Shown here: piece after piece, positions 1 to 64,000 of the stretch | Numbering within the stretch: the stretch's first letter is position 1 | Layout of the letters: each line of letters starts with the position of its first letter | Source of the DNA: Gammaproteobacteria bacterium | Lineage (GTDB): Bacteria > Pseudomonadota > Gammaproteobacteria > Steroidobacterales > GCA-2729495 | Reading direction: 5' to 3' | DNA: 64,000 nt | Assembly (NCBI GenBank): GCA_015709695.1 | Contig: CP054183.1 | Span: forward strand, 310,001-374,000 | Notes under the pieces: generated by a model | Seen by the model: only the letters and a program-made list of their open reading frames with translations | Databases searched by the model: none | What the model was told of the DNA's origin: nothing | Made by a program: the position numbers and the translations under genes

Positions 1-1
1 C

Positions 2-388
2 TTCAGCCCGCGGACGCTGATCGCGCGGGTGCGGGCGCTGTTGCGCCGCGCGGGCATCGAGGCAGGCGGGCGCACCGAGGCCGGCGAGCTGGCGCTCGAT
101 GCCGAGGCACTGAGCCTGCGCATCGGCGCGCAGCGGAACCTGAGGCTGACGCGGCTGGAGTTCCGCCTGTTGCAGCTGCTGCTGGCCCATGCCGGCCAGC
201 CGGTGCCCACCGACCGCCTGCTGGCCCATGTCTGGGGGCACAAGGGCGGCGGCGACAGGCAGGTGCTGAAGCAGCTCGTGCACCGCCTGCGGCTCAAGCT
301 CGGCGAGGTCGGCGATGCGGATGACCGCATCGAGACGGTGCCCGCGGTCGGCTATCGCCTGAACACCGGCCTGCTCCAGTCCGGATGA
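2..388 (+). CDS. OmpR/PhoB-family response regulator, C-terminal part
   Basis: The frame is open from the window edge; its first residues FSPRTLIARVRALLRR are the classic end of a receiver domain and linker of an OmpR-type regulator. The rest is a winged-helix DNA-binding domain: the segment RLEFRLLQLLL and the PTDRLLAHVWG recognition-helix region are typical, ending in a wing TVPAVGYRL. The phospho-acceptor half lies upstream of the window, so partner kinase and target genes are unknown. The next gene, an MFS exporter on the same strand 54 bp downstream, could be a target. Only the family call is secure. Confidence 0.9.
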   Translation, partial: FSPRTLIARVRALLRRAGIEAGGRTEAGELALDAEALSLRIGAQRNLRLTRLEFRLLQLLLAHAGQPVPTDRLLAHVWGHKGGGDRQVLKQLVHRLRLKLGEVGDADDRIETVPAVGYRLNTGLLQSG

Positions 389-442
389 GATGGCATCTGC
401 CATGAACCGGCGTTCCGCCGCCGTCCGCGGCAGCATGCGGCG

Positions 443-1660
443 ATGAGTGGCGTGCTGCCCTCGCGCGGCCTGCTGCGCCACCGTGACCTTGCCCTGTTCC
501 TCGGCGGGCGCTTCGTCTCGGCCATGGCGGTGCAGATGCAGAACGTCGCCGTCGGCTGGCTGGTGTACGACCTCACCCGCGATCCGCTGGCGCTGGGCCT
601 GGTGGGCCTGGCGAGCTTCCTGCCGGCCATCGCCCTTGCCCTGGTGACGGGCCATGTCGCCGACCGCGCCGACCGGCGCGGCATCATCGTCGCCTGCTAC
701 GTGCTGACGACGCTGACGGCCCTGGGACTGCTGGCCTGCGCCTGGATGCGTGCGCCGGTGTGGGTGATCTACGCGCTGGTGCTGGCCTTCGGCCTGGGCC
801 GGGCCTTCGCCAATCCGGCGGGGCAGGCGCTGTTGCCGGGACTGGTGCCGGCGGAGGAGCTCGGTGGCGCCATCGCCTGGGGCTCCTCGGTGTGGCAGAC
901 GGCGACGATCATCGGCCCCGCCGTCGGCGGCGCGCTGTATGTGCTCGGCGATACGGTGGTGTTCGCCGCTGCCGCCGCCTGTTTCGCGCTGAGCACGCTG
1001 CTCTTCGCCCTGGTACGCCACCGCAGCCGCACCACCTCCGGCGGCAAGGCGGACTGGGCGACGCTGCTGGCGGGCATCGCCTTCATCCGCTCGCGGCCGG
1101 CGATCTTCGGCGCCATCTCGCTGGACCTGTTCGCGGTGCTGCTGGGCGGGGCCACCGCGCTGCTGCCGATCTACGCGCGCGACATCCTGCAGGTCGGCCC
1201 CACCGGGCTCGGCCTGCTGCGCAGCGCGCCGGCGGCGGGTGCCCTCGGCATGGCCCTTTACCTCGTCTGGCGGCCGCTCCGCCAGCGCGCCGGTGCGCGC
1301 ATGTTCCAGGCCGTCGCGCTGTTCGGCCTGGCGACGATCGCCTTCGGCCTGTCGCGGGATTTCCTGCTGTCGCTCGGTTGCCTGGTGGTGCTGGGCGCGG
1401 CCGACATGGTGAGCGTCGTGATCCGCCAGACACTGGTCCAGGCGGAGACGCCCGACGGCATGCGCGGTCGGGTCTCCGCCGTCAACGCGGTGTTCATCGG
1501 CGCCTCCAACGAGCTCGGCGAGTTCGAGTCCGGAGCGGTGGCGGCGCTCATCGGCACGGTGCCCGCGGTGGTCGTCGGTGGCGCCGGCACCTTGCTGGTG
1601 GCCGCGCTCTGGGCACGCTGGTTCCCGGAACTGCGTCATCGCGACCGGCTGGTCTCGTGA
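443..1660 (+). CDS. MFS transporter (EntS/MFS_3-like), 405 aa
   Basis: Inner-membrane protein with about 12 hydrophobic segments and the MFS loop motif between TM2 and TM3 (GHVADRADRRG, about residues 72-82). The first helix follows a short cytoplasmic start, RDLALFLGGRFVS, as in the EntS/multidrug subgroup of proton-driven exporters. Length is normal for the family. The start ATG at 443 is the first in frame and leaves a 54-bp gap after the response regulator, so the two may be cotranscribed. Substrate cannot be read from sequence; export of a siderophore or small toxic compound is the usual role in this subgroup, and that is inference only. Confidence 0.85.
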   Translation: MSGVLPSRGLLRHRDLALFLGGRFVSAMAVQMQNVAVGWLVYDLTRDPLALGLVGLASFLPAIALALVTGHVADRADRRGIIVACYVLTTLTALGLLACAWMRAPVWVIYALVLAFGLGRAFANPAGQALLPGLVPAEELGGAIAWGSSVWQTATIIGPAVGGALYVLGDTVVFAAAAACFALSTLLFALVRHRSRTTSGGKADWATLLAGIAFIRSRPAIFGAISLDLFAVLLGGATALLPIYARDILQVGPTGLGLLRSAPAAGALGMALYLVWRPLRQRAGARMFQAVALFGLATIAFGLSRDFLLSLGCLVVLGAADMVSVVIRQTLVQAETPDGMRGRVSAVNAVFIGASNELGEFESGAVAALIGTVPAVVVGGAGTLLVAALWARWFPELRHRDRLVS

Positions 1661-1706
1661 AGCCCGGCCCGTCGCCGCCCGGCCGCGGCGCGAGCGGGCC
1701 GTTGTC

Positions 1707-2174
1707 TCAGCGCGCCGCCGCGTGCGGGCTGACGTAGTCCCCGACCGGGGTACGGAAGGCGACGTTCATGCGGTTCCAGCCGTTGATGGCGATGACCGCG
1801 AGGGTGAGGTCGACCAGCGCCTTCTCGTCGAAGTGGCGGCGTGCCTCGGCGTAGACCGCATCGCTCACTTCCTGCGAAGCGATCAGCGTGACCGCTTCCG
1901 TCCAGGCCAGCGCCGCGCGTTCGCGGTCGCTGTAGCAGCTGGCATCCCGCCACACCGGCAGCAGGTACAGTCGCTGCTCGGCTTCACCGTGCGCACGCGC
2001 GTCCTTGGTGTGCATGTCGAGGCACCAGGCGCAGCCGTTGAGCTGCGATGCGCGTGACTTGACCAGTTCCAGCAGCGATTCCTCCAGACCGCTCCTGTGG
2101 ACCTGGTGCTCCGTATGAAGCATCGCGTTGAAGGCCTCGGGCGAGGCGGACTTGTAGTCGATGCGCTGTGACAT
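1707..2174 (-). CDS. AhpD/carboxymuconolactone-decarboxylase-like protein, 155 aa
   Basis: An alkylhydroperoxidase-D fold protein: CAWCLDMH (about residues 48-55) carries the CxxC pair and following His that act as the redox site in AhpD-type peroxidases, and the flanking LLELVKSRASQLNG and ERAALAWTEAV segments are typical of the family. It is the last gene of a minus-strand run that begins at 4982, 27 bp downstream of the small ORF ending at 2202, so it may belong to the putative NsrR-controlled operon. Peroxide or NO-related detoxification is a reasonable inference. Two more CxxC AhpD-like genes occur in this window (5088 and 25900). Confidence 0.85.
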   Translation of the reverse strand: MSQRIDYKSASPEAFNAMLHTEHQVHRSGLEESLLELVKSRASQLNGCAWCLDMHTKDARAHGEAEQRLYLLPVWRDASCYSDRERAALAWTEAVTLIASQEVSDAVYAEARRHFDEKALVDLTLAVIAINGWNRMNVAFRTPVGDYVSPHAAAR

Positions 2175-2201
2175 GGCAGGCCTCCTGCTGGCGCGACGGG
2201 G

Positions 2202-2438
2202 TCAGGGTTGCCGATGGTACTCCGCCTGCCTGCTGAGCCGGTGCAGCAGCACGTTGAAGCGATTCCAGGCGGCCGCATCACGCGTGCGGTGCAGCGCGCA
2301 GGCGCGGCCGGCGAGACGGCAGGCCTGCTCGACCTCGCCTGCCGCTGCCAGCGCCTCGAGGCTCGCCAGCAGCAGGTCGTCGATCCCCGCGGTGCCGGCT
2401 GCCGCCGCCTGCGGCGGCCTGTTGCCGTGCTCATTCAT
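2202..2438 (-). CDS. small hypothetical protein, 78 aa
   Basis: I do not recognise the family. The protein is soluble, with an Ala/Leu-rich central helix (GIDDLLLASLEALAAAGEVE) followed by a segment rich in Arg, His and Trp (RTRDAAAWNRFNVLLHRL). It overlaps the end of the DUF59 gene by 8 bp and is followed 27 bp later by the AhpD-like gene, so the spacing supports translation as part of the operon. An NO-operon accessory role would be guesswork. Confidence 0.55.
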   Translation of the reverse strand: MNEHGNRPPQAAAAGTAGIDDLLLASLEALAAAGEVEQACRLAGRACALHRTRDAAAWNRFNVLLHRLSRQAEYHRQP

Positions 2439-2757
2439 CGCGGATGCGGAAATGCGCCTTGGCCTCGGGCGACATCATCTTCGGTGTCCACGGCGGGTCG
2501 TAGGTCAGGACGATCTCCACCGAGTCGATGCCGTCGACCGAGAAGGCGGCATCGCGCGCGCCCATCCGCAGGTAGTCGGTCGCCGGGCAGCCACGGGTCG
2601 TGGTCGTCATGGTGATGAGCGCGTCGCCGGCGCCCTGCACGGCAACGTCATACACCAGGCCGAGATCGACGATGTTGTAGCCCAGCTCCGGGTCGATCAC
2701 CAGCTTCAGGGCTTCGCGGATCGGCCCGGCCGAAGCCTCGCCGGCCGGCGTGCTCAT
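2431..2757 (-). CDS. DUF59/MIP18-family metal-sulfur cluster assembly protein, 108 aa
   Basis: The segment REALKLVIDPELGYNIVDLG followed by LVYDVAV is the hallmark of the DUF59 (PaaD/SufT/MIP18) family, which helps deliver or repair Fe-S clusters; TTTRGCPATDYL contains the conserved Cys. The reading frame is open further upstream, but the ATG at 2757 overlaps the stop of the preceding DUF2249 gene as ATGA, and the family homology starts there, so I take that start. In nitric-oxide-stress regulons PaaD-like proteins accompany DUF2249 and NnrS-type proteins, which fits the operator at 5028-5050. The likely job is repair of NO-damaged Fe-S proteins (inference). Confidence 0.85.
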   Translation of the reverse strand: MSTPAGEASAGPIREALKLVIDPELGYNIVDLGLVYDVAVQGAGDALITMTTTTRGCPATDYLRMGARDAAFSVDGIDSVEIVLTYDPPWTPKMMSPEAKAHFRIRDE

Positions 2758-3287
2758 GCCGCCGCATCCGGGGTGCCGCCGATGCGGATCAGCACCCTGT
2801 AGGTCTTGCCGTCGGGCTCGAAGGCGCCACGCCAGGCATGGCCGCGCTTGGCGAGCTCCTGGAACAGGAACACCGGCTCGCGGCACAGCAGGGCCGCCAG
2901 CACCTCACCGCTGGCCATGGCCTCCGTGGCGGCGAGGATGCGCACCATCGGCTCCGGCGGATCCAGCAGGCGGTTGTCCATCTCCTGCGTCGGTTCGGGC
3001 CAGTCCCCGGCCGTCGCAGGGCCGGTGGCAGCGGCCTGCGTCGCGCCGGTGGCGGCCGTGGTGCCCGGCGTGAAGTCGACCTGCCAGTCGCCGCCGCCGA
3101 TCTCCCTGGCCTGATGGGTGAACCCCCGTGAGCCGAGAACCTGCAGGAGCGGCGTCGGCTTGAAGCTGGCGAACAGGCGCAGCCCCTGGCCCCGCGGCAG
3201 GCTCTTCACGGTTTCCATGATCTTTGCGAACGGCTCACCGCCGGCGCGCAGGATGGGACGGACATCGAGTTCGACGAAACCGGTCAT
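2754..3287 (-). CDS. tandem DUF2249 protein, 177 aa
   Basis: Two DUF2249 domains in one chain: residues about 5-70 (LDVRPILRAGGEPFAKIMET ... SFKPTPLLQVLGSRGF) and about 105-172, joined by an Ala/Thr/Gly-rich linker. The first copy has the standard pattern of a sheet followed by LRLFASFKP; the second, LLCREPVFLFQELAKRG, is more diverged. DUF2249 is a small SirA/TusA-like fold often found beside hemerythrins and in NO-responsive operons; its biochemical role is not settled. A good Shine-Dalgarno, AGGAG, precedes the ATG. It overlaps the DUF59 gene by 4 bp (ATGA). Confidence 0.85.
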   Translation of the reverse strand: MTGFVELDVRPILRAGGEPFAKIMETVKSLPRGQGLRLFASFKPTPLLQVLGSRGFTHQAREIGGGDWQVDFTPGTTAATGATQAAATGPATAGDWPEPTQEMDNRLLDPPEPMVRILAATEAMASGEVLAALLCREPVFLFQELAKRGHAWRGAFEPDGKTYRVLIRIGGTPDAAA

Positions 3288-3305
3288 GGCGGTCTCCTTT
3301 CCATA

Positions 3306-4667
3306 TCAGCTGGCGACGAACGTGAACAGCAGGCGCGGCGGATGCGCGCCGGCCGGCAGGCGCATCTCCGTCCGGACGTTGGCCAGGCGCCGGGTGCGGA
3401 TGAGTTCCACGGCAATGCCGGCCGCGGCGAGCAGCATGCCGGCGGCGGCTGCGCGGAACAGCAGTGGTGCCTGCAGTACCAGGCATAGCGTGGCGATATC
3501 CACCGCGGCGAAATGCAGCCAGAACCACCTGACCGCGCGTGGTTCGACGACGAGGTCCTGCACGCGCGGCGTGGGGGCCTTGCCGAGGACCGGACCATAG
3601 CATTCGAGCCAGGTCACGAAGGCGACGATCTTGTAGAGCTTGGCGAGGCCGAGCCCGGACAGCCAGCCGAAGGCGATGAGGAACAGCAGCAGGCCGCTGT
3701 AGCTGCCGAGGGTTCCCGTCGCCGCGCAGACGACCGTCAGCAGCGTGGCGACGGCCAGGTGCCCGAGCGCGACCGCGGCCATGCGGCTGTTGAGCTCGAT
3801 GGCGGGACGGACACGCTGGCGGTACAGCCGCAGGACGTCGCGTCCGTAGAGCAAGAGGCAGGCCAGTCCTGCCAGTCCGGATGCCACCAGCACCACCCCG
3901 GGATTGCCGCCGGCGGCCAGCACCACCGTGCCCGCGCCGACGAGCACCGCGAGGGCGAGGGTCCCGAGGCGGAAGGTCCAGCGCGTGGTCGCGCCATCGA
4001 GTTCCGGCGAAAGCATGAACATGGCGAGCAGGCGATGGCTGACGCCGATGGCCGTAAACGTCAGCCAGCCGCCGAGTCCGGCGCTGATGTGCAACGGCAG
4101 GCCTTGCGACTGCAGACCGAGCAGCCACGGCGAGTGGAGGTAGCCGCCGAACCCGAGGGTGAAGACGATGCCGTAGGCGGCCGTGGCGGCGACACTCGCC
4201 AGGCCGACGACGACGAACTGCGCGGGAAGGTTCAGGGGCCATGCCGCTGCCAGCGTGCGGCCAAGCGTCCACAGCACGAGGACGAGTCCACTGCCGAGGA
4301 GCAGGCTGGCGGCGAGGAAGGCCGGCGGCAGCACCGGCAGGATGCCCGCGAGCTGCAGGAAACCGGCGATGAGCGCCAGCAGGCCGCCGACGATGAGCAG
4401 CAGGGCGGGCAGCGGCAGCACGTTGCTGTAGATCGGCCCGGCGACCAGCACCGGCACGAACTGGAACAGCGCACCGCACATCAGCAGGCTCAGCCAGCCG
4501 ATGGTGACGCAGTGGACGACGATCAGGGTCCCGGCCGAGCGCAGTCCGCTGGCCGGATAGCCGACGCCGAGCGCCAGCAGGGTCTCCGCCAGCAGCAGGA
4601 ATGCCATGGCCGCGGCGAAGTAGGCGAGCGTCCAGCGTGAAAGGGTGGCACCCGGAATGGCGAGCAT
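3306..4667 (-). CDS. polytopic membrane protein, NnrS/heme-copper-oxidase-subunit-I-like, 453 aa
   Basis: About 12 hydrophobic helices with several His residues at the edges of helices: VVHCVTIGWLSLLMCGALFQ near residue 50, LPLHISAGLGGW, GVSHRLLAM, ALGHLAVATLL and WFWLHFAAVDI. The helix pattern H-x3-IGW followed by a G-x-L-F-Q-x-x-P is what is seen in NnrS and in subunit-I-like proteins of denitrification loci, but I cannot assign all the heme or copper ligands, so enzymatic activity is uncertain. It sits in an operon with DUF2249 and DUF59 genes behind an NsrR-like operator. The best inference is a membrane protein of the nitric-oxide stress response. Confidence 0.65.
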   Translation of the reverse strand: MLAIPGATLSRWTLAYFAAAMAFLLLAETLLALGVGYPASGLRSAGTLIVVHCVTIGWLSLLMCGALFQFVPVLVAGPIYSNVLPLPALLLIVGGLLALIAGFLQLAGILPVLPPAFLAASLLLGSGLVLVLWTLGRTLAAAWPLNLPAQFVVVGLASVAATAAYGIVFTLGFGGYLHSPWLLGLQSQGLPLHISAGLGGWLTFTAIGVSHRLLAMFMLSPELDGATTRWTFRLGTLALAVLVGAGTVVLAAGGNPGVVLVASGLAGLACLLLYGRDVLRLYRQRVRPAIELNSRMAAVALGHLAVATLLTVVCAATGTLGSYSGLLLFLIAFGWLSGLGLAKLYKIVAFVTWLECYGPVLGKAPTPRVQDLVVEPRAVRWFWLHFAAVDIATLCLVLQAPLLFRAAAAGMLLAAAGIAVELIRTRRLANVRTEMRLPAGAHPPRLLFTFVAS

Positions 4668-4680
4668 GCCCGGCTCCGCT

Positions 4681-4720
4681 GGCCACCGGCGGTGCGCGGT
4701 CGGGAGCCCCGCCGGTGGCC
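4681..4720. other. intergenic 12-bp perfect hairpin
   Basis: GGCCACCGGCGG (4681-4692) and its exact reverse complement CCGCCGGTGGCC (4709-4720) bracket a 16-nt loop in the 63-bp gap between the first DUF2249 gene and the membrane-protein gene. There is no T-run, so a classical terminator is unlikely. Attenuation, partial termination or mRNA protection setting the ratio of the first gene to the rest of the operon are possible. Confidence 0.5.
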
Positions 4721-4730
4721 GCTGGGCTGC

Positions 4731-4982
4731 CTACTGCGGCAGCCGGCCGATCTTCACCCGCCAGGCGACGGGCCCCGACTCCAGGTAGGTCCAGGAGAAC
4801 TGCTTCGGGTGCTCCGCCTCGAGCTGGTAGTACAGCGGCTTGGGGTCGTGATCGTTGACGAAGACGAACGCATCGCCAGGCTGCAGGTTGCCGACGAGCT
4901 CGAAGATCCGGGCATGACGCTGCATGGGGATGAGGCTGCGGATGTCGACTTCCTGGATTGCTGCGGATTGGATATTGGGCAT
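4731..4982 (-). CDS. DUF2249 protein, first gene of the putative NO-stress operon, 83 aa
   Basis: A single DUF2249 domain: IQEVDIRSLIPMQRHARIFE, LQPGDAFVFVNDHDPKPLYY and SWTYLESGPVAWRVKIG match the family from end to end. The frame remains open upstream for 32 codons, but that extension runs across the operator-like site and has no homology; the ATG at 4982, with GAGGAA about 8 nt upstream, gives a protein of normal length. It is the promoter-proximal gene after the inverted repeat at 5028-5050. Confidence 0.9.
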   Translation of the reverse strand: MPNIQSAAIQEVDIRSLIPMQRHARIFELVGNLQPGDAFVFVNDHDPKPLYYQLEAEHPKQFSWTYLESGPVAWRVKIGRLPQ

Positions 4983-5027
4983 GGCTGGATTCCTCGCTGT
5001 TCCTGCAGTCGTGAGCTTCCTCCCTTG

Positions 5028-5050
5028 AAGATCGATTGTCAATACATCTT
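5028..5050 (-). promoter_or_regulatory. NsrR-like operator
   Basis: Half sites AAGATCGATTG (5028-5038) and CAATACATCTT (5040-5050) around a central T form an 11-1-11 inverted repeat, 9 of 11 positions symmetrical. Read on the minus strand it matches the known NsrR consensus (AAGATGYATTT, one base, then its complement) at about 18 of 22 positions. It lies 45 bp upstream of the ATG at 4982 and contains TTGACA (minus strand), which could be a -35 element; no clear -10 was found at the right spacing. NsrR is the [Fe-S] repressor that releases DNA on exposure to NO. The downstream genes (DUF2249, NnrS-like, DUF59) are typical of such regulons. Confidence 0.7.
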
Positions 5051-5087
5051 TAACGCAGGATGACGGCCCTGCTGCCACGCTCCGTGC

Positions 5088-5435
5088 TCAGCCGCTGGCC
5101 GGCCCCGCGGCCTTCTGTGCCTGCTCCAGCGCCAGCACGGAATGCGCGTAGGCGCCGCCAGCGCGCATCTCGGCGGCAACCCAGATGGCCTCCATCAGTT
5201 CTTCCTGCGAGGCACCATGGCGCAGCGCAGCCCTGGTGTGCCCCTTGATGCAGTACGGGCACTGCGTGACGTGGGCGACCGCCACCGCGATGAGCTGCTT
5301 GGTCTTGACCGGCAGCGCGCCGGCGGCGAACACCTGCTGGCTGAAGGCGAGGAAGGCAGCCTCGGTATCGGGCGCCAGCGCGCGGCGCTTGCTGGCGAGG
5401 TCGGCAGTGGCGGTGGGATACATTCCGTCGGGCAT
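5088..5435 (-). CDS. AhpD-like carboxymuconolactone decarboxylase family protein, 115 aa
   Basis: A compact single-domain CMD protein. The motif CPYCIKGHT near residue 59 has the CxxC pair and the downstream His of the AhpD redox site; KTKQLIAVAVAHVTQ before it and GASQEELMEAIWVAAEMRAG after it are family-typical. It is 33 bp downstream of the FAD reductase gene on the same strand, so the two are probably one operon, and an NAD(P)H-FAD reductase feeding a thiol peroxidase is an attractive inference. The ATG at 5435 gives the usual length. Confidence 0.85.
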   Translation of the reverse strand: MPDGMYPTATADLASKRRALAPDTEAAFLAFSQQVFAAGALPVKTKQLIAVAVAHVTQCPYCIKGHTRAALRHGASQEELMEAIWVAAEMRAGGAYAHSVLALEQAQKAAGPASG

Positions 5436-5468
5436 CGGTCGCTCTCCTCTGGTGATGGGCGTTGCGAT

Positions 5469-6656
5469 TCAGCTGGTTGCTGGCAGCCGTCCACGGACAT
5501 TCTGCGCATCGAACGGCCCGGTCTCGGCGATCAGTGCCCGGGCGGCATCGACCTGGCCCCAGGTGTTCCAGAGCAGCACGCCGCGTATCCGGCCCGCCTC
5601 GAGGTAGTAGAGCACGCCCTCGCGGTAGGGCGTCACCCACTGCTCGACCACCTCCAGCCGGGAATCGACGACCCCGACAGCCTCGTAGCCCAGGTCGAAG
5701 AGGTCGGCGTAGAAGAACGGCAGTTGCCGGTACGGCGCATCCTGCCCGGCCATGCACAGGCCCGCGTGCTGTCCCATCTTCAGCGCGGCATCCTCGTGCT
5801 CCACGCGCAGCCGGCGGCCGAGCGCCGGCGCCGGAAAGGTGGCGACATCCCCGGCGGCATGGATGTCGGGATCGCTGGTCCGCAGATGGTCGTCGACGAG
5901 GATGCCGCCGAGGTCGATCTGCAGCCCGGCTTCCTGTGCCAGCTCCACGTTGGGTGTGATGCCGAGCCCGGCGACCACTGCATCGGCGTGCAGCCGGCTG
6001 CCATCGGACAGCAGCAGCCCGGTACCGCCTGCATCTCGACTGGCGCCGGTCACGGTGATGCCGCTGCGCACGTCCACGTCCCGTTCGCGATAGGCAGCGG
6101 TGACGGCATCGGCCAGCGCCGCGGGAAAAACCCGCGAGCAGATCGCCGGCCCCGGGAACAGCAGCGTGGTGCGGCAACCGTTGAGCGCCATCGCCGCAGC
6201 CACCTCGCTGCCGATGAAACCGCCGCCGATCACGGCGATTCGCGCACCCGGCCTGGCCAGCTGCCGCAGGCGCCGGTAGTCGTCGTACCGGCGGTAGTAG
6301 ATGAAATCGTCGCCAAAGGGCAGCCGGCGCGGCGTGCCGCCGGTGGCGAGCAGCAGGCGCCGGTATTCCCAGGCATCCCCGGCGTCATCGTGCACGACAT
6401 GCGCGGCAGCATCGAGCTTCAGGGCACGTCGCCCGAGCTGCAACCGCGCTGCCGCCCTGCCGATGGGGCGCCAGATGTCCTCTTCCCTGCCGTCCTTCCA
6501 CAGTGCCTTGCTGAGCGGCGGGCGGTCGTAGGGCGGGTGGCTCTCGTCGCCCAGCATGACGATGCTGGCACGCGCATCGACGCTGCGTATCGCCTGGGCG
6601 GCGGTCTCGCCGGCCACGCCCGCACCGACGATCAGGTAGTCCACCTTGTGCTTCAT
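5469..6656 (-). CDS. FAD-dependent pyridine nucleotide-disulfide-type oxidoreductase (ferredoxin/rubredoxin reductase-like), 395 aa
   Basis: Two Rossmann signatures are visible: YLIVGAGVAGETAA at the N-terminus for FAD and IAVIGGGFIGSEVAAAMAL around residue 140 for NAD(P)H. DRPPLSKALW is the FAD-contact motif of the ferredoxin-reductase/AIF subgroup, and DIHAAGDVATFP is the late FAD-binding GD motif. No redox-active CxxC is seen, so it belongs to the non-disulfide branch that reduces ferredoxin, rubredoxin or flavorubredoxin. The true electron acceptor is unknown; location between AhpD-like and oxidase genes suggests oxidative or nitrosative stress metabolism. Confidence 0.85.
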   Translation of the reverse strand: MKHKVDYLIVGAGVAGETAAQAIRSVDARASIVMLGDESHPPYDRPPLSKALWKDGREEDIWRPIGRAAARLQLGRRALKLDAAAHVVHDDAGDAWEYRRLLLATGGTPRRLPFGDDFIYYRRYDDYRRLRQLARPGARIAVIGGGFIGSEVAAAMALNGCRTTLLFPGPAICSRVFPAALADAVTAAYRERDVDVRSGITVTGASRDAGGTGLLLSDGSRLHADAVVAGLGITPNVELAQEAGLQIDLGGILVDDHLRTSDPDIHAAGDVATFPAPALGRRLRVEHEDAALKMGQHAGLCMAGQDAPYRQLPFFYADLFDLGYEAVGVVDSRLEVVEQWVTPYREGVLYYLEAGRIRGVLLWNTWGQVDAARALIAETGPFDAQNVRGRLPATS

Positions 6657-6736
6657 GATGACCCCATGCGCTTCACTACCGGGAATCCTACGCCCGGGCG
6701 AAGCGGCGAGTCATGCTGCAACAGGTCGCGTGACGC

Positions 6737-6958
6737 TCAGCGGCTGTCAGGCTGTACCGGTACGCCGAACACCCGGCCGTCCGTCGGCAGCGGCTGGTCG
6801 TCGTAGCGTGCGCTGACGACGATCAGCCAGATGCACCCGGCGATCGACGCCGCAAACAGGCCGATGCCGAGCCAGACGACAGGCTGGCCGTACCAGCTGC
6901 TGCGCCATCGTGACTCAGCGCGCAGCGGAGTCTCCGGGGTTCGCGAGGTGGTAGACAT
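6737..6958 (-). CDS. small single-TM protein, FixH-like, 73 aa
   Basis: The chain SWYGQPVVWLGIGLFAASIA followed by a charged exit and RYDDQPLP resembles the N-terminal anchor of FixH/CcoH-type proteins, which help assemble cbb3 oxidase, but the periplasmic domain is absent, so this is either a shortened relative or a separate oxidase-associated peptide. The ATG at 6958 lies inside ccoP and the genes overlap by 44 bp. Gene order directly after ccoP supports a link to the oxidase. I rate the existence of the gene as likely and the exact start as uncertain. Confidence 0.6.
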   Translation of the reverse strand: MSTTSRTPETPLRAESRWRSSWYGQPVVWLGIGLFAASIAGCIWLIVVSARYDDQPLPTDGRVFGVPVQPDSR

Positions 6959-7826
6959 AGGCGGCCAGCACGTGGATGTCGGCATCCGACAGGCGCGGGC
7001 TCCATGCCGGCATGTGACCCTGCCTGCCGTTGCCGATGCTCGCCTCGATGGCGGCCGCGGAATTGCCGTACACCGAGGCGGGATCCGTGAGGTTCGGGGC
7101 GCCGATGAACGGGTTTCCCTTGCCCTCGGGCCCATGGCAGGCGATGCAGGTGGTCTTGAACACGGTTTCGCCGGCAGCGGCCCTCTGCGCGTCGTGCGCC
7201 TGCCCGGAAAGGCCGAGCACGTACTGCGTGAGGTTCTTCACCGTGTCCTCGCCGAGCGCGTTCCATTGCGGCATGACGCCGGTGCGACCGCCACGGATCG
7301 AGTTGGTGATGTCGCTGGCGCTGCCGCCGTACACCCAGTCGCTGTCGGTGAGGTCCGGCGCGCCGAGCAGCGGGTTGCCGCGGCCATTGCGGCCATGGCA
7401 GGCCGCGCAGTTGTCGACGAACAGGCGCTCGCCGAGCTGGCGCGCCTGCGGATCGGCGGCGGCCTGCTCGATGCCAAGCGCCGCCAGGCGTTGCAAGGCC
7501 GGATCGAGCCGGGCGTCGTTGGCTTCCACGGCACGCGCCAGTTCGCCGTGGGAAGTCCAGCCCAGCAGGCCCTTGAAGTTGCCGAAGCCCGGATACAGCA
7601 GGAAATAGGTGAAGGCGGTGATGAACATCGCCAGCGACAGCGCGATCCACCACCGCGGCAGGCGATGCATGCCTTCGCGCAGGGCGCCATGCGCCCAGAC
7701 GTGGCCGGTGGTGCCGTCGGGCAGGGTCGGCACCCTCGCGAACGGCGCCCACAGGAACAGGCAGAACGTCAGGCCCATGTTGAAGACGATCAGGCCGATT
7801 ACCCACCATGCCCAGCCACTGCTCAT
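6915..7826 (-). CDS. ccoP: cbb3-type cytochrome c oxidase subunit III, diheme cytochrome
   Basis: 303 residues with two N-terminal membrane helices, then two cytochrome c domains carrying CAACH (about residue 138) and CIACH (about residue 227), each followed by the G-x-G-NP-GAPNLTD pattern typical of CcoP. Heme-ligand Met residues are in TGVMPQW and GHMPAWSP. It feeds electrons to CcoN in the high-affinity oxidase. It overlaps ccoQ by 4 bp (ATGA, 7823-7826) and ends inside the small FixH-like gene. Confidence 0.95.
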   Translation of the reverse strand: MSSGWAWWVIGLIVFNMGLTFCLFLWAPFARVPTLPDGTTGHVWAHGALREGMHRLPRWWIALSLAMFITAFTYFLLYPGFGNFKGLLGWTSHGELARAVEANDARLDPALQRLAALGIEQAAADPQARQLGERLFVDNCAACHGRNGRGNPLLGAPDLTDSDWVYGGSASDITNSIRGGRTGVMPQWNALGEDTVKNLTQYVLGLSGQAHDAQRAAAGETVFKTTCIACHGPEGKGNPFIGAPNLTDPASVYGNSAAAIEASIGNGRQGHMPAWSPRLSDADIHVLAAYVYHLANPGDSAAR

Positions 7827-8017
7827 CGACGCTGCTCCTCGTCAGTGGCCGGAATCGGTTCGCCTGGCGATGCGGCCTGGTCTTCCATGGGAAGGCGCGC
7901 CAGCGTGTTGAAGCTGCGCTTGTGATAGGGCAGCCAGGCCCAGACCCAGATGCCGAGGAATGCCGCCATCATCAGCAGGATCAGCACTCCGGTGGCGTGG
8001 CCCCAGGCCGGACTCAT
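7823..8017 (-). CDS. ccoQ: cbb3-type cytochrome c oxidase subunit IV
   Basis: 64 residues with one hydrophobic helix (ATGVLILLMMAAFLGIWVWA) followed by LPYHKRSFNTLARLPMED, the normal CcoQ layout of a membrane anchor and short acidic tail. The open frame extends upstream, but ATG at 8017 overlaps the stop of ccoO as ATGA and gives the standard length. The role is stabilising interaction of CcoP with the CcoNO core. Confidence 0.9.
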   Translation of the reverse strand: MSPAWGHATGVLILLMMAAFLGIWVWAWLPYHKRSFNTLARLPMEDQAASPGEPIPATDEEQRR

Positions 8018-8649
8018 GGCGTTTCCCCGGAGGAGGCCGAAGGTTCGTTGGCGATGCCGAGCCCCTGCAGGTAGGCGACCAGCGCGTCCATCTCCGTCCT
8101 GCCCTCGACGGCGGCCGCCGCGCCGGCGATGTCGGCGTCGGAGTACGGGTCGCCGAGCCGGCGCAGCACGCGCATGCGGGCGGCGATGTCCGCGCCGTCT
8201 ATCGGCGCCTGCGCCAGCCAGGGATAGGCCGGCATGTTCGACTCCGGCACGACGCTGCGCGGATCCATCAGGTGGGTGCGCTGCCACTCATCGGAGTACT
8301 TGCCGCCGGCCCGGGCGAGATCCGGCCCGGTGCGCTTGGATCCCCACTGGAAGGGCCGGTCGTAGACCGACTCGTCCGCTGTCGAGAAGCTGCCGTAGCG
8401 CTGGGTCTCGAAGCGCAGGGCGCGGATCATCTGCGAGTGGCAGAGGTAACAGCCCTCGCGCACGTAGATGTCGCGGCCGGCAAGGCGCAGCGGATCATAC
8501 GGCTGCACATGCGCCGGTGGCTTGACCTCCCTGGCCATGATGAACAGCGGCGTGATCTCGGCGAGGCCGCCGATCGACACCATGACCGCGGTCAGGATGC
8601 CGAGCGTCCAGGCGTGCTTCTCGATGAACTCGAAATGACGGTATGCCAT
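8014..8649 (-). CDS. ccoO: cbb3-type cytochrome c oxidase subunit II, monoheme cytochrome
   Basis: 211 residues: an N-terminal membrane helix (WTLGILTAVMVSIGGLAEI), then a periplasmic cytochrome c domain with the heme site REGCYLCHSQMIR around residue 70 and the axial Met region PESNMPAYPW. The family-specific ERYGxYS-type segment appears as TQRYGSFSTADESVYD. The ATG at 8649 lies 10 bp after ccoN and begins MAYRHFEFIEKH, the usual CcoO start. Confidence 0.95.
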   Translation of the reverse strand: MAYRHFEFIEKHAWTLGILTAVMVSIGGLAEITPLFIMAREVKPPAHVQPYDPLRLAGRDIYVREGCYLCHSQMIRALRFETQRYGSFSTADESVYDRPFQWGSKRTGPDLARAGGKYSDEWQRTHLMDPRSVVPESNMPAYPWLAQAPIDGADIAARMRVLRRLGDPYSDADIAGAAAAVEGRTEMDALVAYLQGLGIANEPSASSGETP

Positions 8650-8659
8650 GGGCCGGCCC

Positions 8660-10126
8660 TCAGACCGCGGCCGGCAGCGGCGCCGGCGTCTGGTGTGAAT
8701 CGGGTTCCGGGATCGGCACCGGGATCGGCAGGATGATCTTCCTGCGGGCATCGGCGGCGGTGTACCAGAGGTTCCAGGCCATCACCCACATGCCGAGCCA
8801 GATGAGGAAGCCGCCGAACCAGCGCGCCATGTACAGCGGCTTGATGGCGAGCAGGCTGTCGATGAATGGATAGGTGAGCGAGCCGTCGGGCTGCGTGGCG
8901 CGCCACATCATGCCCTCGGTGACGCCCGCGACCCACATGGCGACGACATAGAGCAAAGTGCCGGAAAAATGCAGCCAGAAGTGCAGTTCCATCCCGGCGC
9001 GGGAATGCATGGCGGGGCGGCCGAGTGCGCGCGGTGCCATCGCATACAGCGAGCCGATGGTGATCATCGCCACCCAGCCCAGCGAGCCTGAATGTACATG
9101 GGCGATGGTCCAGTCGGTGTAATGCGACAGCGAGTTGACGCTCTTGACGGCCATCATCGAGCCTTCGAAGGTCGAGGCGGCGTAGAACACCAGGGCGATG
9201 ACCATGAACTTCGCGGCCGGATCGTCGCGCAGCCGGTGCCAGGAGCCGTTGAAGGTGAACAGGCCGTTGGCCGCGGAGCCCCAGCTCGGCATCAGCAGCA
9301 CCAGCGAGAACGCCATGCCGACCGACTGCACCCAGTCGGGCAGGGCGGTGTACATCAGGTGGTGCGAGCCCGCCCACATGTACATGGAGATCAGGGCCCA
9401 GAAGTTGACGATCGAGAAGCGGTAGCTCCACAGCGGCTGCTGTGCCTGCCGCGGCACGAAGTAATACATCATGCCGAGGAAGCCGGCGGTGAGGAAGAAC
9501 GCCACCGCGTTGTGCCCGTACCACCACTGCACCATCGCATCGACCACCCCGGAGTAGATCGGGTAGGACTTGGTCAGGCTGACCGGCAGCGCGAGGTTGT
9601 TGACGATGTGCAGCAGGCCGACGGCGATGATGAAGGCGCCGTAGTACCAGTTGGCGACGTAGATGTGGCGGATGCGCCGGCGCGCCAGCGTGGCGAAGAA
9701 CACCGCGCCGAAGCTGACCCAGACCACCGCGATCAGGATGTCGATGAACCACTCCGGCTCGGCGTATTCCTTGTTCTGCGTGATGCCGAAGGGCAGGGTC
9801 AGCATCGACAGCACGCAGGCCAGCTGCCAGCCCCAGAAGGTGCCCTCGGCGAGGCCGCTCCAGGCGAGGCGAGTATGGCCGGTGCGCTGCACGACGTAGT
9901 AGCAGGTGCCCATCAGCGCCGAGCCACCGAAGGCGAAGATGACGCCAAAGGTGTGGTCCGGGCGCACGCGGCTGAAGGTCATCCACGGGATGTCGAGGTT
10001 GAGCCCTGGCCAGGCCAGCTCGGCCGCCGCGTACATGCCGATCAGCATGCCGACGATGCCCCACACTGCCGAGGCCAGCAGGAACAGGCGCACGACATGG
10101 TCGTTGTAGTACTCGGTTTTGGGCAT
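8660..10126 (-). CDS. ccoN: cbb3-type cytochrome c oxidase subunit I
   Basis: 488 residues, 12 membrane helices and the subunit-I His ligands, for example [13 protein letters not shown] (Cu-B and Tyr region), [15 protein letters not shown] and the [11 protein letters not shown] loop. It is the catalytic heme b / heme b3-CuB subunit of the high-oxygen-affinity oxidase. The start ATG at 10126 has AGGAG just upstream and begins [14 protein letters not shown]. Upstream, TATAAT on the minus strand at 10156-10151 is a possible -10; I could not find a clear FNR/Anr box, the usual regulator, in 10127-10312. Confidence 0.95.
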
Positions 10127-10312
10127 GGCGGCTCCTGGACAGGAATGGCAATTATAGCTGCGCTGCAACAGGCGAGCTGCTGTCGGGGTCAGTCCGGCGT
10201 GGGGCGCCGGTATGGTAGCAGGCAAGGCCCGGCAAATCACCGTATAGATGCCTTGGCGATGCCCCTACCCGGTTCGCTAGACTGGACTGCCCTGCCCGGA
10301 GGTGCCCCGCAC

Positions 10313-10870
10313 ATGAAGACATGCAAGGTGGCAGTGCTGCTCGGCAGCCTGCGCAAGGATTCCTACAACCGGCGGCTCATGCTCGCCGTCGAGCGCCTGT
10401 CGCCGCCGCAGCTGCAATTCGCCCAGGTGCGCATCGACGACCTGCCGCTGTATTCGCAGGATTTCGATGCGGATTACCCGCCGGCGGCGCGCCGCCTGAA
10501 GCAGGAGATCGAGGCCGCGCAGGCCCTGCTGTTCGTCACGCCCGAGTACAACCGCTCGGTTCCGGGCGTGCTGAAGAACGCCATCGACATCGCTTCCCGG
10601 CCCTGGGGCACGAACTCGTTCGCCGGCAAGCCGGCGGCGGTGATCGGCACCTCGATCGGCGCGGCGGGCACCGCCATCGCCCAGCATCACCTGCGCAGCT
10701 CGCTGCATTTCCTCGACGTGCCGACGCTCGGCCAGCCCGAGGTGTACCTGCATTTCCGCGACGAGGTCATCGCCGCGGATGGCACGGTCGGCAACGAGTC
10801 GACACGCGCCTTCCTGCAGCGCTTCGTCGACGCCTACGTGGCCTGGGTGGGGCGTTTCGTCAGCGGCTGA
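10313..10870 (+). CDS. NADPH-dependent FMN reductase family protein, 185 aa
   Basis: A flavodoxin-like fold: the phosphate-binding loop VLLGSLRKDSYNRRL at residues 8-22 and the family signature FVTPEYNRSVPGVLKNAID around residue 80 are both complete, and GKPAAVIGTSIGAAGT follows. Members include azoreductase-, chromate- and quinone-reductase-like enzymes that transfer two electrons from NAD(P)H through FMN. The open frame runs further upstream across the intergenic region, but ATG at 10313 after GGAGG is the natural start. It is divergent from ccoN. Confidence 0.9.
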   Translation: MKTCKVAVLLGSLRKDSYNRRLMLAVERLSPPQLQFAQVRIDDLPLYSQDFDADYPPAARRLKQEIEAAQALLFVTPEYNRSVPGVLKNAIDIASRPWGTNSFAGKPAAVIGTSIGAAGTAIAQHHLRSSLHFLDVPTLGQPEVYLHFRDEVIAADGTVGNESTRAFLQRFVDAYVAWVGRFVSG

Positions 10871-10898
10871 TCCGGCGGCCGCAGGATCGCGGGGCCGT

Positions 10899-12011
10899 TC
10901 AGTAGCCCCGCCCGGCATCGACCACCGACAGCAGCCGTTCGCCAGCCACGTAGCGGCGCAGGTTCTCCTGGGCCACCGTCAGCAATCGTGCCGGAACCTT
11001 GTCCGAGGTGGCCGCCACGTGCGGCGTGATGATGACGTTGGGCAGCTGCCACAGCGGATGGCCGGGCGGCAGCGGTTCCGGGTCCGTGACGTCGAGGCCG
11101 GCGCCGGCAAGGCGCTTGTCCTGCAGCGCCGCCAGCAGGTCGGCGGTGACGACGCTGCGTCCCCGGCCGACGTTGATGAAGTACGCGGTGGGCTTCATGG
11201 CGGCGAAGAACCGCGCATCGAACAATCCGCTCGTCGCCGGCGTCAGCGGCAGGGCATTGACCACCACGTCGGCGGATGCGGCCAGCCGCAGCAGGGCGTC
11301 GGGGCCGCCGACCTCGTCCACGTAGTCCGGCCGGGGCTGGTCGCTGCCGCGCGTGGCCACCACGCGCATGCCGAGTGCATGGGCGCGCCTCGCCACCTGG
11401 CTGCCGATGCCGCCGAGGCCGGCCACCAGCAGCGTGCGGCCCTGCAGCTCCCAGGCCTGCGAGCGTGGCAGGAGCTCCGGGCTCCAGCGGCCGCTCTTCT
11501 GCGCCGGCAGGTAGACGTTCAGGCCCCTGGTGAAGGCCAGCAGCAGGCCGATGGCGTGCTCGGCGATCTCCGGGCCGGAGATGCGCTGCATGTTGGTGAG
11601 CAACAGCCGGCGTTCGCGTACCGCCGGGATCGTCACGCAGCGCTCGCTGCCCGCCGAGAACAGCTGGATCCACAGCGCCTGGCGTGCCGCATCCACGAGT
11701 TCCGCCGTGCACAGGCCCATGATGGCGTCGGCCTCCGCGGCGGCAGCGACCGCCTCGGCATCGGTCTTCGCCCATACCAGTCTGACGCCGGGCGCCATGG
11801 CCTGCAGGGCGGGCATCATGCCCGGGTAGTCCGTGCGCACCACGACCATCCGTGGCCGCTGCCAGCGCGGGTCGTCACGCACCGCCGGGCCTGACTCGCG
11901 CAGCTCCAGGGCCGCGATCAGCTGCGTGGCCTCGGGCAGTGCCGCGGGTGTGTCCAGCGCCATGGCGGCCGGACCGATGAGGAAGGCGGTGATGAAGGCG
12001 ATCCAGCGCAT
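10899..12011 (-). CDS. D-2-hydroxyacid dehydrogenase with an N-terminal signal-like segment, 370 aa
   Basis: The NAD-binding core has LVAGLGGIGSQVARRAHALG near residue 190; the catalytic trio is present as Arg in NVGRGRSVV, Glu in DPEPLPPGHPLW and His in ITPHVAA. It therefore looks active on a 2-keto or 2-hydroxy acid. Oddly, residues 1-19 (MRWIAFITAFLIGPAAMA) look like a cleavable signal peptide with an AxA site, which is unexpected for a cytosolic NAD enzyme. A shorter start inside the chain would remove part of the first domain, so I keep ATG 12011. It converges with the FMN reductase gene. Confidence 0.85.
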   Translation of the reverse strand: MRWIAFITAFLIGPAAMALDTPAALPEATQLIAALELRESGPAVRDDPRWQRPRMVVVRTDYPGMMPALQAMAPGVRLVWAKTDAEAVAAAAEADAIMGLCTAELVDAARQALWIQLFSAGSERCVTIPAVRERRLLLTNMQRISGPEIAEHAIGLLLAFTRGLNVYLPAQKSGRWSPELLPRSQAWELQGRTLLVAGLGGIGSQVARRAHALGMRVVATRGSDQPRPDYVDEVGGPDALLRLAASADVVVNALPLTPATSGLFDARFFAAMKPTAYFINVGRGRSVVTADLLAALQDKRLAGAGLDVTDPEPLPPGHPLWQLPNVIITPHVAATSDKVPARLLTVAQENLRRYVAGERLLSVVDAGRGY

Positions 12012-12084
12012 GGTTGGCTCCTCGTTCCCGGGTGGATGATACTGCGCAGGCGGCCATCGGCCCGCCCGGTGAGGCAGCGCGGCC

Positions 12085-13059
12085 TCAGGGCGCCGCCGGA
12101 TCCTCGATCAGCTCGAGCCACTCGCCGACCGCGCCCTCGATCACCGCCACGCGCCGCCCGCCGTAGGCCACGCCCTGCAGCGTCCGTGGTGGCGCCCGCA
12201 GCGTCACGCCGGCCTGCCGCAGCGCTTGTACGGCGGCCAGGCTTCGCACCAGGAAGCTGACCATGGACATGCCCGGCGGCAGCTGTCCGGGCTCGCGATG
12301 GCGCGGGCCGATGTGCTCCGGGAATTCGTCCAGCTCCAGCAGGAAGCGCCGTCCCGGGATGCGGGCCACCGCCGTGGGGAACACCGTCCCGGGCGGGGCC
12401 TGGCAGAGCATGGCGAGCGTGCCGTTGACGAAAGGCGTGCGCTCCATGATGCGGTGCCCCAGCACCCCCGCATAGAAGTCATGCATGTGCGCGGATGCCG
12501 GGCCACCCAGGGTGCAGATGAATGGCCGGTCCACAGGCGAGCGGGCCTGACGCAGGCCATAGCGGCTGCCGCCTGGAAGCAGCCGGGTGAAGTACAGCAA
12601 TTCGCCGGACGGACCGATCACCTGCATGGCCCGCGGTGCGTTGGGACGCGGGTAGAGGTCGCCCGGGCCGCTGAGGCGCCGGAAAGCGCTGCCGGCGAAG
12701 CGCGTGGCGAGTGCATCGGGGTCCTGCACCAGCAGTTCGGTTGCCGTCCAGCCCCAGCTGGCCGGCGGGCCGTGGCCGCGCACCCCGGTTTCCACGAAGC
12801 GCAGGTAGCAGGTCTCGCCGCTGGCCGGCTGCATCAGCGCATAGCGCTGGCCGGCGGCAGCGGGTGCATCCCAGGCGGCGCAGGCATCGGCGCCGAGCGA
12901 GCCGCTCTCCACGACCGCGTAGTCCAGGTAGCGGCTCCAGTGGGCCACCGCGACGCCGATGTCCTCCACGCAGTGGGTGACGATGGCGATGCCACGCAGC
13001 AGCTTCGCGCCGCCGTCACCGGCGATGATGTCGCCCGCCGCCGTCGCGCCCGTCTGCAT
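12085..13059 (-). CDS. two-domain VOC (glyoxalase/dioxygenase-fold) protein, 324 aa
   Basis: Two vicinal-oxygen-chelate modules are visible, one beginning RGIAIVTHCVEDIGVAVAHW and one beginning FICTLGGPASAHMHDFYAGV, each with the beta-alpha-beta pattern of the family; the acidic residues near the C-terminus (ELIED) may complete a metal site. I cannot name the substrate. The ATG at 13059 shares one base with the stop of srkA (TGATG), so translation is coupled; upstream ATG at 13074 is possible. The pairing with a kinase gene may be accidental. Confidence 0.7.
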   Translation of the reverse strand: MQTGATAAGDIIAGDGGAKLLRGIAIVTHCVEDIGVAVAHWSRYLDYAVVESGSLGADACAAWDAPAAAGQRYALMQPASGETCYLRFVETGVRGHGPPASWGWTATELLVQDPDALATRFAGSAFRRLSGPGDLYPRPNAPRAMQVIGPSGELLYFTRLLPGGSRYGLRQARSPVDRPFICTLGGPASAHMHDFYAGVLGHRIMERTPFVNGTLAMLCQAPPGTVFPTAVARIPGRRFLLELDEFPEHIGPRHREPGQLPPGMSMVSFLVRSLAAVQALRQAGVTLRAPPRTLQGVAYGGRRVAVIEGAVGEWLELIEDPAAP

Positions 13060-14072
13060 CAGCAGCCCTTCCATTCCAGCGGCTGCTCCTGCATGAGCGC
13101 CACCTGCTCGCGCAGTGCCAGGACGTGCTCGTCCCAGTAGCGGCGCGTGTTGAACCACGGGAAGGCGATCCTGAAGGCCGGGTCCTCCCAGCGCCGCGCG
13201 AGCCAGGCCGCGTAGTGCATGATGCGCAGCGTTCGCAGTGCCTCGACCAGGTGCAGCTCCAGCGGATCGAAGTCACGGAACTCGCTGTATCCCGACAGCA
13301 GGCGGGCGAGCTGCGGCGTCTGCTCCTCACGGCTGCCGGAGAGGAACATCCACAGGTCCTGCACCGCGGGTCCGCTCAGGGTGTCGTCGAGGTCGACGAT
13401 GTGCACCTGCTCGCCCAGGACCAGCACGTTGCCCGGGTGGAAGTCGCCATGCAGCCGCAGAAAGCGGGGCGTGCCGGCGCGATGGAAACTGTGGCGCACG
13501 CCCTCGAAGGCGAGCTCGCAGACGCCGGCGTAGGTGTCGCGCAGCTCTTCCGGGATGAAGCCGCCGGCCAGCAGCATGTCGCGCGAGGCCCTGCCGTAGC
13601 TGTCCAGGCCGATCTGCATGCGATGCCGGAAGGCGCACCGCGCTCCCAGCCGGTGGATGCGCGCGACCAGGCGGCCGAGTTGCTCGAGCAGCGCCAGGTC
13701 ATCGAGCTCCGGGGCGCGGCCGCCATGGCAGGGGTAGACCGCAAAGCGGAACTCGCCGCGCAGGTGCAGCGTGCGGCCGGCATGCGCCAGCGGCGGGACC
13801 ACGGGGATGTCGGCATCGGCCAGCTCCCTGGCGAAGCCGTGCTCCTCGAGGATGGCGGCATCGCTCCAGCGGCCGGGCCGGTAGAACTTGGCCACCACGG
13901 CCGGTGCATTCTCCAGGCCAACGCGGTACACGCGGTTCTCGTAGCTGTTGAGCGCCAGCAGGCGCCCGTCGCAGTCCAGCTCCAGGCTTTCCACCGAGGC
14001 GATGATGTCGTCGGGTGTCAGGTCCTGGTAGGCGAGGGTTCCGTCGCGGACTTTGGCTGGGTTGCGCGCCAT
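13059..14072 (-). CDS. srkA: stress-response Ser/Thr kinase SrkA (YihE)
   Basis: 337 residues of the aminoglycoside-phosphotransferase/choline-kinase fold. The catalytic loop LRLHGDFHPGNVLVLG (HxDxxxxN) and the metal-binding VDLDDTLSGPAVQDLWMFL are intact, and the N-terminal LNSYENRVYRVGLE with VVAKFYRPGRWS provides the ATP-contacting Lys. Length and start (MARNPAKV, ATG 14072) match SrkA, a cytosolic kinase protecting cells from envelope and oxidative stress. It is cotranscribed with the VOC gene. Confidence 0.9.
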   Translation of the reverse strand: MARNPAKVRDGTLAYQDLTPDDIIASVESLELDCDGRLLALNSYENRVYRVGLENAPAVVAKFYRPGRWSDAAILEEHGFARELADADIPVVPPLAHAGRTLHLRGEFRFAVYPCHGGRAPELDDLALLEQLGRLVARIHRLGARCAFRHRMQIGLDSYGRASRDMLLAGGFIPEELRDTYAGVCELAFEGVRHSFHRAGTPRFLRLHGDFHPGNVLVLGEQVHIVDLDDTLSGPAVQDLWMFLSGSREEQTPQLARLLSGYSEFRDFDPLELHLVEALRTLRIMHYAAWLARRWEDPAFRIAFPWFNTRRYWDEHVLALREQVALMQEQPLEWKGC

Positions 14073-14088
14073 GGGGAGCGGGAGTCTA

Positions 14089-14808
14089 TCAGTTGTTCCA
14101 GGAGCTCCTGAGCTTCGACCCGGCATCGTTCGCATGGTCCAGGCGGGCTGCCTGGTAGAGGATCCATTGCTGGCGGCGCTGCACATAGGCCGATGGCCTG
14201 GCAACGCTGAAGCGCACCGGGTTGGGCAGTACCGCGGCGAGCAAAGCGGCCTCCTCGCGGTTCAGGCGGGATGCCGGCTTGCCGAAGTAGCTGCGGCCGG
14301 CGGCGCCGACGCCGAAGACGGTGGGCCCGAACTGGGCCACATTGGCGTAGAGCTCCAGGATCCGTTCCTTCGGCAGCAGCAGCTCCAGCCAGGCCGTGAA
14401 CCAGGCTTCGATGCCCTTGCGCAGCCAGCTGCGTCCCGGCCAGAGATAGAGGTTCTTGGCGAGCTGCTGGCTGATGGTGGAGCCACCCCGGGTACGGCGG
14501 CTGGTCTGGTTGTGGCGCAGCGCCTTGCCGATGGACTCGAGATCGAAGCCGTGGTGGTCGAAGAACTTCTGGTCTTCGGCGGCGATGAGGGCCTCGGGCA
14601 CGCGCCGGCTGATGGCCTCGCGCGGTGTCCAGTCGTAGCGGATCGGGCCTGCCCCGGCGGGTTTCGTCACCCAGGTGATGATGATGAAGCTGGTCGTCAG
14701 CGGTGGCAGCCAGCGAAGCGGCAAGACCAGCAGCACGGTGCCGAGGACGATGGCGGCGGCGGCGCGGCGCGCGAACCAGCCCAGGCTGCGGCGCCTAGCC
14801 ACGGGCAA
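14089..14808 (-). CDS. mtgA: monofunctional peptidoglycan glycosyltransferase
   Basis: 239 residues: one N-terminal membrane anchor (AAAAIVLGTVLLVLPL) and a GT51 domain with the catalytic-Glu motif AAEDQKFFDHHGFD and the second motif RGGSTISQQLAKNLYLWPG. It polymerises lipid II into glycan strands at the outer face of the inner membrane. The start used is TTG (14808); a GTG at 14802 two codons later is an alternative. No ATG is available in frame upstream of the anchor. It sits 16 bp upstream of srkA on the same strand. Confidence 0.9.
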   Translation of the reverse strand: MPVARRRSLGWFARRAAAAIVLGTVLLVLPLRWLPPLTTSFIIITWVTKPAGAGPIRYDWTPREAISRRVPEALIAAEDQKFFDHHGFDLESIGKALRHNQTSRRTRGGSTISQQLAKNLYLWPGRSWLRKGIEAWFTAWLELLLPKERILELYANVAQFGPTVFGVGAAGRSYFGKPASRLNREEAALLAAVLPNPVRFSVARPSAYVQRRQQWILYQAARLDHANDAGSKLRSSWNN

Positions 14809-14891
14809 GTTCGACTGACATGACCGGCCCCTGCGGCGATCCCCGCGGCGACGTTAGCCGAGCAGGACGCCGAATGCCAGCTGCGCGGTGA

Positions 14892-15995
14892 TCAGGATGC
14901 GGTGATGCCGGAGCGGCTGCCGCTGCGGCTCGCCTGCTTGGCGCGATAGAGCGCCTGGTCGGCCAGCTCGATGAGGCTCTCGCCGCTCATGTGGCGGCCG
15001 GGCGCGCGCCACGCGGTCCCGGCGCTGATGCCGACCATCACCTGTCCGGACTTGGTCCTCAGGGGAAACTCGGCCATGCGCTGGCGGATGCGGTCGGTGA
15101 TGCGCTCGACTTCCTCGCGGGATATGCGTTGCAGGATGACCAGGAACTCGTCACCGCCGTAGCGGCAGACCGAGTCGCCATCGCGCACGTTGCTCACCAG
15201 GGTGGCGGCAACCCGGCGCAGCACCTGGTCGCCGACCTGGTGGCCCGCGGTGTCGTTGATTTCCTTGAAGCGGTCGACGTCGAGCATGCAGACAGCGAGG
15301 CCGGAGTCCTCGCGCTCGGCCTGTTCCACTGCCAGCGCCAGCAGGTCTTCGGCGGCGCGCCGGTTCCAGACCCTGGTGAGCGCATCGATCATGGCGCTGC
15401 GCCGCGCGAGGTCCAGCTTGCCGATGATCTGCGCCTGGGCGTCGCAGAGTTCCGCAGTGAGGAATTCCCGCTGCGCGAGGTCGCCGAGGTCGCGCAGCGC
15501 CTGGACATCGGCCGGCGAAACCTGGCGCGGCGAAAGGTCATAGGCAGCCATGGTGCCGACGACGATGCCGCCACGGTCGCGGATGGGGAAACCGGCATAG
15601 AAGCGGAAGTGCGGTGCGCCCTGGACCAGCTGGTGCCGGGCGAACTCCGCGTCCAGCCGCGTGTCCTCGACGATGGTCAGTTCACCGCGCGCCAGCGTGC
15701 GGGCGCAGAAGCTCGCCGACAGCTCCAGCTCATGGATGTTCCAGCCCTGCACCGACTTGAACCAGAGCTTGCCCTGGTGGGCCAGGGCGATGGCGGCCAC
15801 CTGAACGCCGAGTGCCTTCTGGGCAAGGCGGGTGAGACGGTCGAATCGCGCGTCGAGGGGCGTATAGAAGATCGCCAGCGAGTGGAGGTCCGCCAGTCGC
15901 AGGGTTTCCGTGTTGGCGAAGGGGCGCTCGAGCACAGCCGTGGGGCCTTCGGGAAGAGGGGGCGACGCCAGCGGCGGTATTGTAGTTGTGGGCAC
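14892..15995 (-). CDS. GAF-GGDEF diguanylate cyclase, 367 aa
   Basis: Residues about 40-185 form a GAF sensor domain (LTRLAQKALGVQVAAIALAH ... FYAGFPIRDRGGIVVGTMAA), and residues about 200-360 a GGDEF domain with an intact active site RYGGDEFLVIL. An inhibitory I-site RDGD stands exactly five residues before GGDEF, so product feedback is expected. Cytosolic; it makes cyclic di-GMP from two GTP in response to a signal bound by GAF. No EAL domain is present. The 161-bp gap to the divergent hemerythrin gene holds both promoters. Confidence 0.9.
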   Translation of the reverse strand: MPTTTIPPLASPPLPEGPTAVLERPFANTETLRLADLHSLAIFYTPLDARFDRLTRLAQKALGVQVAAIALAHQGKLWFKSVQGWNIHELELSASFCARTLARGELTIVEDTRLDAEFARHQLVQGAPHFRFYAGFPIRDRGGIVVGTMAAYDLSPRQVSPADVQALRDLGDLAQREFLTAELCDAQAQIIGKLDLARRSAMIDALTRVWNRRAAEDLLALAVEQAEREDSGLAVCMLDVDRFKEINDTAGHQVGDQVLRRVAATLVSNVRDGDSVCRYGGDEFLVILQRISREEVERITDRIRQRMAEFPLRTKSGQVMVGISAGTAWRAPGRHMSGESLIELADQALYRAKQASRSGSRSGITAS

Positions 15996-16156
15996 GGTCC
16001 GGGGCTGGGATGCCGGTCACGCTTCCCCGGCACCATGGCGCTCCGGCCGCATCGCCGGCCACCAGGCGAGCGGCTTCGGTTATTGCGGATGGCGGCCGCG
16101 CAGCCCGTCCGGGATCGTCAGCGGTTGTTGTTGCCGCCCTGCGCCAGCGCGCACCG

Positions 16157-16711
16157 ATGACTGCCATCGAGATACTCAGGAATGAGCACCACGTCATTCT
16201 GGAGGCCATGGACCTCCTGGAGCACCAGGTGCACGACATCCGGCGCGGCGATCCGTTCGATGCCGGGTTCGCCCGCTGGGCCGTGGAGTTTGTCAGCGAG
16301 TTCATCGATGACGCCCATCACGCCAAGGAAGAAGGCGTGCTCTTCGGGCTGCTTGCCGGCCACGGCCTGGCGCAGGATTGCCCGCCGCTGGCGGACATGC
16401 TGGCGGATCACCGCAGGCACCGTGAACTGGCGGCGGACATGGAGCGCTCGTCCGCGCGGGGCGATGGCCTGGCGTTTGCGGGCGCCACGCTGAGCCTCGT
16501 CGAGCTGCTGCGCCGCCACGTCCTCACCGAGAACGAGCTGGTGTTCAACGTCGCCGAGCGCCTGCTGACGCCGGCCGACGACGCCGAGGCGGTGCGGGCT
16601 TTCGGCCGGGTGGTCCAGGAGCGGGACGGCGCCCTGGTCCGGCAGCGACACCTGGCCGCCATCGAATGCTGGCGTCGCGCCCTGGAGGGCAGCCTGCCAC
16701 CCGGCGCCTGA
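16157..16711 (+). CDS. hemerythrin-domain protein, 184 aa
   Basis: A four-helix hemerythrin with the di-iron ligand set visible in order: EHHVILEAMDLLEHQ, DAHHAKEEGVLFG, LADHRRHRELAA and RRHVLTENELVF. The frame is open upstream, but ATG 16157 starts the recognised MTAIEILRNEHH. Such proteins sense or store O2, NO or iron; the neighbouring GAF-GGDEF cyclase is divergent and may be functionally linked. The 3' end carries a strong hairpin (16700-16731). Confidence 0.9.
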   Translation: MTAIEILRNEHHVILEAMDLLEHQVHDIRRGDPFDAGFARWAVEFVSEFIDDAHHAKEEGVLFGLLAGHGLAQDCPPLADMLADHRRHRELAADMERSSARGDGLAFAGATLSLVELLRRHVLTENELVFNVAERLLTPADDAEAVRAFGRVVQERDGALVRQRHLAAIECWRRALEGSLPPGA

Positions 16712-16731
16712 GCCTCTGCGCAGGCGCCGGG
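16700..16731. terminator. bidirectional hairpin between convergent genes
   Basis: CCCGGCGCCTG (16700-16710) pairs perfectly with CAGGCGCCGGG (16721-16731) across a 10-nt loop; the stem includes the hemerythrin stop codon. No T-run follows on either strand, so termination would be of the weak, T-less kind or depend on Rho; position between convergent genes (16711 and 16739) supports the role. Confidence 0.5.
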
Positions 16732-16738
16732 CACGGAC

Positions 16739-19384
16739 TCAGGCAGGCTGGCGGTCCACGCCCTCGATGGCATCCGCGGCCAGCACCGGGGCCGCAGCCT
16801 TCGGTTCCGCTGCGGCAGCGGCCAGTGCCCGCGGCACGGGCCGGGCATTCATCAGCGAGAGGTACAGCGCGGCGATGTAGGGCACCGACTGCACCATCAG
16901 CACCGCCACCCAGAGCTGGACCTCGATGTAGCCGATGCCGTACCGGCCAGCGACTGCAAGCGCGGCAATCCACAGGCCGAGCAGGATCAGCGACTCCTCG
17001 CGGGCCGCGAGGATGGCGCGCACCACGGCCGGCTTGTCCTCGGCCTTGGGGGTGCGGAAGAACGGCGCATTGGAGGTGTACATCCCCTTGAGCATGGCCC
17101 GGGCGATGCTGTGGGTCAGGGCGGTGGCCGCCGCCGCCGCTCCCAGACGCTGCCGCCAGCTGCTCGGCACGTGCAGCGTGTACAGCCACAGCGAGTGCAC
17201 CATCTTGAAGGCGAACATGCCGATGCTGGGCACGAGGAACGCGGCGATGGGGAACTCGAAGGCCCGCGGCGCGGCGAGCAGGCCGACGGTCCAGAACAGC
17301 GCCATGACGGTGAACAGCAGCTGCAGCCCGTCGGCGAACCACGGCGCCCAGCCGGTCAGGAAGTGGAAGCGCTGGCCGGAGGTCAGCGGCCCCCGCGTCC
17401 AGGGCAGCAGGTTGCGCCAGTAGCGCTTGAGGATCTGCACGGCCCCGTAGGCCCAGCGGTAGCGCTGGCCCTTGTAGCCGGCGAAGGACTGGGCGGTGAG
17501 GCCACGGCCGAAAACGTGGTTCACGTACACCGAGCGGTAGCCGTTGGACATCAGCCGCAGGCCGAGCTCGGCATCCTCGCAGATGCACCATTCGGCCCAG
17601 CCGCCGAGTCCCGACAGCGCCGCCTTGCGGATCATCGTCATGGTGCCGTGCTGGATGATCGCATCCCGCTCGTTGCGATGGACCATGCCGATGTGGAAGA
17701 AGCCGCTGTACTCGAAGTTGCACAGTTCCTGGAAGCGGTCGCCTTGCCAGTCGCGGTGATCCTGCGGCGCCTGCACGAAACCGACCGAGGGATCGGCGAA
17801 GTAGGGGGCGAGCCTGGCCAGCCAGTCGCGCTCGACGATGTAGTCGGCATCGACCACGGCGACCACTTCAGCGTCGGGCGCCGTCTGCGTCAGGCCGAAA
17901 TTGAGCGCGCCGGCCTTGAAGCCGGGCCACTTGCCGAGCGTGAAGAAGCGGAACCGCGGGCCGAGTTGCGCGCAGTGGGCCTGCACGGGCTTCCAGCTGG
18001 AGTCATCGCGGCTGTTGTTGTCGATCACCAGCACCTCGAAGTCCGGGTAGTCGAGGCGGGCGAGGCTTTCCAGGGTCTCGATGACGAGCTGCGGAGGCTC
18101 GTTGCAGATGGCGACGTGTATGGAGACCTTCGGCTGGTGGCTGCCTTCGCTGGCAGGCAGCGGCCGGAACTGCCGGCGCAGCTTCCGCGTCCAGGTCATC
18201 TCCGTGAGCTCGAGTCCGTTGACCAGCATCACCAGCACGATCAGCAGCTGGGCCGGCAGCAGCACGCTCCACATGAAGGTGGCGCCAGCACTCATGTACT
18301 CGGTGAACGGCACGAACGCCGCCCAGGTGACCAGCGAGGTGGCCGCCTGGATCAGGAAGGCGAAGAACAGCCGTCCCTGGCTGCGCAGGTGCTGCCAGCG
18401 TGCCACGAACCAGATCATCGGCAGCAGCGCCACCAGCACCGCGAAGGCAGCCTGTGCCGGCCACCAGCTGTTCTCGACCACCGGGCCGCTCATGGCGAAC
18501 TTCGGGCTCCGGTCGGCATCCAGCAGGCCCCAGTAGGCGCCCACCGTGCCTTCGATGCCGCGCTTCCACGGCTGGTCGAAGGCCTCCATGATGAAGTAGT
18601 CCATGCCGCGGGTGTCGGCGGTGTTGAGGAAGCGGCGCAGGAACCGCGCCTGGTTGACCTGCGAGGCGACAGCCTGCTCGCGGCGGTTGCCGTGGCTGGG
18701 CCAGCCGACTTCGGCGATCAGGATCGGCTTGTCGGGAAACGCCTTGCGAAGCTGGTCGTAGCGCTCCACGGTGAATTTCAGCGCCTGGTCGGCCGGTATC
18801 CCTTCCCAGTACGGCAGGATGTGGGCGGCGATGAAGTCGACTTCCTTCGCCAGCTCCGGATGGCGGATCCAGACATGCCAGGGTTCCGCGGTGCTGATCG
18901 GTTGCCTGATCTGCTCGCGGACCCTGTGGAGGATGCGGGCGAGCTCGGCCGGCTTGAAGTCACCGCGCAGGATGCTCTCGTTGCCGACGATGACCCGCTC
19001 GATGTTCGACTGGTTGCGCGCATTGCGCACCAGGTTGCGCAACTCCCGTTCGTTGCGCTCGGTGCGGGTGTCGAGCCACGCGCCTGCGGTGACCTTCAGG
19101 CCGTACTTCTTCGCCAGCGCGGGAATCTGCTCCATGCCGTCCAGCGACGAGTAGGTACGCACGCGGGAGACGCGGCTGGCGACGACCTGCAAGTCGCGGT
19201 CGATCTCCTGGGTCGTCGGGAAGCGGTTGGCCAGCGGATCTTCCTTGGCCTGGTAGGGAGAGAACGACACGCCGCGAAGCACGCCATTCCAGGCAACCTC
19301 GTCCTGCGGCCGGTTGACCCAGGCCCAGATGCCGAGATTCATCAGGACTACGAAAGCAACTATCGGGACGGTCCGTCGTGGCAT
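16739..19384 (-). CDS. ndvB: NdvB-type beta-glucan synthase: GH17-like domain fused to GT2
   Basis: 881 residues from ATG 19384 (an ATG at 19420 is also in frame). After an N-terminal anchor, residues about 30-300 form a GH17-like domain with both expected Glu motifs, VGNESILRGD and LIAEVGWPSHG. Several membrane helices follow, then a GT2 domain with CNEPPQLV, VDADYIVERDW (DxD), CEDAELGLRLM and the processive QRYRWAYG (QxxRW), then more helices. This is the architecture of Pseudomonas NdvB, which makes cyclic periplasmic beta-1,3-glucans linked to biofilm antibiotic tolerance. The glucan type here is inferred from the family. Confidence 0.85.
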   Translation of the reverse strand: MPRRTVPIVAFVVLMNLGIWAWVNRPQDEVAWNGVLRGVSFSPYQAKEDPLANRFPTTQEIDRDLQVVASRVSRVRTYSSLDGMEQIPALAKKYGLKVTAGAWLDTRTERNERELRNLVRNARNQSNIERVIVGNESILRGDFKPAELARILHRVREQIRQPISTAEPWHVWIRHPELAKEVDFIAAHILPYWEGIPADQALKFTVERYDQLRKAFPDKPILIAEVGWPSHGNRREQAVASQVNQARFLRRFLNTADTRGMDYFIMEAFDQPWKRGIEGTVGAYWGLLDADRSPKFAMSGPVVENSWWPAQAAFAVLVALLPMIWFVARWQHLRSQGRLFFAFLIQAATSLVTWAAFVPFTEYMSAGATFMWSVLLPAQLLIVLVMLVNGLELTEMTWTRKLRRQFRPLPASEGSHQPKVSIHVAICNEPPQLVIETLESLARLDYPDFEVLVIDNNSRDDSSWKPVQAHCAQLGPRFRFFTLGKWPGFKAGALNFGLTQTAPDAEVVAVVDADYIVERDWLARLAPYFADPSVGFVQAPQDHRDWQGDRFQELCNFEYSGFFHIGMVHRNERDAIIQHGTMTMIRKAALSGLGGWAEWCICEDAELGLRLMSNGYRSVYVNHVFGRGLTAQSFAGYKGQRYRWAYGAVQILKRYWRNLLPWTRGPLTSGQRFHFLTGWAPWFADGLQLLFTVMALFWTVGLLAAPRAFEFPIAAFLVPSIGMFAFKMVHSLWLYTLHVPSSWRQRLGAAAAATALTHSIARAMLKGMYTSNAPFFRTPKAEDKPAVVRAILAAREESLILLGLWIAALAVAGRYGIGYIEVQLWVAVLMVQSVPYIAALYLSLMNARPVPRALAAAAAEPKAAAPVLAADAIEGVDRQPA

Positions 19385-19762
19385 ACAGCCATTCGCCTCT
19401 CTGCAGAGCCGATGGGGCATGTGTCGCCAGCGATCCGGCCGGGCGGCGCAGGGTTCGGCGCGGTCGCAGGCAGGCCGTCAGTGCCCCGGGGACACGGCCT
19501 GTGGGTTGTTCGCGGGTTCGGGATCGTTTCTTGCGCTGGTCAACTCGCCGCTGGTCCGGTTGCGCCGGACTTGCATGACCGCTTCTTGCCGGATTCAGGC
19601 CTCGTTGGGTGGCGCATTCTAAGGTTCCGCCCTGCAGGGGGGAAGGGGGGTACCCAACCTCGGCTGCCGGCCACCTGCTGCATCGCCGCCAAGGGGCAGC
19701 CGCAACCGGGCCGACATGCTAACCTTCGCGCTCGACCAGTCCTCGTCCGAGGCCGGAGCATC
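19385..19762. other. 378-bp intergenic region between divergent genes
   Basis: Lies between the ndvB start and the plus-strand gene at 19763, so it must hold two divergent promoters. I see no convincing -10/-35 pair, tRNA, small ORF with a ribosome-binding site, or repeat. Short G- and C-runs occur around 19635-19655. Confidence 0.4.
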
Positions 19763-20170
19763 ATGAGCGACAGACAAAACCGCGGCGTGGAGCCGCAAAT
19801 GAGCAGTGACGACCTTTACCTGGAGGAGGTCTTCACCGATCGCCGGGTGGGGACCATCCAGCGGCTGTCCCCGGTGGATGCCATGGGGCGCCCCGATCCC
19901 GCACGGGCCGTCCTTTACGTCGGCCAGACCCAGATCCTGACGGCGGCCGGCGCGCTGCCGCTTTCCTTCGAGATCGAGGCGGGCAGCCTGCAGGAAGCCG
20001 CCGCGAAGTTCGGCGACGGGGCCAAGGTGGGCCTCCAGCAGACCATGGAGCGGCTCGAGGAAATGCGCCGCGAGGCTGCATCGTCGATCATCGTCCCCGA
20101 GGCCGGCGCAGCCGCCCAGCTCGGTGGCCTGGGCGGCGGACCGGGCGGCGGCAAGATCCGCATGCCTTGA
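19763..20170 (+). CDS. conserved-looking hypothetical cytosolic protein, 135 aa
   Basis: I do not recognise a named family. The chain starts MSDRQNRGVEPQMSSDDLYL and carries the segments VFTDRRVGTIQRLSPVDAMG and ILTAAGALPLSFEIEAGSL that look like a compact beta domain, followed by a helix LQQTMERLEEMRREAASSII and a flexible Gly-rich tail (LGGLGGGPGGGKIRMP). No signal peptide or membrane segment. The frame is open far upstream antisense to ndvB, but that is a GC-driven artefact; the ATG at 19763 after GGAGC fits. It precedes lemA by 56 bp. Confidence 0.7.
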   Translation: MSDRQNRGVEPQMSSDDLYLEEVFTDRRVGTIQRLSPVDAMGRPDPARAVLYVGQTQILTAAGALPLSFEIEAGSLQEAAAKFGDGAKVGLQQTMERLEEMRREAASSIIVPEAGAAAQLGGLGGGPGGGKIRMP

Positions 20171-20226
20171 AGGGCGGCCGCCCGCACCGGGCGGACCTGG
20201 TTCAGCGACGGAGGCGGAGGCAGCGC

Positions 20227-20829
20227 ATGGCTTCGAGGTTTCCGGGGTGGATGCTGGTGCTGGCCGCGACGGCGACCATGCTGTCGGGCTGTGGCTACAA
20301 CACCCTGCAATCCGGGGACGAGCAGGTCAGGGCGGCCTGGGCCGAGGTCCTCAACCAGTACCAGCGCCGTGCGGACCTGATCCCGAACCTGGTGCGCACG
20401 GTCGAGGGCTACGCCCAGCAGGAGCGTGAGGTCCTCAAGCAGGTCACCGAGGCGCGCTCACGCGTCGGTTCCCTGCAGGTCACGCCGGAGCTGATCAACG
20501 ATCCCGCGGCCTTCGAGAAATTCCAGCAGGCGCAGGGTGAGCTCAGCGGAGCCCTGTCGCGGCTGCTGGTGGTGGCCGAGCAGTACCCGAACCTGAAATC
20601 CGACCAGAATTTCCGTGATCTCCAGGCCCAGCTCGAGGGCAGCGAGAACCGCATCGCCGTGGCCCGCAATCGCTACATCGCCGCGGTCCAGGCCTACAAC
20701 ACCACCGTGCGCCAGTTCCCCTCGAACCTCACGGCCATGGTATTCGGCTTCGCGGTGAAGCCGGGCTTCACCGTGCAGAACGAGGCGGAGATCTCCCGGC
20801 CGCCCGAGGTGAAGTTCCAGACCCAGTGA
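20227..20829 (+). CDS. lemA: LemA family lipoprotein
   Basis: 200 residues. The N-terminus is a lipoprotein signal with lipobox LSGCGYN (Cys about residue 22), followed by the LemA core: VRAAWAEVLNQYQRRADLIP, NLVRTVEGYA, QAQGELSGALSRLLVVAEQY and SENRIAVARNRYIAAVQAYN, an all-helical fold. The start ATG 20227 follows GGAGG. LemA proteins are usually encoded, as here, just upstream of TPM-domain proteins; the two overlap by 4 bp, implying a joint envelope function that is poorly understood. Confidence 0.9.
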   Translation: MASRFPGWMLVLAATATMLSGCGYNTLQSGDEQVRAAWAEVLNQYQRRADLIPNLVRTVEGYAQQEREVLKQVTEARSRVGSLQVTPELINDPAAFEKFQQAQGELSGALSRLLVVAEQYPNLKSDQNFRDLQAQLEGSENRIAVARNRYIAAVQAYNTTVRQFPSNLTAMVFGFAVKPGFTVQNEAEISRPPEVKFQTQ

Positions 20830-21677
20830 GCCGCCTGCTGCCGCTGTTCCTGGCCCTGCTGCTGGCCGCCGGCCCGGCGCTGGCCGAAGTGGCGGTGCCG
20901 CCGCTGCGCGCCCGGGTCACGGACCTCACCGGCACGCTGGATGCGGCCCAGGCTGCCGCACTCGAGCAGAAGCTTGCGGCCTTCGAGCAACGCAAGGGCG
21001 CGCAGGTGGCCGTGCTGCTGGTGCCGAGTACCCGGCCTGAAACCATCGAGCAGTATGCCATCCGCGTCGCCGAAGCCTGGAAGCTCGGCCGCAAGGGCGT
21101 GGATGACGGCGCGCTGCTGCTGGTCGCGAAGGATGACCGGACGCTGCGCATCGAGGTGGGCTACGGGCTCGAGGGCGTGCTGCCCGATGCCGTGGCGAAC
21201 CGCATCATCGACGAGACCATCGTGCCGAGGTTTCGTGCCGGTGATTTCCCCGGCGGCATCGATGCCGGTGTCGGCCGGATGCTGGCGGTCATCGACGGCG
21301 AGCCGCTGCCGGAGCCGCAAGCCGCGCGTCCCGGCGGGAATTTCGATGCGCTGCTGTCGCTGCTGCCGGTGCTGTTCCTCTTCACGGTCACGATCGGCAC
21401 GATGCTCAAGCGCATGCTGGGCCAGCTCGGTGGCGCGATGGCCACCGGGGTACTGGCCGGAGGCCTGGCCTGGTGGCTGGCCAGTGCCCTGGCGCTGTCG
21501 CTGCTGGCAGCCGTGGCCGCCTTCCTGCTGACGCTGGCATCACGGGCAGGTCCCGGCGGCTGGGCCAGTTCCGGGGGACGCGGCTGGGGCGGCGGGGGGT
21601 TCGGCAGCAGGGGTGGCGGCGGCTTCAGCGGCGGCGGTGGCGGTTTCGGTGGCGGGGGGTCCTCGGGACGCTGGTAG
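20826..21677 (+). CDS. TPM-domain (YgcG-like) exported protein, 283 aa
   Basis: GTG start overlapping the lemA stop (GTGA). Signal peptide (LLPLFLALLLAAGPALAE), then a TPM domain with RVTDLTGTLDAAQAAALEQK, QVAVLLVPSTRPETIEQYA and LRIEVGYGLEGVLPDAVANR. Two membrane helices follow (about residues 180-235), and the tail is a Gly/Ser-rich low-complexity stretch ending GGGGSSGRW, as usual for YgcG. Located at the membrane with the TPM domain outside. TPM proteins have been linked to phosphatase activity or membrane-protein repair. Confidence 0.9.
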   Translation: MSRLLPLFLALLLAAGPALAEVAVPPLRARVTDLTGTLDAAQAAALEQKLAAFEQRKGAQVAVLLVPSTRPETIEQYAIRVAEAWKLGRKGVDDGALLLVAKDDRTLRIEVGYGLEGVLPDAVANRIIDETIVPRFRAGDFPGGIDAGVGRMLAVIDGEPLPEPQAARPGGNFDALLSLLPVLFLFTVTIGTMLKRMLGQLGGAMATGVLAGGLAWWLASALALSLLAAVAAFLLTLASRAGPGGWASSGGRGWGGGGFGSRGGGGFSGGGGGFGGGGSSGRW

Positions 21678-21684
21678 CTTGCGC

Positions 21685-22179
21685 ATGCACCCTGCAATCG
21701 GTCACCTGCTCACGCCCCGCTGGTGGTTGCGCCGGCGGTTCCCGCCAGCGAGCCTGGTTGCGATCACGGCGGCCATCGGGGCCGCCGAGCGCCAGCATGG
21801 CGGCGAGATCCGCTTCGCCATCGAAACCTGCCTCGACCTGCGCAAGCTGCGTCACGCCGATGCCGGCCGGCGCCGTGCGCTGGAGCTGTTCTCGCAGCTG
21901 CGCGTCTGGGATACGGCGGACAACAACGGTGTGCTTGTTTATGTGCTGCTGGCCGGCCACGCCATCCACATCGTCGCCGACCGGGCATTCACCGGCAGGG
22001 TCACGGCCGATGAATGGTCGGCTGCCTGCCGCCTCATGGAGGCTGAATTCCGCGCAGGTCGCTTCGAGGCGGGTGCGGTCGCCGGCGTGGCCGCGGTGTC
22101 GGCGCTCATCGGCCGCCACTTCCCGCCCCGGGAAGGTGATCGCAACGAGCTGCCGGACGCGCCGGTCATCCTCGATTGA
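21685..22179 (+). CDS. second TPM-domain protein, 164 aa
   Basis: Starts 7 bp after the YgcG-like gene. A TPM domain without signal peptide: PPASLVAITAAIGAAERQHG, IRFAIETCLDLRKLR, LFSQLRVWDTADNNGVLVYV and GHAIHIVADRAFTGRVTADE. A soluble TPM protein after LemA and a membrane TPM protein is the common three-gene arrangement of this operon. The ATG at 21685 is chosen because upstream codons are an extension through the neighbouring Gly-rich tail. Confidence 0.85.
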   Translation: MHPAIGHLLTPRWWLRRRFPPASLVAITAAIGAAERQHGGEIRFAIETCLDLRKLRHADAGRRRALELFSQLRVWDTADNNGVLVYVLLAGHAIHIVADRAFTGRVTADEWSAACRLMEAEFRAGRFEAGAVAGVAAVSALIGRHFPPREGDRNELPDAPVILD

Positions 22180-22332
22180 CGCGGCCTGGTCCGCTGCGTC
22201 AGGAGCTGACCTGCCGCGTCACCTCCGCGGACTTAATCCGGACTCGTGGCGCAACCGTATCCGGCTTATGTCGCATGGTACGCGACCTGCTTGATCCCCA
22301 CCGTGGCACGTGGAACAGGAAGGGCGAGGATC

Positions 22333-22614
22333 GTGAGCAAGGTGCGCGTGATTCGTGACCAGGACCCCACCGAGACCGGTGACGACTTCCTGCGCGTTTC
22401 CTGCCAGGGTGACGAAGCCACCGGCGTGTTTACCATCATAGAGCGTGTCGTGGGGCAGGCCGGTGGCGACGAGCGTACCGGCAGCTGGCGCTTTCGCCGG
22501 CTGTTCGGTGGCCTGCTGGGGAGCCACGATGCGGCCCTGACCCTGGCGGAGGCGTATGCACGCCACAAGGGTGTTCCCGTGGTCTACGCGGAGACGCGGA
22601 ACCGCCAGGGCTAG
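22333..22614 (+). CDS. hypothetical protein, 93 aa
   Basis: Family not recognised. I take GTG at 22333 because AGGGCGAGG stands just upstream and the protein then begins MSKVRVIRDQDPTETGDDFL; an ATG at 22246 in the same frame is less well placed. The product is small and soluble with a mixed alpha/beta look (FLRVSCQGDEATGVFTIIER, HDAALTLAEAYARHKGVPVV). Its stop overlaps that of bufC tail-to-tail at CTAG (22611-22614). Confidence 0.55.
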   Translation: MSKVRVIRDQDPTETGDDFLRVSCQGDEATGVFTIIERVVGQAGGDERTGSWRFRRLFGGLLGSHDAALTLAEAYARHKGVPVVYAETRNRQG

Positions 22615-23405
22615 TGCGTAGGGCCTCGTGCCGCCACGGGGCCGTGCGCGGCGACGAGGATGCCGTCCGCTGCCCAGCCGGCCAGTGCCCTGGCAGCAGC
22701 CTCTGCGGCGGCCCCGGCACCGGGTGCATCCAGCGCCTGCTCAAGGGTGGCGCCGCCTGCCAGCGCCTCCAGGCAGGCAAAATCGCCACGTGACAGCCGG
22801 TGCAGCTCGACTCCATCGCTGGCGCGGCGCACCAGCAGCCGTTCAGATTGTGCAGTGGCCGGGGCGACTGCCCGACTTCCCTGCTGATGGGCGCGCCAGG
22901 CATCGAAACAGGGAAAGCCCAGCGCAAGCAGGCGCGCCGACGGGTGCAACGCGAATCGCAGCTGGCCGCGGGACTCCGGCGGCACGACGGCGACGACCGC
23001 GGGATCGAAGCGCTGGTCGCCGTCGGCGGCGGTCATCGCCTCCTGGACCGCCCATTCCAGCCGCGCGAGGTCTGCCAGCCAGGCCTCGCCGGTTCCGGCC
23101 AGTGCGTCCGCCAGAAACGCGGGCAGGGCGCGGCCGGTCTCGAAGAGATTCCCGGACGGCGAGGGGTGCCGGCGCTGGTAGCTCCATGCCATGCGCCGGA
23201 AATCCGCCGTGCCGAGCTGTCCGGCCAGCGCCGGGAAGGCAGCTTCCAGCGCCACGGCGAAGTTCTCCCGCGCATTGACCCGATAGACGCCGATGCGCCG
23301 GACCAGATCGCCGCCCGGCAACAGGTGGCGGGCAAGCGTCACCGGTTCGGCCCGGCGCAGCATCACCGCCACGAAGTCCCGCTGCAGCTCACGCAACGCG
23401 GACAT
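22611..23405 (-). CDS. bufC: BufC/HvfC-like DUF2063 protein, RiPP partner of the MNIO enzyme
   Basis: 264 residues; the N-terminal LRELQRDFVAVMLRR, RRIGVYRVNARENFAVALEA, AFPALAGQLG and SPSGNLFETGRALPAFLADA are DUF2063 hallmarks, followed by a diverged C-terminal domain. In bufferin and methanobactin-like systems this family forms the partner that delivers the precursor to the DUF692 enzyme. The ATG overlaps the end of bufB by 17 bp, so the pair is translationally coupled. Confidence 0.85.
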   Translation of the reverse strand: MSALRELQRDFVAVMLRRAEPVTLARHLLPGGDLVRRIGVYRVNARENFAVALEAAFPALAGQLGTADFRRMAWSYQRRHPSPSGNLFETGRALPAFLADALAGTGEAWLADLARLEWAVQEAMTAADGDQRFDPAVVAVVPPESRGQLRFALHPSARLLALGFPCFDAWRAHQQGSRAVAPATAQSERLLVRRASDGVELHRLSRGDFACLEALAGGATLEQALDAPGAGAAAEAAARALAGWAADGILVAAHGPVAARGPTH

Positions 23406-24252
23406 GAGCCCGTTCCATGAGCTGGTCGGCGAGCCGGGCCTCGGCGAGGAGTTCCGGCAGCGGGGGCAGCCTGGCGTCGCGCTCGAGAAGAACGGGACGC
23501 CTGCCGATGCGCGTCAGCGCAGCCCCGAGCAGCTGCCAGACAGCGGCTGTCACTGGCGCATCGTGCGTGTCGACCAGCAGGGTCTCGCCCTCGGCTTCCA
23601 CCACGCTGTGCCCGGCGATGTGGAACTCGGCCACCAGCTCCGGCGGGATCGCCTCGAGGTAGACCAGCGGGTCGAAGCCATGGTTGGCGGCGTTGACGAA
23701 AATGTTGTTGACGTCGAGGAGCAGCAGGCAGCCGGCGCGGCGTGCCAGCGCCACGAGGAATTCCCATTCCGTCATCTCGCTGCCGGCGAGCCGCAGGTAG
23801 CTCGACACGTTCTCCACCAGGATGCGGCGTCCGAGGGCGTCCTGGACCTGGCCGATCCGGGATACCAGGTGTGCCAGCGCCTCGTTGGTGCAGGGCATTG
23901 GCAGCAGGTCGTTGAGGAATGTGCCCTCCATCGAACCCCAGGCGACGTGTTCCGAGACCAGCGCGGGCTCCACGCGCCGGACCAGGCGCGCCAGCCTGCG
24001 CAGGTGCTCGGGGTCGAGCGGATCCGTGGAACCCAGGGAGAGGCCGACGCCGTGCAGGCTCAGGCCGTAGTCACGGCGTACCGCGTCGAGCACCTGCAGT
24101 TGCCGGCCGCCATCGGCGAAGAAGTTCTCGCTGTGGACTTCAACCCAGGGTATGGCCGGCCGTGTCGCCAGGAAGTCGGCGTGGTGCGCGGCACGCAGGC
24201 CGATCCCGGCGGTAGCCGGGATCGGCCGCGACCTGCCTTCGGCCGCTGGCAC
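23389..24252 (-). CDS. bufB: BufB/HvfB-like DUF692 multinuclear non-heme iron oxidase (MNIO)
   Basis: 287 residues of TIM-barrel DUF692: GIGLRAAHHADFLATRPAIP, WVEVHSENFFADGG, YGLSLHGVGLSLGSTD, LVSEHVAWGSMEG, RRILVENVSSYLRL, LLLDVNNIFVNAANHGFDPL and EFHIAGHSVVEAEGE; these supply the His, Asp, Asn and Glu metal ligands. The enzyme oxidises Cys residues of the precursor peptide, in bufferins to thiooxazoles, with O2. Start: GTG at 24252, 11 bp after the bufA stop; an ATG at 24312 would overlap bufA by 49 bp and adds a basic, non-homologous segment. Confidence 0.85.
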   Translation of the reverse strand: MPAAEGRSRPIPATAGIGLRAAHHADFLATRPAIPWVEVHSENFFADGGRQLQVLDAVRRDYGLSLHGVGLSLGSTDPLDPEHLRRLARLVRRVEPALVSEHVAWGSMEGTFLNDLLPMPCTNEALAHLVSRIGQVQDALGRRILVENVSSYLRLAGSEMTEWEFLVALARRAGCLLLLDVNNIFVNAANHGFDPLVYLEAIPPELVAEFHIAGHSVVEAEGETLLVDTHDAPVTAAVWQLLGAALTRIGRRPVLLERDARLPPLPELLAEARLADQLMERAHVRVA

Positions 24253-24263
24253 GGCGGCGGTGG

Positions 24264-24539
24264 TCAGGAACCCTGCTTGCCGGGCTCCGTGCTGCCGCCT
24301 GCGGCGGCGCATTCACCCTTGGCGACGTACTTCCATTCGCCGGGATCGTTGTCGTTCTTGGCCTGGCCCTGGCAGCCATGGGCCTTGGAGGCGCAGTCGT
24401 TCTGCCCGGCCTTGGCGATGCCGTAGCACTTTTCCTTGGCAGCACCGTCGGCGGCGACCGCGCCCGTGCTGACGGCGAGCGTACCCAGGGCGATCAGGCC
24501 GGTGACGGCGGTGGAGATCAGTTGGCCTTTGCGGGTCAT
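24264..24539 (-). CDS. bufA: BufA1-like bufferin precursor (DUF2282), 91 aa
   Basis: Signal peptide ([10 protein letters not shown] ... STGAVAA, cut near residue 30) and a mature part with four Cys: C38 in [16 protein letters not shown]49, C56 in HGCQGQA and C77 in [12 protein letters not shown]. This is the DUF2282 layout, in which the Cys are modified by the MNIO enzyme and the product binds copper in the periplasm (known for Caulobacter bufferins). ATG 24539 has GGAGAG upstream. No DoxX-like fourth gene or dedicated sigma factor is adjacent. Confidence 0.85.
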
Positions 24540-24583
24540 GATGGCTCTCTCCTGTCGTGGATGGGGCGTGACGGGACCGGGAT

Positions 24584-25645
24584 TCAGGGCTTGTCGCAAT
24601 CGGTGCGCTTGAGCACGACGCGACGGTTGAGTGCGCGACCTTCCTTGGTCTTGTTGTCGGCGACGGGCTGGCTCTCGCCGGCACCCGAGGCGGTGAGGCG
24701 GCCGGTGGCGATGCCCTTGGCCTGGAGGTAGTCGGCCACGGCCTGGGCACGGCGCTCGGAGAGCTTCTGGTTGTAGGCCTCGGCGCCGGAGCTGTCGGTG
24801 TGGCCGACGACGCTGCCGGAGACGAACTTCAGCCGGGTGAGGGTCTCGGCGACCTCGTCGAGGGTCTTGCGGCCCTCGTCGGTGAGTTCGGCGGAATTGA
24901 GGGCGAACTGCACCTGGCGGGTGACGTCGCAGGAGCAGCCCTGCGGGCCGACACGGTCACCCTTCGGGGTATCCGGGCACTGGTCGGCGCTGTCGACGAC
25001 ACCGTCGCCGTCGCTGTCGGCCGGCGGCGGAGGAGGAGGCGGCGGCGGGGGTGGCGGCGGCGGGGCGGCCGCCGCGACCGGGGCGGGCGCCGGCCTGGCG
25101 CGGGTGCCGAGTGCCACCTGGAAACCGGCGTTGATCATCCAGTCGTTGAGGCTGTCGCTGGCATCCTCCCAGCGATACAGCGCCTCGGTGCGCAGCGCCA
25201 CGCGCTCGCCCCACAGGTCCGTGAACAGGCCGACACCGCCCTGCGCCTGCAGGTTGTCCTGGTCACCGTTGGCGCCACCGGCGTCGTCGTTGACGAAGCC
25301 CAGGCCGGCGATCAGGTAGGGCGAGAAGCGCCCTGCGCGGTTGTAGACATTGAGGACGTTGACGATCAGTCCGGTCTGGTCGATGCTGGCGCTGCTGTGC
25401 TCGGCGTCGAGTGTCAGCCGTTGCACCGCGAGTTCCACGTTCCAGTGGTCCTCGAGCGCGAAGCCGGCGGCGAGCTGGCCGCCCTGAACACCGTCGTCGA
25501 GCTTGTCGCCGTTGATCCTGCCGTCCGGGTTGATGTAGGTCGCCATCGGCGTGATGTACGCCTGGCCGACCTCTTCCAGGGCATTCGCCGCCGGAACGCT
25601 CAGGCCGAGGGCAACGGCAGCGGTTGCCAGTGTCACTGTTCGCAT
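24584..25645 (-). CDS. OmpA-family porin with proline linker and C-terminal OmpA domain, 353 aa
   Basis: Signal peptide [20 protein letters not shown], then an OmpA-like eight-strand barrel, a run of 14 prolines, a thrombospondin-type-3 calcium motif [16 protein letters not shown], and a peptidoglycan-binding OmpA domain ([34 protein letters not shown]). Of two ATGs, 25645 is preferred: GAGG lies six bases upstream, while at 25651 it abuts the codon. It is 45 bp upstream of bufA and may be cotranscribed. It is a clear paralogue of the protein at 35519. Confidence 0.9.
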
Positions 25646-25899
25646 GGGCATCCTCACTGTTTCTTCTGTATTGCGGAGCCGCCGCCGCGACCGCCGGGAG
25701 CGCTCCCGGTTGCCGGACACGCCGTGGGGCTGTCGCGGAGTCGCGCCGATTGTAGCCCGGGACATGCTGCAAGAACACGCCACTGCCGGCGCTGGCCCGC
25801 GTCTGCTATCGTCTGGGCCCTGACAGCGAAACGGGGGGAGGCGCCACGATCCACGCGTGAGGGGGTGGCCTTGCCCCGACCCGCCTGAAAGCGCACGCC

Positions 25900-26538
25900 A
25901 TGCCGCAGCCACCCCATGTGTCCAAGCTGCCGATCCCCCCCGAGGCCGAGCTCGATGCGGACCTGCGCCGCTACTTCGACGTCTGCCGCGAACGCCTCGG
26001 CCTGCTGCCCAACGTGCTGTCGGCCCTCAGCCTGAAACCCGCACGGCTGCGCAACTTCATCAACTCCTACAACACGATCATGCTGGGCAAGGACTCGCGG
26101 CTGTCCGCGCTCGAGCGCGAGATGATCGCGGTGGTCGTCTCCAGCCACAACCGCTGCTATTACTGCCTGGTGGCGCATGGCCAGGCGGTGCGCGAGCTGT
26201 CGGGGGATCCGGAACTCGGCGAGATGCTGGTGATGAACTACCGCATTGCGCGCCTGCCGCCGCGCCACCGCGCCATGCTCGACTTCGCCTGGAAGCTCAC
26301 GGCGTCGCCCGGCGAGGTGGGCGACGCGGACCGCGCCACCCTGCGCCGCGCCGGCTTCAGCAGCGGTGACATCTACGACCTCTGCGAGATCGTCGGCCTG
26401 TTCAATCTCTCCAACCGCATGGCCATGGGGCTCGACATGATGCCCAACCGCGAGTACCACGCCATGCACCGCCAGCCCGTCAGGCGCGCCCGCGGCAAGC
26501 CGCCTGCCGCGCGCAAGCCCCGCCAGGGCCGCCGGTGA
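25900..26538 (+). CDS. peroxidase-related AhpD-like enzyme, 212 aa
   Basis: A longer carboxymuconolactone-decarboxylase type protein: RYFDVCRERLGLLPNVLSAL, SALEREMIAVVVSSHNRCYY and CLVAHGQAVRE carry the redox motif CYYCLVAH (about residues 87-94). The Cys-x-x-Cys and following His match the uncharacterised peroxidase-related branch. The C-terminal 25 residues are basic and disordered (RARGKPPAARKPRQGRR). Its stop overlaps the GTG of zntB, so the two are translated together. Confidence 0.85.
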   Translation: MPQPPHVSKLPIPPEAELDADLRRYFDVCRERLGLLPNVLSALSLKPARLRNFINSYNTIMLGKDSRLSALEREMIAVVVSSHNRCYYCLVAHGQAVRELSGDPELGEMLVMNYRIARLPPRHRAMLDFAWKLTASPGEVGDADRATLRRAGFSSGDIYDLCEIVGLFNLSNRMAMGLDMMPNREYHAMHRQPVRRARGKPPAARKPRQGRR

Positions 26539-27527
26539 ACCAGCAGCAGCCATTGCCCACGGAGCACGGCCTGGTCTGGGCCATGATCCTCGACCGCAAG
26601 GGCGGCGGCAGCCGCATCGGCTGGGATGGCCTCGCCAGCTGGCGTCCGGAGCAGGGCCTGCTCTGGGCGCATTTCGACATCAGCGAGCCGGCGCCGGAAC
26701 ACTGGCTGGAGGAAAAGAGCGGGCTGGAGTTGCCGATCGCCGCGGCGCTCGTCGCCGAGGACACGCGACCGCGCAGCGCCCCCTCGCGCAATGGCCTGCT
26801 GGTCATCCTGCGTGGGGTGAACCTCAATCCCGGCGCCGAGCCGGACGACATGGTTTCGGTGCGTGTCTGGCTGGAGCGCGACCGCATCTTCACGGCGCGG
26901 CGCCGGCAGCTGCGCATCAGCGGCGAGATCAAGGCGGCCATCGAGAGCGGGGAGGGACCCGCCAGCCCGGGCGAATTCCTCTGCGTGCTGGTGGAAGGCC
27001 TCGTCGACCGCATCGGCGAGTCGGTGGACGAGCTCGATGAACACATCGACGCCCTGGAGGAGGCCGCCGGCGAGCACAACATCATGGAAGTGCGCAGCCA
27101 GCTCGCCGACATGCGGCGGCAGACCGCCCACCTGCGCCGCTTCCTCGCGCCCCAGCGAGATGCACTCGACCGGCTGGTGCGCCAGCCCGATGCCGTGCTT
27201 TCCGACGCCGACAACCTCGCCATCCGCGAGCAGGCCGATCGCGTGCAGCGATTCATCGAGGACCTCGACCTGATCCGCGAGCGTGGCATGGTCTCCCAGG
27301 AAGAGTTCGTCAGCCGCCTCGCTTTCCAGCAGAACCAGCGCATCCTGGTGCTGTCGGTGCTCTCGGCGGTGTTCCTGCCGCTGACGTTCCTCACCGGCCT
27401 GATGGGCATGAACGTCGGCGGCATCCCCGGTGCCGAAACCACGCTCGGCTTCATCGGCGCCTCGGCGCTGCTGGTGGCGCTGGGTGCGCTCATCGCCGTC
27501 TATTTCCGTCGCCGCAAGTGGTTCTGA
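26535..27527 (+). CDS. zntB: zinc transporter ZntB (CorA family)
   Basis: 330 residues: a cytosolic alpha/beta funnel domain, a long helix (LVEGLVDRIGESVDELDEHI ... LRRFLAPQRDALDRL) and two C-terminal membrane helices with the pore motif GMNVGG (TGLMGMNVGGIPG). The protein is of normal ZntB length; start is GTG 26535 overlapping the previous stop (GTGA). ZntB transports Zn2+ across the inner membrane. The family assignment is firm, the transport direction is not visible in sequence. Confidence 0.9.
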   Translation: MNQQQPLPTEHGLVWAMILDRKGGGSRIGWDGLASWRPEQGLLWAHFDISEPAPEHWLEEKSGLELPIAAALVAEDTRPRSAPSRNGLLVILRGVNLNPGAEPDDMVSVRVWLERDRIFTARRRQLRISGEIKAAIESGEGPASPGEFLCVLVEGLVDRIGESVDELDEHIDALEEAAGEHNIMEVRSQLADMRRQTAHLRRFLAPQRDALDRLVRQPDAVLSDADNLAIREQADRVQRFIEDLDLIRERGMVSQEEFVSRLAFQQNQRILVLSVLSAVFLPLTFLTGLMGMNVGGIPGAETTLGFIGASALLVALGALIAVYFRRRKWF

Positions 27528-27555
27528 ACCCTCTGCGGCACCAGGAGGACAGTCC

Positions 27556-28776
27556 ATGAAGCAACAACGCCGACAATTCCTCGGCAGCCTGGCTGGCGCT
27601 GCAGTGGCCGCGCCGCTGGGTCGCCTGGCCATGGCCGCGCCGGCGGATGCCCCGGGCCTGCCCGCCGGTGCCGTGGAATCGGGCATCCTCGCGGCCCTGC
27701 CGGGCAAGCAGCCGCTCATCAAGCGCAGCTTCCGCGCACCGAACTACGAGACGCCGCTTAGCCACCTCGACCGCCTCTACACGGCCAACGATGCCTTCTT
27801 CGTGCGCTACCACCTGTCTTACATTCCCCGCGTCGATGCGCGCAGCTGGCGCCTGCGCGTGGCCGGCGCGGCAGTGAAGTCGCCGCGCGAGTTCAGCCTC
27901 GACGACCTTCGCCGCGACTTCGAGCAGGTGGAGATCGCGGCGGTCGCGCAGTGTTCCGGCAACCGCCGCGGCCTGTACCTGCCGCATGTCCCGGGGATCC
28001 AGTGGAGCCATGGCGCCATGGGCAATGCGCGCTGGCGCGGCGTGCGCCTGCGCGACATCCTCGCCCGGGCCGGCGTGCGCCCCGATGCGGTGGAGGTGGC
28101 CTTCGACGGTGCCGATGCCGGCGTGCTGGCGGCGACGCCCGACCTCGTCAAGAGCCTGCCCGTGGACAAGGCGCTCGACGAGAACACCCTGGTGGCCTTC
28201 GCGATGAATGGCGAGCCGTTGCCGCACTGGAATGGCTTCCCGGCCAGGCTGGTGGTGCCCGGCTGGACCGCGACCTACTGGATCAAGCATCTCGACCGGA
28301 TCGACGTGCTGGCCGCCGCCTTCGACGGCTACTGGATGAAGTCGGCCTATCGCCTGCCGCGGGATGCTTTCCCCGGGACGGCACCGTTCGCCTCCCAGGC
28401 CAACGAATCGACCACGCCGATCACCAGCATGGTGGTCAATTCGCTGGTGACCAACATGGAGAGCGGCCAGCGTGTGGCCGCGGGCGCAGCGGTGGCCATC
28501 CGCGGCATCGCCTGGGACGGTGGCCACGGCATACGCAAGATGGAGGTCGCCCACGGCGACGACGGGCCCTGGCTGCCGGCCGGACTCGGCGAGGACGCCG
28601 GGCGGTTTTCCTGGCGGCCATGGCATTACAGCTTCCGCCCGGAAGCGAAGGGGCGCCACCGCCTGCGGTTTCGCGCCACCAGTCACGCCGGCGAGGTGCA
28701 GGGCAGCCAGCTGGTGCCCAATCCCGCCGGCTACCACCACAACCTCATCCAGGTGCTCGACCTGGAGGTCGGCTGA
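27556..28776 (+). CDS. SorA-like molybdopterin sulfite dehydrogenase catalytic subunit, 406 aa
   Basis: Tat signal QRRQFLGSLAGAAVAA at the N-terminus implies folding with its cofactor before export to the periplasm. The sulfite-oxidase fold is shown by FVRYHLSYIPRVDARSWRLR, the Cys ligand to molybdenum in AAVAQCSGNRRG, RWRGVRLRDILARAGVR, and the dimerisation domain ITSMVVNSLVTNMESGQRVA. ATG 27556 follows AGGAGG. The next gene encodes a small cytochrome c, as in SorAB, the electron acceptor. Sulfite is the likely substrate, but related enzymes with other substrates exist. Confidence 0.85.
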   Translation: MKQQRRQFLGSLAGAAVAAPLGRLAMAAPADAPGLPAGAVESGILAALPGKQPLIKRSFRAPNYETPLSHLDRLYTANDAFFVRYHLSYIPRVDARSWRLRVAGAAVKSPREFSLDDLRRDFEQVEIAAVAQCSGNRRGLYLPHVPGIQWSHGAMGNARWRGVRLRDILARAGVRPDAVEVAFDGADAGVLAATPDLVKSLPVDKALDENTLVAFAMNGEPLPHWNGFPARLVVPGWTATYWIKHLDRIDVLAAAFDGYWMKSAYRLPRDAFPGTAPFASQANESTTPITSMVVNSLVTNMESGQRVAAGAAVAIRGIAWDGGHGIRKMEVAHGDDGPWLPAGLGEDAGRFSWRPWHYSFRPEAKGRHRLRFRATSHAGEVQGSQLVPNPAGYHHNLIQVLDLEVG

Positions 28777-28787
28777 GGGAGGATGCC

Positions 28788-29081
28788 ATGAGGAATTCCG
28801 CCGCTGCCTGCCTGCTGGTCCTGCTGTGTTCCCTGCCGGCGCAGGCCGACGAGAGCCGGATCGAGCTGCGCGAAGGACCGGGCAAGGTGCTGGTGCAGGC
28901 CAACTGCATCACCTGCCACAGCCTGGACTACATCCCCATGAACTCGGTGTTCCTCGACCGCGCAGGGTGGCAGAAGGTCGTCGACAAGATGATCAATGTG
29001 ATGGGCGCCCCGGTGCGGCCCGGGGATGTCGCGCCCATCGTCGATTACCTGAGCACCGCCTACGGCCGCCCGGCCGGCTGA
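28788..29081 (+). CDS. SorB-like small monoheme cytochrome c, 97 aa
   Basis: Signal peptide (MRNSAAACLLVLLCSLPAQA) followed by one heme-binding site CITCHSLDYIPMNS and a C-terminal helix WQKVVDKMINVMGAPVRPGD; Met in the C-terminal half is the probable axial ligand. It starts 11 bp after the SorA-like gene with GGAGG upstream. The natural role is to take electrons from the molybdenum subunit in the periplasm. Confidence 0.85.
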   Translation: MRNSAAACLLVLLCSLPAQADESRIELREGPGKVLVQANCITCHSLDYIPMNSVFLDRAGWQKVVDKMINVMGAPVRPGDVAPIVDYLSTAYGRPAG

Positions 29082-29088
29082 GTCCTGC

Positions 29089-29895
29089 CTACCAGGGAAT
29101 CTCGCTGCGGTCCTCGTAGGAGAGGAACTTGCCGTTGTCGGCGGGCGTGAGGCTGTCGATGATGCCGAGCATCTTCGTCACGCTTTCCGGTGCCTCGATC
29201 ACGCCCGGCCGCTTGATGGCCCGCAGCTTCGGGTCGGTCACGGTGTTGACCTGCCCCGGCGAGAGCAGCACCAGGGTGACGCCCTTCTTCGGCGTCTCGA
29301 ACGCCAGCGTGTACATGTACATGTCCAGCGCCGCCTTGCTGCCGCGGTACTCGTACATCATGGGCATCTTCGGGCTTTCGGCGAACGATCCGCCCTTGCT
29401 GGAGAGGACCACGATCTGCTTCTTCGTCGATGCCGCCACCTGGCCCATGAAGGCCTGGCACATCTTCAGGGGGCCGATGGCGTTGACCAGCAGGCTCTGG
29501 CGCGCGATGTCGAAGTCCACGCCGGCCAGCGGCTTGAAGGCCGATGGATAGCTGGGCGTGACGGCCGCGTTGAGCAGCAGGATATCGATGGGCTGGTCCC
29601 GGTAGCGGTTCGCCAGGGCGTCGATCGCCGCGAAGTCCAGGACGTCCAGCGGCTCGACCACCACGCCGGGGTGCGCCCGCGCCAGCTGCTGCAGCTCGCT
29701 GGCCTCTGCCGGCTTGCGGGCGGTGGCGATGACGTTCCAGCCGCGGGCGGCGATCTGGCGCACGTACTCCAGGCCGATGCCGCGACTGGCTCCGGTGACG
29801 AGCACTGTCGGTTTGCCGGCCTCGAGGCCGGAAGCGGTGGAGCTGGCGGCCAGCGTCGCGAAGGCCAGGGCAGCGCCGAACAGGTTCCTGATCAT
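29089..29895 (-). CDS. SDR-family oxidoreductase with signal-like N-terminus, 268 aa
   Basis: Classical short-chain dehydrogenase: TGASRGIGLEY (cofactor-binding TGxxxGxG), LLLNAAVTPSY (NAA version of NNAG), catalytic YRGSK in YEYRGSKAALDMYMYT and the Ser in VVLSSKGG. Residues 1-22 (MIRNLFGAALAFATLAASST) look like a cleavable signal peptide before the fold starts at AGKPTVLVTGAS. This is the second secretory-looking nicotinamide dehydrogenase in the window. The substrate is unknown. It converges with the cytochrome gene (7-bp gap). Confidence 0.85.
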   Translation of the reverse strand: MIRNLFGAALAFATLAASSTASGLEAGKPTVLVTGASRGIGLEYVRQIAARGWNVIATARKPAEASELQQLARAHPGVVVEPLDVLDFAAIDALANRYRDQPIDILLLNAAVTPSYPSAFKPLAGVDFDIARQSLLVNAIGPLKMCQAFMGQVAASTKKQIVVLSSKGGSFAESPKMPMMYEYRGSKAALDMYMYTLAFETPKKGVTLVLLSPGQVNTVTDPKLRAIKRPGVIEAPESVTKMLGIIDSLTPADNGKFLSYEDRSEIPW

Positions 29896-30097
29896 GGCAA
29901 TGACTCTCCCGTTGTCACCCGGCAGGGATGACCGGGACCCGGGCGATCTTAGGGACAGGCGCCGCCCCCCTCAACGCCGACGCTGTCGCTGTCCCCACCG
30001 TGGTGGCAGCTTGTCGCAGCCCGGGCACGGGGGCGGTGGCGCATGCGATAATTCCGCGCCAACAGCCGCCCGGAATCCAGACAGGGAGAAGAACATC

Positions 30098-30616
30098 ATG
30101 AGTGCCGCCCATCGCTGGCTCGAACCCGAGAACTGGCCCAAGGTTCCCATGCCGCGCAAGGACCTCGAGGCCCGGATCGAACGCATCCTGACGCTTACCA
30201 ACATCGCCTACCTCGGCACGCTCGGCAAGAACGGGCCGATCGTCAGTCCGCTGGAGTTCTATGCCGACGGCCTGGACGTCTACGTCTTCCCGCAGCCCAA
30301 CAGCCCGAAGCTCAAGGCCATGCAGCGCGATCCGCGCATCTGCCTCGCGGTCGCCAACCCGATGGCCGGCTGGGCCTGCGCCATGGGCTGCCAGTTGTTC
30401 GGCAACGCCGAATTGCTCGATCCCGAGACCACGGACTGGAACCGCGGCATGGAAATCTTCAAGTGGCCGGCCTCGTCCTTCGAGATCGGCCGTCTGTCGA
30501 AGGAACCGCCCAAGGGCCAGCTGATGCGCCTGCGGCCGGAGCGCATCGTCTACACCGAGCACTTCCTGCGCCGCGACGGCTACGCGCCCCGGCAGATCTG
30601 GATGCGCAATCCCTGA
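30098..30616 (+). CDS. pyridoxamine 5'-phosphate oxidase-fold protein, 172 aa
   Basis: A split-barrel flavin-binding fold: RIERILTLTNIAYLGTLGKN, GPIVSPLEFYADGLDVYVF and KLKAMQRDPRICLAVANPMA. It could use FMN or, given the F420 genes nearby in this genome, F420, as many split-barrel reductases do; the sequence alone does not decide. ATG 30098 follows GGGAGAAG. A 202-bp gap to the divergent SDR gene should hold promoters of both. Confidence 0.75.
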   Translation: MSAAHRWLEPENWPKVPMPRKDLEARIERILTLTNIAYLGTLGKNGPIVSPLEFYADGLDVYVFPQPNSPKLKAMQRDPRICLAVANPMAGWACAMGCQLFGNAELLDPETTDWNRGMEIFKWPASSFEIGRLSKEPPKGQLMRLRPERIVYTEHFLRRDGYAPRQIWMRNP

Positions 30617-30634
30617 GCCGCGGTCATCCCTGAA

Positions 30635-30659
30635 GCCGGGCCGCGCTCAGTGGCCCGGC
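30635..30659. terminator. hairpin between convergent genes
   Basis: GCCGGGCC (30635-30642) pairs with GGCCCGGC (30652-30659) across a 9-nt loop in the 30-bp gap between the PNPOx-like and MFS genes, whose 3' ends face each other. No T-run is present. Confidence 0.45.
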
Positions 30660-31822
30660 CTGGCGGCAATGCCCTTCACGCGGTTGGCCGCCGGGATGAA
30701 CAGCAGCAGCGCCACCACGATGCACACTGCCGCCACGTAATTGGCGGCGACGTAGGTGCCTTCCGTGAGGAAGAACTTGGTGATCGTCGGACCGAGGAAG
30801 AACCCGCCGATCTGCGTCGTGGGGATCAGCAGGCTGATCTTGCCGGTGGTGTCGCTGGCCGCGACGGTGCCCATGAGGTAGGGCCCGGTGAGGTTCCAGA
30901 AGACCTGGAACGTGGCCGCAGTCATCGCGAACTGCAGCCATGGCATCTCGCCCCGGAGCAGGAGCACCATGACGAACTGCATCGTCAGGGCCACGCTAAC
31001 CGGCAGCAGGCGGCCGAAGCGATCGCCCATGGCGGCAGCCGCCAGCGCACCGACCACGGCGATGCCGGTGGACAGGGCGAGTGCCTTGCCCACGTCCAAC
31101 TTTGCCGCCGACATCGCGACCGCGTCGCATCCGGGGCAGGTGACTTCCACGCCGATGAGCTTGATGGACGCCCAGAGCGCGCCCAGACCCGTGCACCAGA
31201 CCAGCATCACGGCCAGCGCGCCGAGCGCCGGCACCACGGAGCCGGCAGGCTGTGCTGCCGCGGCTTTGTGGCCGCTGGCGGCGGGCTGGGGAATCCAGGC
31301 GCTGGCCGGCAGCGCGATGATCGCCAGTCCCGCCATGGGCAGCGTGACCCCGGAGATGCCGGCGTCATGGGGCATGGGCAGGAAGCGGAAGAAGGCGACG
31401 CCGAGCAGCACCTGCGCCGCGATGACGAAGGCAAAGTTGCGGTCCTTCTGTGTGGTATGGCTGATGATCGCGACGCTCAGCGCGAAAGCGGTGCCCTCGC
31501 CGAGCACGCCGATGGCGAAGCGCAGGATGCCGAGCATGGTCGGGCTGGTTTCGTAGGCGGAGAGGATGTTGCCGCCGATGATCACCAGCAGGGATGCGAC
31601 CGCCGCCAGCCGCCAGGGCAATCTCTGCATCCAGAAGAGCGCCAGCACCGGCCCCAGCGCCGTGCCGAGGGCCTCCAGCGCGGTGATGAAGAAGGCGTCC
31701 CCGGCCTGGAATCCCAGCCGGGTGATCATCACTTCGACGAGGATGGGCTGGCCCATGATCGCGAAGACACCACAGCAACCCAGCAGCATCGCCGCGATGA
31801 CGGCGGCCGGTTTGTCGGCCAT
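30647..31822 (-). CDS. MFS transporter, 391 aa
   Basis: Twelve hydrophobic helices with characteristic features such as ALGTALGPVLALFWMQRLPW and a central loop. ATG at 31822 is preferred over the upstream ATG (31843): an AGGGGGG stands nine bases before it. The central periplasmic loop contains an odd CPGC motif (VEVTCPGCDAVAMSAA), which might bind metal. Substrate unknown. It neighbours an IclR regulator on the same strand (gap 70 bp), so regulated uptake of an organic acid or aromatic compound is possible. Confidence 0.8.
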   Translation of the reverse strand: MADKPAAVIAAMLLGCCGVFAIMGQPILVEVMITRLGFQAGDAFFITALEALGTALGPVLALFWMQRLPWRLAAVASLLVIIGGNILSAYETSPTMLGILRFAIGVLGEGTAFALSVAIISHTTQKDRNFAFVIAAQVLLGVAFFRFLPMPHDAGISGVTLPMAGLAIIALPASAWIPQPAASGHKAAAAQPAGSVVPALGALAVMLVWCTGLGALWASIKLIGVEVTCPGCDAVAMSAAKLDVGKALALSTGIAVVGALAAAAMGDRFGRLLPVSVALTMQFVMVLLLRGEMPWLQFAMTAATFQVFWNLTGPYLMGTVAASDTTGKISLLIPTTQIGGFFLGPTITKFFLTEGTYVAANYVAAVCIVVALLLFIPAANRVKGIAARPGH

Positions 31823-31892
31823 GTGAAATTTCCCCCCTGGCATGGCGACCGGGGCGATGCCTGCCTCCGGCGCGGGCCTACTGTACCCGAAT

Positions 31893-32663
31893 TCAGCCGC
31901 CGGGCGGTCGTGCCAGGCCGTGCAGCGCCTCGCGCAATCGCTGGCGCATGATGCGGATGATCGGCTTCTCTCGCGGCTGGATGCGGTCCTTGCCACCGGA
32001 TACCGTCAGGACCAGCGACATGCCGGCGGCCTGCGTGGGCACCGGGAGGCTGACGGCCCCGACGCCCTTCAGCAGCACGTCATAGCCGGCGAAGACGCCC
32101 TGCGAGCGGATGCGGCGGACCTGCTCCATGATCTGCTCGCGCTGGCGACGCGAGCGCGGGCCGCCGCGCGGATCGAGGTGGTCGAAGTATGCGTCCAGCT
32201 GCCCGTCGTCCAGCGTGGCGAGCAGGGTGCGCCCAGCGGTGCTGCGCCACAGGGCGCCGCCCATCCCGGCGGCGACCTGCATGGCCAACCCATGCGTGGC
32301 ACGGCAGACGTAGAGCACCTGCACGTGGCCCTGGGTCGCCGTGCTCAGGGTGCAGGTCTCCTCCAGTTCCCGGGCCAGCGAGTCGACCAGCGCCAGCAGC
32401 GGGTCCGGCAGCAGGATCGTCGTACCGAGCCAGTCGCCGAGCTGGCAGACCTTCGCCGTCGGAAAGTAGGTCTTCGCCGGCATGGTGTAGGCCAGGTAGC
32501 CGATGTCGACGAGTTCGCCGAGCAGCACCCGCACGCTCGGCTGCGGGAGGCGCAGCGCATGCTGGATCTGCGCGGCCGTCATCGGCTGGCGCCGCTCGCG
32601 GAACAGCTCCAGCACGCGGAAGCCGCGGGAGACGGACTTGCTGATGTTGGCCTGCGGGCTCAT
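31893..32663 (-). CDS. IclR-family transcriptional regulator, 256 aa
   Basis: N-terminal winged helix (SVSRGFRVLELFRERRQPMT, ALRLPQPSVRVLLGELVDIG) followed by an effector domain with the IclR signature around GAVSLPVPTQAAGMSLVLTV. The ATG 32663 gives a typical length; an upstream open extension lacks homology. Such regulators control catabolic operons in response to small acids; the adjacent MFS, DUF1838 and SDR genes are plausible targets. Confidence 0.85.
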   Translation of the reverse strand: MSPQANISKSVSRGFRVLELFRERRQPMTAAQIQHALRLPQPSVRVLLGELVDIGYLAYTMPAKTYFPTAKVCQLGDWLGTTILLPDPLLALVDSLARELEETCTLSTATQGHVQVLYVCRATHGLAMQVAAGMGGALWRSTAGRTLLATLDDGQLDAYFDHLDPRGGPRSRRQREQIMEQVRRIRSQGVFAGYDVLLKGVGAVSLPVPTQAAGMSLVLTVSGGKDRIQPREKPIIRIMRQRLREALHGLARPPGG

Positions 32664-32697
32664 GCGCAGCTGCCCCGGGGCGGTTGCCCGGGACCGG

Positions 32698-32964
32698 TCA
32701 CGGACTCCGGCCGGGGGTCTCGCGCTGGTAGCGCGCCTTCCATTCGGCGTAGGGCATGCCGTAGATGCGCTCGCGTGCCGCATCGTCTCCCAGCTCGACG
32801 CCCCGCTCCGCGGCCGCGGCGCGATACCACTTCGCCAGGCAGTTGCGGCAGAAGCCCGCGAGGTTCATCAGCTCGATGTTCTGCAGGTCCCTGCGGGAAT
32901 CCAGGTGCTGGAGCAGGCGGCGGAAAGCCGCTGCCTCCACTTCGATGCGGGTCTGGTCGTCCAT
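32698..32964 (-). CDS. DUF1244 protein, 88 aa
   Basis: Matches DUF1244 end to end: AFRRLLQHLDSRRDLQNIEL, MNLAGFCRNCLAKWYRAA and RIYGMPYAEWKARYQ. The CRNC pair suggests a metal or redox site. ATG 32964 is chosen at the family start; upstream codons run into the gap. It is 34 bp upstream of the IclR gene on the same strand. Function of the family is unknown to me. Confidence 0.85.
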   Translation of the reverse strand: MDDQTRIEVEAAAFRRLLQHLDSRRDLQNIELMNLAGFCRNCLAKWYRAAAAERGVELGDDAARERIYGMPYAEWKARYQRETPGRSP

Positions 32965-33013
32965 GGTCCTCCTGGCGCCGGCCGTTTCCGGGAGGCTGGC
33001 GCCCGCCTGCATG

Positions 33014-33892
33014 TTACCGGACCGGTGCGGGCTGTTGCTCCCTGGCGTAGTGCTCCAGGCTCGAATGACTCGGGCCGTAGTCCTCGGTGGGTGCACTGAG
33101 CATGTCGGGCCGGTGCTTCATGGCATATTCCACCACGTGCTTCGGCAACTGCTCGATGGAATCGAAGCCGGTCATGGTCGAGGCGTACAGGCAGTGGCCC
33201 GCCGTGGTGCCCATGAGCATGAACGGCAGCCAGGGGGTGATGCGGTGCCAGGTGCCGACATAGGGAACGGCAGTGAGGGCGGGGTCCTCCAGGTCCTTGC
33301 GCTTGACGAAGTAGCGCATCATCTCGGTGGCCTGCACCTTCGGGCCCGAGGATTCGCGCGGCCATTTTTCGGGCGACAGCGGATTCGGGTAGTTGAGGTG
33401 CATGTCGGTGGACAGCACCAGCGTATCGGTGCCCAGCTCCTGCCAGGGGAACAGCAGCGGGATCTTCGGCAGCTTGCTGCGGTCCCCCGCGAAGTCCTCG
33501 GGCGCGAGGATCAGCGTGTCGCTGATGGTGTAGTTGAACGGGTCGTTCCACACCTGCACGATGCGGTTGGTCTCGCCGGTGAACGGATTGCTGAATTCCT
33601 CGATGATCGCCCCGGGCTCGCCGCGCCGGCTGAGCTCGGTGTAGAAGATCACTTCCTTGTTGAGGCGGCGGATGTTGCCATCCGGCAGCGGCACCAGGCG
33701 CGTGGCCAGGAAGGTCTGGAAGCCGAGGAACGGCTTGACGGCCTCGCCGGGGCGCACCGCCATGACCGTGCCGGTGCAGTAGCCGATGCGCTCCTTCGAG
33801 GAGTCCATGTTGCCGTGGATGCGCGCCCAGGCATCGCGGTTCCAGCGCGGGCTGTTGACATCGATCCGGGTCTCGAAGGGAATGATCGCCAT
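33014..33892 (-). CDS. DUF1838 family protein, 292 aa
   Basis: The chain has the features of DUF1838: KERIGYCTGTVMAVRPGEAV, PFLGFQTFLATRLVPLPDGN, IEEFSNPFTGETNRIVQVWN and DPFNYTISDTLILAPEDF. No signal peptide or membrane segment. The family is enriched in genomes that degrade sterols, terpenes and other complex organics, but no biochemical function is established to my knowledge. It may belong with the SDR, MFS and IclR genes. Confidence 0.75.
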   Translation of the reverse strand: MAIIPFETRIDVNSPRWNRDAWARIHGNMDSSKERIGYCTGTVMAVRPGEAVKPFLGFQTFLATRLVPLPDGNIRRLNKEVIFYTELSRRGEPGAIIEEFSNPFTGETNRIVQVWNDPFNYTISDTLILAPEDFAGDRSKLPKIPLLFPWQELGTDTLVLSTDMHLNYPNPLSPEKWPRESSGPKVQATEMMRYFVKRKDLEDPALTAVPYVGTWHRITPWLPFMLMGTTAGHCLYASTMTGFDSIEQLPKHVVEYAMKHRPDMLSAPTEDYGPSHSSLEHYAREQQPAPVR

Positions 33893-34042
33893 CGCCTTGC
33901 TTCCTCCGGTGGGCTGATGTTGTTGTCCAGGCGCGGAGGCCGGGCTCCCTGCAGTGTAGCGGAACTCCCGCGCTGGCCGCCCGTCGGGCCAGGGCCTGCG
34001 GGCCTGACGTCCACCACGCGGAATGCTCTATGCTGCCGGGTG

Positions 34043-34846
34043 ATGGCCATCGGTGTATTCGATTCAGGCGTGGGCGGCTTGACCGTGCTGCGTGCCCTGC
34101 GGCGCGAATTGCCGGGGCGCGACTTCATCTACCTCGGCGACACCGCGCGCCTGCCCTACGGCACCAAGAGCGCGGCTTCGGTCGTGCGCTACGCCGAGCA
34201 GGCCGCCGATGCGCTGGTGGCACGCGGCCTGAGCTGCCTGGTGATCGCCTGCAACACGGCGTCGGCCGTGGCGCTGGATGCGCTGCGCCGGCGCCATGCG
34301 CCGCTGCCGGTCGTGGGCGTGGTCGAACCCGGAGCCGCGGCGGCCGTCGCCGCCAGCGTGACCGGGCGCATTGCCGTGATCGCCACGGAAGGCACGGTGA
34401 GGGCCGCCGCCTACGAGGCCGCCATCCGCCGCCTGCGCCCGGACGCCGAGGTGGTATCGGCCGCCTGCGCGCTGTTCGTCGCGCTGGCGGAGGAGGGGTG
34501 GACGGATGGCGACATCGTCGATCTCGCCATCCACCGTTATCTCGACCCGCTGCTGCGCGCCACCCCGCCTCCCGACGTGCTGCTGCTCGGCTGCACGCAC
34601 TTTCCGGTGCTCGAGCCGGCCATCCGCCACGTCGCCGGCCAAGGCCTCGCCATCGTCGACTCGGCAGCCACCACCGCCGCCGCGGTGCGCCGTGAACTGC
34701 CCGAGGCCGTGGGACCGGCAGCGGGTCGCGGCAGCGTGCGCCTGCTGGCGACCGATGGCGCTGCACGCTTCGCCCGCGTCGGCAGCCGCTTCCTCGGCGA
34801 GGTCATCAGCGCCGATGCCGTCGAGCTCGTGGACCTGGGCCGCTGA
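34043..34846 (+). CDS. murI: glutamate racemase
   Basis: 267 residues with the two catalytic cysteines in VIACNTASAVAL and LLLGCTHFPVLEP, the N-terminal VFDSGVGGLTVLRAL and LGDTARLPYGTKS. It supplies D-glutamate for peptidoglycan in the cytosol. The open frame extends far upstream antisense to the DUF1838 gene; ATG at 34043 begins the standard MAIGVFDSG, and GTG 34040 is adjacent. It overlaps the GST gene by one base (TGATG). Confidence 0.95.
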   Translation: MAIGVFDSGVGGLTVLRALRRELPGRDFIYLGDTARLPYGTKSAASVVRYAEQAADALVARGLSCLVIACNTASAVALDALRRRHAPLPVVGVVEPGAAAAVAASVTGRIAVIATEGTVRAAAYEAAIRRLRPDAEVVSAACALFVALAEEGWTDGDIVDLAIHRYLDPLLRATPPPDVLLLGCTHFPVLEPAIRHVAGQGLAIVDSAATTAAAVRRELPEAVGPAAGRGSVRLLATDGAARFARVGSRFLGEVISADAVELVDLGR

Positions 34847-35496
34847 TGCTGGTGCTCTACGGCATCAACCTCTCGACCTTCACCCGCAAGGTACGGCTTG
34901 CGCTGGCGGAGAAGGGCATGGAGTACCGCTTCGAGCAGGCGCCCATGGGTTCCGCCCGCGTGCGTGCCCTGCACCCGCTCGGCAAGATCCCGGTCGCGGA
35001 GCACGAGGGCATGGTGATACCGGATTCCTCCGTCATCATCGCCTACCTGGAGCGCCTGCAGCCGCAGCCGCCGCTGTATCCGCAGCCGGCAGCCGCGCTG
35101 GCGCAGGCCCTGTGGCTGGAGGAGTACGCCGATACCCGGTTGCGCGAGGCGACGCTGCCGTTCTTCGCCGAGCGGATCGTCAAGCCGCTGTTCCAGGGCC
35201 GGCACGCCGACGAGTCCGCGCTGGAGCGCGCGATCCCGCTGCGCGACGAGGCCTTTTCCTACCTGGAAGCGGAGATCGGCGGCCGACGCTTCGCCGTGGA
35301 TGACCAGCCCGGTGTCGCCGACATCGCCATCGGTGCCCAGCTGGTCACTTACCAGCAGGGCGCGGGACTGCCCGATGCCGGCCGCTGGCCGGGACTCGCG
35401 TGCTACCTCGACGGCCTGATGGCGCGTCCGGCCTGGGTGACACTGCTGGCCGAGGAGGCCGACGCCCTGGCGGCAGCGCGCGCACGCCGCCGCTGA
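34846..35496 (+). CDS. glutathione S-transferase family protein, 216 aa
   Basis: Thioredoxin-like N-domain (LYGINLSTFTRKVRLALAEK, the Ser-Thr where catalytic Ser/Cys is expected; LGKIPVAEHEGMVIPDSSVI for glutathione binding) and an all-helical C-domain. The start is coupled to murI by TGATG. Soluble cytosolic enzyme; substrate unknown. Its link to murI is probably only transcriptional. Confidence 0.85.
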   Translation: MLVLYGINLSTFTRKVRLALAEKGMEYRFEQAPMGSARVRALHPLGKIPVAEHEGMVIPDSSVIIAYLERLQPQPPLYPQPAAALAQALWLEEYADTRLREATLPFFAERIVKPLFQGRHADESALERAIPLRDEAFSYLEAEIGGRRFAVDDQPGVADIAIGAQLVTYQQGAGLPDAGRWPGLACYLDGLMARPAWVTLLAEEADALAAARARRR

Positions 35497-35518
35497 GCGC
35501 TCGCGGCGCCGGCAGCCC

Positions 35519-36628
35519 TCAGGGGGCCGCCTCGCAATCGGTGCGACGCAGGACGACGCGGCGGTTCGCGGCGCGACCCTCGGCCGTGGCGTTGTCGGCC
35601 ACCGGGTCCGCGGCACCCCTGCCCGAGGCAACCAGGCGGCCGGCGGCAATGCCGCGGGCCTCGAGGTAGGCGGCGACGGCCTGCGCGCGGCGCTCGGAGA
35701 GCCGCTGGTTGTAGCCGGGGTCACCGACGTTGTCGGTATGACCGGTCACGCTGCCCTCGACGAACTTCAGGCGATCGAGGGTCTCGACGACCTCGTCCAG
35801 CGTGGCCTTGCCGGCGTCGGTGAGTTCGGCGGAGTCGAAGGCGAACTCGACCTGCCGGCTGACGTCGCAGGGGCAGCCCTGGGCGCCGACACGTTCACCC
35901 GCGGGCGTGTCCGGGCACTGGTCGGCGCTGTCGGCGACACCGTCGCCATCGCTGTCCTCAGGCGCGGGTGGCGGCGGGGGTGGCGGCGGGGGTGGCGGAG
36001 GCGGGGGCGCAGGCGGAGGTGTGGCCGCCGCGGCCACGACCGGGGCAGCCTGCTGCCGGCCGCCGAAGAAATACTCGAGGCCGAGGTTCAGCGACCAGAG
36101 ATCACCGACATCGGTGTCGAACCAGTCTGCATCCGCACGGATGCCGAACCGGTCCGTCAGCGGCACCATGACACCGGCACCGGCGGTCAGGCCGGTTTCC
36201 GAGGCGCTGGAGGTGACCGCGCCGTTGAGGCTCAGCTCATCGTCGAAGTTGAAGTAGCCGACCTTGACGTACGGCCTGATCTCCTCGCCGGGGACCGGCA
36301 GGTACAGCAGTCCGTCGATGCTGAAGCCATCGAATTTCAGTTTCAGGTCACCGGGAGCGGCACTGTTCAGCGACAGGTCCTTGAAGGTGCCGAGGTCGTG
36401 GTAGGCGCCTTCGAGGCCGAACCAGTCGTTGAACTGGTACTGGGCATAGACCTTCAGGCCGACGGAATTGTCGTCGATGAAGCCCTGGCCCAGCGACGGC
36501 GTGATGGAATCGTCACCCTGGAAGTCGGTGAAGCTGGCTGCGCCACCGATGCGCCAGCCCGGTACCTCGTGCGCGACAGCCGCAATACTCGCCATCGCAA
36601 GCAGTCCCGCCAATGCGGTGCGTTTCAT
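35519..36628 (-). CDS. OmpA-family porin, second copy, 369 aa
   Basis: Signal peptide MKRTALAGLLAMASIAAVA, an outer-membrane barrel (APGDLKLKFDGFSIDGLLYL, VPLTDRFGIRADADWFDTDV), 14 consecutive prolines, the motif [16 protein letters not shown] and a C-terminal OmpA domain (VEFAFDSAELTDAG, GHTDNVGDPGYNQRLSERRA). The second half is nearly the same as in the protein at 24584, while the barrels differ. AGGGGG precedes ATG 36628. The conserved tail would anchor it to peptidoglycan. Confidence 0.9.
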   Translation of the reverse strand: MKRTALAGLLAMASIAAVAHEVPGWRIGGAASFTDFQGDDSITPSLGQGFIDDNSVGLKVYAQYQFNDWFGLEGAYHDLGTFKDLSLNSAAPGDLKLKFDGFSIDGLLYLPVPGEEIRPYVKVGYFNFDDELSLNGAVTSSASETGLTAGAGVMVPLTDRFGIRADADWFDTDVGDLWSLNLGLEYFFGGRQQAAPVVAAAATPPPAPPPPPPPPPPPPPPAPEDSDGDGVADSADQCPDTPAGERVGAQGCPCDVSRQVEFAFDSAELTDAGKATLDEVVETLDRLKFVEGSVTGHTDNVGDPGYNQRLSERRAQAVAAYLEARGIAAGRLVASGRGAADPVADNATAEGRAANRRVVLRRTDCEAAP

Positions 36629-36812
36629 GACCAGGGCCCCCTTGTAGTTTTCGGCGTCGCGGCCAGCGGTGGCCCGGCGAACCGTCCGGCAGTATACGGG
36701 AGCCGGTTGCTCCTTCAACGCCGCGCGGGGCCGCACAGTGGCCAGGGATGCTTCAGGGGACTCCAGGCCGGCGCAGGCCGGGCCAGGTGGACCTGGAGCG
36801 AGCCGGTACGAC

Positions 36813-38495
36813 TCAGGCGGGCGCGGCCAGCAAGGCCGGCAGCCATTGCTCCTGCGCCGTGGGCAATATGCGTGCGGCGAGACCGCTGCGGCTGGCGGCG
36901 GCATCGCGCGTGGCGCCGAGCCAGGCGCTGTCGGCCGCGGCGCCGATGGCGATGGCGCCGCGCTGCGCGGCCAGTGCCGTCGTCACCGGGTAGTCGAGCG
37001 CGTCGGCGAACAGCGCCTGCCAGGCCGGCGAGGCACGCAGCAGGTCGAGCAGGTCCGCCTGCAGGCGCCGCTCGTCCAGGTCGGGTTCGATGCGTCGCGC
37101 GCTGGCGTTGCGCCGGTCGAACCAGGGGAAGAACAGCCGGCCGTCACGCAGCATGTGCCAGGCTTCGTGCAGATGGCCGCCATGCCATTGCGGCGCGAGG
37201 CCGGGCAGGCCGTGTTCGCGGAACGCCGCGCAGGTACTGTCGGAGAGGAACGGCAGGTCGAGCAGTGCCAGCGGATGCGGGCGCTCGCGTGTGCGCCGCC
37301 CGATCTCCAGCGCCACGCAGGCGCCGGTGCCGAGCCCCGCCAGGGTGCAGGCGGTGAGGCCGGCTTCGCCCAGCACCTCGATGCCGGTCACGGCCGCGCT
37401 GCCGATGCCGGGGCCGGAGGCGGGCCGGTCCGACTCGCCATGGCCGGGGAGGTCGGGGATGAGCAGCGGCCGCGTACCGGCAACGCCCCGGGCGATGGTA
37501 CTCAGGGCGTCGGCGGACTGGCCGGCGCCATGCAGGAGCATGAGCGGCGCACCCTGGCCGTCGAGGCGCTCGCGCACCCGTACCTGGCCTGACGGCAGCT
37601 GCAGCATGCGATTCCACAGCCGTCCCGGCAGCGGCCGGGTGGCCACCGCCGCGGGCGCGGGATCGCCGCGACGCGCGAGCAGGTGGCCGAGGCAGCGTTC
37701 GACGGCCTGCTCCCGGCCGGCCGACGGCGCGACCTCGGTTCCGGCCGGCAATTCGCCGAGGCGCTCGAGATGGCCCTGCAGCGGGTCGCCGGCAGCGGCG
37801 GTCACCAGCAGCGGCACCCGCAGGCCGGGCAGCACCGTGTCGGGGCGTGATTCGAAGGCGGCGCGATAGGCGGTGGCGTAATGGTCGCCGGCTCGCAGGA
37901 AATCCATGAACGAATCGTGCAGCGCCGTGGCCGGTGGCACGTCGAAGCTCATGCGCGTCGCGGCGCGGTGGTCGTACCAGGGGAAGAAGAGGGTCTGCTC
38001 GCGCATGCGGCCCCACATCCAGGCGAGGTGGCTGCCATCCCATGCCGGAGTTACCGCTGGCAGGTAATTCGCCAGGATGTCACGCCGTTCCTCCCCGGTG
38101 AGTTGCACCAGCCCGTTGGCGGCCATCGCCGTGACGCGCCCGGGGTTCCTTGCGGCGAACCACAGGCCGATGCTCGCCCCGGTATGGAAGCCGTAGAGGC
38201 CGAAGCGGTGCAGGCCGATGGCATCGACGAACTCGGCGAGCGCTTCGGCGAACTCCGCGATGCCCAGTTCGGCCGGGCCCAGTGGATCGGATTGCCCGTA
38301 GCCCGGTGTGTCCGGCGCGATGAGGGTGAAATGCGCCGACCAGCGCTGCATCAGCCCGGTCAGCTCCCGCGAGGACTGGGGCGACTGGTGCAGCATCACC
38401 AGCGCCGGTCCCTGGCCGCAACGGCGGTAATGGACCTGGCGCGGACCCCAGCGTCCGTCGATGGTGACGAAATGGCGGCGGATGTCCTGGCTCAT
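36813..38495 (-). CDS. tandem alpha/beta-hydrolase-fold protein with degenerate nucleophiles, 560 aa
   Basis: Two alpha/beta-hydrolase domains (about 1-270 and 290-560). In the first, the nucleophile elbow is GFHTGAS, His104 standing where Ser is expected; in the second it is GLGTGAC, with Gly at that place. Both halves keep the fold marks PDTPGYGQSDP and PDLPGHGESDR and a repeated LFFPWYDHRAATR / LFFPWFDRRNASAR element, so the gene arose by internal duplication. Either another catalytic mechanism or binding only is implied. ATG 38495 follows no strong Shine-Dalgarno. Confidence 0.75.
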   Translation of the reverse strand: MSQDIRRHFVTIDGRWGPRQVHYRRCGQGPALVMLHQSPQSSRELTGLMQRWSAHFTLIAPDTPGYGQSDPLGPAELGIAEFAEALAEFVDAIGLHRFGLYGFHTGASIGLWFAARNPGRVTAMAANGLVQLTGEERRDILANYLPAVTPAWDGSHLAWMWGRMREQTLFFPWYDHRAATRMSFDVPPATALHDSFMDFLRAGDHYATAYRAAFESRPDTVLPGLRVPLLVTAAAGDPLQGHLERLGELPAGTEVAPSAGREQAVERCLGHLLARRGDPAPAAVATRPLPGRLWNRMLQLPSGQVRVRERLDGQGAPLMLLHGAGQSADALSTIARGVAGTRPLLIPDLPGHGESDRPASGPGIGSAAVTGIEVLGEAGLTACTLAGLGTGACVALEIGRRTRERPHPLALLDLPFLSDSTCAAFREHGLPGLAPQWHGGHLHEAWHMLRDGRLFFPWFDRRNASARRIEPDLDERRLQADLLDLLRASPAWQALFADALDYPVTTALAAQRGAIAIGAAADSAWLGATRDAAASRSGLAARILPTAQEQWLPALLAAPA

Positions 38496-38563
38496 GCAAA
38501 AAAGTCTAGCGCCCTGCGGGTCGCCTGTCCCGCCGCAGGGCGTTTGCCCCTAGAATCACCGCC

Positions 38564-39151
38564 ATGGCCGCCACCACTCCCGCCGCCGTCCTGCCGGAGT
38601 TCGATCCCGCCGCCGACGTGTTCGTCGCGCAGGCACGCCGGCCCGCCGGGCTCGAGACCGTCGACGTCGCCGGGCTCGGTCCTTACCTGCGCAGCCTGCT
38701 GGTGATCGACGGCACCGTGACCCGCTTCATCGAGGCCTACTGGCTCGAGCCCGTGGATGTGCGCCGCATCGCCCAGGAGGAGACGCGCCTGCCGCAGGCG
38801 GAACCCTGGCTCGAGCTGGAAGCGGGCGAGCCTGTCATCCGCCGGCGGGTGCTGCTGGTCGGCGCCCGCAGCGGGCGGCTGTTCGCCTGGGCCGATACGC
38901 TGATCGCCGCCGCGCGCCTCGCCCCGGGCGTGCGCCGCGGCCTGGAACGTGACGGCGGCGGGCTCGGGCGCATCCTCATCGACACCGCGGCCGAGACGCG
39001 CCGCGAGGGCCTGTGGTTCGGCCGCGACCCGGCGCTGGCGCGTCCGGCGGAAGTCGCCGCGCTGTGCCGGGGCCCGCTGCTGGCGCGCAGTTACCGCGTG
39101 GTCTGCGACGGACGCCCGCTGATGCAGATCACGGAGCGTTTCCCGATCTGA
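38564..39151 (+). CDS. chorismate pyruvate-lyase (UbiC)-like protein, 195 aa
   Basis: The core LGPYLRSLLVIDGTVTRFIE, AYWLEPVDVRRIAQEE and PWLELEAGEPVIRRRVLLVG matches the chorismate-lyase/UTRA-like fold (DUF98-type), with the substrate Arg and Glu positions visible. It could make 4-hydroxybenzoate from chorismate for ubiquinone, or belong to the related family with unknown substrate. ATG 38564 is near the first homologous residue. No other ubi genes are present, so I keep the name general. Confidence 0.65.
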   Translation: MAATTPAAVLPEFDPAADVFVAQARRPAGLETVDVAGLGPYLRSLLVIDGTVTRFIEAYWLEPVDVRRIAQEETRLPQAEPWLELEAGEPVIRRRVLLVGARSGRLFAWADTLIAAARLAPGVRRGLERDGGGLGRILIDTAAETRREGLWFGRDPALARPAEVAALCRGPLLARSYRVVCDGRPLMQITERFPI

Positions 39152-39258
39152 GCGACCGGTCCCGGGAGCGGGGTGGATGCTGAGAACCAGCGCATGGCGG
39201 CACGGCAGCGGACTGGACTAGCCTGCCCGCCAGATCATGGAGTCCGCATCACGACGTT

Positions 39259-39831
39259 ATGTTAACCATCCAGGAGATCATCCTGATCTTTGTGGCCATC
39301 GGGGTCCTCGGCGGCTGGGCCGTGGGCCGCGTGGTCGTGCGGCTGGCTGGCAAGGGCCGCGGCAGCGTCCGGACCGAGGAGGCCAACCATCGCATCCGCG
39401 CCCTCGAGGCGGACCTGCGCGTTGCCCAGCGCAAGGCCGAGGAGGCCGAGCTCGCGCTGGAGCGCCACCGCGAGGAGTCCGACGTCCTGCGCCGCGAGAT
39501 GGAAACGAGGAACGCGGACCTCACCGGCAGGGACCAGGAGATCGAGCGCCTGCGCAAGGGCCTGGCCGACGAGTGCGCCAAGACCCAGGCGCTGCGGGGT
39601 GAGCTGGTGAGCCGGGCGGAGGAGACCATCCGCGCCAGCGTCCGAGTCAAGGATGCGGAGACCGAACTCTCGGTCGCCCGGGCCGGTTCCGACGCCGTGC
39701 TCGAGCAGGTCCAGCGCCTGGCGGCCGAGCGCGAGGAACTGACCGGCCGCCTGCAGCAGCTGCAGACCGAACTCACCGGCCGCAGCCCCAAGGTCACGCG
39801 GCTGCCCCTGCGCGATCCCAAGGAGCGCTGA
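39259..39831 (+). CDS. membrane-anchored coiled-coil protein, 190 aa
   Basis: One N-terminal membrane helix (IILIFVAIGVLGGWAVGRVV) and then about 140 residues of heptad-rich helix full of Arg, Glu and Leu (for example IRALEADLRVAQRKAEEAEL and VLEQVQRLAAEREELTGRLQ). Structure resembles YhcB-like or other cell-division coiled-coil anchors, but sequence does not allow a name. ATG 39259 sits before the helix. It is probably a scaffold facing the cytosol. Confidence 0.75.
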   Translation: MLTIQEIILIFVAIGVLGGWAVGRVVVRLAGKGRGSVRTEEANHRIRALEADLRVAQRKAEEAELALERHREESDVLRREMETRNADLTGRDQEIERLRKGLADECAKTQALRGELVSRAEETIRASVRVKDAETELSVARAGSDAVLEQVQRLAAEREELTGRLQQLQTELTGRSPKVTRLPLRDPKER

Positions 39832-39897
39832 GCCCGCCGGTGTGATTTCATCCCCGCCGGGGCTAAGCTGGCCCCAGTTCGTATCGGGGAGTCCCGC

Positions 39898-40932
39898 ATG
39901 AAACTCGGTTTCGTTGCCGGCTATGGCACCGCCCAGGCCCAGCTGCCCATGGAGCAGATCCTCGAGGCCGAGCGTCTCGGCTTCCATTCGGTGTGGACCT
40001 CGGAGGCCTACGGCATGGATGCCGTGTCCACGGCCAGCTGGATCCTCGCCCGCACCAGCCGCATCCATGTCGGTACCGCCATCATGCAGATGCCGGCGCG
40101 CACGCCGACCTGCGCGGCCATGACCGCCATGACGCTCAACATGCTCTCCGGCGGGCGCTTCATCCTCGGCCTGGGGCCGTCCGGTCCGCGCGTGGTCGAG
40201 GGCTGGTACGGCGTGGCCTACGGGCGCCCGCTGGCGCGCACCCGCGAATACATCGACATCGTGCGCCAGGTGGCGACCCGCAAGGGCCCGCTGCTGCACC
40301 AGGGTAAGGAATACCGCATTCCGTATGATGGCCCGGGTGCCAGCGGCCTGGGCACTCCCATGAAGGGCATCCTGCATGCCGACCCGACCCTGCGCATCTA
40401 CACCGCGGCCGTCACGCCCAAGGGCATCGCCTGCGCCGCGGAAGTGGCCGACGGCGTGTTTCCCGTGTGGCTGAGCCCGGAGCACCCCGGGCTCATCGAG
40501 CCCTACGTGGCCGAGGGCCTGGCGCTGAGCGGGCGGGCACGCGCCGACTTCGAGGTGGCGCCGGCCGTGCCCGTGTCGCTGGACGATGACCTGGAACGCG
40601 CGCGCATCCCGGTGCGCGAACAGCTGGCGCTCTACATCGGCGGCATGGGCCCGAAAGGCCGCAATTTCTACTTCGACTACGTGACGCGCATGGGCTACGC
40701 GGAGGCGGCCACGCGCATCCAGGACCTGTACCTCGCCGGCAACCGCGCGGCGGCAGCGGCGGCGGTGCCCGATGCGCTGATCGACCAGGTGGCGCTCGTC
40801 GGCCCGGCCGGGCGCATCCGCGAGCGCCTGGGCGCGTGGAAGGAAGCCGGCCGCAGCGGCCGTGTCGGCGCCATGCTCGCCGGAGGCTGCAGCATCGAGG
40901 CCATGAGGTTGCTGGCCACGGAACTGCTGTAG
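39898..40932 (+). CDS. LLM-class (luciferase-like) F420-dependent oxidoreductase, 344 aa
   Basis: A bacterial-luciferase TIM barrel: EAERLGFHSVWTSEAYGMDA, RTSRIHVGTAIMQMPARTPT, AAMTAMTLNMLSGGRFILGL and GPSGPRVVEGWYGVAYGRPL, which is typical of the F420-utilising branch. It is close to a complete F420 biosynthesis operon, supporting F420 over FMN as cofactor. Substrate unknown. The start ATG 39898 follows GGGGAG. It is 5 bp upstream of a second LLM gene on the same strand. Confidence 0.85.
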   Translation: MKLGFVAGYGTAQAQLPMEQILEAERLGFHSVWTSEAYGMDAVSTASWILARTSRIHVGTAIMQMPARTPTCAAMTAMTLNMLSGGRFILGLGPSGPRVVEGWYGVAYGRPLARTREYIDIVRQVATRKGPLLHQGKEYRIPYDGPGASGLGTPMKGILHADPTLRIYTAAVTPKGIACAAEVADGVFPVWLSPEHPGLIEPYVAEGLALSGRARADFEVAPAVPVSLDDDLERARIPVREQLALYIGGMGPKGRNFYFDYVTRMGYAEAATRIQDLYLAGNRAAAAAAVPDALIDQVALVGPAGRIRERLGAWKEAGRSGRVGAMLAGGCSIEAMRLLATELL

Positions 40933-40937
40933 CCGTC

Positions 40938-41951
40938 ATGGACGTCGACGTCATCCTCGACAGCCGCGCCGCCGCCGGCGAGCTGGCCGCGCTCGGCGAA
41001 CTGGCCGAGCGTTACGGCATCGGCGGCGTGTGGGTCTCGAGCCTGAACGATTCGCGCGACCCCTGGGCGAATCTCGTGCCCGTCGCGCAGTGCACCCGCC
41101 GCATCACGCTCGGGCCGATCGCCGTCAATCCCTACGACACGCATCCGCTGAAGATCGCCTCCAGCCTGCTGACGCTGAACGAACTGGCTGGCGGTCGCGC
41201 CCGGGTCATCGTTGGTGGCGGCGGCGAGGCGTTGCAGGCGCTCGGCCTCGCGCCGGAGCGCCGCGTGCGGGCGGTGCGCGAATGCGCGGCGATCATCCGC
41301 GCCGCCGCCAGCCGCGAACCGGTCGAGTTCCGCGGCGGGATGTTCGAGGTGAGCAACTGCCGCTTCGGCTGGGCCAGTGCGCCCGCGCCGCCGGTCTACA
41401 TCGGCGCCGGCCAGGCGCAGATGCTGCGCATGGCGGCCGCGGCGGGCGACGGCATCATGATGAGCGACGTGCCCCCCGGGCCGGCCGCGCGATTGCTGGC
41501 GACGCTGGATGCCGCGCTTGCCGCCTGCGGCAAGTCCCGCGCCGGCGGTTTCTGGACCAGCGTCTTCACCGCCTGGCACGTCTACGCCGACGAGGGCGAG
41601 GCACGTCGCGAGGCGCGCCGCTGGCTGTTCCTGCGCGGCATCTTCCGCCCCTGGCTGCTGGCGGAATTCCTCGATGCGGACGACGTGCGCCTGGTGATGG
41701 ACAGCCGTGCGGCATTCGCCCGGGCCTTCGCCGCCGGCAGCCACGAGGTCGAGGGCGTGCCCGGTCCGGTGCTCGACGCGCTGGTCGACAACGTCACCCT
41801 GTGCGGCACGCCGGCGACACTCGCCGGTCTCGTCGCCCGGCTGCGCCACCTGCAGGAGGCGGGCCTGCGCGGCGTGGCGCTGCGGCTGTATGCGCAGCCT
41901 GCCGAATCCATCCGCCTGATCGGCGAACAGGTGCTGCCGGCACTGCGCTGA
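40938..41951 (+). CDS. LLM-class oxidoreductase, 337 aa
   Basis: Luciferase-like fold: VDVILDSRAAAGELAALGEL, ITLGPIAVNPYDTHPLKIAS, SLLTLNELAGGRARVIVGGG and YIGAGQAQMLRMAAAAGDGI. It starts 5 bp after the preceding LLM gene and is a diverged paralogue of the LLM gene at 48138 (shared PLKI-x4-LLTLNE and GGGG elements). Its strand is opposite to the F420 operon. Probable F420-dependent reductase or oxidase; substrate unknown. Confidence 0.85.
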   Translation: MDVDVILDSRAAAGELAALGELAERYGIGGVWVSSLNDSRDPWANLVPVAQCTRRITLGPIAVNPYDTHPLKIASSLLTLNELAGGRARVIVGGGGEALQALGLAPERRVRAVRECAAIIRAAASREPVEFRGGMFEVSNCRFGWASAPAPPVYIGAGQAQMLRMAAAAGDGIMMSDVPPGPAARLLATLDAALAACGKSRAGGFWTSVFTAWHVYADEGEARREARRWLFLRGIFRPWLLAEFLDADDVRLVMDSRAAFARAFAAGSHEVEGVPGPVLDALVDNVTLCGTPATLAGLVARLRHLQEAGLRGVALRLYAQPAESIRLIGEQVLPALR

Positions 41952-41960
41952 ACCCGCGCC

Positions 41961-42365
41961 TCAGGCGTCGGGCCGTACCGTTGCCCGCAGGCGCTTGGTG
42001 GCGGCAGCCTTTTTCTTGCCGTCGAGGCGCCGCTGGCGCGAGGCCTGCGTCGGCTTCGTCGCGCGGCGTGCCTTGCGCCTCACCAGCGCCGCGTCCACGA
42101 GTTCCGCGAGCCGCGCCAGCGCATCGTCGCGGTTCTGTTCCCGGGTGCGGTGACGCTGCGCCTTGATGACGATGACGCCGTCCTCGCTGACGCGCCGGTC
42201 GCGCAGCGCCAGCAGCCGCTGCTTCACCTCGTCCGGCAGGGACGAGGCGCCGATGTCGAAGCGCAGGTGGACCGCCGAGGCGACCTTGTTGACGTTCTGG
42301 CCGCCCGCTCCCTGGGCACGTACTGCCGTCAGCTCGATCTCGTCCAGCGGGATCCGCCGCCTCAT
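41961..42365 (-). CDS. arfB: alternative ribosome-rescue factor ArfB (YaeJ), 134 aa
   Basis: A GGQ-motif hydrolase: [20 protein letters not shown], the catalytic Gln in GGQ, and a basic C-terminal tail ([20 protein letters not shown]) that enters the mRNA channel of stalled ribosomes. I use ATG 42365, which overlaps the stop of the SEC-C gene as ATGA (42362-42365); an ATG at 42377 is also in frame. It converges with the LLM gene. Confidence 0.9.
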
Positions 42366-42559
42366 GCGCCGTGGCACTTCTTGTATTTCTTGCCGCTGCC
42401 GCAGTGGCAGGGATCGTTGCGGCCGAGCTTGGGTGTCTTGCGACGGTAGGGCTCGGCGGGCGCGTGGTCGTGATGGTCGTGGTCGTGGTCACAGCCGGGA
42501 CCATGGACATGGGGCTCGGCGGGGGCGGGTTGTGGCTTGCGGTTCACGCGGGTCACCAT
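42362..42559 (-). CDS. SEC-C zinc-motif protein with His-rich stretch, 65 aa
   Basis: C-terminal SEC-C motif [19 protein letters not shown], the same zinc knuckle found at the tail of SecA. The N-terminal half has a metal-binding His/Asp cluster [14 protein letters not shown], suggesting a zinc-handling role. The product is small and soluble. It lies between fbiC and arfB, 19 bp after fbiC, and its stop is coupled to arfB, so it is probably cotranscribed. Function is inferred only from motifs. Confidence 0.8.
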
Positions 42560-42578
42560 GCTGGGAGCGGGCTCGGGT

Positions 42579-44969
42579 TCAGGATGCGGCCTTGTAGTCG
42601 CGCGCAGGCCGGAAGGTCATGGCGGAGAGCTCGGGCGCACCGTAGGAACATGCCACGCGTTCGGCCGGCGGGTCGCGGTAGAGGGTGGTGCGCTGCCGCG
42701 GCTGGCGACCGATGCCGCGGATCAGGGCATCCATGCGCTCGGGCGGCAGCTCCTGGCCGTGGGCGGCGCCGGCGGCGCGCGAGATGGATTCGTTCATGAG
42801 TGTGCCGCCGAGGTCGTTGACCCCGGCCTGCAGCACCTGCGCGGCGCCGCTCTCGCCGAGCTTGGTCCACGAGGCCTGGATGTTGGGGATCAGCGGGTGC
42901 AGCACGAGGCGCGACACGGCGTGCATGAGGCGCGCCTCGCGCCAGGTCGGGCCCGGGCGGGCACGGCCGCGCCGGTACAGCGGCGCCTCCATGTGCACGA
43001 AGGGCAGCGGCACGAATTCGGTGAAGCCGCCGCTCTGCTGCTGCAGGTCGCGGATCGCCAGCAGGTGCCGTGCCCAGTGTCGCGGCGCCTCGAGGTGGCC
43101 GAACATGATGGTGGCGGTGGTGCGCAGGCCGATGCGGTGCGCGGTGGCCACCACGTTCAGCCACTGCAGGGTATTGACCTTGTCGGGGCAGATCTGCCGG
43201 CGGACCTCGTCGTCGAGGATCTCGGCGGCGGTGCCGGGCAGCGTGCCGAGCCCCGCCTCCTTCAGCTGGCGCAGGAAGCTGTCGATGCCGAGGCCGAGGG
43301 TGCGCGCCCCCTGCGTCACTTCCAGCGGCGAGAAGGCGTGCACGTGGATGCCGGGGGCCGCTTCCTTCACGGTGCGCAGCACGTCGAGGTAGGTCTGGCC
43401 GGTGAAGGCCGGGTGGATGCCGCCCTGCAGGCATACCTCGGTGGCACCGCGCGCCCAGGCCTCGGCCGCCCGCCGGCCGATCTCGGCGAGGTCGAGCACG
43501 TAGGGGGCACCGCGCAGGTCCTCGTCCGCCTTGCCCTTGGCGAAGGCGCAGAACTGGCACTTGTAGGCGCAGAGGTTGGTGTAGTTGATGTTGCGGTTGA
43601 CGACGTAGGTCACCGTGTCGCCGCAGGCCGCGGCGCGCAGCGCATCGGCGGCCGCGCAGAGGCGGTCGGCATCCTCGCCCCGCGCCGCGAACAGGCGCTC
43701 GATGTCCTGCTGTTCGAGTCGTTTGCCATCCTGCGCGCGGGCCACGGCAGCGGCGAGGGCGCGGTCGGCGAAGCCGCCGGCAGCGGTGCGCGCCGCCGGT
43801 GGTCGTGACTGGCTGTTGCCCGCGGCCCAGTCGTCGTCGCGGGCGAGGCCTTCGGCATCGGCATGGCGCAGCAGCGCGGTGACGAGGCCCGCATCCAGCC
43901 AGCGGGCGCGATCACGCACGTAGGCGGGGTAGAGCGTGAGCCGCTCGACCAGCGTCTTGCCCGCGGCGGCGGTCTGGCCTGCCAGGGCCGCGAGCTGCGG
44001 CCAGGGGGACTCGGGATTGACGTGGTCGGGAGTCACCGGCGAGACGCCACCCCAGTCGTTGATGCCGGCGGCGATGAGCTCGCCGAGCCGGCCCTCGTTG
44101 AGGTTCGGCGGCGCCTGGATGTTCATGTCGGGACCAAACAGCAGGCGGGCCACGGCGATGGTCCACTGCAGTTCCGCGAAGGGCGGCGCCGGGGCATCGG
44201 CCAGCTTCGTGCCCGGCTTGGGCACGAAGTTCTGGATGATGATCTCCTGCAGGTGGCCGTGGCGCCGATGGCTGTCGCGCAGCGCCAGCAGACCCTCGAT
44301 GCGCTCGTGCCGGGTTTCGCCGATGCCGATGAGCAGGCCGGAAGTGAGGGCGACGCCGGCGGCACCGGCATCGTCGATGGCCCTGAGCCGCACGGCCGGC
44401 AACTTGTCCGGCGAGCCGAAGTGCGGGCCGCCGCGCGCGGCGAGCCTCGGGCTGGCGGACTCCAGCATGATGCCCATCGACGGCGCCACCGCGCGCAGCG
44501 TGCGGTAGTCGTCCGCGGTCAGCACGCCGGGGTTCAGGTGCGGCAGCAGGCCGGTTTCCCCGAGGACACGCGCGGCCATGGCGCGCAGGTAGGCCAGCGT
44601 CGAGGAATAGCCGAGCGCCGTGAGCGCGTCGCGGGCTGCGCGATAGCGCAGCTCCGGCTTGTCGCCGAGCGTGAACAGCGCCTCGCGGCAGCCCTGCGCC
44701 TGGCCTGCCCTGGCGATCGCCAGCACCGCGTCGGGATCGAGATAGGCCGCCTGCAGGCGCCGTGGCGTCTTGGCGTAGGTGCAGTAGTGGCAGACGTCAC
44801 GGCAGAGCTCGGTCAGCGGGATGAAGACCTTGCGCGAGTACGTGATCACCGCGCCGTGCCCGGCATCGCGGCATGCCGCCGCGGCCGCGAGGAGTTCGGG
44901 CAACGGCATGGCCGCCGCGCGGGCGGCGGCCTGCTCGCCGTCGAGTTGTTGCCAGTCTGTCATGGTCAT
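42579..44969 (-). CDS. fbiC: FO synthase, CofG-CofH fusion (FbiC type)
   Basis: 796 residues. Residues 56-63 CRDVCHYC form the radical-SAM cluster site of the CofG half, and CAYKCQFC near residue 470 that of the CofH half, so both CX3CX2C sites are intact. Conserved pieces include [54 protein letters not shown] and TSSATIMFG-like [17 protein letters not shown]. The enzyme joins tyrosine and a pyrimidine precursor into FO, the chromophore of F420. ATG 44969 overlaps the cofC stop as ATGA (44966-44969). The fused form is typical of actinobacteria and F420-positive proteobacteria. Confidence 0.95.
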
Positions 44970-45637
44970 CGCTGTCTTCGGCCGCCCGCCCGCAGGCGTG
45001 CGCAGATGCCGGCCTGTTCGAGGTACTGGCGCGCAGTGCCGCCGCCAGGCTGCGCGCACAGCCAGCGCACATCATCCTCGGTGTCGAGGTCGCGTGCAAA
45101 GCCGGGCACCGCCACCTGGCGGGCGGCCACTCCGCGCTCCAGCGCGGCCTGCAGGTGCCGGCTTGCGCTGTCCCGCCCGAAGCGGCAGGGGGCCGCGCCG
45201 GGTGGCGTCATCGCCAGGGCATTGGTGCCGCCGTCCGTGGCCGCCGGCACCACGGTGACGCCGGGTCCATGGCCGGCGAGCAGGGCCTCGATGTCGGCTG
45301 GCGCCAGCAGCGGCAGGTCGGCGGGCACGACGACCACGGTGCGCGCACCTTCTGCCGCCAGCAGGGCCATGGCGGCATCCACATTGCCCGAGAGGCCGAG
45401 CGCCGGGTCGTCCGGCAGCCAGCGGCAGGCGGCCGACTCGGCCAGTGCGCGGGCCGCGGTATCGCCGGTGACGACCGCCACGGCGTCGATGCCGCGTGCG
45501 GCGCGCGCGGCGTCGATGACACCCTGCGCCAGGCAACGGGCCAGGGTGGCGCGCTCGTCCGCGTCGAGCAGCGCTGCCAGGCGGCTCTTCGCGCCCTCCA
45601 GGGAGCGGATGGGCAGCAGCGCCCAGGTGGCCTTCAT
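44966..45637 (-). CDS. cofC: CofC, guanylyltransferase of F420 side-chain synthesis
   Basis: 223 residues with the nucleotidyltransferase start TWALLPIRSLEGAKSRLAAL, the metal motif VVVPADLPLLAPADIEALL and PATDGGTNALAM-like AATDGGTNALAMTPPGAAP. It activates a three-carbon acid with GTP. Whether the acid is 2-phospholactate, PEP or 3-phosphoglycerate cannot be told from the sequence. It starts 7 bp after cofD. Confidence 0.9.
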   Translation of the reverse strand: MKATWALLPIRSLEGAKSRLAALLDADERATLARCLAQGVIDAARAARGIDAVAVVTGDTAARALAESAACRWLPDDPALGLSGNVDAAMALLAAEGARTVVVVPADLPLLAPADIEALLAGHGPGVTVVPAATDGGTNALAMTPPGAAPCRFGRDSASRHLQAALERGVAARQVAVPGFARDLDTEDDVRWLCAQPGGGTARQYLEQAGICARLRAGGRRQR

Positions 45638-45644
45638 GTGCCGG

Positions 45645-46619
45645 TCACGGGCGGCGCAGCGTGCCGGCGAAATCCAGGGCGAAGCGCGCCAGCTCCACGC
45701 GGTCTTGCAGCGAGCGCATCACCGTCGACGTGGTGACGGCGCGGATGCCGAGGGCCTCGACCGCGGCCACCTCGGCTGCATCGGCCTGGTCGAGGACCAG
45801 GCCATCGACCAGGCCCTGGTAGTGGCGGGCGATGCCTGCCTGGTTCACCGCCATGCCCAGCTCCGCCATGATCTTCGCGGTCGGGCCCTTGATGGCCTGC
45901 CCGGCGACGATCGGCGAGATGGCCACGCGCGCGACAGGGCTGCGGCCGATTTCGGCGCGCAGTGCCGGGATGGCCAGGATCGGATCGATGCTGAGCCAGG
46001 GATTGGAAGGCGCGATGAGGATGGCGCGCAGCCCGGGATCCCCGAGCGCCGCCATCGCCGTGGCCGGGGGCACCGCCTCGGCGGCACCGGCGAAGCGCAC
46101 GGCACTCACCACCGGCTGCGCGGCGCGGCGCACGAAGTAATCCTGGAAGGCGAGCACGCCCGCATCCGTCACCACCCGGGTCTGCACGCGGCTGTCGCTG
46201 GCCGGCACGATGCGGCTGCCGATGCCGAGGCGCTGGCAGGTCTCGCGCGTGATCGTCGAGAGCGCGTCGCCGGCCTCCAGGCGCCGGCTGCGCTCGACAT
46301 GGGTGGCGAGGTCGCGGTCGCCGAGGCGGAACCAGGTCTCGCCGCCGAGTCGCGCCATCTCCGCCATGAAGTTCCAGGTCTCGTCGCCGCGGCCCCAGCC
46401 GGTTTCGGTGTTGACGAGGCCGGAGAGCGTGTAAACGAGGGTGTCGATGTCGGGCGAGATGGCGAGCCCGAGGTGGCGGAAGTCGTCGCCGATGTTGGCG
46501 ATGACGGTGAGTGCGCCCGGCGGCAGCAGACGATGCAGGCCGAGCGCCAGCTTGGCGCCGCCGATGCCGCCGGAGAGGAGCACCACGCTGTCGGTCGCGG
46601 CCGGCTTCGGTGTCTTCAT
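45645..46619 (-). CDS. cofD: CofD, 2-phospho-L-lactate transferase
   Basis: 324 residues; typical features are VVLLSGGIGGAKLALGLHRL at the start, ANIGDDFRHLGLAISPDIDT, LVYTLSGLVNTETGWGRGDE and ILIAPSNPWLSIDPILAI. The enzyme transfers the activated side chain to FO, giving F420-0. It overlaps nothing; gaps to cofE and cofC are 3 and 7 bp, so the operon is tightly packed. Confidence 0.95.
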   Translation of the reverse strand: MKTPKPAATDSVVLLSGGIGGAKLALGLHRLLPPGALTVIANIGDDFRHLGLAISPDIDTLVYTLSGLVNTETGWGRGDETWNFMAEMARLGGETWFRLGDRDLATHVERSRRLEAGDALSTITRETCQRLGIGSRIVPASDSRVQTRVVTDAGVLAFQDYFVRRAAQPVVSAVRFAGAAEAVPPATAMAALGDPGLRAILIAPSNPWLSIDPILAIPALRAEIGRSPVARVAISPIVAGQAIKGPTAKIMAELGMAVNQAGIARHYQGLVDGLVLDQADAAEVAAVEALGIRAVTTSTVMRSLQDRVELARFALDFAGTLRRP

Positions 46620-46622
46620 GGC

Positions 46623-47387
46623 TCAGCGGAACAGGTCTTCGGCGCGCGGCCGCAGCACCGCCCGCGCCGGCAGGTCTTCGCCACCGCCGCCTGCGCCGCG
46701 GATGAGCACCACGGGCGTGCCCTCGGCGGCCTCGCCCATCACCAGCACCGCTGCCGCCGCGAGGCTGTCCGCCGGCGCGATCTCGCTGACCTGCAACGGC
46801 CGCCCGGCGAGGTCGCGGCGGCCGCGCAGGTCGGTGAACGGCGCCACGCCCGCCGTGCCGATGGCAATGCCGACGGTGCCGCGGCGCCAGGCGCGGCCGA
46901 CGCTGTCGGTGATGACGATGCCGAGGGCCGCGCCGCTGGATCGCTGCAGTGCCTGGCGCAATCGTGCCGCGGAGGCATCCGGGTCCTCGGGCAGCAGCAG
47001 CACGCTCTCCTCGTCGCCGCCGAGATTGGAGCGGTCGATTCCTGCGTTGGCCAGCACGATGCCGAGACGGTGCTCGGCGATGAGCAGGTCGGGCCGGGTG
47101 CGCAGGACCTCGCGTGATTCCTGCAGGATCAGCTCGACGAGGCGCGGGTCCTTGCGCGTCTCCACGGCCAGCGCCTGCGCGCCTGCCGAGGGTTGCACAT
47201 CGGCGAGGCGCCGCAGGCGGCCCTCGGCCTTGGAGACGATCTTCTGCGTCACGGCCAGCACGTCGCCGTCGGCGAGCACCAGCCCGGCGTGGTCGAGCGC
47301 CGCGGCGATCAGCGACGCCAGGTCGTCGCCGGGACGGATGGCCGGCAGGCCGGGCAGCGGCGTGAGGGAGAGCGCGGGGACGATCAT
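46623..47387 (-). CDS. cofE: CofE, F420-0:gamma-L-glutamyl ligase
   Basis: 254 residues beginning MIVPALSLTPLPGLPAIRPG, followed by GDVLAVTQKIVSKAEGRLRR, NLGGDEESVLLLPEDPDAS, LGIVITDSVGRAWRRGTVGI and GLRGRRDLAG-like TDLRGRRDLAGRPLQVSE. It adds glutamates to F420-0. No nitroreductase domain (as in FbiB) is fused, and none is adjacent, so a dehydro-F420 route would need an enzyme elsewhere. ATG 47387 is preferred to the overlapping TTG at 47429 because homology begins there. Confidence 0.9.
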   Translation of the reverse strand: MIVPALSLTPLPGLPAIRPGDDLASLIAAALDHAGLVLADGDVLAVTQKIVSKAEGRLRRLADVQPSAGAQALAVETRKDPRLVELILQESREVLRTRPDLLIAEHRLGIVLANAGIDRSNLGGDEESVLLLPEDPDASAARLRQALQRSSGAALGIVITDSVGRAWRRGTVGIAIGTAGVAPFTDLRGRRDLAGRPLQVSEIAPADSLAAAAVLVMGEAAEGTPVVLIRGAGGGGEDLPARAVLRPRAEDLFR

Positions 47388-47425
47388 GCTGGCGACGGCC
47401 GGGCGCCCGCCGGGCGCCGGCAACC

Positions 47426-48103
47426 TCAACGGCCCGCGTGGCCGACGCCGGCGATGCGGATGCCGGCGTGCTCGCTCTTGTAGTGCTTGTTCATGAAGAT
47501 CAGCACCGAGGTCAGCGCCTCCATGGCAGCGGCGTTGGCGAGCGGCCCGGCGTGCCAGGCGCGCAGGCCGGCGCGCTGCGCCAGGCCGATGACGGTCTCG
47601 CGGGCCTCGGCCCTGTCGCCGGCGACCAGCACGTCGCAGCCGGGATCGCCGTCGGCGGCGAGCACGTCGGCGGCCACGTTCTGGAATGCCGAGACCACGG
47701 TGGTCTCGGCGCCGACGATGGACTGCGCGATGAGCGCGGCGCAGCCCTCCGGCGGCAGTTGCACCCGCATGACCTTTGGCGGCACCAGCGGCACGGTGGC
47801 GTCGACGAGGATCTTGCCCTTCAGCGCGCCGCGGATGGCTTCGAGGACGGGCCGCTGGTGGGCGAAGGGCACCGCCAGCACGACGATTTCGGCCGCCGCC
47901 GCCGCCTCCGGGTTGCCATGGCCGCTGACGTTCGTCCCGGGCAGGGCGGCGGCCAGTGTGGCGGCGGCTTCAGCGGCCCGGGCGCCGTCGCGCGAGCCGA
48001 TGTGCACGGCAAGGCCGGCGCGGGCCCAGCGCCGGGCGAGGCCGCCGCCGAGCGAGCCGGTACCGCCGATGACCGCGATGTTGCGAATGGTGCTGGTGTT
48101 CAT
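47426..48103 (-). CDS. npdG: F420-dependent NADP reductase (Fno/NpdG)
   Basis: 225 residues: a Rossmann start IAVIGGTGSLGGGLARRWAR with GSRD selecting NADP (VHIGSRDGARAAEAA), followed by ILVDATVPLVPPKVMRVQLP and VSAFQNVAADVLAADGDPGC. It moves hydride between NADPH and F420, so it supplies reduced F420 for the LLM enzymes. It is the second gene of the operon, 34 bp after the LLM gene. Confidence 0.9.
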   Translation of the reverse strand: MNTSTIRNIAVIGGTGSLGGGLARRWARAGLAVHIGSRDGARAAEAAATLAAALPGTNVSGHGNPEAAAAAEIVVLAVPFAHQRPVLEAIRGALKGKILVDATVPLVPPKVMRVQLPPEGCAALIAQSIVGAETTVVSAFQNVAADVLAADGDPGCDVLVAGDRAEARETVIGLAQRAGLRAWHAGPLANAAAMEALTSVLIFMNKHYKSEHAGIRIAGVGHAGR

Positions 48104-48137
48104 GCCGGCACATTGTAGGCGGGCGGACGCCGTGGCG

Positions 48138-49196
48138 TCACGGCGTCGCGGGCCCTTCGTAGCGCTCGAACGCCGGCAGCACGCGCTCGGCGAGGATCCT
48201 CAGGCCGGCCATGGGCTCGTCGAACAAGCGGATCGACAGCTCCGTCAGGCCGGCGCGCTCGAATGCCCGGAAGCGCTCGATCTGCGCCTCGATGGCGTCG
48301 AGGCCGCCGGCCGAGGAACAGGCGGCGATCAGCCGCTCGACGATCGATTCCGGCACGTCCTCGATCACCCCGGTGCGGGTCCAGAACGCCTTGGCGAAGT
48401 TCTGCCACTTGTCGATGACCAGCTGGCGCTCCTCCGGCGTCACGTAGGGCAGCATGTCGTACTTTGGCGGCAGCAGCTCGCCGCGGAACACCAGCTCGCG
48501 CCGGGCCTCGTACAGGGACTTCTCCCGCTCCTCCTTGATGTGCCAGGCCCAGAAGTTGCCGACGCGGAAATCATCCGCCGGCGTCTTGCGCTCCGCGAGG
48601 CCCTTGCGCAGCGCCTCCATGTGGTGGCCGATCTTCTCCGGCGTGACGTCGCTCATCTGCGTGCCATCGGCGTACCGGCCCGCCATCTCCAGCATCTTCA
48701 TGCCGGTGGAGCAGGTGAATACCCGGGCCGTGGGCGCCTTCTTCCAGGCATGGCGGAAGGGCCGGGTGACCTTGAATACCTCGCCGGGATAGCCCATGCA
48801 CATCTTGCCCGACACCACCGCGCGGGTGATCTCCACCGCCTCGCGCACGCCGCGCACCATGCGCTGCGCCCTGGGGTCGAAGGCGATGCCGCAGGAACTC
48901 ATCACCGAGCCGCCACCACCGATGGCCACCACGGCCCGCCCCTTGCTGAACTCGTTGAGGGTCAGCAGCGCGTTGCCGATCTTCAGCGGCTGCATCTCGT
49001 AGGGACTGATCGCCAGCACGCCGAGGCGGATGCGCCGGGTCGCCAGCGCCGCGGGCACCAGCATCATGAAGGCATCCGGGTTCTGGTGGTAATTCGAATG
49101 CCAGAGGGTGCGGAAGCCGTGGTTCTCCGCGGCGACCGCCAGTTCCGTCACCTGGGCGGCAGTGAGGTCCGGTTCGAGGATGACATCGATCTGCAT
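48138..49196 (-). CDS. LLM-class F420-dependent oxidoreductase, first gene of the F420 operon, 352 aa
   Basis: Luciferase-like protein: MQIDVILEPDLTAAQVTELA, GFRTLWHSNYHQNPDAFMML, RRIRLGVLAISPYEMQPLKI, NALLTLNEFSKGRAVVAIGG and ERAGLTELSIRLFDEPM. ATG 49196 gives the family start. Its position as first gene of the operon that makes and reduces F420 is the best evidence for F420 as its cofactor. It is a paralogue of the LLM protein at 40938. Substrate unknown. Confidence 0.85.
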   Translation of the reverse strand: MQIDVILEPDLTAAQVTELAVAAENHGFRTLWHSNYHQNPDAFMMLVPAALATRRIRLGVLAISPYEMQPLKIGNALLTLNEFSKGRAVVAIGGGGSVMSSCGIAFDPRAQRMVRGVREAVEITRAVVSGKMCMGYPGEVFKVTRPFRHAWKKAPTARVFTCSTGMKMLEMAGRYADGTQMSDVTPEKIGHHMEALRKGLAERKTPADDFRVGNFWAWHIKEEREKSLYEARRELVFRGELLPPKYDMLPYVTPEERQLVIDKWQNFAKAFWTRTGVIEDVPESIVERLIAACSSAGGLDAIEAQIERFRAFERAGLTELSIRLFDEPMAGLRILAERVLPAFERYEGPATP

Positions 49197-49275
49197 GTCG
49201 GCAGTTCCGCGGCCTGCTGGATCGGGCGCAGCATACACGCTGCACGCACCGGGCAGGAGCTGGCGCCGCCGCGCC

Positions 49276-49656
49276 TCAGGCCAGCCTGCGGAAGCCGAGG
49301 AACAATCCCAGCCAGAGCGCCGTGCGGAAGCTCATGGCGCCCACGCTCTGCATCGCGACCTCGTCGCTGGTGAAGTGGAACCAGACGACGACACCGAGCA
49401 TCACGGCGTTGGCGAGGAAGATCAGCCAGGCGCCGTTGCGGGCGGCGGCGGCACTGTTCCAGCCGGCCACCCCGGTTGCCACGTAGGCAAGCCCCATGAT
49501 GGCGTTGTAAGTCAGCAGTGGCATGAACACCGTGTAGCCGGGATCGCGCAGGCCCAGCAGGGCGCTGCCGCCGGCTGCCAGCGTGACCAGGCCGAAGACG
49601 ATGGCCAGCAGCGCGAGGGCGCGCTGCGGGCGGGCACGCTGCATCAGTGTGCTCAT
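49276..49656 (-). CDS. four-helix membrane protein, 126 aa
   Basis: Four predicted helices: ALALLAIVFGLVTLAAGGSA, YTVFMPLLTYNAIMGLAYVA, ARNGAWLIFLANAVMLGVVV and the last FRTALWLGLFLGFRR. No family was recognised with confidence. It may be a small DUF-type inner-membrane protein. The ATG at 49656 has no strong Shine-Dalgarno. It is 79 bp upstream of the F420 operon on the same strand. Confidence 0.6.
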   Translation of the reverse strand: MSTLMQRARPQRALALLAIVFGLVTLAAGGSALLGLRDPGYTVFMPLLTYNAIMGLAYVATGVAGWNSAAAARNGAWLIFLANAVMLGVVVWFHFTSDEVAMQSVGAMSFRTALWLGLFLGFRRLA

Positions 49657-49742
49657 GCGGGCGATTGTCGGCCGGTCCTGCCATGGCCTGCAAGGCGGCG
49701 GCTGCTATGCTGGAGCATCGGCCTGGTCAGCTGGTGGACATC

Positions 49743-50243
49743 ATGGGAATGGAGGGATTGCTCTGGGCGGCCGCGCTGCTGCTGGTTGCGCTCGGACTTG
49801 CCGGACTGGTGCTGCCGGCGCTGCCGGGCATTCCGCTGCTGTTCCTCGGCCTGGTTGCCGCAGCCTGGGCCGAGGGCTTCGCGCATGTCGGCGCCGGCAC
49901 CATTGCCGTGCTGGCACTGCTGGCGCTGCTCGCCTGGGGTGCGGATTTCGCCGCGGTCGCCTTCGGTGCGCGCCGCTTTGGCGCCACGCCGCGGGCCGCC
50001 TGGGGTGCGGCGGCCGGGATGCTCGTCGGGCTGTTCTTCGGGCTGCCCGGCATCCTGCTCGGGCCGTTCCTCGGCGCGATGCTCGGCGAGCTGCTGGGCA
50101 ACCGCTCGCTGCGTCAGGCGGGACTGGCGAGCCTGGGCGCCACGCTCGGCCTCGCCTTCGGCGCCGCGGTGAAGATGGCGCTCGCCTTCGTCATGCTCGG
50201 CATCTTCCTGGTGGCACGCTTCAGCAGCGGCAATGGTGCCTGA
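49743..50243 (+). CDS. DUF456 membrane protein, 166 aa
   Basis: DUF456 pattern: LLVALGLAGLVLPALPGIPL, ADFAAVAFGARRFGATPRAA, GMLVGLFFGLPGILLGPFLG and LGEL, with repeated Gly-rich helices. ATG 49743 begins at the membrane start; an upstream extension lacks homology. The 3' end at 50243 runs straight into the palindrome described below. Confidence 0.85.
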   Translation: MGMEGLLWAAALLLVALGLAGLVLPALPGIPLLFLGLVAAAWAEGFAHVGAGTIAVLALLALLAWGADFAAVAFGARRFGATPRAAWGAAAGMLVGLFFGLPGILLGPFLGAMLGELLGNRSLRQAGLASLGATLGLAFGAAVKMALAFVMLGIFLVARFSSGNGA

Positions 50244-50257
50244 CAGGAAAAGGTGCC

Positions 50258-50377
50258 AAAGGAAAAGGTGCCGGAAAAGGTGCCTCAAAGGAAAAGGTGC
50301 CTGACATATTTTCCGTTTACGGAAAATATGTCAGGCACCTTTTCCTTTGAGGCACCTTTTCCGGCACCTTTTCCTTT
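50258..50377. repeat. 120-bp palindrome, 58-bp perfect arms with 4-nt loop
   Basis: Left arm 50258-50315 and right arm 50320-50377 are perfect reverse complements around the loop TTTA (50316-50319). The arms are built of direct repeats of GGAAAAGGTGCC (50246-50257, 50261-50272, 50273-50284, 50290-50301) and an inner ACATATTTTCCG. It fills the gap between the convergent DUF456 and BI-1 genes and would fold into an exceptionally long RNA hairpin in either direction. It may act as a bidirectional terminator, a REP-like element, or both. No transposase is adjacent. Confidence 0.9.
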
Positions 50378-50412
50378 TTCCTTTGTTGCGGCGCCTTTCC
50401 GTCGTGGCAGGC

Positions 50413-51126
50413 TCAGTCGTCGCCCATGCCGAGCAGGGCCAGCAGGTTGACGAAAATGTTGTAGATGCTGACGTAGAGGCTCACGGTGGCGAGGATGTAG
50501 TTGTCCTGGCCGCCGTGGATGATGGCACTGGTCTCGTGGAGGATCATGCCGGCCATGAGGATGACCACACCCGCGGAGATCGCCATCTGGAAAGCCGACA
50601 GGTCGACGAACAGGCCGACGAGGATCACGCCGAGCAGGCCGAAGAGACCGACCGTGAGGAAGCTGCCCATGAAGCCCATGTCGCGGCGTGACCTGATGGT
50701 GTAGGCGCTGAGGCCGGCGAACAGCAGGCCGGTCACGCCGAGGCTGGTCATCACCAGCTCGCCGCCATTCGGCACCGCGCGCAGGTAGGCGCTGAGCAGC
50801 GGGCCGAGCGTCAGGCCCATGAAGCCGGTCAGGGCGAATACCGCGGCGATACCCGCGGCCGAGTTGCGCAGCCGGAAGGTGAGGAACAGCAGGCCGAAGT
50901 ACCCCACCAGCGTGACGATGGGCCCGAGGTAGGGCATGCCGACCGCCATGGCGACGCCGGCCATCGCCGCGCTGAAGAGCAGCGTGGCGGCCAGCAGCAT
51001 GTAGGTGTTGCGCAGCACGCGGTTGGTTGCCAGTTCCGATGGCCTGGCAACGGCGCCTCCGGTGAAGCTGCCACCAGGGCCGCTGCGATCACCTGTCACC
51101 ACCCGCAATCCGCGCTCGTCCGCCAT
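50413..51126 (-). CDS. Bax inhibitor-1 family (YccA-like) membrane protein, 237 aa
   Basis: Seven helices: LRNTYMLLAATLLFSAAMAG, LGPIVTLVGYFGLLFLTFRL, AAVFALTGFMGLTLGPLLSA, TSLGVTGLLFAGLSAYTIRS, GSFLTVGLFGLLGVILVGLF, FQMAISAGVVILMAGMILHE and the terminal DNYILATVSLYVSIYNIFVN with LLALLGMGDD. The final acidic pair is the usual YccA/YbhL feature. Inner membrane; the family is linked to membrane-protein quality control or calcium leak. Start ATG 51126 follows AAGGAG. Confidence 0.9.
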   Translation of the reverse strand: MADERGLRVVTGDRSGPGGSFTGGAVARPSELATNRVLRNTYMLLAATLLFSAAMAGVAMAVGMPYLGPIVTLVGYFGLLFLTFRLRNSAAGIAAVFALTGFMGLTLGPLLSAYLRAVPNGGELVMTSLGVTGLLFAGLSAYTIRSRRDMGFMGSFLTVGLFGLLGVILVGLFVDLSAFQMAISAGVVILMAGMILHETSAIIHGGQDNYILATVSLYVSIYNIFVNLLALLGMGDD

Positions 51127-51243
51127 GCTGCATCTCCTTCAAGAAAGCCGCTTCGGCTCGCGAGTCATTATGCCGGGCGCGCCGCAGGACTCAAGGACCT
51201 GCGTTATGACATGATCGAAGCTGGCGACGGGGAGCAATGCGGC

Positions 51244-52050
51244 ATGAAACTGCAGCAGCAGGTCATCTGGATCACCGGCGCGTCCTCCGGTGTCGGCGAG
51301 GGCATGGCCCGGGTCTTCCACCGCGAAGGCGCCCACCTCATCCTGTCGGCGCGGCGGGAAGCCGAACTCCAGCGTGTCAAGGCCAGCTGCCAGGGCCCGG
51401 GAACCATCGACATCCTGCCCTTCGACATATGCGATGCCACGGCACGCGAGGCCGCCGCGCGCAGCGTGCTGAGCCGCCACCCACGCCTCGACGTGCTGGT
51501 GAACAACGCCGGCATCGGCCAGCGAGCCGCTGCCCGCGACACCACGCTGGAGGTGGTGCGCCGCATCATGGAGGTGGACTTCTTCGCGCCGGTGGCGCTG
51601 GCCGGGCTGGTCCTGCCGCGCATGATCGCGCAGCGCTCCGGGCGCTTCGTGGTGACCTCCTCGGTGGCCGGCAAGCACGCCGTGCCCCACCACAGTGCCT
51701 ACTGCGCGGCCAAGCACGCGCTGCATGGCTACTTCGACACGCTGCGCGTCGAGCACCTGCAGGACGGCATCCGCGTCACGCTGCTGGTGATCGCCGGCAT
51801 CAGCAGCAACGTCTTTCGTCACGCGCTCACCGGCAGTGGCGCGGAATACGGCCCCAGCAGCTGGGACAACCGGAACGGCATGCCGGCCGAGGAGTGCGCC
51901 GCGCGCGTCGTCGACGGCATGCTCGCCGACGAGCAGGAAATGGTCATCGGCATCGACCAGGCACTGCAGGCGATGCGCCTGCGCGAGCGGGACCCGCAGG
52001 CCTTCGTCGAGCGCATGGCCGGGATGATGAAATGGATGGAGTCGCGGTAG
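51244..52050 (+). CDS. SDR-family oxidoreductase, 268 aa
   Basis: Classical SDR: WITGASSGVGEGMARVFHRE (TGxxxGxG), VLVNNAGIGQRAAARDTT, catalytic Ser in VVTSSVAGKHAV and YCAAK in SAYCAAKHALHGYFDT, with a DHRS7-like tail. ATG 51244 starts the fold; an ATG at 51211 in the same frame is possible. Substrate unknown; the DHRS7-like branch often acts on sterols or other lipids. Confidence 0.85.
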   Translation: MKLQQQVIWITGASSGVGEGMARVFHREGAHLILSARREAELQRVKASCQGPGTIDILPFDICDATAREAAARSVLSRHPRLDVLVNNAGIGQRAAARDTTLEVVRRIMEVDFFAPVALAGLVLPRMIAQRSGRFVVTSSVAGKHAVPHHSAYCAAKHALHGYFDTLRVEHLQDGIRVTLLVIAGISSNVFRHALTGSGAEYGPSSWDNRNGMPAEECAARVVDGMLADEQEMVIGIDQALQAMRLRERDPQAFVERMAGMMKWMESR

Positions 52051-52264
52051 CGGCGCACCGGGGGAGATTCCATCCATCCGGCTCCGGCTCCGGGCGGGGC
52101 GTGTGGCTTCGCACCGGCTTCCTCATGCAGAATAGGTATAGCCGGGTCCGGGCGACGTCGATCCGGCAATAATAAGTTCATATTAAACAGTTTATTACAG
52201 GGCTTTCCGCATCCAGGATAGAAGCTGATTCCGCAGCTGTCCACGGAGCGCCCGGCGGGTCGAG
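52051..52264. promoter_or_regulatory. 214-bp gap with AT-rich stretch upstream of queD
   Basis: 52167-52198 is conspicuously AT-rich for this window (AATAATAA, then TATTAAACAGTTTATTA) and contains a short inverted repeat TAATAA/TTATTA, so it probably holds the promoter of the queD-to-NRPS gene series. I could not place a convincing -35. No preQ1 riboswitch consensus was seen. Confidence 0.4.
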
Positions 52265-52627
52265 ATGGAGATATACAAGGAGTTCATGTTCGAGGCGGCA
52301 CACCGCCTGCCGAACGTGCCCGCGGGCCATCGCTGCGCCCGGCTGCACGGCCACTCCTGGAAGGGCACGCTGTACGTGCGCGGCGCGGTGGGCGAGCACA
52401 GTGGCTGGATCATGGACTACGCCGACATCCGCCAGGCCTTCGATCCGCTCTACCAGCAGCTCGACCACAACTACCTCAACGACATCGAAGGCCTGGAGAA
52501 TCCCACCAGCGAGGTGCTGGCGAAGTGGATCTGGGCGCGGCTGAAGCCGCGGCTTCCCGGCCTCTCGCGCGTGGTGATCAACGAGACCTGCACCTCGGGC
52601 TGCATCTACCAGGGCGAGGAGGAGTAG
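52265..52627 (+). CDS. queD: 6-carboxy-5,6,7,8-tetrahydropterin synthase
   Basis: 120 residues that follow the E. coli QueD pattern closely: [20 protein letters not shown], with zinc His and the catalytic Cys of [27 protein letters not shown] and [14 protein letters not shown]. It converts dihydroneopterin triphosphate into the precursor of queuosine, in the cytosol. The next gene starts 5 bp later, so it is at the head of the deaminase-methyltransferase-NRPS series; a biosynthetic link is possible but a housekeeping gene is the simpler reading. Confidence 0.9.
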
Positions 52628-52632
52628 GCGGC

Positions 52633-53127
52633 ATGGCGCCCGGGCAGCCGGCCACCAGGGCGGGCGCGGCGCCGCCTGCCGCGGAAGCGGCCATGCGCCG
52701 CGCGCTGGAGGCGGCGCGTCGTGCGGCGCTCGCCGGCGAGCCACCGATCGGCGCCTGCCTGGTGCGAGACGGCGAGGTGCTGGCCGTGGCATCGAACTGC
52801 GTGGTGTCGGAACTCGACATCACCGCGCATGCCGAGATGACGCTGATCCGCGACGCCTGCCGGCGCGGGCGCACGCTCAGTCTCGCCGGCTGCGAGCTGG
52901 TCGTCACCGTGGAGCCCTGCCCGATGTGTCTGGCGGCGAGCCACTACGCCGGCATCGACCGCGTCATCTTCGGCGCGACGCTGGAGGACCTGCACGCGCT
53001 GACCGGCGGCGAGCTGCTGGCCGGGCCGCGCGGCAGCCAGCCCGGCGGTCCGGAGGTCGAGGGTGGCCTGCTGCGCGCGGAGTCGCTGGCGCTGCTGCGC
53101 GCCTGGGCCGGTGGAGGGCGCGGATGA
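52633..53127 (+). CDS. nucleoside/cytidine deaminase-like protein, 164 aa
   Basis: Zinc deaminase fold: the HAEMTL motif (AHAEMTLIRDACRRG) and PCPMCLAASHYAG supply zinc ligands and catalytic Glu. LVRDGEVLAVASNCVVSELD and VIFGATLEDLHALTGGELLA match guanine-deaminase/TadA-like proteins. The C-terminal part is longer and glycine-rich. ATG 52633 follows the queD stop by 5 bp; the stop overlaps the methyltransferase as ATGA. Substrate unknown. Confidence 0.8.
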   Translation: MAPGQPATRAGAAPPAAEAAMRRALEAARRAALAGEPPIGACLVRDGEVLAVASNCVVSELDITAHAEMTLIRDACRRGRTLSLAGCELVVTVEPCPMCLAASHYAGIDRVIFGATLEDLHALTGGELLAGPRGSQPGGPEVEGGLLRAESLALLRAWAGGGRG

Positions 53128-53903
53128 GCGCGGCGCCGGATGCGGCGAGGGCAGCGGCAGGTGTGGCGCAGTACGACGCCATCGCCGTGCCGTACCAGCG
53201 TTCGAAGGAATCACCGATCCGGCGCTATCTCGAAAGCCACGGCTTCTTCGCGCTGCTGGGCGAAGTGGCCGGCCTCGCGGTGCTGGACCTCGCCTGTGGT
53301 GACGGTTTCTATACGCGACAGCTGCGCCAGCGCGGCGCACGCCAGGTGCTGGGCGTGGACATCTCCACCGCCATGATCGGCCTGGCCCGCGGCCAGCTGC
53401 GCCCGACCGACGCGGACATCGACTACCTGGTGTGCGACGTGCAGGAGCTGCCGGTGCTCGGCCGCTTCGACATCGCCGCTGCCGCCTACCTGCTGCATTA
53501 CGCGCGCGACGTCGGCGAGCTCGGCCGCATGTGCCGCAGCATCGCCCGCCAGCTGCCGCCGGGCGGCCGCCTGGTCGCCATCAACGAGAATCCAGATCAG
53601 CCCGAGTGCCGCTACGCCGGCTACCTGCGCTACGGCTTCAGCAAGAGCGTGGCCTCGCCACGCAGCGAGGGCTCGCCGATCACCTACGCCATGATCAGCG
53701 GCCGCGAGCTGTTCCGCTTCGAGGTCTACCATTTCGAGCGCGCCACCTACGAGGCGGCACTGGCCGCGGCGGGATTCACCGACATCCGCTGGCATCCGCT
53801 GCAGCTGGACCCGCAGGGCCTGGCGGTGATGGGTGCCGAGTACTGGTCCGAGTACCTCGGCAACCCGCCGGTGGTGGGCCTGACGGCACGGCGGGCGGGC
53901 TGA
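53124..53903 (+). CDS. class I SAM-dependent methyltransferase, 259 aa
   Basis: SAM-binding motif I VLDLACGDGFYTRQLRQRGA, acidic VLGVDISTAMIGLARGQLRP, motif IV DIDYLVCDVQELPVLGRFDI and AAAYLLHYARDVGELGRMCR. The C-terminal part (HFERATYEAALAAAGFTDIR) is typical of small-molecule methyltransferases. ATG 53124 overlaps the deaminase stop and the gene ends 16 bp before the first NRPS gene, so tailoring of the peptide, or of its building block, is plausible. Confidence 0.8.
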   Translation: MSAAPDAARAAAGVAQYDAIAVPYQRSKESPIRRYLESHGFFALLGEVAGLAVLDLACGDGFYTRQLRQRGARQVLGVDISTAMIGLARGQLRPTDADIDYLVCDVQELPVLGRFDIAAAAYLLHYARDVGELGRMCRSIARQLPPGGRLVAINENPDQPECRYAGYLRYGFSKSVASPRSEGSPITYAMISGRELFRFEVYHFERATYEAALAAAGFTDIRWHPLQLDPQGLAVMGAEYWSEYLGNPPVVGLTARRAG

Positions 53904-53919
53904 GGCGCGGAGCGCAGGC

Positions 53920-56850
53920 ATGGCGCGCGGCATGGACCATCGTGCAGCCGGCGCCGGCGGGGACGAGCGCAGCCTGCCGCGGATCGTCGAGCGGCTGGCG
54001 CGCGCGCAGCCGCAGGCGGTGGCCGTGAGCGGCATCGGTGACAGCCTCGACTACGCCGCGCTCAACCGCCGCGCCAACCGCATCGCCGCCTGCCTGGCCG
54101 CGGGCGGTGTCGGTCGCGGCAGCCTGGTCGGTCTCGCGCTGCCGCGGGGGAGCGACCTGGTGGCGGCCTTGCTCGGCATCCTCAAGGCCGGGGCTGCCTA
54201 CGTGCCGCTCGATCCCGGGCTGCCGCCGCGACGCCTGCGCCGCATGATCGAGCGTGTTTCCATGCCGATGCTGGTGACCGGGTCCGCGCTGCTGCCGGTC
54301 CTTGGCAGCGGACTGCCGACGCTGTGCCTGGACCGCGATGCCGCCGTCATCGACGGCGCCAGTGCCGGGGATCCTGCCGTCCCGCTGGCAGCGGCGGATC
54401 CCTGCTACGTCATGTTCACCTCGGGTTCCACCGGCGAACCCAAGGGCGTGGTGGTCACGCATGGCAACGTCGCGCGGCTGTTCGATCACCTGGGCCCGCA
54501 GCTCGGCCTTGGCGCCGCCGATACCTGGAGCCAGCTGCATTCCTGCGCCTTCGGCTTCTCGGTGTTCGAGATCTGGGGTGCGCTGTGCCACGGCGCGCGC
54601 CTGGCGCTGGCCCCGGCGCAGGCGCGGGCCGATGCCCTGGCATTGCGCGATTTCCTGCGGCGGGAAGGCGTGACGGTGCTCAGCCAGACACCCTCGGCAT
54701 TCCGCGAGACGGTGCTCGGCCCGGCGTTCGCCGGCCAGTGGGCATCGCTCGCGGTGCGCCTGCTGGTGCTGAGCGGCGAGGCCGTGCAGGTGGACGACCT
54801 GCGGCGCTGGTGGGCCGCGCAGGCATCGGGCAGACCGCGGCTGGTCAACAGCTATGCCATCACCGAGGCCGGCGGCAACGTCATGCTGCGCGAGTACGCG
54901 GCGGGCGACGACGATGCGCGCAACATCGGCCTGCCGCTGCCCGACGTGCCGGTGCACATCCTCGATGCCGCCGGCGTGGCCGTGCCGGACGGCGAGGCGG
55001 GCGAGCTCCACGTCGGCGGGCCCGGCATCGCCGCCGGTTACCTCGACGATGCCGCGCTGACCGCCAGCCGCTTCATCGACAGCGGGCCGCAGGCCGGGCG
55101 GCTGTACCGCACCGGCGACCGCGTGCGCAGGACCGCTGACGGCAGCCTGGAGTTCCTCGGCCGCCTCGACGAGCAGGTCAAGTGGCGCGGCTATCGGCTG
55201 GAACTCGGCGAGATCGAGTCGCTGCTGCGGACGCATCCGGGTGTCAGTGCCGCCGCGGCGGCGATCCGCGCCGACGGCTCCGGCGAGGAGAAGCTGGTCG
55301 CCTACGTGGTGCCCGGCGGCGGCGCGGGCGCGGCGCGCGAGCCGGAGTTCTGGCCGTCGCTCGGCGGTTACCAGGTCTATGACGATTTCCTCTACGGATT
55401 GATGACGAGCGATGCCGTGCGCAATGCCGCCTTGCGCACCGCCTTCGAGCGCCATGCGGCGGACCGCGTGGTGCTCGACCTCGGCACCGGCCCGCAGGCG
55501 CTGCTGGCGCGCATGGCGGCGCAGGCCGGCGCACGCCACGTGTATGCGGTGGAACTGCTGCCGGCCGCGGCGGAACAGGCGCGCGCCGCGGTGGCCGCCG
55601 CGGGCCTTGCCGGGCGCATCACCGTCATCACCGGCGACGCCGCGACGCTGCAGCTGCCCGAGGCGGCCGAGGTCTGCGCGCAGGGCATCATCGGCAACAT
55701 CGGCAGCGCCGATGGCATCGCCGCCATCTGGAATCGCGTGCGCAGCCAGTTTGCCGCCGGCGCGGTGGCGATACCCTCGCGCTGCACGACGCTGATCGCG
55801 CCGGTGGAACTGCCCGCGGCACTGCGCGCCTCGCCGAGGCTGGCACCGCTGGCGCTCGACTACGTGCGCCGCATCTTCGCGGCCGAGGGCCGGGCCTTCG
55901 ATCTGCGCCTGTGCCTGCGCAACCTGTCACCCGGCCAGCTGCTGGCGCCACCCCGGGTATTCGAGGACCTCGACTTCGCCGGTGCACTGCCCGAGGCGCA
56001 CGCCGGCGGCGCCCGCTTCGAACTGGCCCGGGCCGGCCACTTCGACGGCTTCCTGCTGTGGACGGTGGTGACCACCACGCCGGGCTGCGTGATCGATTAC
56101 CTCGAGCACCAGCACGCCTGGCTGCCGGTGTTCATGCCTTTGCCGGTGGACGGGCCCGCGCTGTCCGCGGGCGCGGTCATCGAAGCCGGATGGCAATGGC
56201 AGGCCGGCCGCGATGGCCTGTTCCCCGACTACCAGCTCGAGTCCCGCTACAGCATTGGCGGACGCAACGAGCACCACCGCTACCTGACGCGCCACCACGA
56301 GACGGCGCAGTGCGGCACCGCCCTGCACCGGCGCCTGCTCGAGTTGCCCGAGGCCGCCGTCGATCGCGTCGCGCCCGGCGACCTGCGCGCCTGGCTGGCG
56401 CGCCATCTGCCCGAGCCCCTGCTGCCCAACGCCTGGATGTACCTCGACGCCCTGCCGCTCAACACCAGCGGCAAGCTCGACCGGCGCGCGCTGCCGGCGC
56501 CCGCGGCACGCACCTGGGGCGGGCAGGGCGGTGCGCCGCAGACGGCGCTGGAATCCGACCTCGCCGCGCTCTGGGCGGAGATCCTCGGTGTCGCCGCCGT
56601 GGGCATGCAGGACAACTTCTTCGACCTCGGCGGCGATTCCATCGCGGCGGTGCGCCTCACCACCCAGTTGCAGCAGCTGCTCGACGCCGACGTGATGCTG
56701 GCGGCGATCTTCGAGGCACCGACCCTCGCCGCGCTCGCCCGCTACCTCGGCGAGCGTCATGCCGCTGCGGTGAGTACCCGCTACGGCACCGTCCGCAGCC
56801 GCAGCCCGGCGCAGCAGGCCGGCATGCCCCGCCAGCACGACGAGCCATGA
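53920..56850 (+). CDS. NRPS starter module: A domain interrupted by PRMT-like methyltransferase, then PCP; 976 aa
   Basis: Adenylation domain: A3 FTSGSTGEPKG (residue about 166), A4 FGFSVFEIWGAL (about 211), A5 NSYAITEAG (about 310), A7 LYRTGDR, A8 GRLDEQVKWRGYRLE (about 415) and A10 NTSGKLDRRAL (about 848). Between A8 and A10, about 430 residues apart rather than the usual 100, lies a methyltransferase with VVLDLGTGPQALLARMAAQA and a beta-barrel tail (WLPVFMPLPVDG), resembling protein arginine methyltransferases. PCP serine is Ser907 in FDLGGDSIA. No condensation domain precedes, so this is a loading module. Position 235 is Gly instead of Asp, hinting at a substrate that is not a normal alpha-amino acid. 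Confidence 0.9.
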   Translation: MARGMDHRAAGAGGDERSLPRIVERLARAQPQAVAVSGIGDSLDYAALNRRANRIAACLAAGGVGRGSLVGLALPRGSDLVAALLGILKAGAAYVPLDPGLPPRRLRRMIERVSMPMLVTGSALLPVLGSGLPTLCLDRDAAVIDGASAGDPAVPLAAADPCYVMFTSGSTGEPKGVVVTHGNVARLFDHLGPQLGLGAADTWSQLHSCAFGFSVFEIWGALCHGARLALAPAQARADALALRDFLRREGVTVLSQTPSAFRETVLGPAFAGQWASLAVRLLVLSGEAVQVDDLRRWWAAQASGRPRLVNSYAITEAGGNVMLREYAAGDDDARNIGLPLPDVPVHILDAAGVAVPDGEAGELHVGGPGIAAGYLDDAALTASRFIDSGPQAGRLYRTGDRVRRTADGSLEFLGRLDEQVKWRGYRLELGEIESLLRTHPGVSAAAAAIRADGSGEEKLVAYVVPGGGAGAAREPEFWPSLGGYQVYDDFLYGLMTSDAVRNAALRTAFERHAADRVVLDLGTGPQALLARMAAQAGARHVYAVELLPAAAEQARAAVAAAGLAGRITVITGDAATLQLPEAAEVCAQGIIGNIGSADGIAAIWNRVRSQFAAGAVAIPSRCTTLIAPVELPAALRASPRLAPLALDYVRRIFAAEGRAFDLRLCLRNLSPGQLLAPPRVFEDLDFAGALPEAHAGGARFELARAGHFDGFLLWTVVTTTPGCVIDYLEHQHAWLPVFMPLPVDGPALSAGAVIEAGWQWQAGRDGLFPDYQLESRYSIGGRNEHHRYLTRHHETAQCGTALHRRLLELPEAAVDRVAPGDLRAWLARHLPEPLLPNAWMYLDALPLNTSGKLDRRALPAPAARTWGGQGGAPQTALESDLAALWAEILGVAAVGMQDNFFDLGGDSIAAVRLTTQLQQLLDADVMLAAIFEAPTLAALARYLGERHAAAVSTRYGTVRSRSPAQQAGMPRQHDEP

Positions 56851-59800
56851 CCGCCTCCGGCGTGCTCGCGCAGCAGCGTGGCACGATGCCCGCGGCCGGG
56901 GACGGCCACCTGCCGCTGAGCCCGGCGCAGCAGGGCTTCTGGCTGCTGCAGTCGCTGGATCCGGCCAGCACCGCCGCCAACGAGCAGTTCGCCCTCTTCC
57001 TCGACGGGCCGCTGGACCGCGGCGCGCTGGCGCAGGCCTGGCGCGGCGTGCTGGCACGTCACGAGATCCTGCGCGCCCGCTTCGGCGCCGACGATGGCCT
57101 GCCCTGGCAGCGTTTCGACGCCGGACCCGGCGAGGCACCGCGCGAGGTCGCCGGACTGTTTTCGCCCGGGGCGCTGCTGGCCTTCGCAGCCGGGGAGATC
57201 GCTAGGCCCTTCGACCTCGCCAGCGGGCCGCCGCTGCGCGCGGTGCTGCTGCAACTCGGTCCGGATGAGCACGTGCTGCTCGTCACCGTGCATCACATCG
57301 CCGCCGATGGCCTGTCGGTGGCAGTGATCCGTGACGATCTCGCGGGACTCTATGCCGACCTGGTCGCCGGCCGCGCCACGGAGCCGGATGCGGCGCCAGG
57401 CTACGGTGCCTTCGCACTGGACGAGCAACGCCAGGCAGGCAGCGCGCGGCAGGCCCGGCATCTCGACTGGTGGTGCCGGCAACTGGCCGGCGCGCCGGCG
57501 CGGCACTCGCTGCCGCAACGGCTGCATGAGGCTTCGCGCCCCGCCGCAGGCGGCAGCCGCCGCATCGCCTTCGGGATACCGGCCGACGCCATGGCGCGGG
57601 CGCGCAGCCAGGCGCGCGCCACGGGCGTCACGCTGTTCACGCTGCTGACCGCGGCGCTGCGCGTGTTGCTGGCGCGGCTCGGCGGCCAGGAGGACGTGCT
57701 CATCGCCGTGCCGGTCACCCGGCGCGACGATGCGGCGCGCCGGCGCATGGTCGGCTGCCTCATCAATACCGTGGTGCTGCGCACGCCGGTGGCAGCGGAC
57801 AGCCGTTTCGACGCGCTGCTGCTGCAGGAGCGCGCCACCCTGATCGCCGCGCTGGAGCACCGCGAGCTGCCGTTCCATCGCCTCGTCGAAGCGCTGCCCG
57901 GGGAGCGACGCGCCGGCGCGCAGCCGCTGGCGCAGATCCTGCTGCAGTTCGATGTCGCGCCCCCGCCGCGGCAGGCGGGCGGCGTGGGCTTTCGCATCGC
58001 GCCGCTGCACGTGCCGCGCGAGTCGGCCTGGGACCTGGAGTGGTCGCTGACCGACCAGGGCGAGGGCCAGGCGCTGCAGGGCCATCTCGCCTATGCCTGC
58101 GCGCGCTTCGAGGACTGGGTGGCCGAGGCCATGCCTGGCCAGCTGGCGGTGCTGCTCGATGCCGCCACCCGCGAGCCGCAGCAGCCCGTCGGCCTGCTGC
58201 CGCTGCTCGACGACGCGCAACGACGGCGGATGCTGGTGGAGTGGAATGCGACGACGGCACCGTTCCCGCAGGCCGCCACCCTGACCGCCCTGGTCGCGGC
58301 GCAGTGCCGGCGCAGCCCGGGAGCGGTGGCGCTGGAATGGGGCGACGGCACGCTGTCCCATGCGGAACTCGCGCGCCGGGTGGACTGGCTGGCGGCCCGG
58401 CTCATCGATGCGGGTGCAGGCGCCGGCAGCCGCGTGGCGCTGTCACTGACACCCTCGGCGGAGCTGGTCATCGCCCTGCTGGCGATCCTGCGCACGGGCG
58501 CGGCCTGCGTGCCGCTCGACCCGGCCTATCCGCGGGCGCGGCGCGAGTTCATGCTCCGCGACGCCGAGGCCTGTCTGTTGCTGACGCGGGGCACCGCGGA
58601 CCTGGACAGCGGCGCGACGGTCTGCCTCGACCTCGATGCGCTCGGCGAGCCGGCGCCCGGCGAAGTCGTGCCCGCCGTGGCGGAGGGCGCGGCACCCGGC
58701 GATCCCGCTTGCCTGCTCTATACCTCCGGCTCCACCGGGGAGCCCAAGGGTGCCATCGGCACGCATCGTGCCGCGGTCAACCGCGTCCACTGGATGTGGC
58801 AGGCCTGCGGCTTCCGCGCGGGCGACGTGTTCTGCCTGCGTACCAGCCTGAGCTTTATCGACTCGCTGTGGGAAATCTTCGGTGCGCTGGCCCACGGCAT
58901 CCGCCTGGTCGTGCTGCCCGGCGAGGCGGCCCGTGACCCGGCTTTGCTGGTGCCGGCACTCGCGCGCCATGGAGTGACCCAGCTGGTGCTGGTGCCGCCA
59001 CTGTTGCGCGCGCTGCTGGAATGGGCGCCGGACCTGGGCCGGCGCCTGCCCGGGCTGCGCCACATCATCACCAGCGGCGAGCCGCTGCCGGTGGACCTGT
59101 GGGCGACGACCCGCGATGCCCTGCCGGCCGTGCGGCTGCTCAACACCTATGGCAGCTCGGAGATCTGGGATGCCAGCTGCTGCGACACCAGTGCGATCGG
59201 GCAGGCTCCGGAGCGCATGCCGATCGGCCGGCCGATCGCCAACATGCGCTGCTACGTGCTCGATGCGCGGCTGCAGCCGCTGCCGCCCGGCGTGGCGGGG
59301 GAACTCTGCGTGGCGGGCGTGGGCGTCGGCGGCGGCTACTGGCGCCGCCCGGAACTCGACGCGGCGCGCTTCGTCCCCGATCCCTTCGGTGCACCCGGCG
59401 AGCGGCTCTTCCGCAGCGGTGACCGCGCCCGCTGGCTGCCCGATGGCAGCCTCGAGTGCCTGGGCCGCCTCGACCGGCAGCTCAAGCTGCACGGCTTTCG
59501 CATCGAACCCGGCGAGGTGGAGGCGGTGCTGCGCGGTTGCGAGGGCGTGGACGATGCCGCGGTACTGCTGCGCGAGGAACAGGGCACGCCGCGCCTGGTG
59601 GCCTGGATCGCCAGCGGCGATGCCGGCCTCGATACGGCGGCGCTGGCGGCACGGGCGGCCGGGCGCCTGCCGCCGTTCATGCGCCCCGCCGCCTGGGTGA
59701 TCCTGCCGAAGCTGCCGCTGACACCGAGTGGCAAGATCGACCGCGATGCGCTGCCCGCCGCGCCGGAGCCGGTGCCGGATGCGGCGGCCCCCGTCGGCGA

Positions 59801-62800
59801 CATCGAGACGCGGCTCGCGGGGCTGTGGTCGGCGGTGCTCGGCATCGCCGCGCCCGGCCGCCACCGCAGCTTCTTCGATCTCGGCGGCCAGTCGCTGCCC
59901 GCGCTGCGCGTGCTGGCGCGCATCGCCGGCGAGTTCCGCGTGGCGCTGACCCTCGGGGACTTCTTCGACGCGCCGACCATCGCCGGTCTGGCGGCACGCA
60001 TCGCCGCAGGCGGTGGCCAGGCGCCGCCACCGGCACCGTTGCCCTTGCCGGCAGACGTGGCGCCGCCGCTGTCCCGGGGCCAGGAGCGGCTCTGGTTCCT
60101 CGACCAGCTCGACCCCGCGAGCCCGGCCTACAACATCGCCTGGAGCCTGGTGATCGAGGGACCGCTCGATCCCGGACGGCTGCAGCGCGCGCTCGACAGC
60201 GTGGTGGCACGTCATGCGGTGCTGCGCAGCGCCTACCCGGCGCTGGCGGGCCACCCGGTGGCGGTGGTGGCGCCGGCGATGCAGGTCAGCATCGCGCGGG
60301 AATCCGTGGCGGACGCCGCGCTGGAGGCGCGCCGCAGCACGCTCGCCCGCGAGCCCTTCGATCTCGGCCGCGGCCCGTTGCTGCGCGCCACGCTGCTGCG
60401 CCTGGCGGCGGACCGCCACGAACTGGTGCTGGTCCTGCACCACATCGTCACCGACGGCACCTCCAACGGCATCCTGCTGCGCGAACTGGCCGATGCCTAT
60501 GCCGGGCGGCCGGCACCGCCGCCGTTGCCATTGCAGTATGCGGACTACGCCGCCTGGCAACGCCGCGGGCTCGACGACGATGCCAGCCGTGCGCAGCTCG
60601 ACTGGTGGCAGGCCCGGCTGGCCGGTGCGCCGCCGGCGCTGGAGCTGCCCACGGATTTCCCGCGGCCGGCGGAGCAGCGCTTCCGTGGTGCCTGGATCTG
60701 GCGCTCGCTCGACGCCCGGGCCGCCGCCGCGCTGCGTGAGTTCGCCGGCGCCCGCCAGGCGACGCTCTACATGCTCATGCTCGCCGCCTTCGATGTCCTG
60801 CTCCAGCGCTACAGCGGCCAGGACGACATCGTCGTCGGCACGCCCGTCTCCTCCAGGCCGCAGGCCGACCTCGAGGGCCTGGTGGGCCTGTTCGTCAACA
60901 CGCTGGTGCTGCGCACCGACCTCGGCGGCACGCCCGGCTTCGACGAGGTGCTGGCCCGCGTGCGCGCCACCGCCATCGAGGCCTTCGCGCGCCAGGATGT
61001 TCCCTTCGAGCGGCTGGTCGAGCGCCTGCAGCCGGGGCGCTCGCTCGCCCGCGCGCCGGTGTTCCAGGTGATGTTCAACCTGGTGCCGATGCCGGCAGCG
61101 CCCCTGCGCGCGGGCAATGTCGTCTTCCGGCCAGGCCGGCTGATCGACCACGGCGTGTCCAGCTTCGACCTGGCACTGACCGTGGGCGAGCAGGCCGACG
61201 GGCTGGAGCTGCTGTTCGAGTTCGACACCGACCTGTTCCAGGCCCGCAGCATCGAGTGCTTCGCCGATGCCTACCTGGCGCTGCTCGCTGCCGTGCAGGC
61301 CGCCCCGGGCGAGCCGGTCGCCAGCCTGCCGCTGGCGGATGCCGCGGAGGGCGCGCGCCAGCGCCGGGCGCTGGCCGGCGCGCACTCGGGCGGGCGGCCC
61401 GCCCGCGACGTGCTCGCCCTGTTCGCGGCCGCGGTCGCGCAACGTCCCGCGGCACCGGCGCTGCATGCCGCCGGCTGCACGCTGGATTACCGCAGCCTCG
61501 ACCAGCGCTCGGAGCACATCGCGCGTTGCCTGCTCGCTCTCGGCCTGCGTCGCGGTGACCGGGTCGGCATCTGCCTGCCGAGGATCGCCGACCTCATCGC
61601 CACCCTGCTCGGTGTGCTGAAGGCCGGCGCGGCCTACGTGATGCTCGAGCCGGAGCAGCCGCGGGCACGGCTGGCGTCGATGCTGCGCGATGCCGGGCCC
61701 GCGCTGCTGGTCGTCAACGCCGCCACGCGCGCGGCGCTGCCGGAGCCCGGCGTGGCCTGCCTCGACCTCGATGCGGCGGCGATGCCGGATGCACCGGTGG
61801 CAGCGGCGCTGCCGGTGCCTGTCGAAGCCGATGACCTGGCCTACCTCGTCTATACCTCGGGCAGCAGCGGCGAGCCCAAGGCGGTGGCGGTCAGCCGCGG
61901 CAACCTCGCGGCGACCTTCGATGGCTGGCGCGAGGCCTATGGCCTGCTGGACAGCGACGTGCACCTGCAGCTGGCCAATGCGGCCTTCGATGTCTTCACC
62001 GGCGACTGGACGCGCGCACTGCTCTCCGGCGCACGGCTGGTGCTGTGCCCGCGGGAGCTGCTCGGCGAACCCGGGCGCCTGCACGGATTCATGCTGGCGC
62101 AGGGCATCACGGTGGCGGAGTTCGTGCCCGCCGTGGTCCGCCCGCTGCTCGCCTGGTGCATGGAGGGCGCACGTCGCCTCGATGGCCTGCGGCTGCTGGT
62201 GGTGGGCTCGGAGGCCTGGCAGCCGGCCGAGTACCAGGCGCTGCGGCGTCTCTGCGGGCCCGGCGCGCGCGTCATCAACTCATACGGCGTGGCCGAGGCG
62301 ACCATCGACAGCGCCTGGTTCGAAGGCGATGCGCGGGGCGCCGCACGCCTGCCCATCGGCCGGCCCTTCGCGCAGGCCACGCTGCAGATCCTCGACGCGC
62401 GCGGCCAGCCGGTACCGGCCGGCATGCCCGGGGAGATCTGCATCGGTGGCCGCGGCGTGGCGCAGGGTTACTGGCGCCGGCCCGCACTGACCGCGGCGCG
62501 CTTCGTCGCCGATCCCCGGGAGCCGTCGCGCAGGCTGTATCGCACGGGTGACCGTGGCCGGCTGCGGGCCGATGGCCTCGTCGAGTTCCTCGGGCGCCTG
62601 GACGGGCAGCTGAAGCTGCGGGGCCTGCGCCTGGAGCCCGGGGAAGTGGAAGCGGCGCTGGCGGCATGCCCCGGTGTCGCGCAGTGCGCGGTGGGCCTGC
62701 ACCATGCGACGGCGGGCGAGCCGCTGCTGGTGGCCTGGGTGGTGGAGACCGCACCCGGCGCCTGCAGCGCCGATGGCCTGCGCACGGCGCTGCGCCAGCT

Positions 62801-64000
62801 GCTGCCCCAGCCGCTGGTGCCCGCGCGGTTCCGGTTCCTGACGCGCCTGCCGCTGACTTCAAGCGGCAAGCTGGATCGTCGTGCGCTGCCGGCACCGGCC
62901 GCCGCGGACGGCACGGCGATGACGGCGCCGGATGCGCCGCGCAGCGCGCTGGAAGCCACGCTCTGCGAGCTGTTCGCCGCGGTGCTGGACGCAGATGCGC
63001 CGGCAGGCGTGCACGAGGACTTCTTCGCGCTCGGCGGCCATTCGCTGCTCGCCACGCGGCTGGTGGCGCGCATCCGCGACACGCTCGAGGTCGAGCTGCC
63101 GCTGCGTGCCTTGTTCGAGACGCCGACGGTGGCGGGGATCGCCGCGACGCTGGCCGCCGGCACCGCGGCGCCGGTCCCCCCGGTGACCCGCCGCGACGCC
63201 ACGAGCGCGGCGCCGCTGTCCTGGCCGCAGCAGCGGCTGTGGTTCCTCGAGCAGCTGGAACCCGGCAACGCGGCCTATCACCTGCACCTTGCGTTCCGCC
63301 TGCGCGGGGCGGTGGATGCCGCGGCGCTGCAGGCTGCACTGGATGATCTCGTCGCGAGGCAGGCGGCATTGGGCAGCACCATCGGCGTGATCGATGGCGA
63401 GGCCGTGCAACGACCGGCAACGGCCGCGCCGCCGCGGCTGGCTCGGGAAGATGCCGGTGCCTGCCCGCGGGCGCAGCTCGAGGCCATCCTGCGCGGCCAC
63501 ATCGGCCAGCCCTTCGATCTCGGCCGCGGGCCGCTGCTGCGGGCGGTGCTGCTCGATCTCGCCCCCGGCGAGCAGCTGTTGCTGCTGGTGATGCACCACA
63601 TCGTCGCCGATGGCTGGTCGATGGCGGTGCTGCTGCGCGAACTGTCGATGTCCTACAACGCGCGGCTCGGCGGCGCGCCCGCGCGGCTGCCGCCGCTGCC
63701 CGTGCAGTACAGGGACTACGCACTCTGGCAGCGCGACGTGCTGCGCACGGCCGGCTTGCAGGGACAGCTCGGGTACTGGCAGCGACAGCTGGCCGGGATG
63801 CCGGAGCGGATCAGCCTGCCGACCGACCGGCCGCGGCCCGCCGTGCAGGGCCATCGCGGCGCCTGGCTGACGCTGCCGCTGCCGGCGAAGCTGGCCGATG
63901 GCCTGCGCGCGCTGGCGCAGCGCGAGCGGGCGACGCTGTTCATGGTGCTGCTGTCGGGTTTCCAGGCGCTGCTGTCGCGCTTCACGGGCGAGGAGGACAT
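56847..64000 (+). CDS. NRPS elongation modules C-A-PCP-C-A-PCP-C..., runs off the window
   Basis: Frame 3 stays open from ATG 56847 (ATGA overlap with the first NRPS) to the window end, 2384 residues. C1 has HHIAADG (about 149). A1: YTSGSTGEPKG (625), FIDSLWEIFGA, NTYGSSEIW, GRLDRQLKLHGFRIEPGEVE, PCP serine 1016 in LGGQSL. C2 has HHIVTDG (1198). A2: YTSGSSGEPK (1669), FDVFTGDW (D1715), NSYGVAEATIDS, PCP Ser2066 in LGGHSL. C3 has HHIVADG (about 2250). No thioesterase, epimerase or reductase appears before the edge. The A1 domain has Ile-Asp in place of the usual Asp at 235-236, so its substrate may be unusual; A2 keeps Asp235. Confidence 0.9.
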   Translation, partial: MTASGVLAQQRGTMPAAGDGHLPLSPAQQGFWLLQSLDPASTAANEQFALFLDGPLDRGALAQAWRGVLARHEILRARFGADDGLPWQRFDAGPGEAPREVAGLFSPGALLAFAAGEIARPFDLASGPPLRAVLLQLGPDEHVLLVTVHHIAADGLSVAVIRDDLAGLYADLVAGRATEPDAAPGYGAFALDEQRQAGSARQARHLDWWCRQLAGAPARHSLPQRLHEASRPAAGGSRRIAFGIPADAMARARSQARATGVTLFTLLTAALRVLLARLGGQEDVLIAVPVTRRDDAARRRMVGCLINTVVLRTPVAADSRFDALLLQERATLIAALEHRELPFHRLVEALPGERRAGAQPLAQILLQFDVAPPPRQAGGVGFRIAPLHVPRESAWDLEWSLTDQGEGQALQGHLAYACARFEDWVAEAMPGQLAVLLDAATREPQQPVGLLPLLDDAQRRRMLVEWNATTAPFPQAATLTALVAAQCRRSPGAVALEWGDGTLSHAELARRVDWLAARLIDAGAGAGSRVALSLTPSAELVIALLAILRTGAACVPLDPAYPRARREFMLRDAEACLLLTRGTADLDSGATVCLDLDALGEPAPGEVVPAVAEGAAPGDPACLLYTSGSTGEPKGAIGTHRAAVNRVHWMWQACGFRAGDVFCLRTSLSFIDSLWEIFGALAHGIRLVVLPGEAARDPALLVPALARHGVTQLVLVPPLLRALLEWAPDLGRRLPGLRHIITSGEPLPVDLWATTRDALPAVRLLNTYGSSEIWDASCCDTSAIGQAPERMPIGRPIANMRCYVLDARLQPLPPGVAGELCVAGVGVGGGYWRRPELDAARFVPDPFGAPGERLFRSGDRARWLPDGSLECLGRLDRQLKLHGFRIEPGEVEAVLRGCEGVDDAAVLLREEQGTPRLVAWIASGDAGLDTAALAARAAGRLPPFMRPAAWVILPKLPLTPSGKIDRDALPAAPEPVPDAAAPVGDIETRLAGLWSAVLGIAAPGRHRSFFDLGGQSLPALRVLARIAGEFRVALTLGDFFDAPTIAGLAARIAAGGGQAPPPAPLPLPADVAPPLSRGQERLWFLDQLDPASPAYNIAWSLVIEGPLDPGRLQRALDSVVARHAVLRSAYPALAGHPVAVVAPAMQVSIARESVADAALEARRSTLAREPFDLGRGPLLRATLLRLAADRHELVLVLHHIVTDGTSNGILLRELADAYAGRPAPPPLPLQYADYAAWQRRGLDDDASRAQLDWWQARLAGAPPALELPTDFPRPAEQRFRGAWIWRSLDARAAAALREFAGARQATLYMLMLAAFDVLLQRYSGQDDIVVGTPVSSRPQADLEGLVGLFVNTLVLRTDLGGTPGFDEVLARVRATAIEAFARQDVPFERLVERLQPGRSLARAPVFQVMFNLVPMPAAPLRAGNVVFRPGRLIDHGVSSFDLALTVGEQADGLELLFEFDTDLFQARSIECFADAYLALLAAVQAAPGEPVASLPLADAAEGARQRRALAGAHSGGRPARDVLALFAAAVAQRPAAPALHAAGCTLDYRSLDQRSEHIARCLLALGLRRGDRVGICLPRIADLIATLLGVLKAGAAYVMLEPEQPRARLASMLRDAGPALLVVNAATRAALPEPGVACLDLDAAAMPDAPVAAALPVPVEADDLAYLVYTSGSSGEPKAVAVSRGNLAATFDGWREAYGLLDSDVHLQLANAAFDVFTGDWTRALLSGARLVLCPRELLGEPGRLHGFMLAQGITVAEFVPAVVRPLLAWCMEGARRLDGLRLLVVGSEAWQPAEYQALRRLCGPGARVINSYGVAEATIDSAWFEGDARGAARLPIGRPFAQATLQILDARGQPVPAGMPGEICIGGRGVAQGYWRRPALTAARFVADPREPSRRLYRTGDRGRLRADGLVEFLGRLDGQLKLRGLRLEPGEVEAALAACPGVAQCAVGLHHATAGEPLLVAWVVETAPGACSADGLRTALRQLLPQPLVPARFRFLTRLPLTSSGKLDRRALPAPAAADGTAMTAPDAPRSALEATLCELFAAVLDADAPAGVHEDFFALGGHSLLATRLVARIRDTLEVELPLRALFETPTVAGIAATLAAGTAAPVPPVTRRDATSAAPLSWPQQRLWFLEQLEPGNAAYHLHLAFRLRGAVDAAALQAALDDLVARQAALGSTIGVIDGEAVQRPATAAPPRLAREDAGACPRAQLEAILRGHIGQPFDLGRGPLLRAVLLDLAPGEQLLLLVMHHIVADGWSMAVLLRELSMSYNARLGGAPARLPPLPVQYRDYALWQRDVLRTAGLQGQLGYWQRQLAGMPERISLPTDRPRPAVQGHRGAWLTLPLPAKLADGLRALAQRERATLFMVLLSGFQALLSRFTGEED

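Follow-up and report, generated by a model that had tools for sequence, protein, structure and literature searches.

In the space that separates two convergent genes, one encoding a DUF456 protein and the other a Bax1-I family membrane protein, the window (the whole stretch of 64 kb that was analysed) contains an exact inverted repeat, whose two arms of 59 nt each are 100% complementary and enclose a TT centre (Table 1). An earlier, sequence-only reading had placed convergent genes on either side, as is the case, and had described a perfect 58-bp inverted repeat with a 4-nt TTTA loop, which is the same object: as folded single-stranded DNA, the palindrome is predicted to form 58 pairs and a TTTA loop at -75.5 kcal/mol (z about -24), and the RNA of the palindrome with its flanks is predicted to fold at -126 kcal/mol vs a shuffled mean of -44. 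It is the sole long perfect inverted repeat within the window; complementarity among the next-best ones does not exceed 87%, a value reached by one that overlaps the palindrome itself. An Rfam search of the window gave zero matches.

The palindrome is indeed made of repeated units, as had been claimed. The box GGAAAAGGTGCC occurs seven times in the window, with at most one mismatch and always at the palindrome (0.09 in shuffles); four boxes lie on the left side and three on the right, and only the innermost pair extends into TGACATATTTTCC. The element reaches beyond the palindrome into 50232-50257, where the fourth box of the left side follows an older unit, AATGGTGCCTGACA, that supplies the DUF456 gene with its stop codon, TGA. 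Simple tandem slippage of GGAAAAGGTGCC was considered as an origin and rejected because the linkers between the boxes differ and different variants nest as matching pairs.

Table 1. Features at and around the palindrome (window positions)
Feature	Position	Strand	Remark
DUF456 protein gene, left neighbour	49647..50243	+	stop codon from oldest repeat unit
Older, outermost unit AATGGTGCCTGACA (variant AATGGTGCC)	50232..50245	+	contains TGA 50241-50243
Box GGAAAAGGTGCC, truncated unit	50246..50257	+	right arm without counterpart
Perfect palindrome	50258..50377	.	arms 50258-50316 and 50319-50377, 2-nt centre
Box GGAAAAGGTGCC, truncated outer unit	50261..50272	+	mirror = 50363-50374
Box GGAAAAGGTGCC, truncated outer unit	50273..50284	+	mirror = 50351-50362
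Complete innermost unit GGAAAAGGTGCCTGACATATTTTCC	50290..50314	+	over AAAGGTGCCTGACATATTTTCCGTTT = left terminal repeat of the transposase gene
Terminator-like site	50296..50343	+	20 counted pairs, 4-nt loop, then TTTTCCTTTG; consensus match only
Mirror terminator-like site	50339-50296, then TTTTCCTTTG	-	consensus match only
Centre GTTTAC	50315..50320	.
Complete innermost unit, inverted copy	50321..50345	-
Box GGAAAAGGTGCC, truncated outer unit	50351..50362	-
Box GGAAAAGGTGCC, truncated outer unit	50363..50374	-
Bax1-I family membrane protein gene, right neighbour	50413..51126	-	ends 36 nt from palindrome

The earlier remark that the palindrome has no T-run is half right: TTTT lies directly 3' of the inner GC-rich stem on each strand (GGCACC-TTTTCC), and consensus matching gave terminator-like sites on both strands. 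As far as sequence goes, a GC-rich stem-loop followed by a U-tract is found in either direction, and these T-tracts, together with the convergent position, make a bidirectional-terminator role of the palindrome for both genes plausible, probably as a by-product.

A dispersed repeat family in the genome

A search for the repeat unit in the genome and its relatives, which the sequence-only reading had recommended, revealed a dispersed family. In the 3.1-Mb single-contig genome, GGAAAAGGTGCC has 15 + 10 exact matches vs 0 + 1 for the reversed control, and the core AAAGGTGYCWGACWTATTT has 58 vs 0; among the 98 relatives searched, this core is abundant in only two species, both of the same genus. 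Clusters of the repeat lie at about twenty loci, and at 11 of these, where both orientations are present, they form exact palindrome arms of 28-81 nt, a range in which the window copy is ordinary and is exceeded by others. By simple codon-usage gene calls, 23 of 25 clusters are intergenic (11 between convergent, 9 between tandem and 3 between divergent genes) and two lie inside NRPS genes; most have a gene end at most about 30 nt away on at least one side. A literature search with the repeat sequence strings returned unrelated subjects, and the matches listed looked like primer matches.

The recurrence of the structure bears on the possibility, raised in the sequence-only reading, of an assembly or inverted-read artefact. 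Library chimeras can create long perfect palindromes; here, this explanation is contradicted by palindromes of the same kind at 11 loci and in independently assembled genomes, among them a related palindrome at the orthologous site in relative G004, and by the arms, which consist of a genome-wide unit and not of unique flank sequence. Because so many loci and several assemblies show such palindromes, the artefact reading was rejected as having practically no likelihood.

Just past the right end of the window, two NRPS genes carry related units in frame (L067 3017-3200 and about 9355-9540; genome coordinates G000:374516-374700 and 380854-381040). In each gene, the units separate the condensation domain from the adenylation domain; they are nearly identical in both and translate as ...EEVPAEKVPEKVPVTISTPSV...DWHLFRHLF... 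The window itself holds the start of an NRPS gene cluster at 53920-56850, with adenylation, carrier and embedded methyltransferase-like domains. Additionally, another palindrome type, GGAAGAGGTGCCTRCCCC...TCCTTCAGAAGGA..., lies at the centre of two window-type elements (L026 1441-1510 and 3145-3210; G000:2453440-2453510 and 2455145-2455210).

The resident transposase and its repeats

No transposase adjoins the palindrome, as had been correctly stated; the cognate gene lies elsewhere, at G000:2061043-2061729 (2.06 Mb), and is one of two Y1_Tnp genes in the genome. This gene encodes a TIR-associated tyrosine transposase (RAYT/TIRYT type) and is bracketed in inverted orientation by AAAGGTGCCTGACATATTTTCC, the palindrome sequence, with AAAGGTGCCTGACATATTTTCCGTTT on the left and GGAAAATATGTCAGGCACCTTT inverted on the right; letter for letter, these ends agree with the core of the palindrome in the window. 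Its product matches PF01797 at 34.6 bits (cut-off 23) and contains the HUH motif NHVH and the tyrosine motif YVEMNP, and the NHVH and Y-NP columns are invariant in the alignment; the TIRYT proteins are 229-241 aa long and their genes have TIRs of about 22 nt. Its score of 72.9 bits against the NCBIfam equivalog NF047646 REP_Tyr_transpos is just below the cut-off of 80; the protein is related to, but outside, the strict equivalog. A PDB search with the single transposase sequence gave zero matches; only the TIRYT profile matched, weakly, the E. coli TnpArep structure 4er8 (E=0.0013). The second Y1_Tnp gene (L034; G000:2314959-2315507) is 38% identical to the first and has a GAAAAGCCCGACCTGGCACC repeat on one side.

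In the related genome G002, an orthologue that is 84% identical occupies the same place beside ychF, and dN/dS is 0.26; the TIRYT gene is single-copy, vertically kept and subject to purifying selection, the usual condition of RAYTs. In G003, G007 and other genus members with ychF assembled, this place contains neither the gene nor the motif. The motif is abundant in G004, whose assembly contains no copy of this gene and is also missing the ychF region beside which the gene lies.

Across the order, 50 of 246 genomes contain a degenerate pattern of the TIR ends, for which controls gave hardly any matches; its dispersed copies carry the local variant of each genome. Related TIRYT genes of other genera each have distinct ends, being GGTGCCGGGTCTATTT in G013, GGTGTCAGGTTTATTT in G045, GGGGACAGATTTATTT in G023, GGGGACAGATCTATTT in G220, GGTGTCAGATTTATTT in G039 and GGTGCCGGATTTATTT in G038. 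In G220, where the TIR is AAAGGGGACAGATCTATTT, there are 71 dispersed pattern copies, and among the matches listed all are AAAGGGGACAGATCTATTT, identical to the transposase ends; the TIR likewise matches the local dispersed repeats in G023 (AAAGGGGACAGATTTATTT), G045 (AAAGGTGTCAGGTTTATTT) and G039 (AAAGGTGTCAGATTTATTT). These comparisons demonstrate, at the level of sequence, that the repeat family follows the resident TIRYT. At least two motif copies are present in 14 of the 17 genomes with a close TIRYT vs 24 of the 229 others (Fisher P=2e-10), a value that is only indicative because the threshold for a close TIRYT (at least 320 bits) was picked after viewing the list and the genomes are phylogenetically non-independent. 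The 24 genomes that carry the motif although no close TIRYT is present in their assembly tell against the link; gene loss, gaps or mobilisers of another kind are candidate explanations. Inverted repeats and dispersed copies are also what a miniature derivative of some common DDE insertion sequence would display; such an origin is highly improbable, since in many genomes it is a Y1/HUH gene that the motif brackets, and a non-exhaustive search has so far found no DDE transposase with these ends.

Comparison between species revealed presence and absence at individual sites. Sites 5, 6, 8 and 10 are occupied in this genome, and G002 or G006 has none of this element there, a pattern that agrees with movement by insertion or excision. 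At two such sites, G002 has a different palindrome, beginning GGTGCCGGTGTT, a repeat to which the ends of another TIRYT-like gene, found in G004 (L129), are similar; palindromes of this kind lie at the intergenic sites L298 and L299 (G002:C15), where this genome has the window-type element. At the window site itself, G004 carries a different composite, built of AATGGTGCCTGACATATTTTC. The older unit is complete at the orthologous place in G004, and in both species the DUF456 gene ends at the TGA of this unit; the window retains a remnant of it outside the palindrome, at 50232-50245. The remnant and the G004 composite thus indicate that a newer variant has come to lie over an older one at this site. 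The pre-insertion state was also sought at G220 sites by comparison with G246 and G248, which were too diverged or carried other nested palindromes there. Nested palindromes of about 300 bp with other repeat variants, orthologous to a G220 element site, lie at L353 150-550 (G248) and at L352 (G246).

The same observations were weighed against a dedicated bidirectional terminator of the convergent gene pair, with the repeats elsewhere being terminators that are alike by convergence. The convergent genes and their tight spacing, the T-tracts 3' of the stem on both strands and the very stable RNA hairpin agree with it, as do the 11 of 23 intergenic clusters between convergent genes (P=0.016 vs an assumed 25%) and the ordinary hairpin terminators found 3' of the Bax1-I gene in other lineages. 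However, a 19-nt core common to the repeats is unexpected for terminators, as is their bracketing of the transposase gene as inverted repeats that change sequence in step with the gene; site 8 keeps the host's own terminator next to the element, and clusters also occur between tandem or divergent genes and within the two NRPS genes. A purely terminator origin is accordingly improbable.

Instead, the palindrome is very probably a composite REPIN-like element derived from the TIR of the resident single-copy TIRYT, an HUH/tyrosine transposase of the RAYT superfamily, because the dispersed family, the match to the gene ends, the co-occurrence and co-change of repeat and transposase, the sites without the element in relatives and the unit anatomy described below point to the same source. 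The suggestion of a REP/BIME-like or mobile palindrome made in the sequence-only reading is borne out in so far as the family is tied to a RAYT-type gene and related species do not have the element at several of its sites.

Nested mirror anatomy and the origin of the symmetry

The units of the family are stacked as nested mirror images. In six genomes, 131 of 138 innermost units are complete vs 74 of 176 outer ones (P=3e-25), in a count where units within one element are non-independent. Truncated outer units usually end directly after GGTGYC, and the next unit begins 3-6 nt later; in the window, each outer unit is cut off right after GGTGCC, mirror-image around the complete inner pair. Left and right members of outer pairs are the same in 17 of 21 cases in this genome (permutation mean 9%) and in 8 of 8 in G220 (permutation 41%); in G110, none of the six nested pairs is concordant. 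An outer pair may belong to another variant than the inner pair, as seen in G220 and G002, and either variant then occurs left and right alike. The mirror extends past the outermost unit in G220 by a mean of 5.0 nt vs 1.5 by permutation (up to 15 nt), and in G023 by up to 38 nt, where it includes an older unit. Extra units on one arm only occur in L070 at 4006, in L081 at 3012 and in the window at 50246.

In the REPIN-like composite, two complete TIR units (GGAAAAGGTGCCTGACATATTTTCC) face each other around the 6-nt centre as the innermost hairpin, and the mirror-image sequences outside this pair are read as remnants of older units. For its origin, the following course may be envisaged. The TIRYT encoded at 2.06 Mb would act in trans on single-stranded hairpin DNA, cutting at GGTGYC/W (the slash marks the cut), and newer copies would take the place of the core in older ones; the palindrome would in this way record successive rounds and keep matching arms. 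Such core replacement at the cut would explain most simply why a complete inner pair is surrounded by outer pairs that are truncated. To our knowledge, no experiment has been performed on the TIRYT subclass. In most variants, the truncation point is C/T or C/A, and characterised TnpAREP enzymes are described as cutting at C/T and C/A dinucleotides (PMC8266576). According to the same paper, the complementary (iREP) strand is not cut by the E. coli and S. maltophilia TnpAREP, and cutting of both arms of one strand therefore lacks direct support. The specific form in which the transposase cuts both arms at GGTGYC/W and a fresh hairpin replaces the core, leaving a layered record with the youngest variant innermost, is put forward tentatively and is on the doubtful side.

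Within the same mobile family, the mirror symmetry could also arise by replication, with a nascent strand that folds back or switches template in an imperfect hairpin and uses one arm as the template for the other, so that a quasi-palindrome is corrected or the flank is duplicated in inverted form. This route would explain why the mirror runs past the outermost unit into the flank in several genomes, and extra units on one arm only are expected if the second arm is still uncopied; by itself, however, it leaves unexplained both the outer ends after GGTGYC as opposed to complete innermost units and the different variants in inner and outer pairs. Template switching between arms accounts for the symmetry equally well and may act in addition to core replacement; as the source of the symmetry, it is a serious possibility, though short of a probable one.

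The nested mirror anatomy provides a candidate cut site and a relative order of insertion, and bears on the spread of REP-like repeats. If true, nested growth would amount to spreading by core replacement at occupied sites, which is undescribed for REPINs in the accessible papers. The family also shows that palindromes of 100-200 bp with almost perfect symmetry can persist in these chromosomes. More broadly, the TIRYTs, domesticated transposases of a subgroup that is widespread yet hardly studied, are linked to dispersed repeats in about one-fifth of the sampled genomes of one order (50/246), and the matching ends predict the substrate of each enzyme.

Relation to known repeat systems

Compared with a bidirectional intrinsic terminator, the palindrome has the GC-rich stem, the T-tract on both strands and the position between convergent genes; however, it belongs to a mobile family, and its stem exceeds that of such a terminator several-fold. 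The canonical GTAG REPs and BIMEs with their RAYTs, as described by Nunvar et al. 2010 (PMC2817692), resemble the present family in that the RAYT lies between inverted copies of the repeat of its own genome and that repeat and transposase change together. A canonical REP was nevertheless rejected, because the GTAG/GTGG foot is missing (the tetranucleotide GT[AG]G is absent from 50258-50377) and a single unit forms no hairpin; the RAYT subgroup also differs.

REPINs, as presented by Bertels and Rainey 2011 (PMC3116915), likewise pair two short repeats in inverted orientation into a single hairpin, are dispersed between genes and occur in genomes with a single-copy RAYT. Here, too, two inverted repeats with a short spacer give one predicted hairpin, the copies are many and lie mostly between genes, and the same repeat brackets a RAYT gene of the same genome. 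In contrast to REPINs, there is no REP palindrome inside each repeat, the arms are exact and long, and the units form nested mirrors vs the tandem-repeat clusters in SBW25.

The protein has the Y1_Tnp domain, HUH motif and YxxxNP of the RAYT superfamily. It also agrees with the TIRYTs, which Quentin et al. 2018 list as subclass 2.1 of TnpAY1: their table (PMC6006769) gives about 238 aa, NHVH, a Y[IV]ELNP-like motif and TIRs replacing REPs, and the proteins of 229-241 aa with NHVH, YVEMNP and TIRs found here correspond to it. The palindrome thus appears to work like a REPIN and, by its parts, to belong with the TIR repeats of TIRYTs. 'TIR repeats' were named by Di Nocera et al. (2013), who already reported dispersed TIR copies as dimers and clusters (PMC3733652). 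The TIR core GGGGWSAS, a consensus valid for only some published TIRs, does not fit GGTGCCTG of this genome but fits GGGGACAG of relatives. In the nested mirror form, no earlier description was found in the literature consulted (passages of openly accessible papers), and no firm priority is claimed. As portrayed in PMC3733652 and PMC6006769, TIR repeats and TIRtrons share with the present system a Y1/HUH gene of about 230 aa, inverted-repeat flanks without a GTAG foot, dispersed TIRs as singles, dimers and clusters, and a GGGGWSAS-like core in the relatives G220 and G023 (GGGGACAG); they differ in that the core here is GGTGYCWGAC and the units stand in mirror stacks, with long exact palindromes and outer units cut after GGTGYC. 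The dispersed TIR-repeat type is therefore already known, and the nested mirror anatomy is its less expected part.
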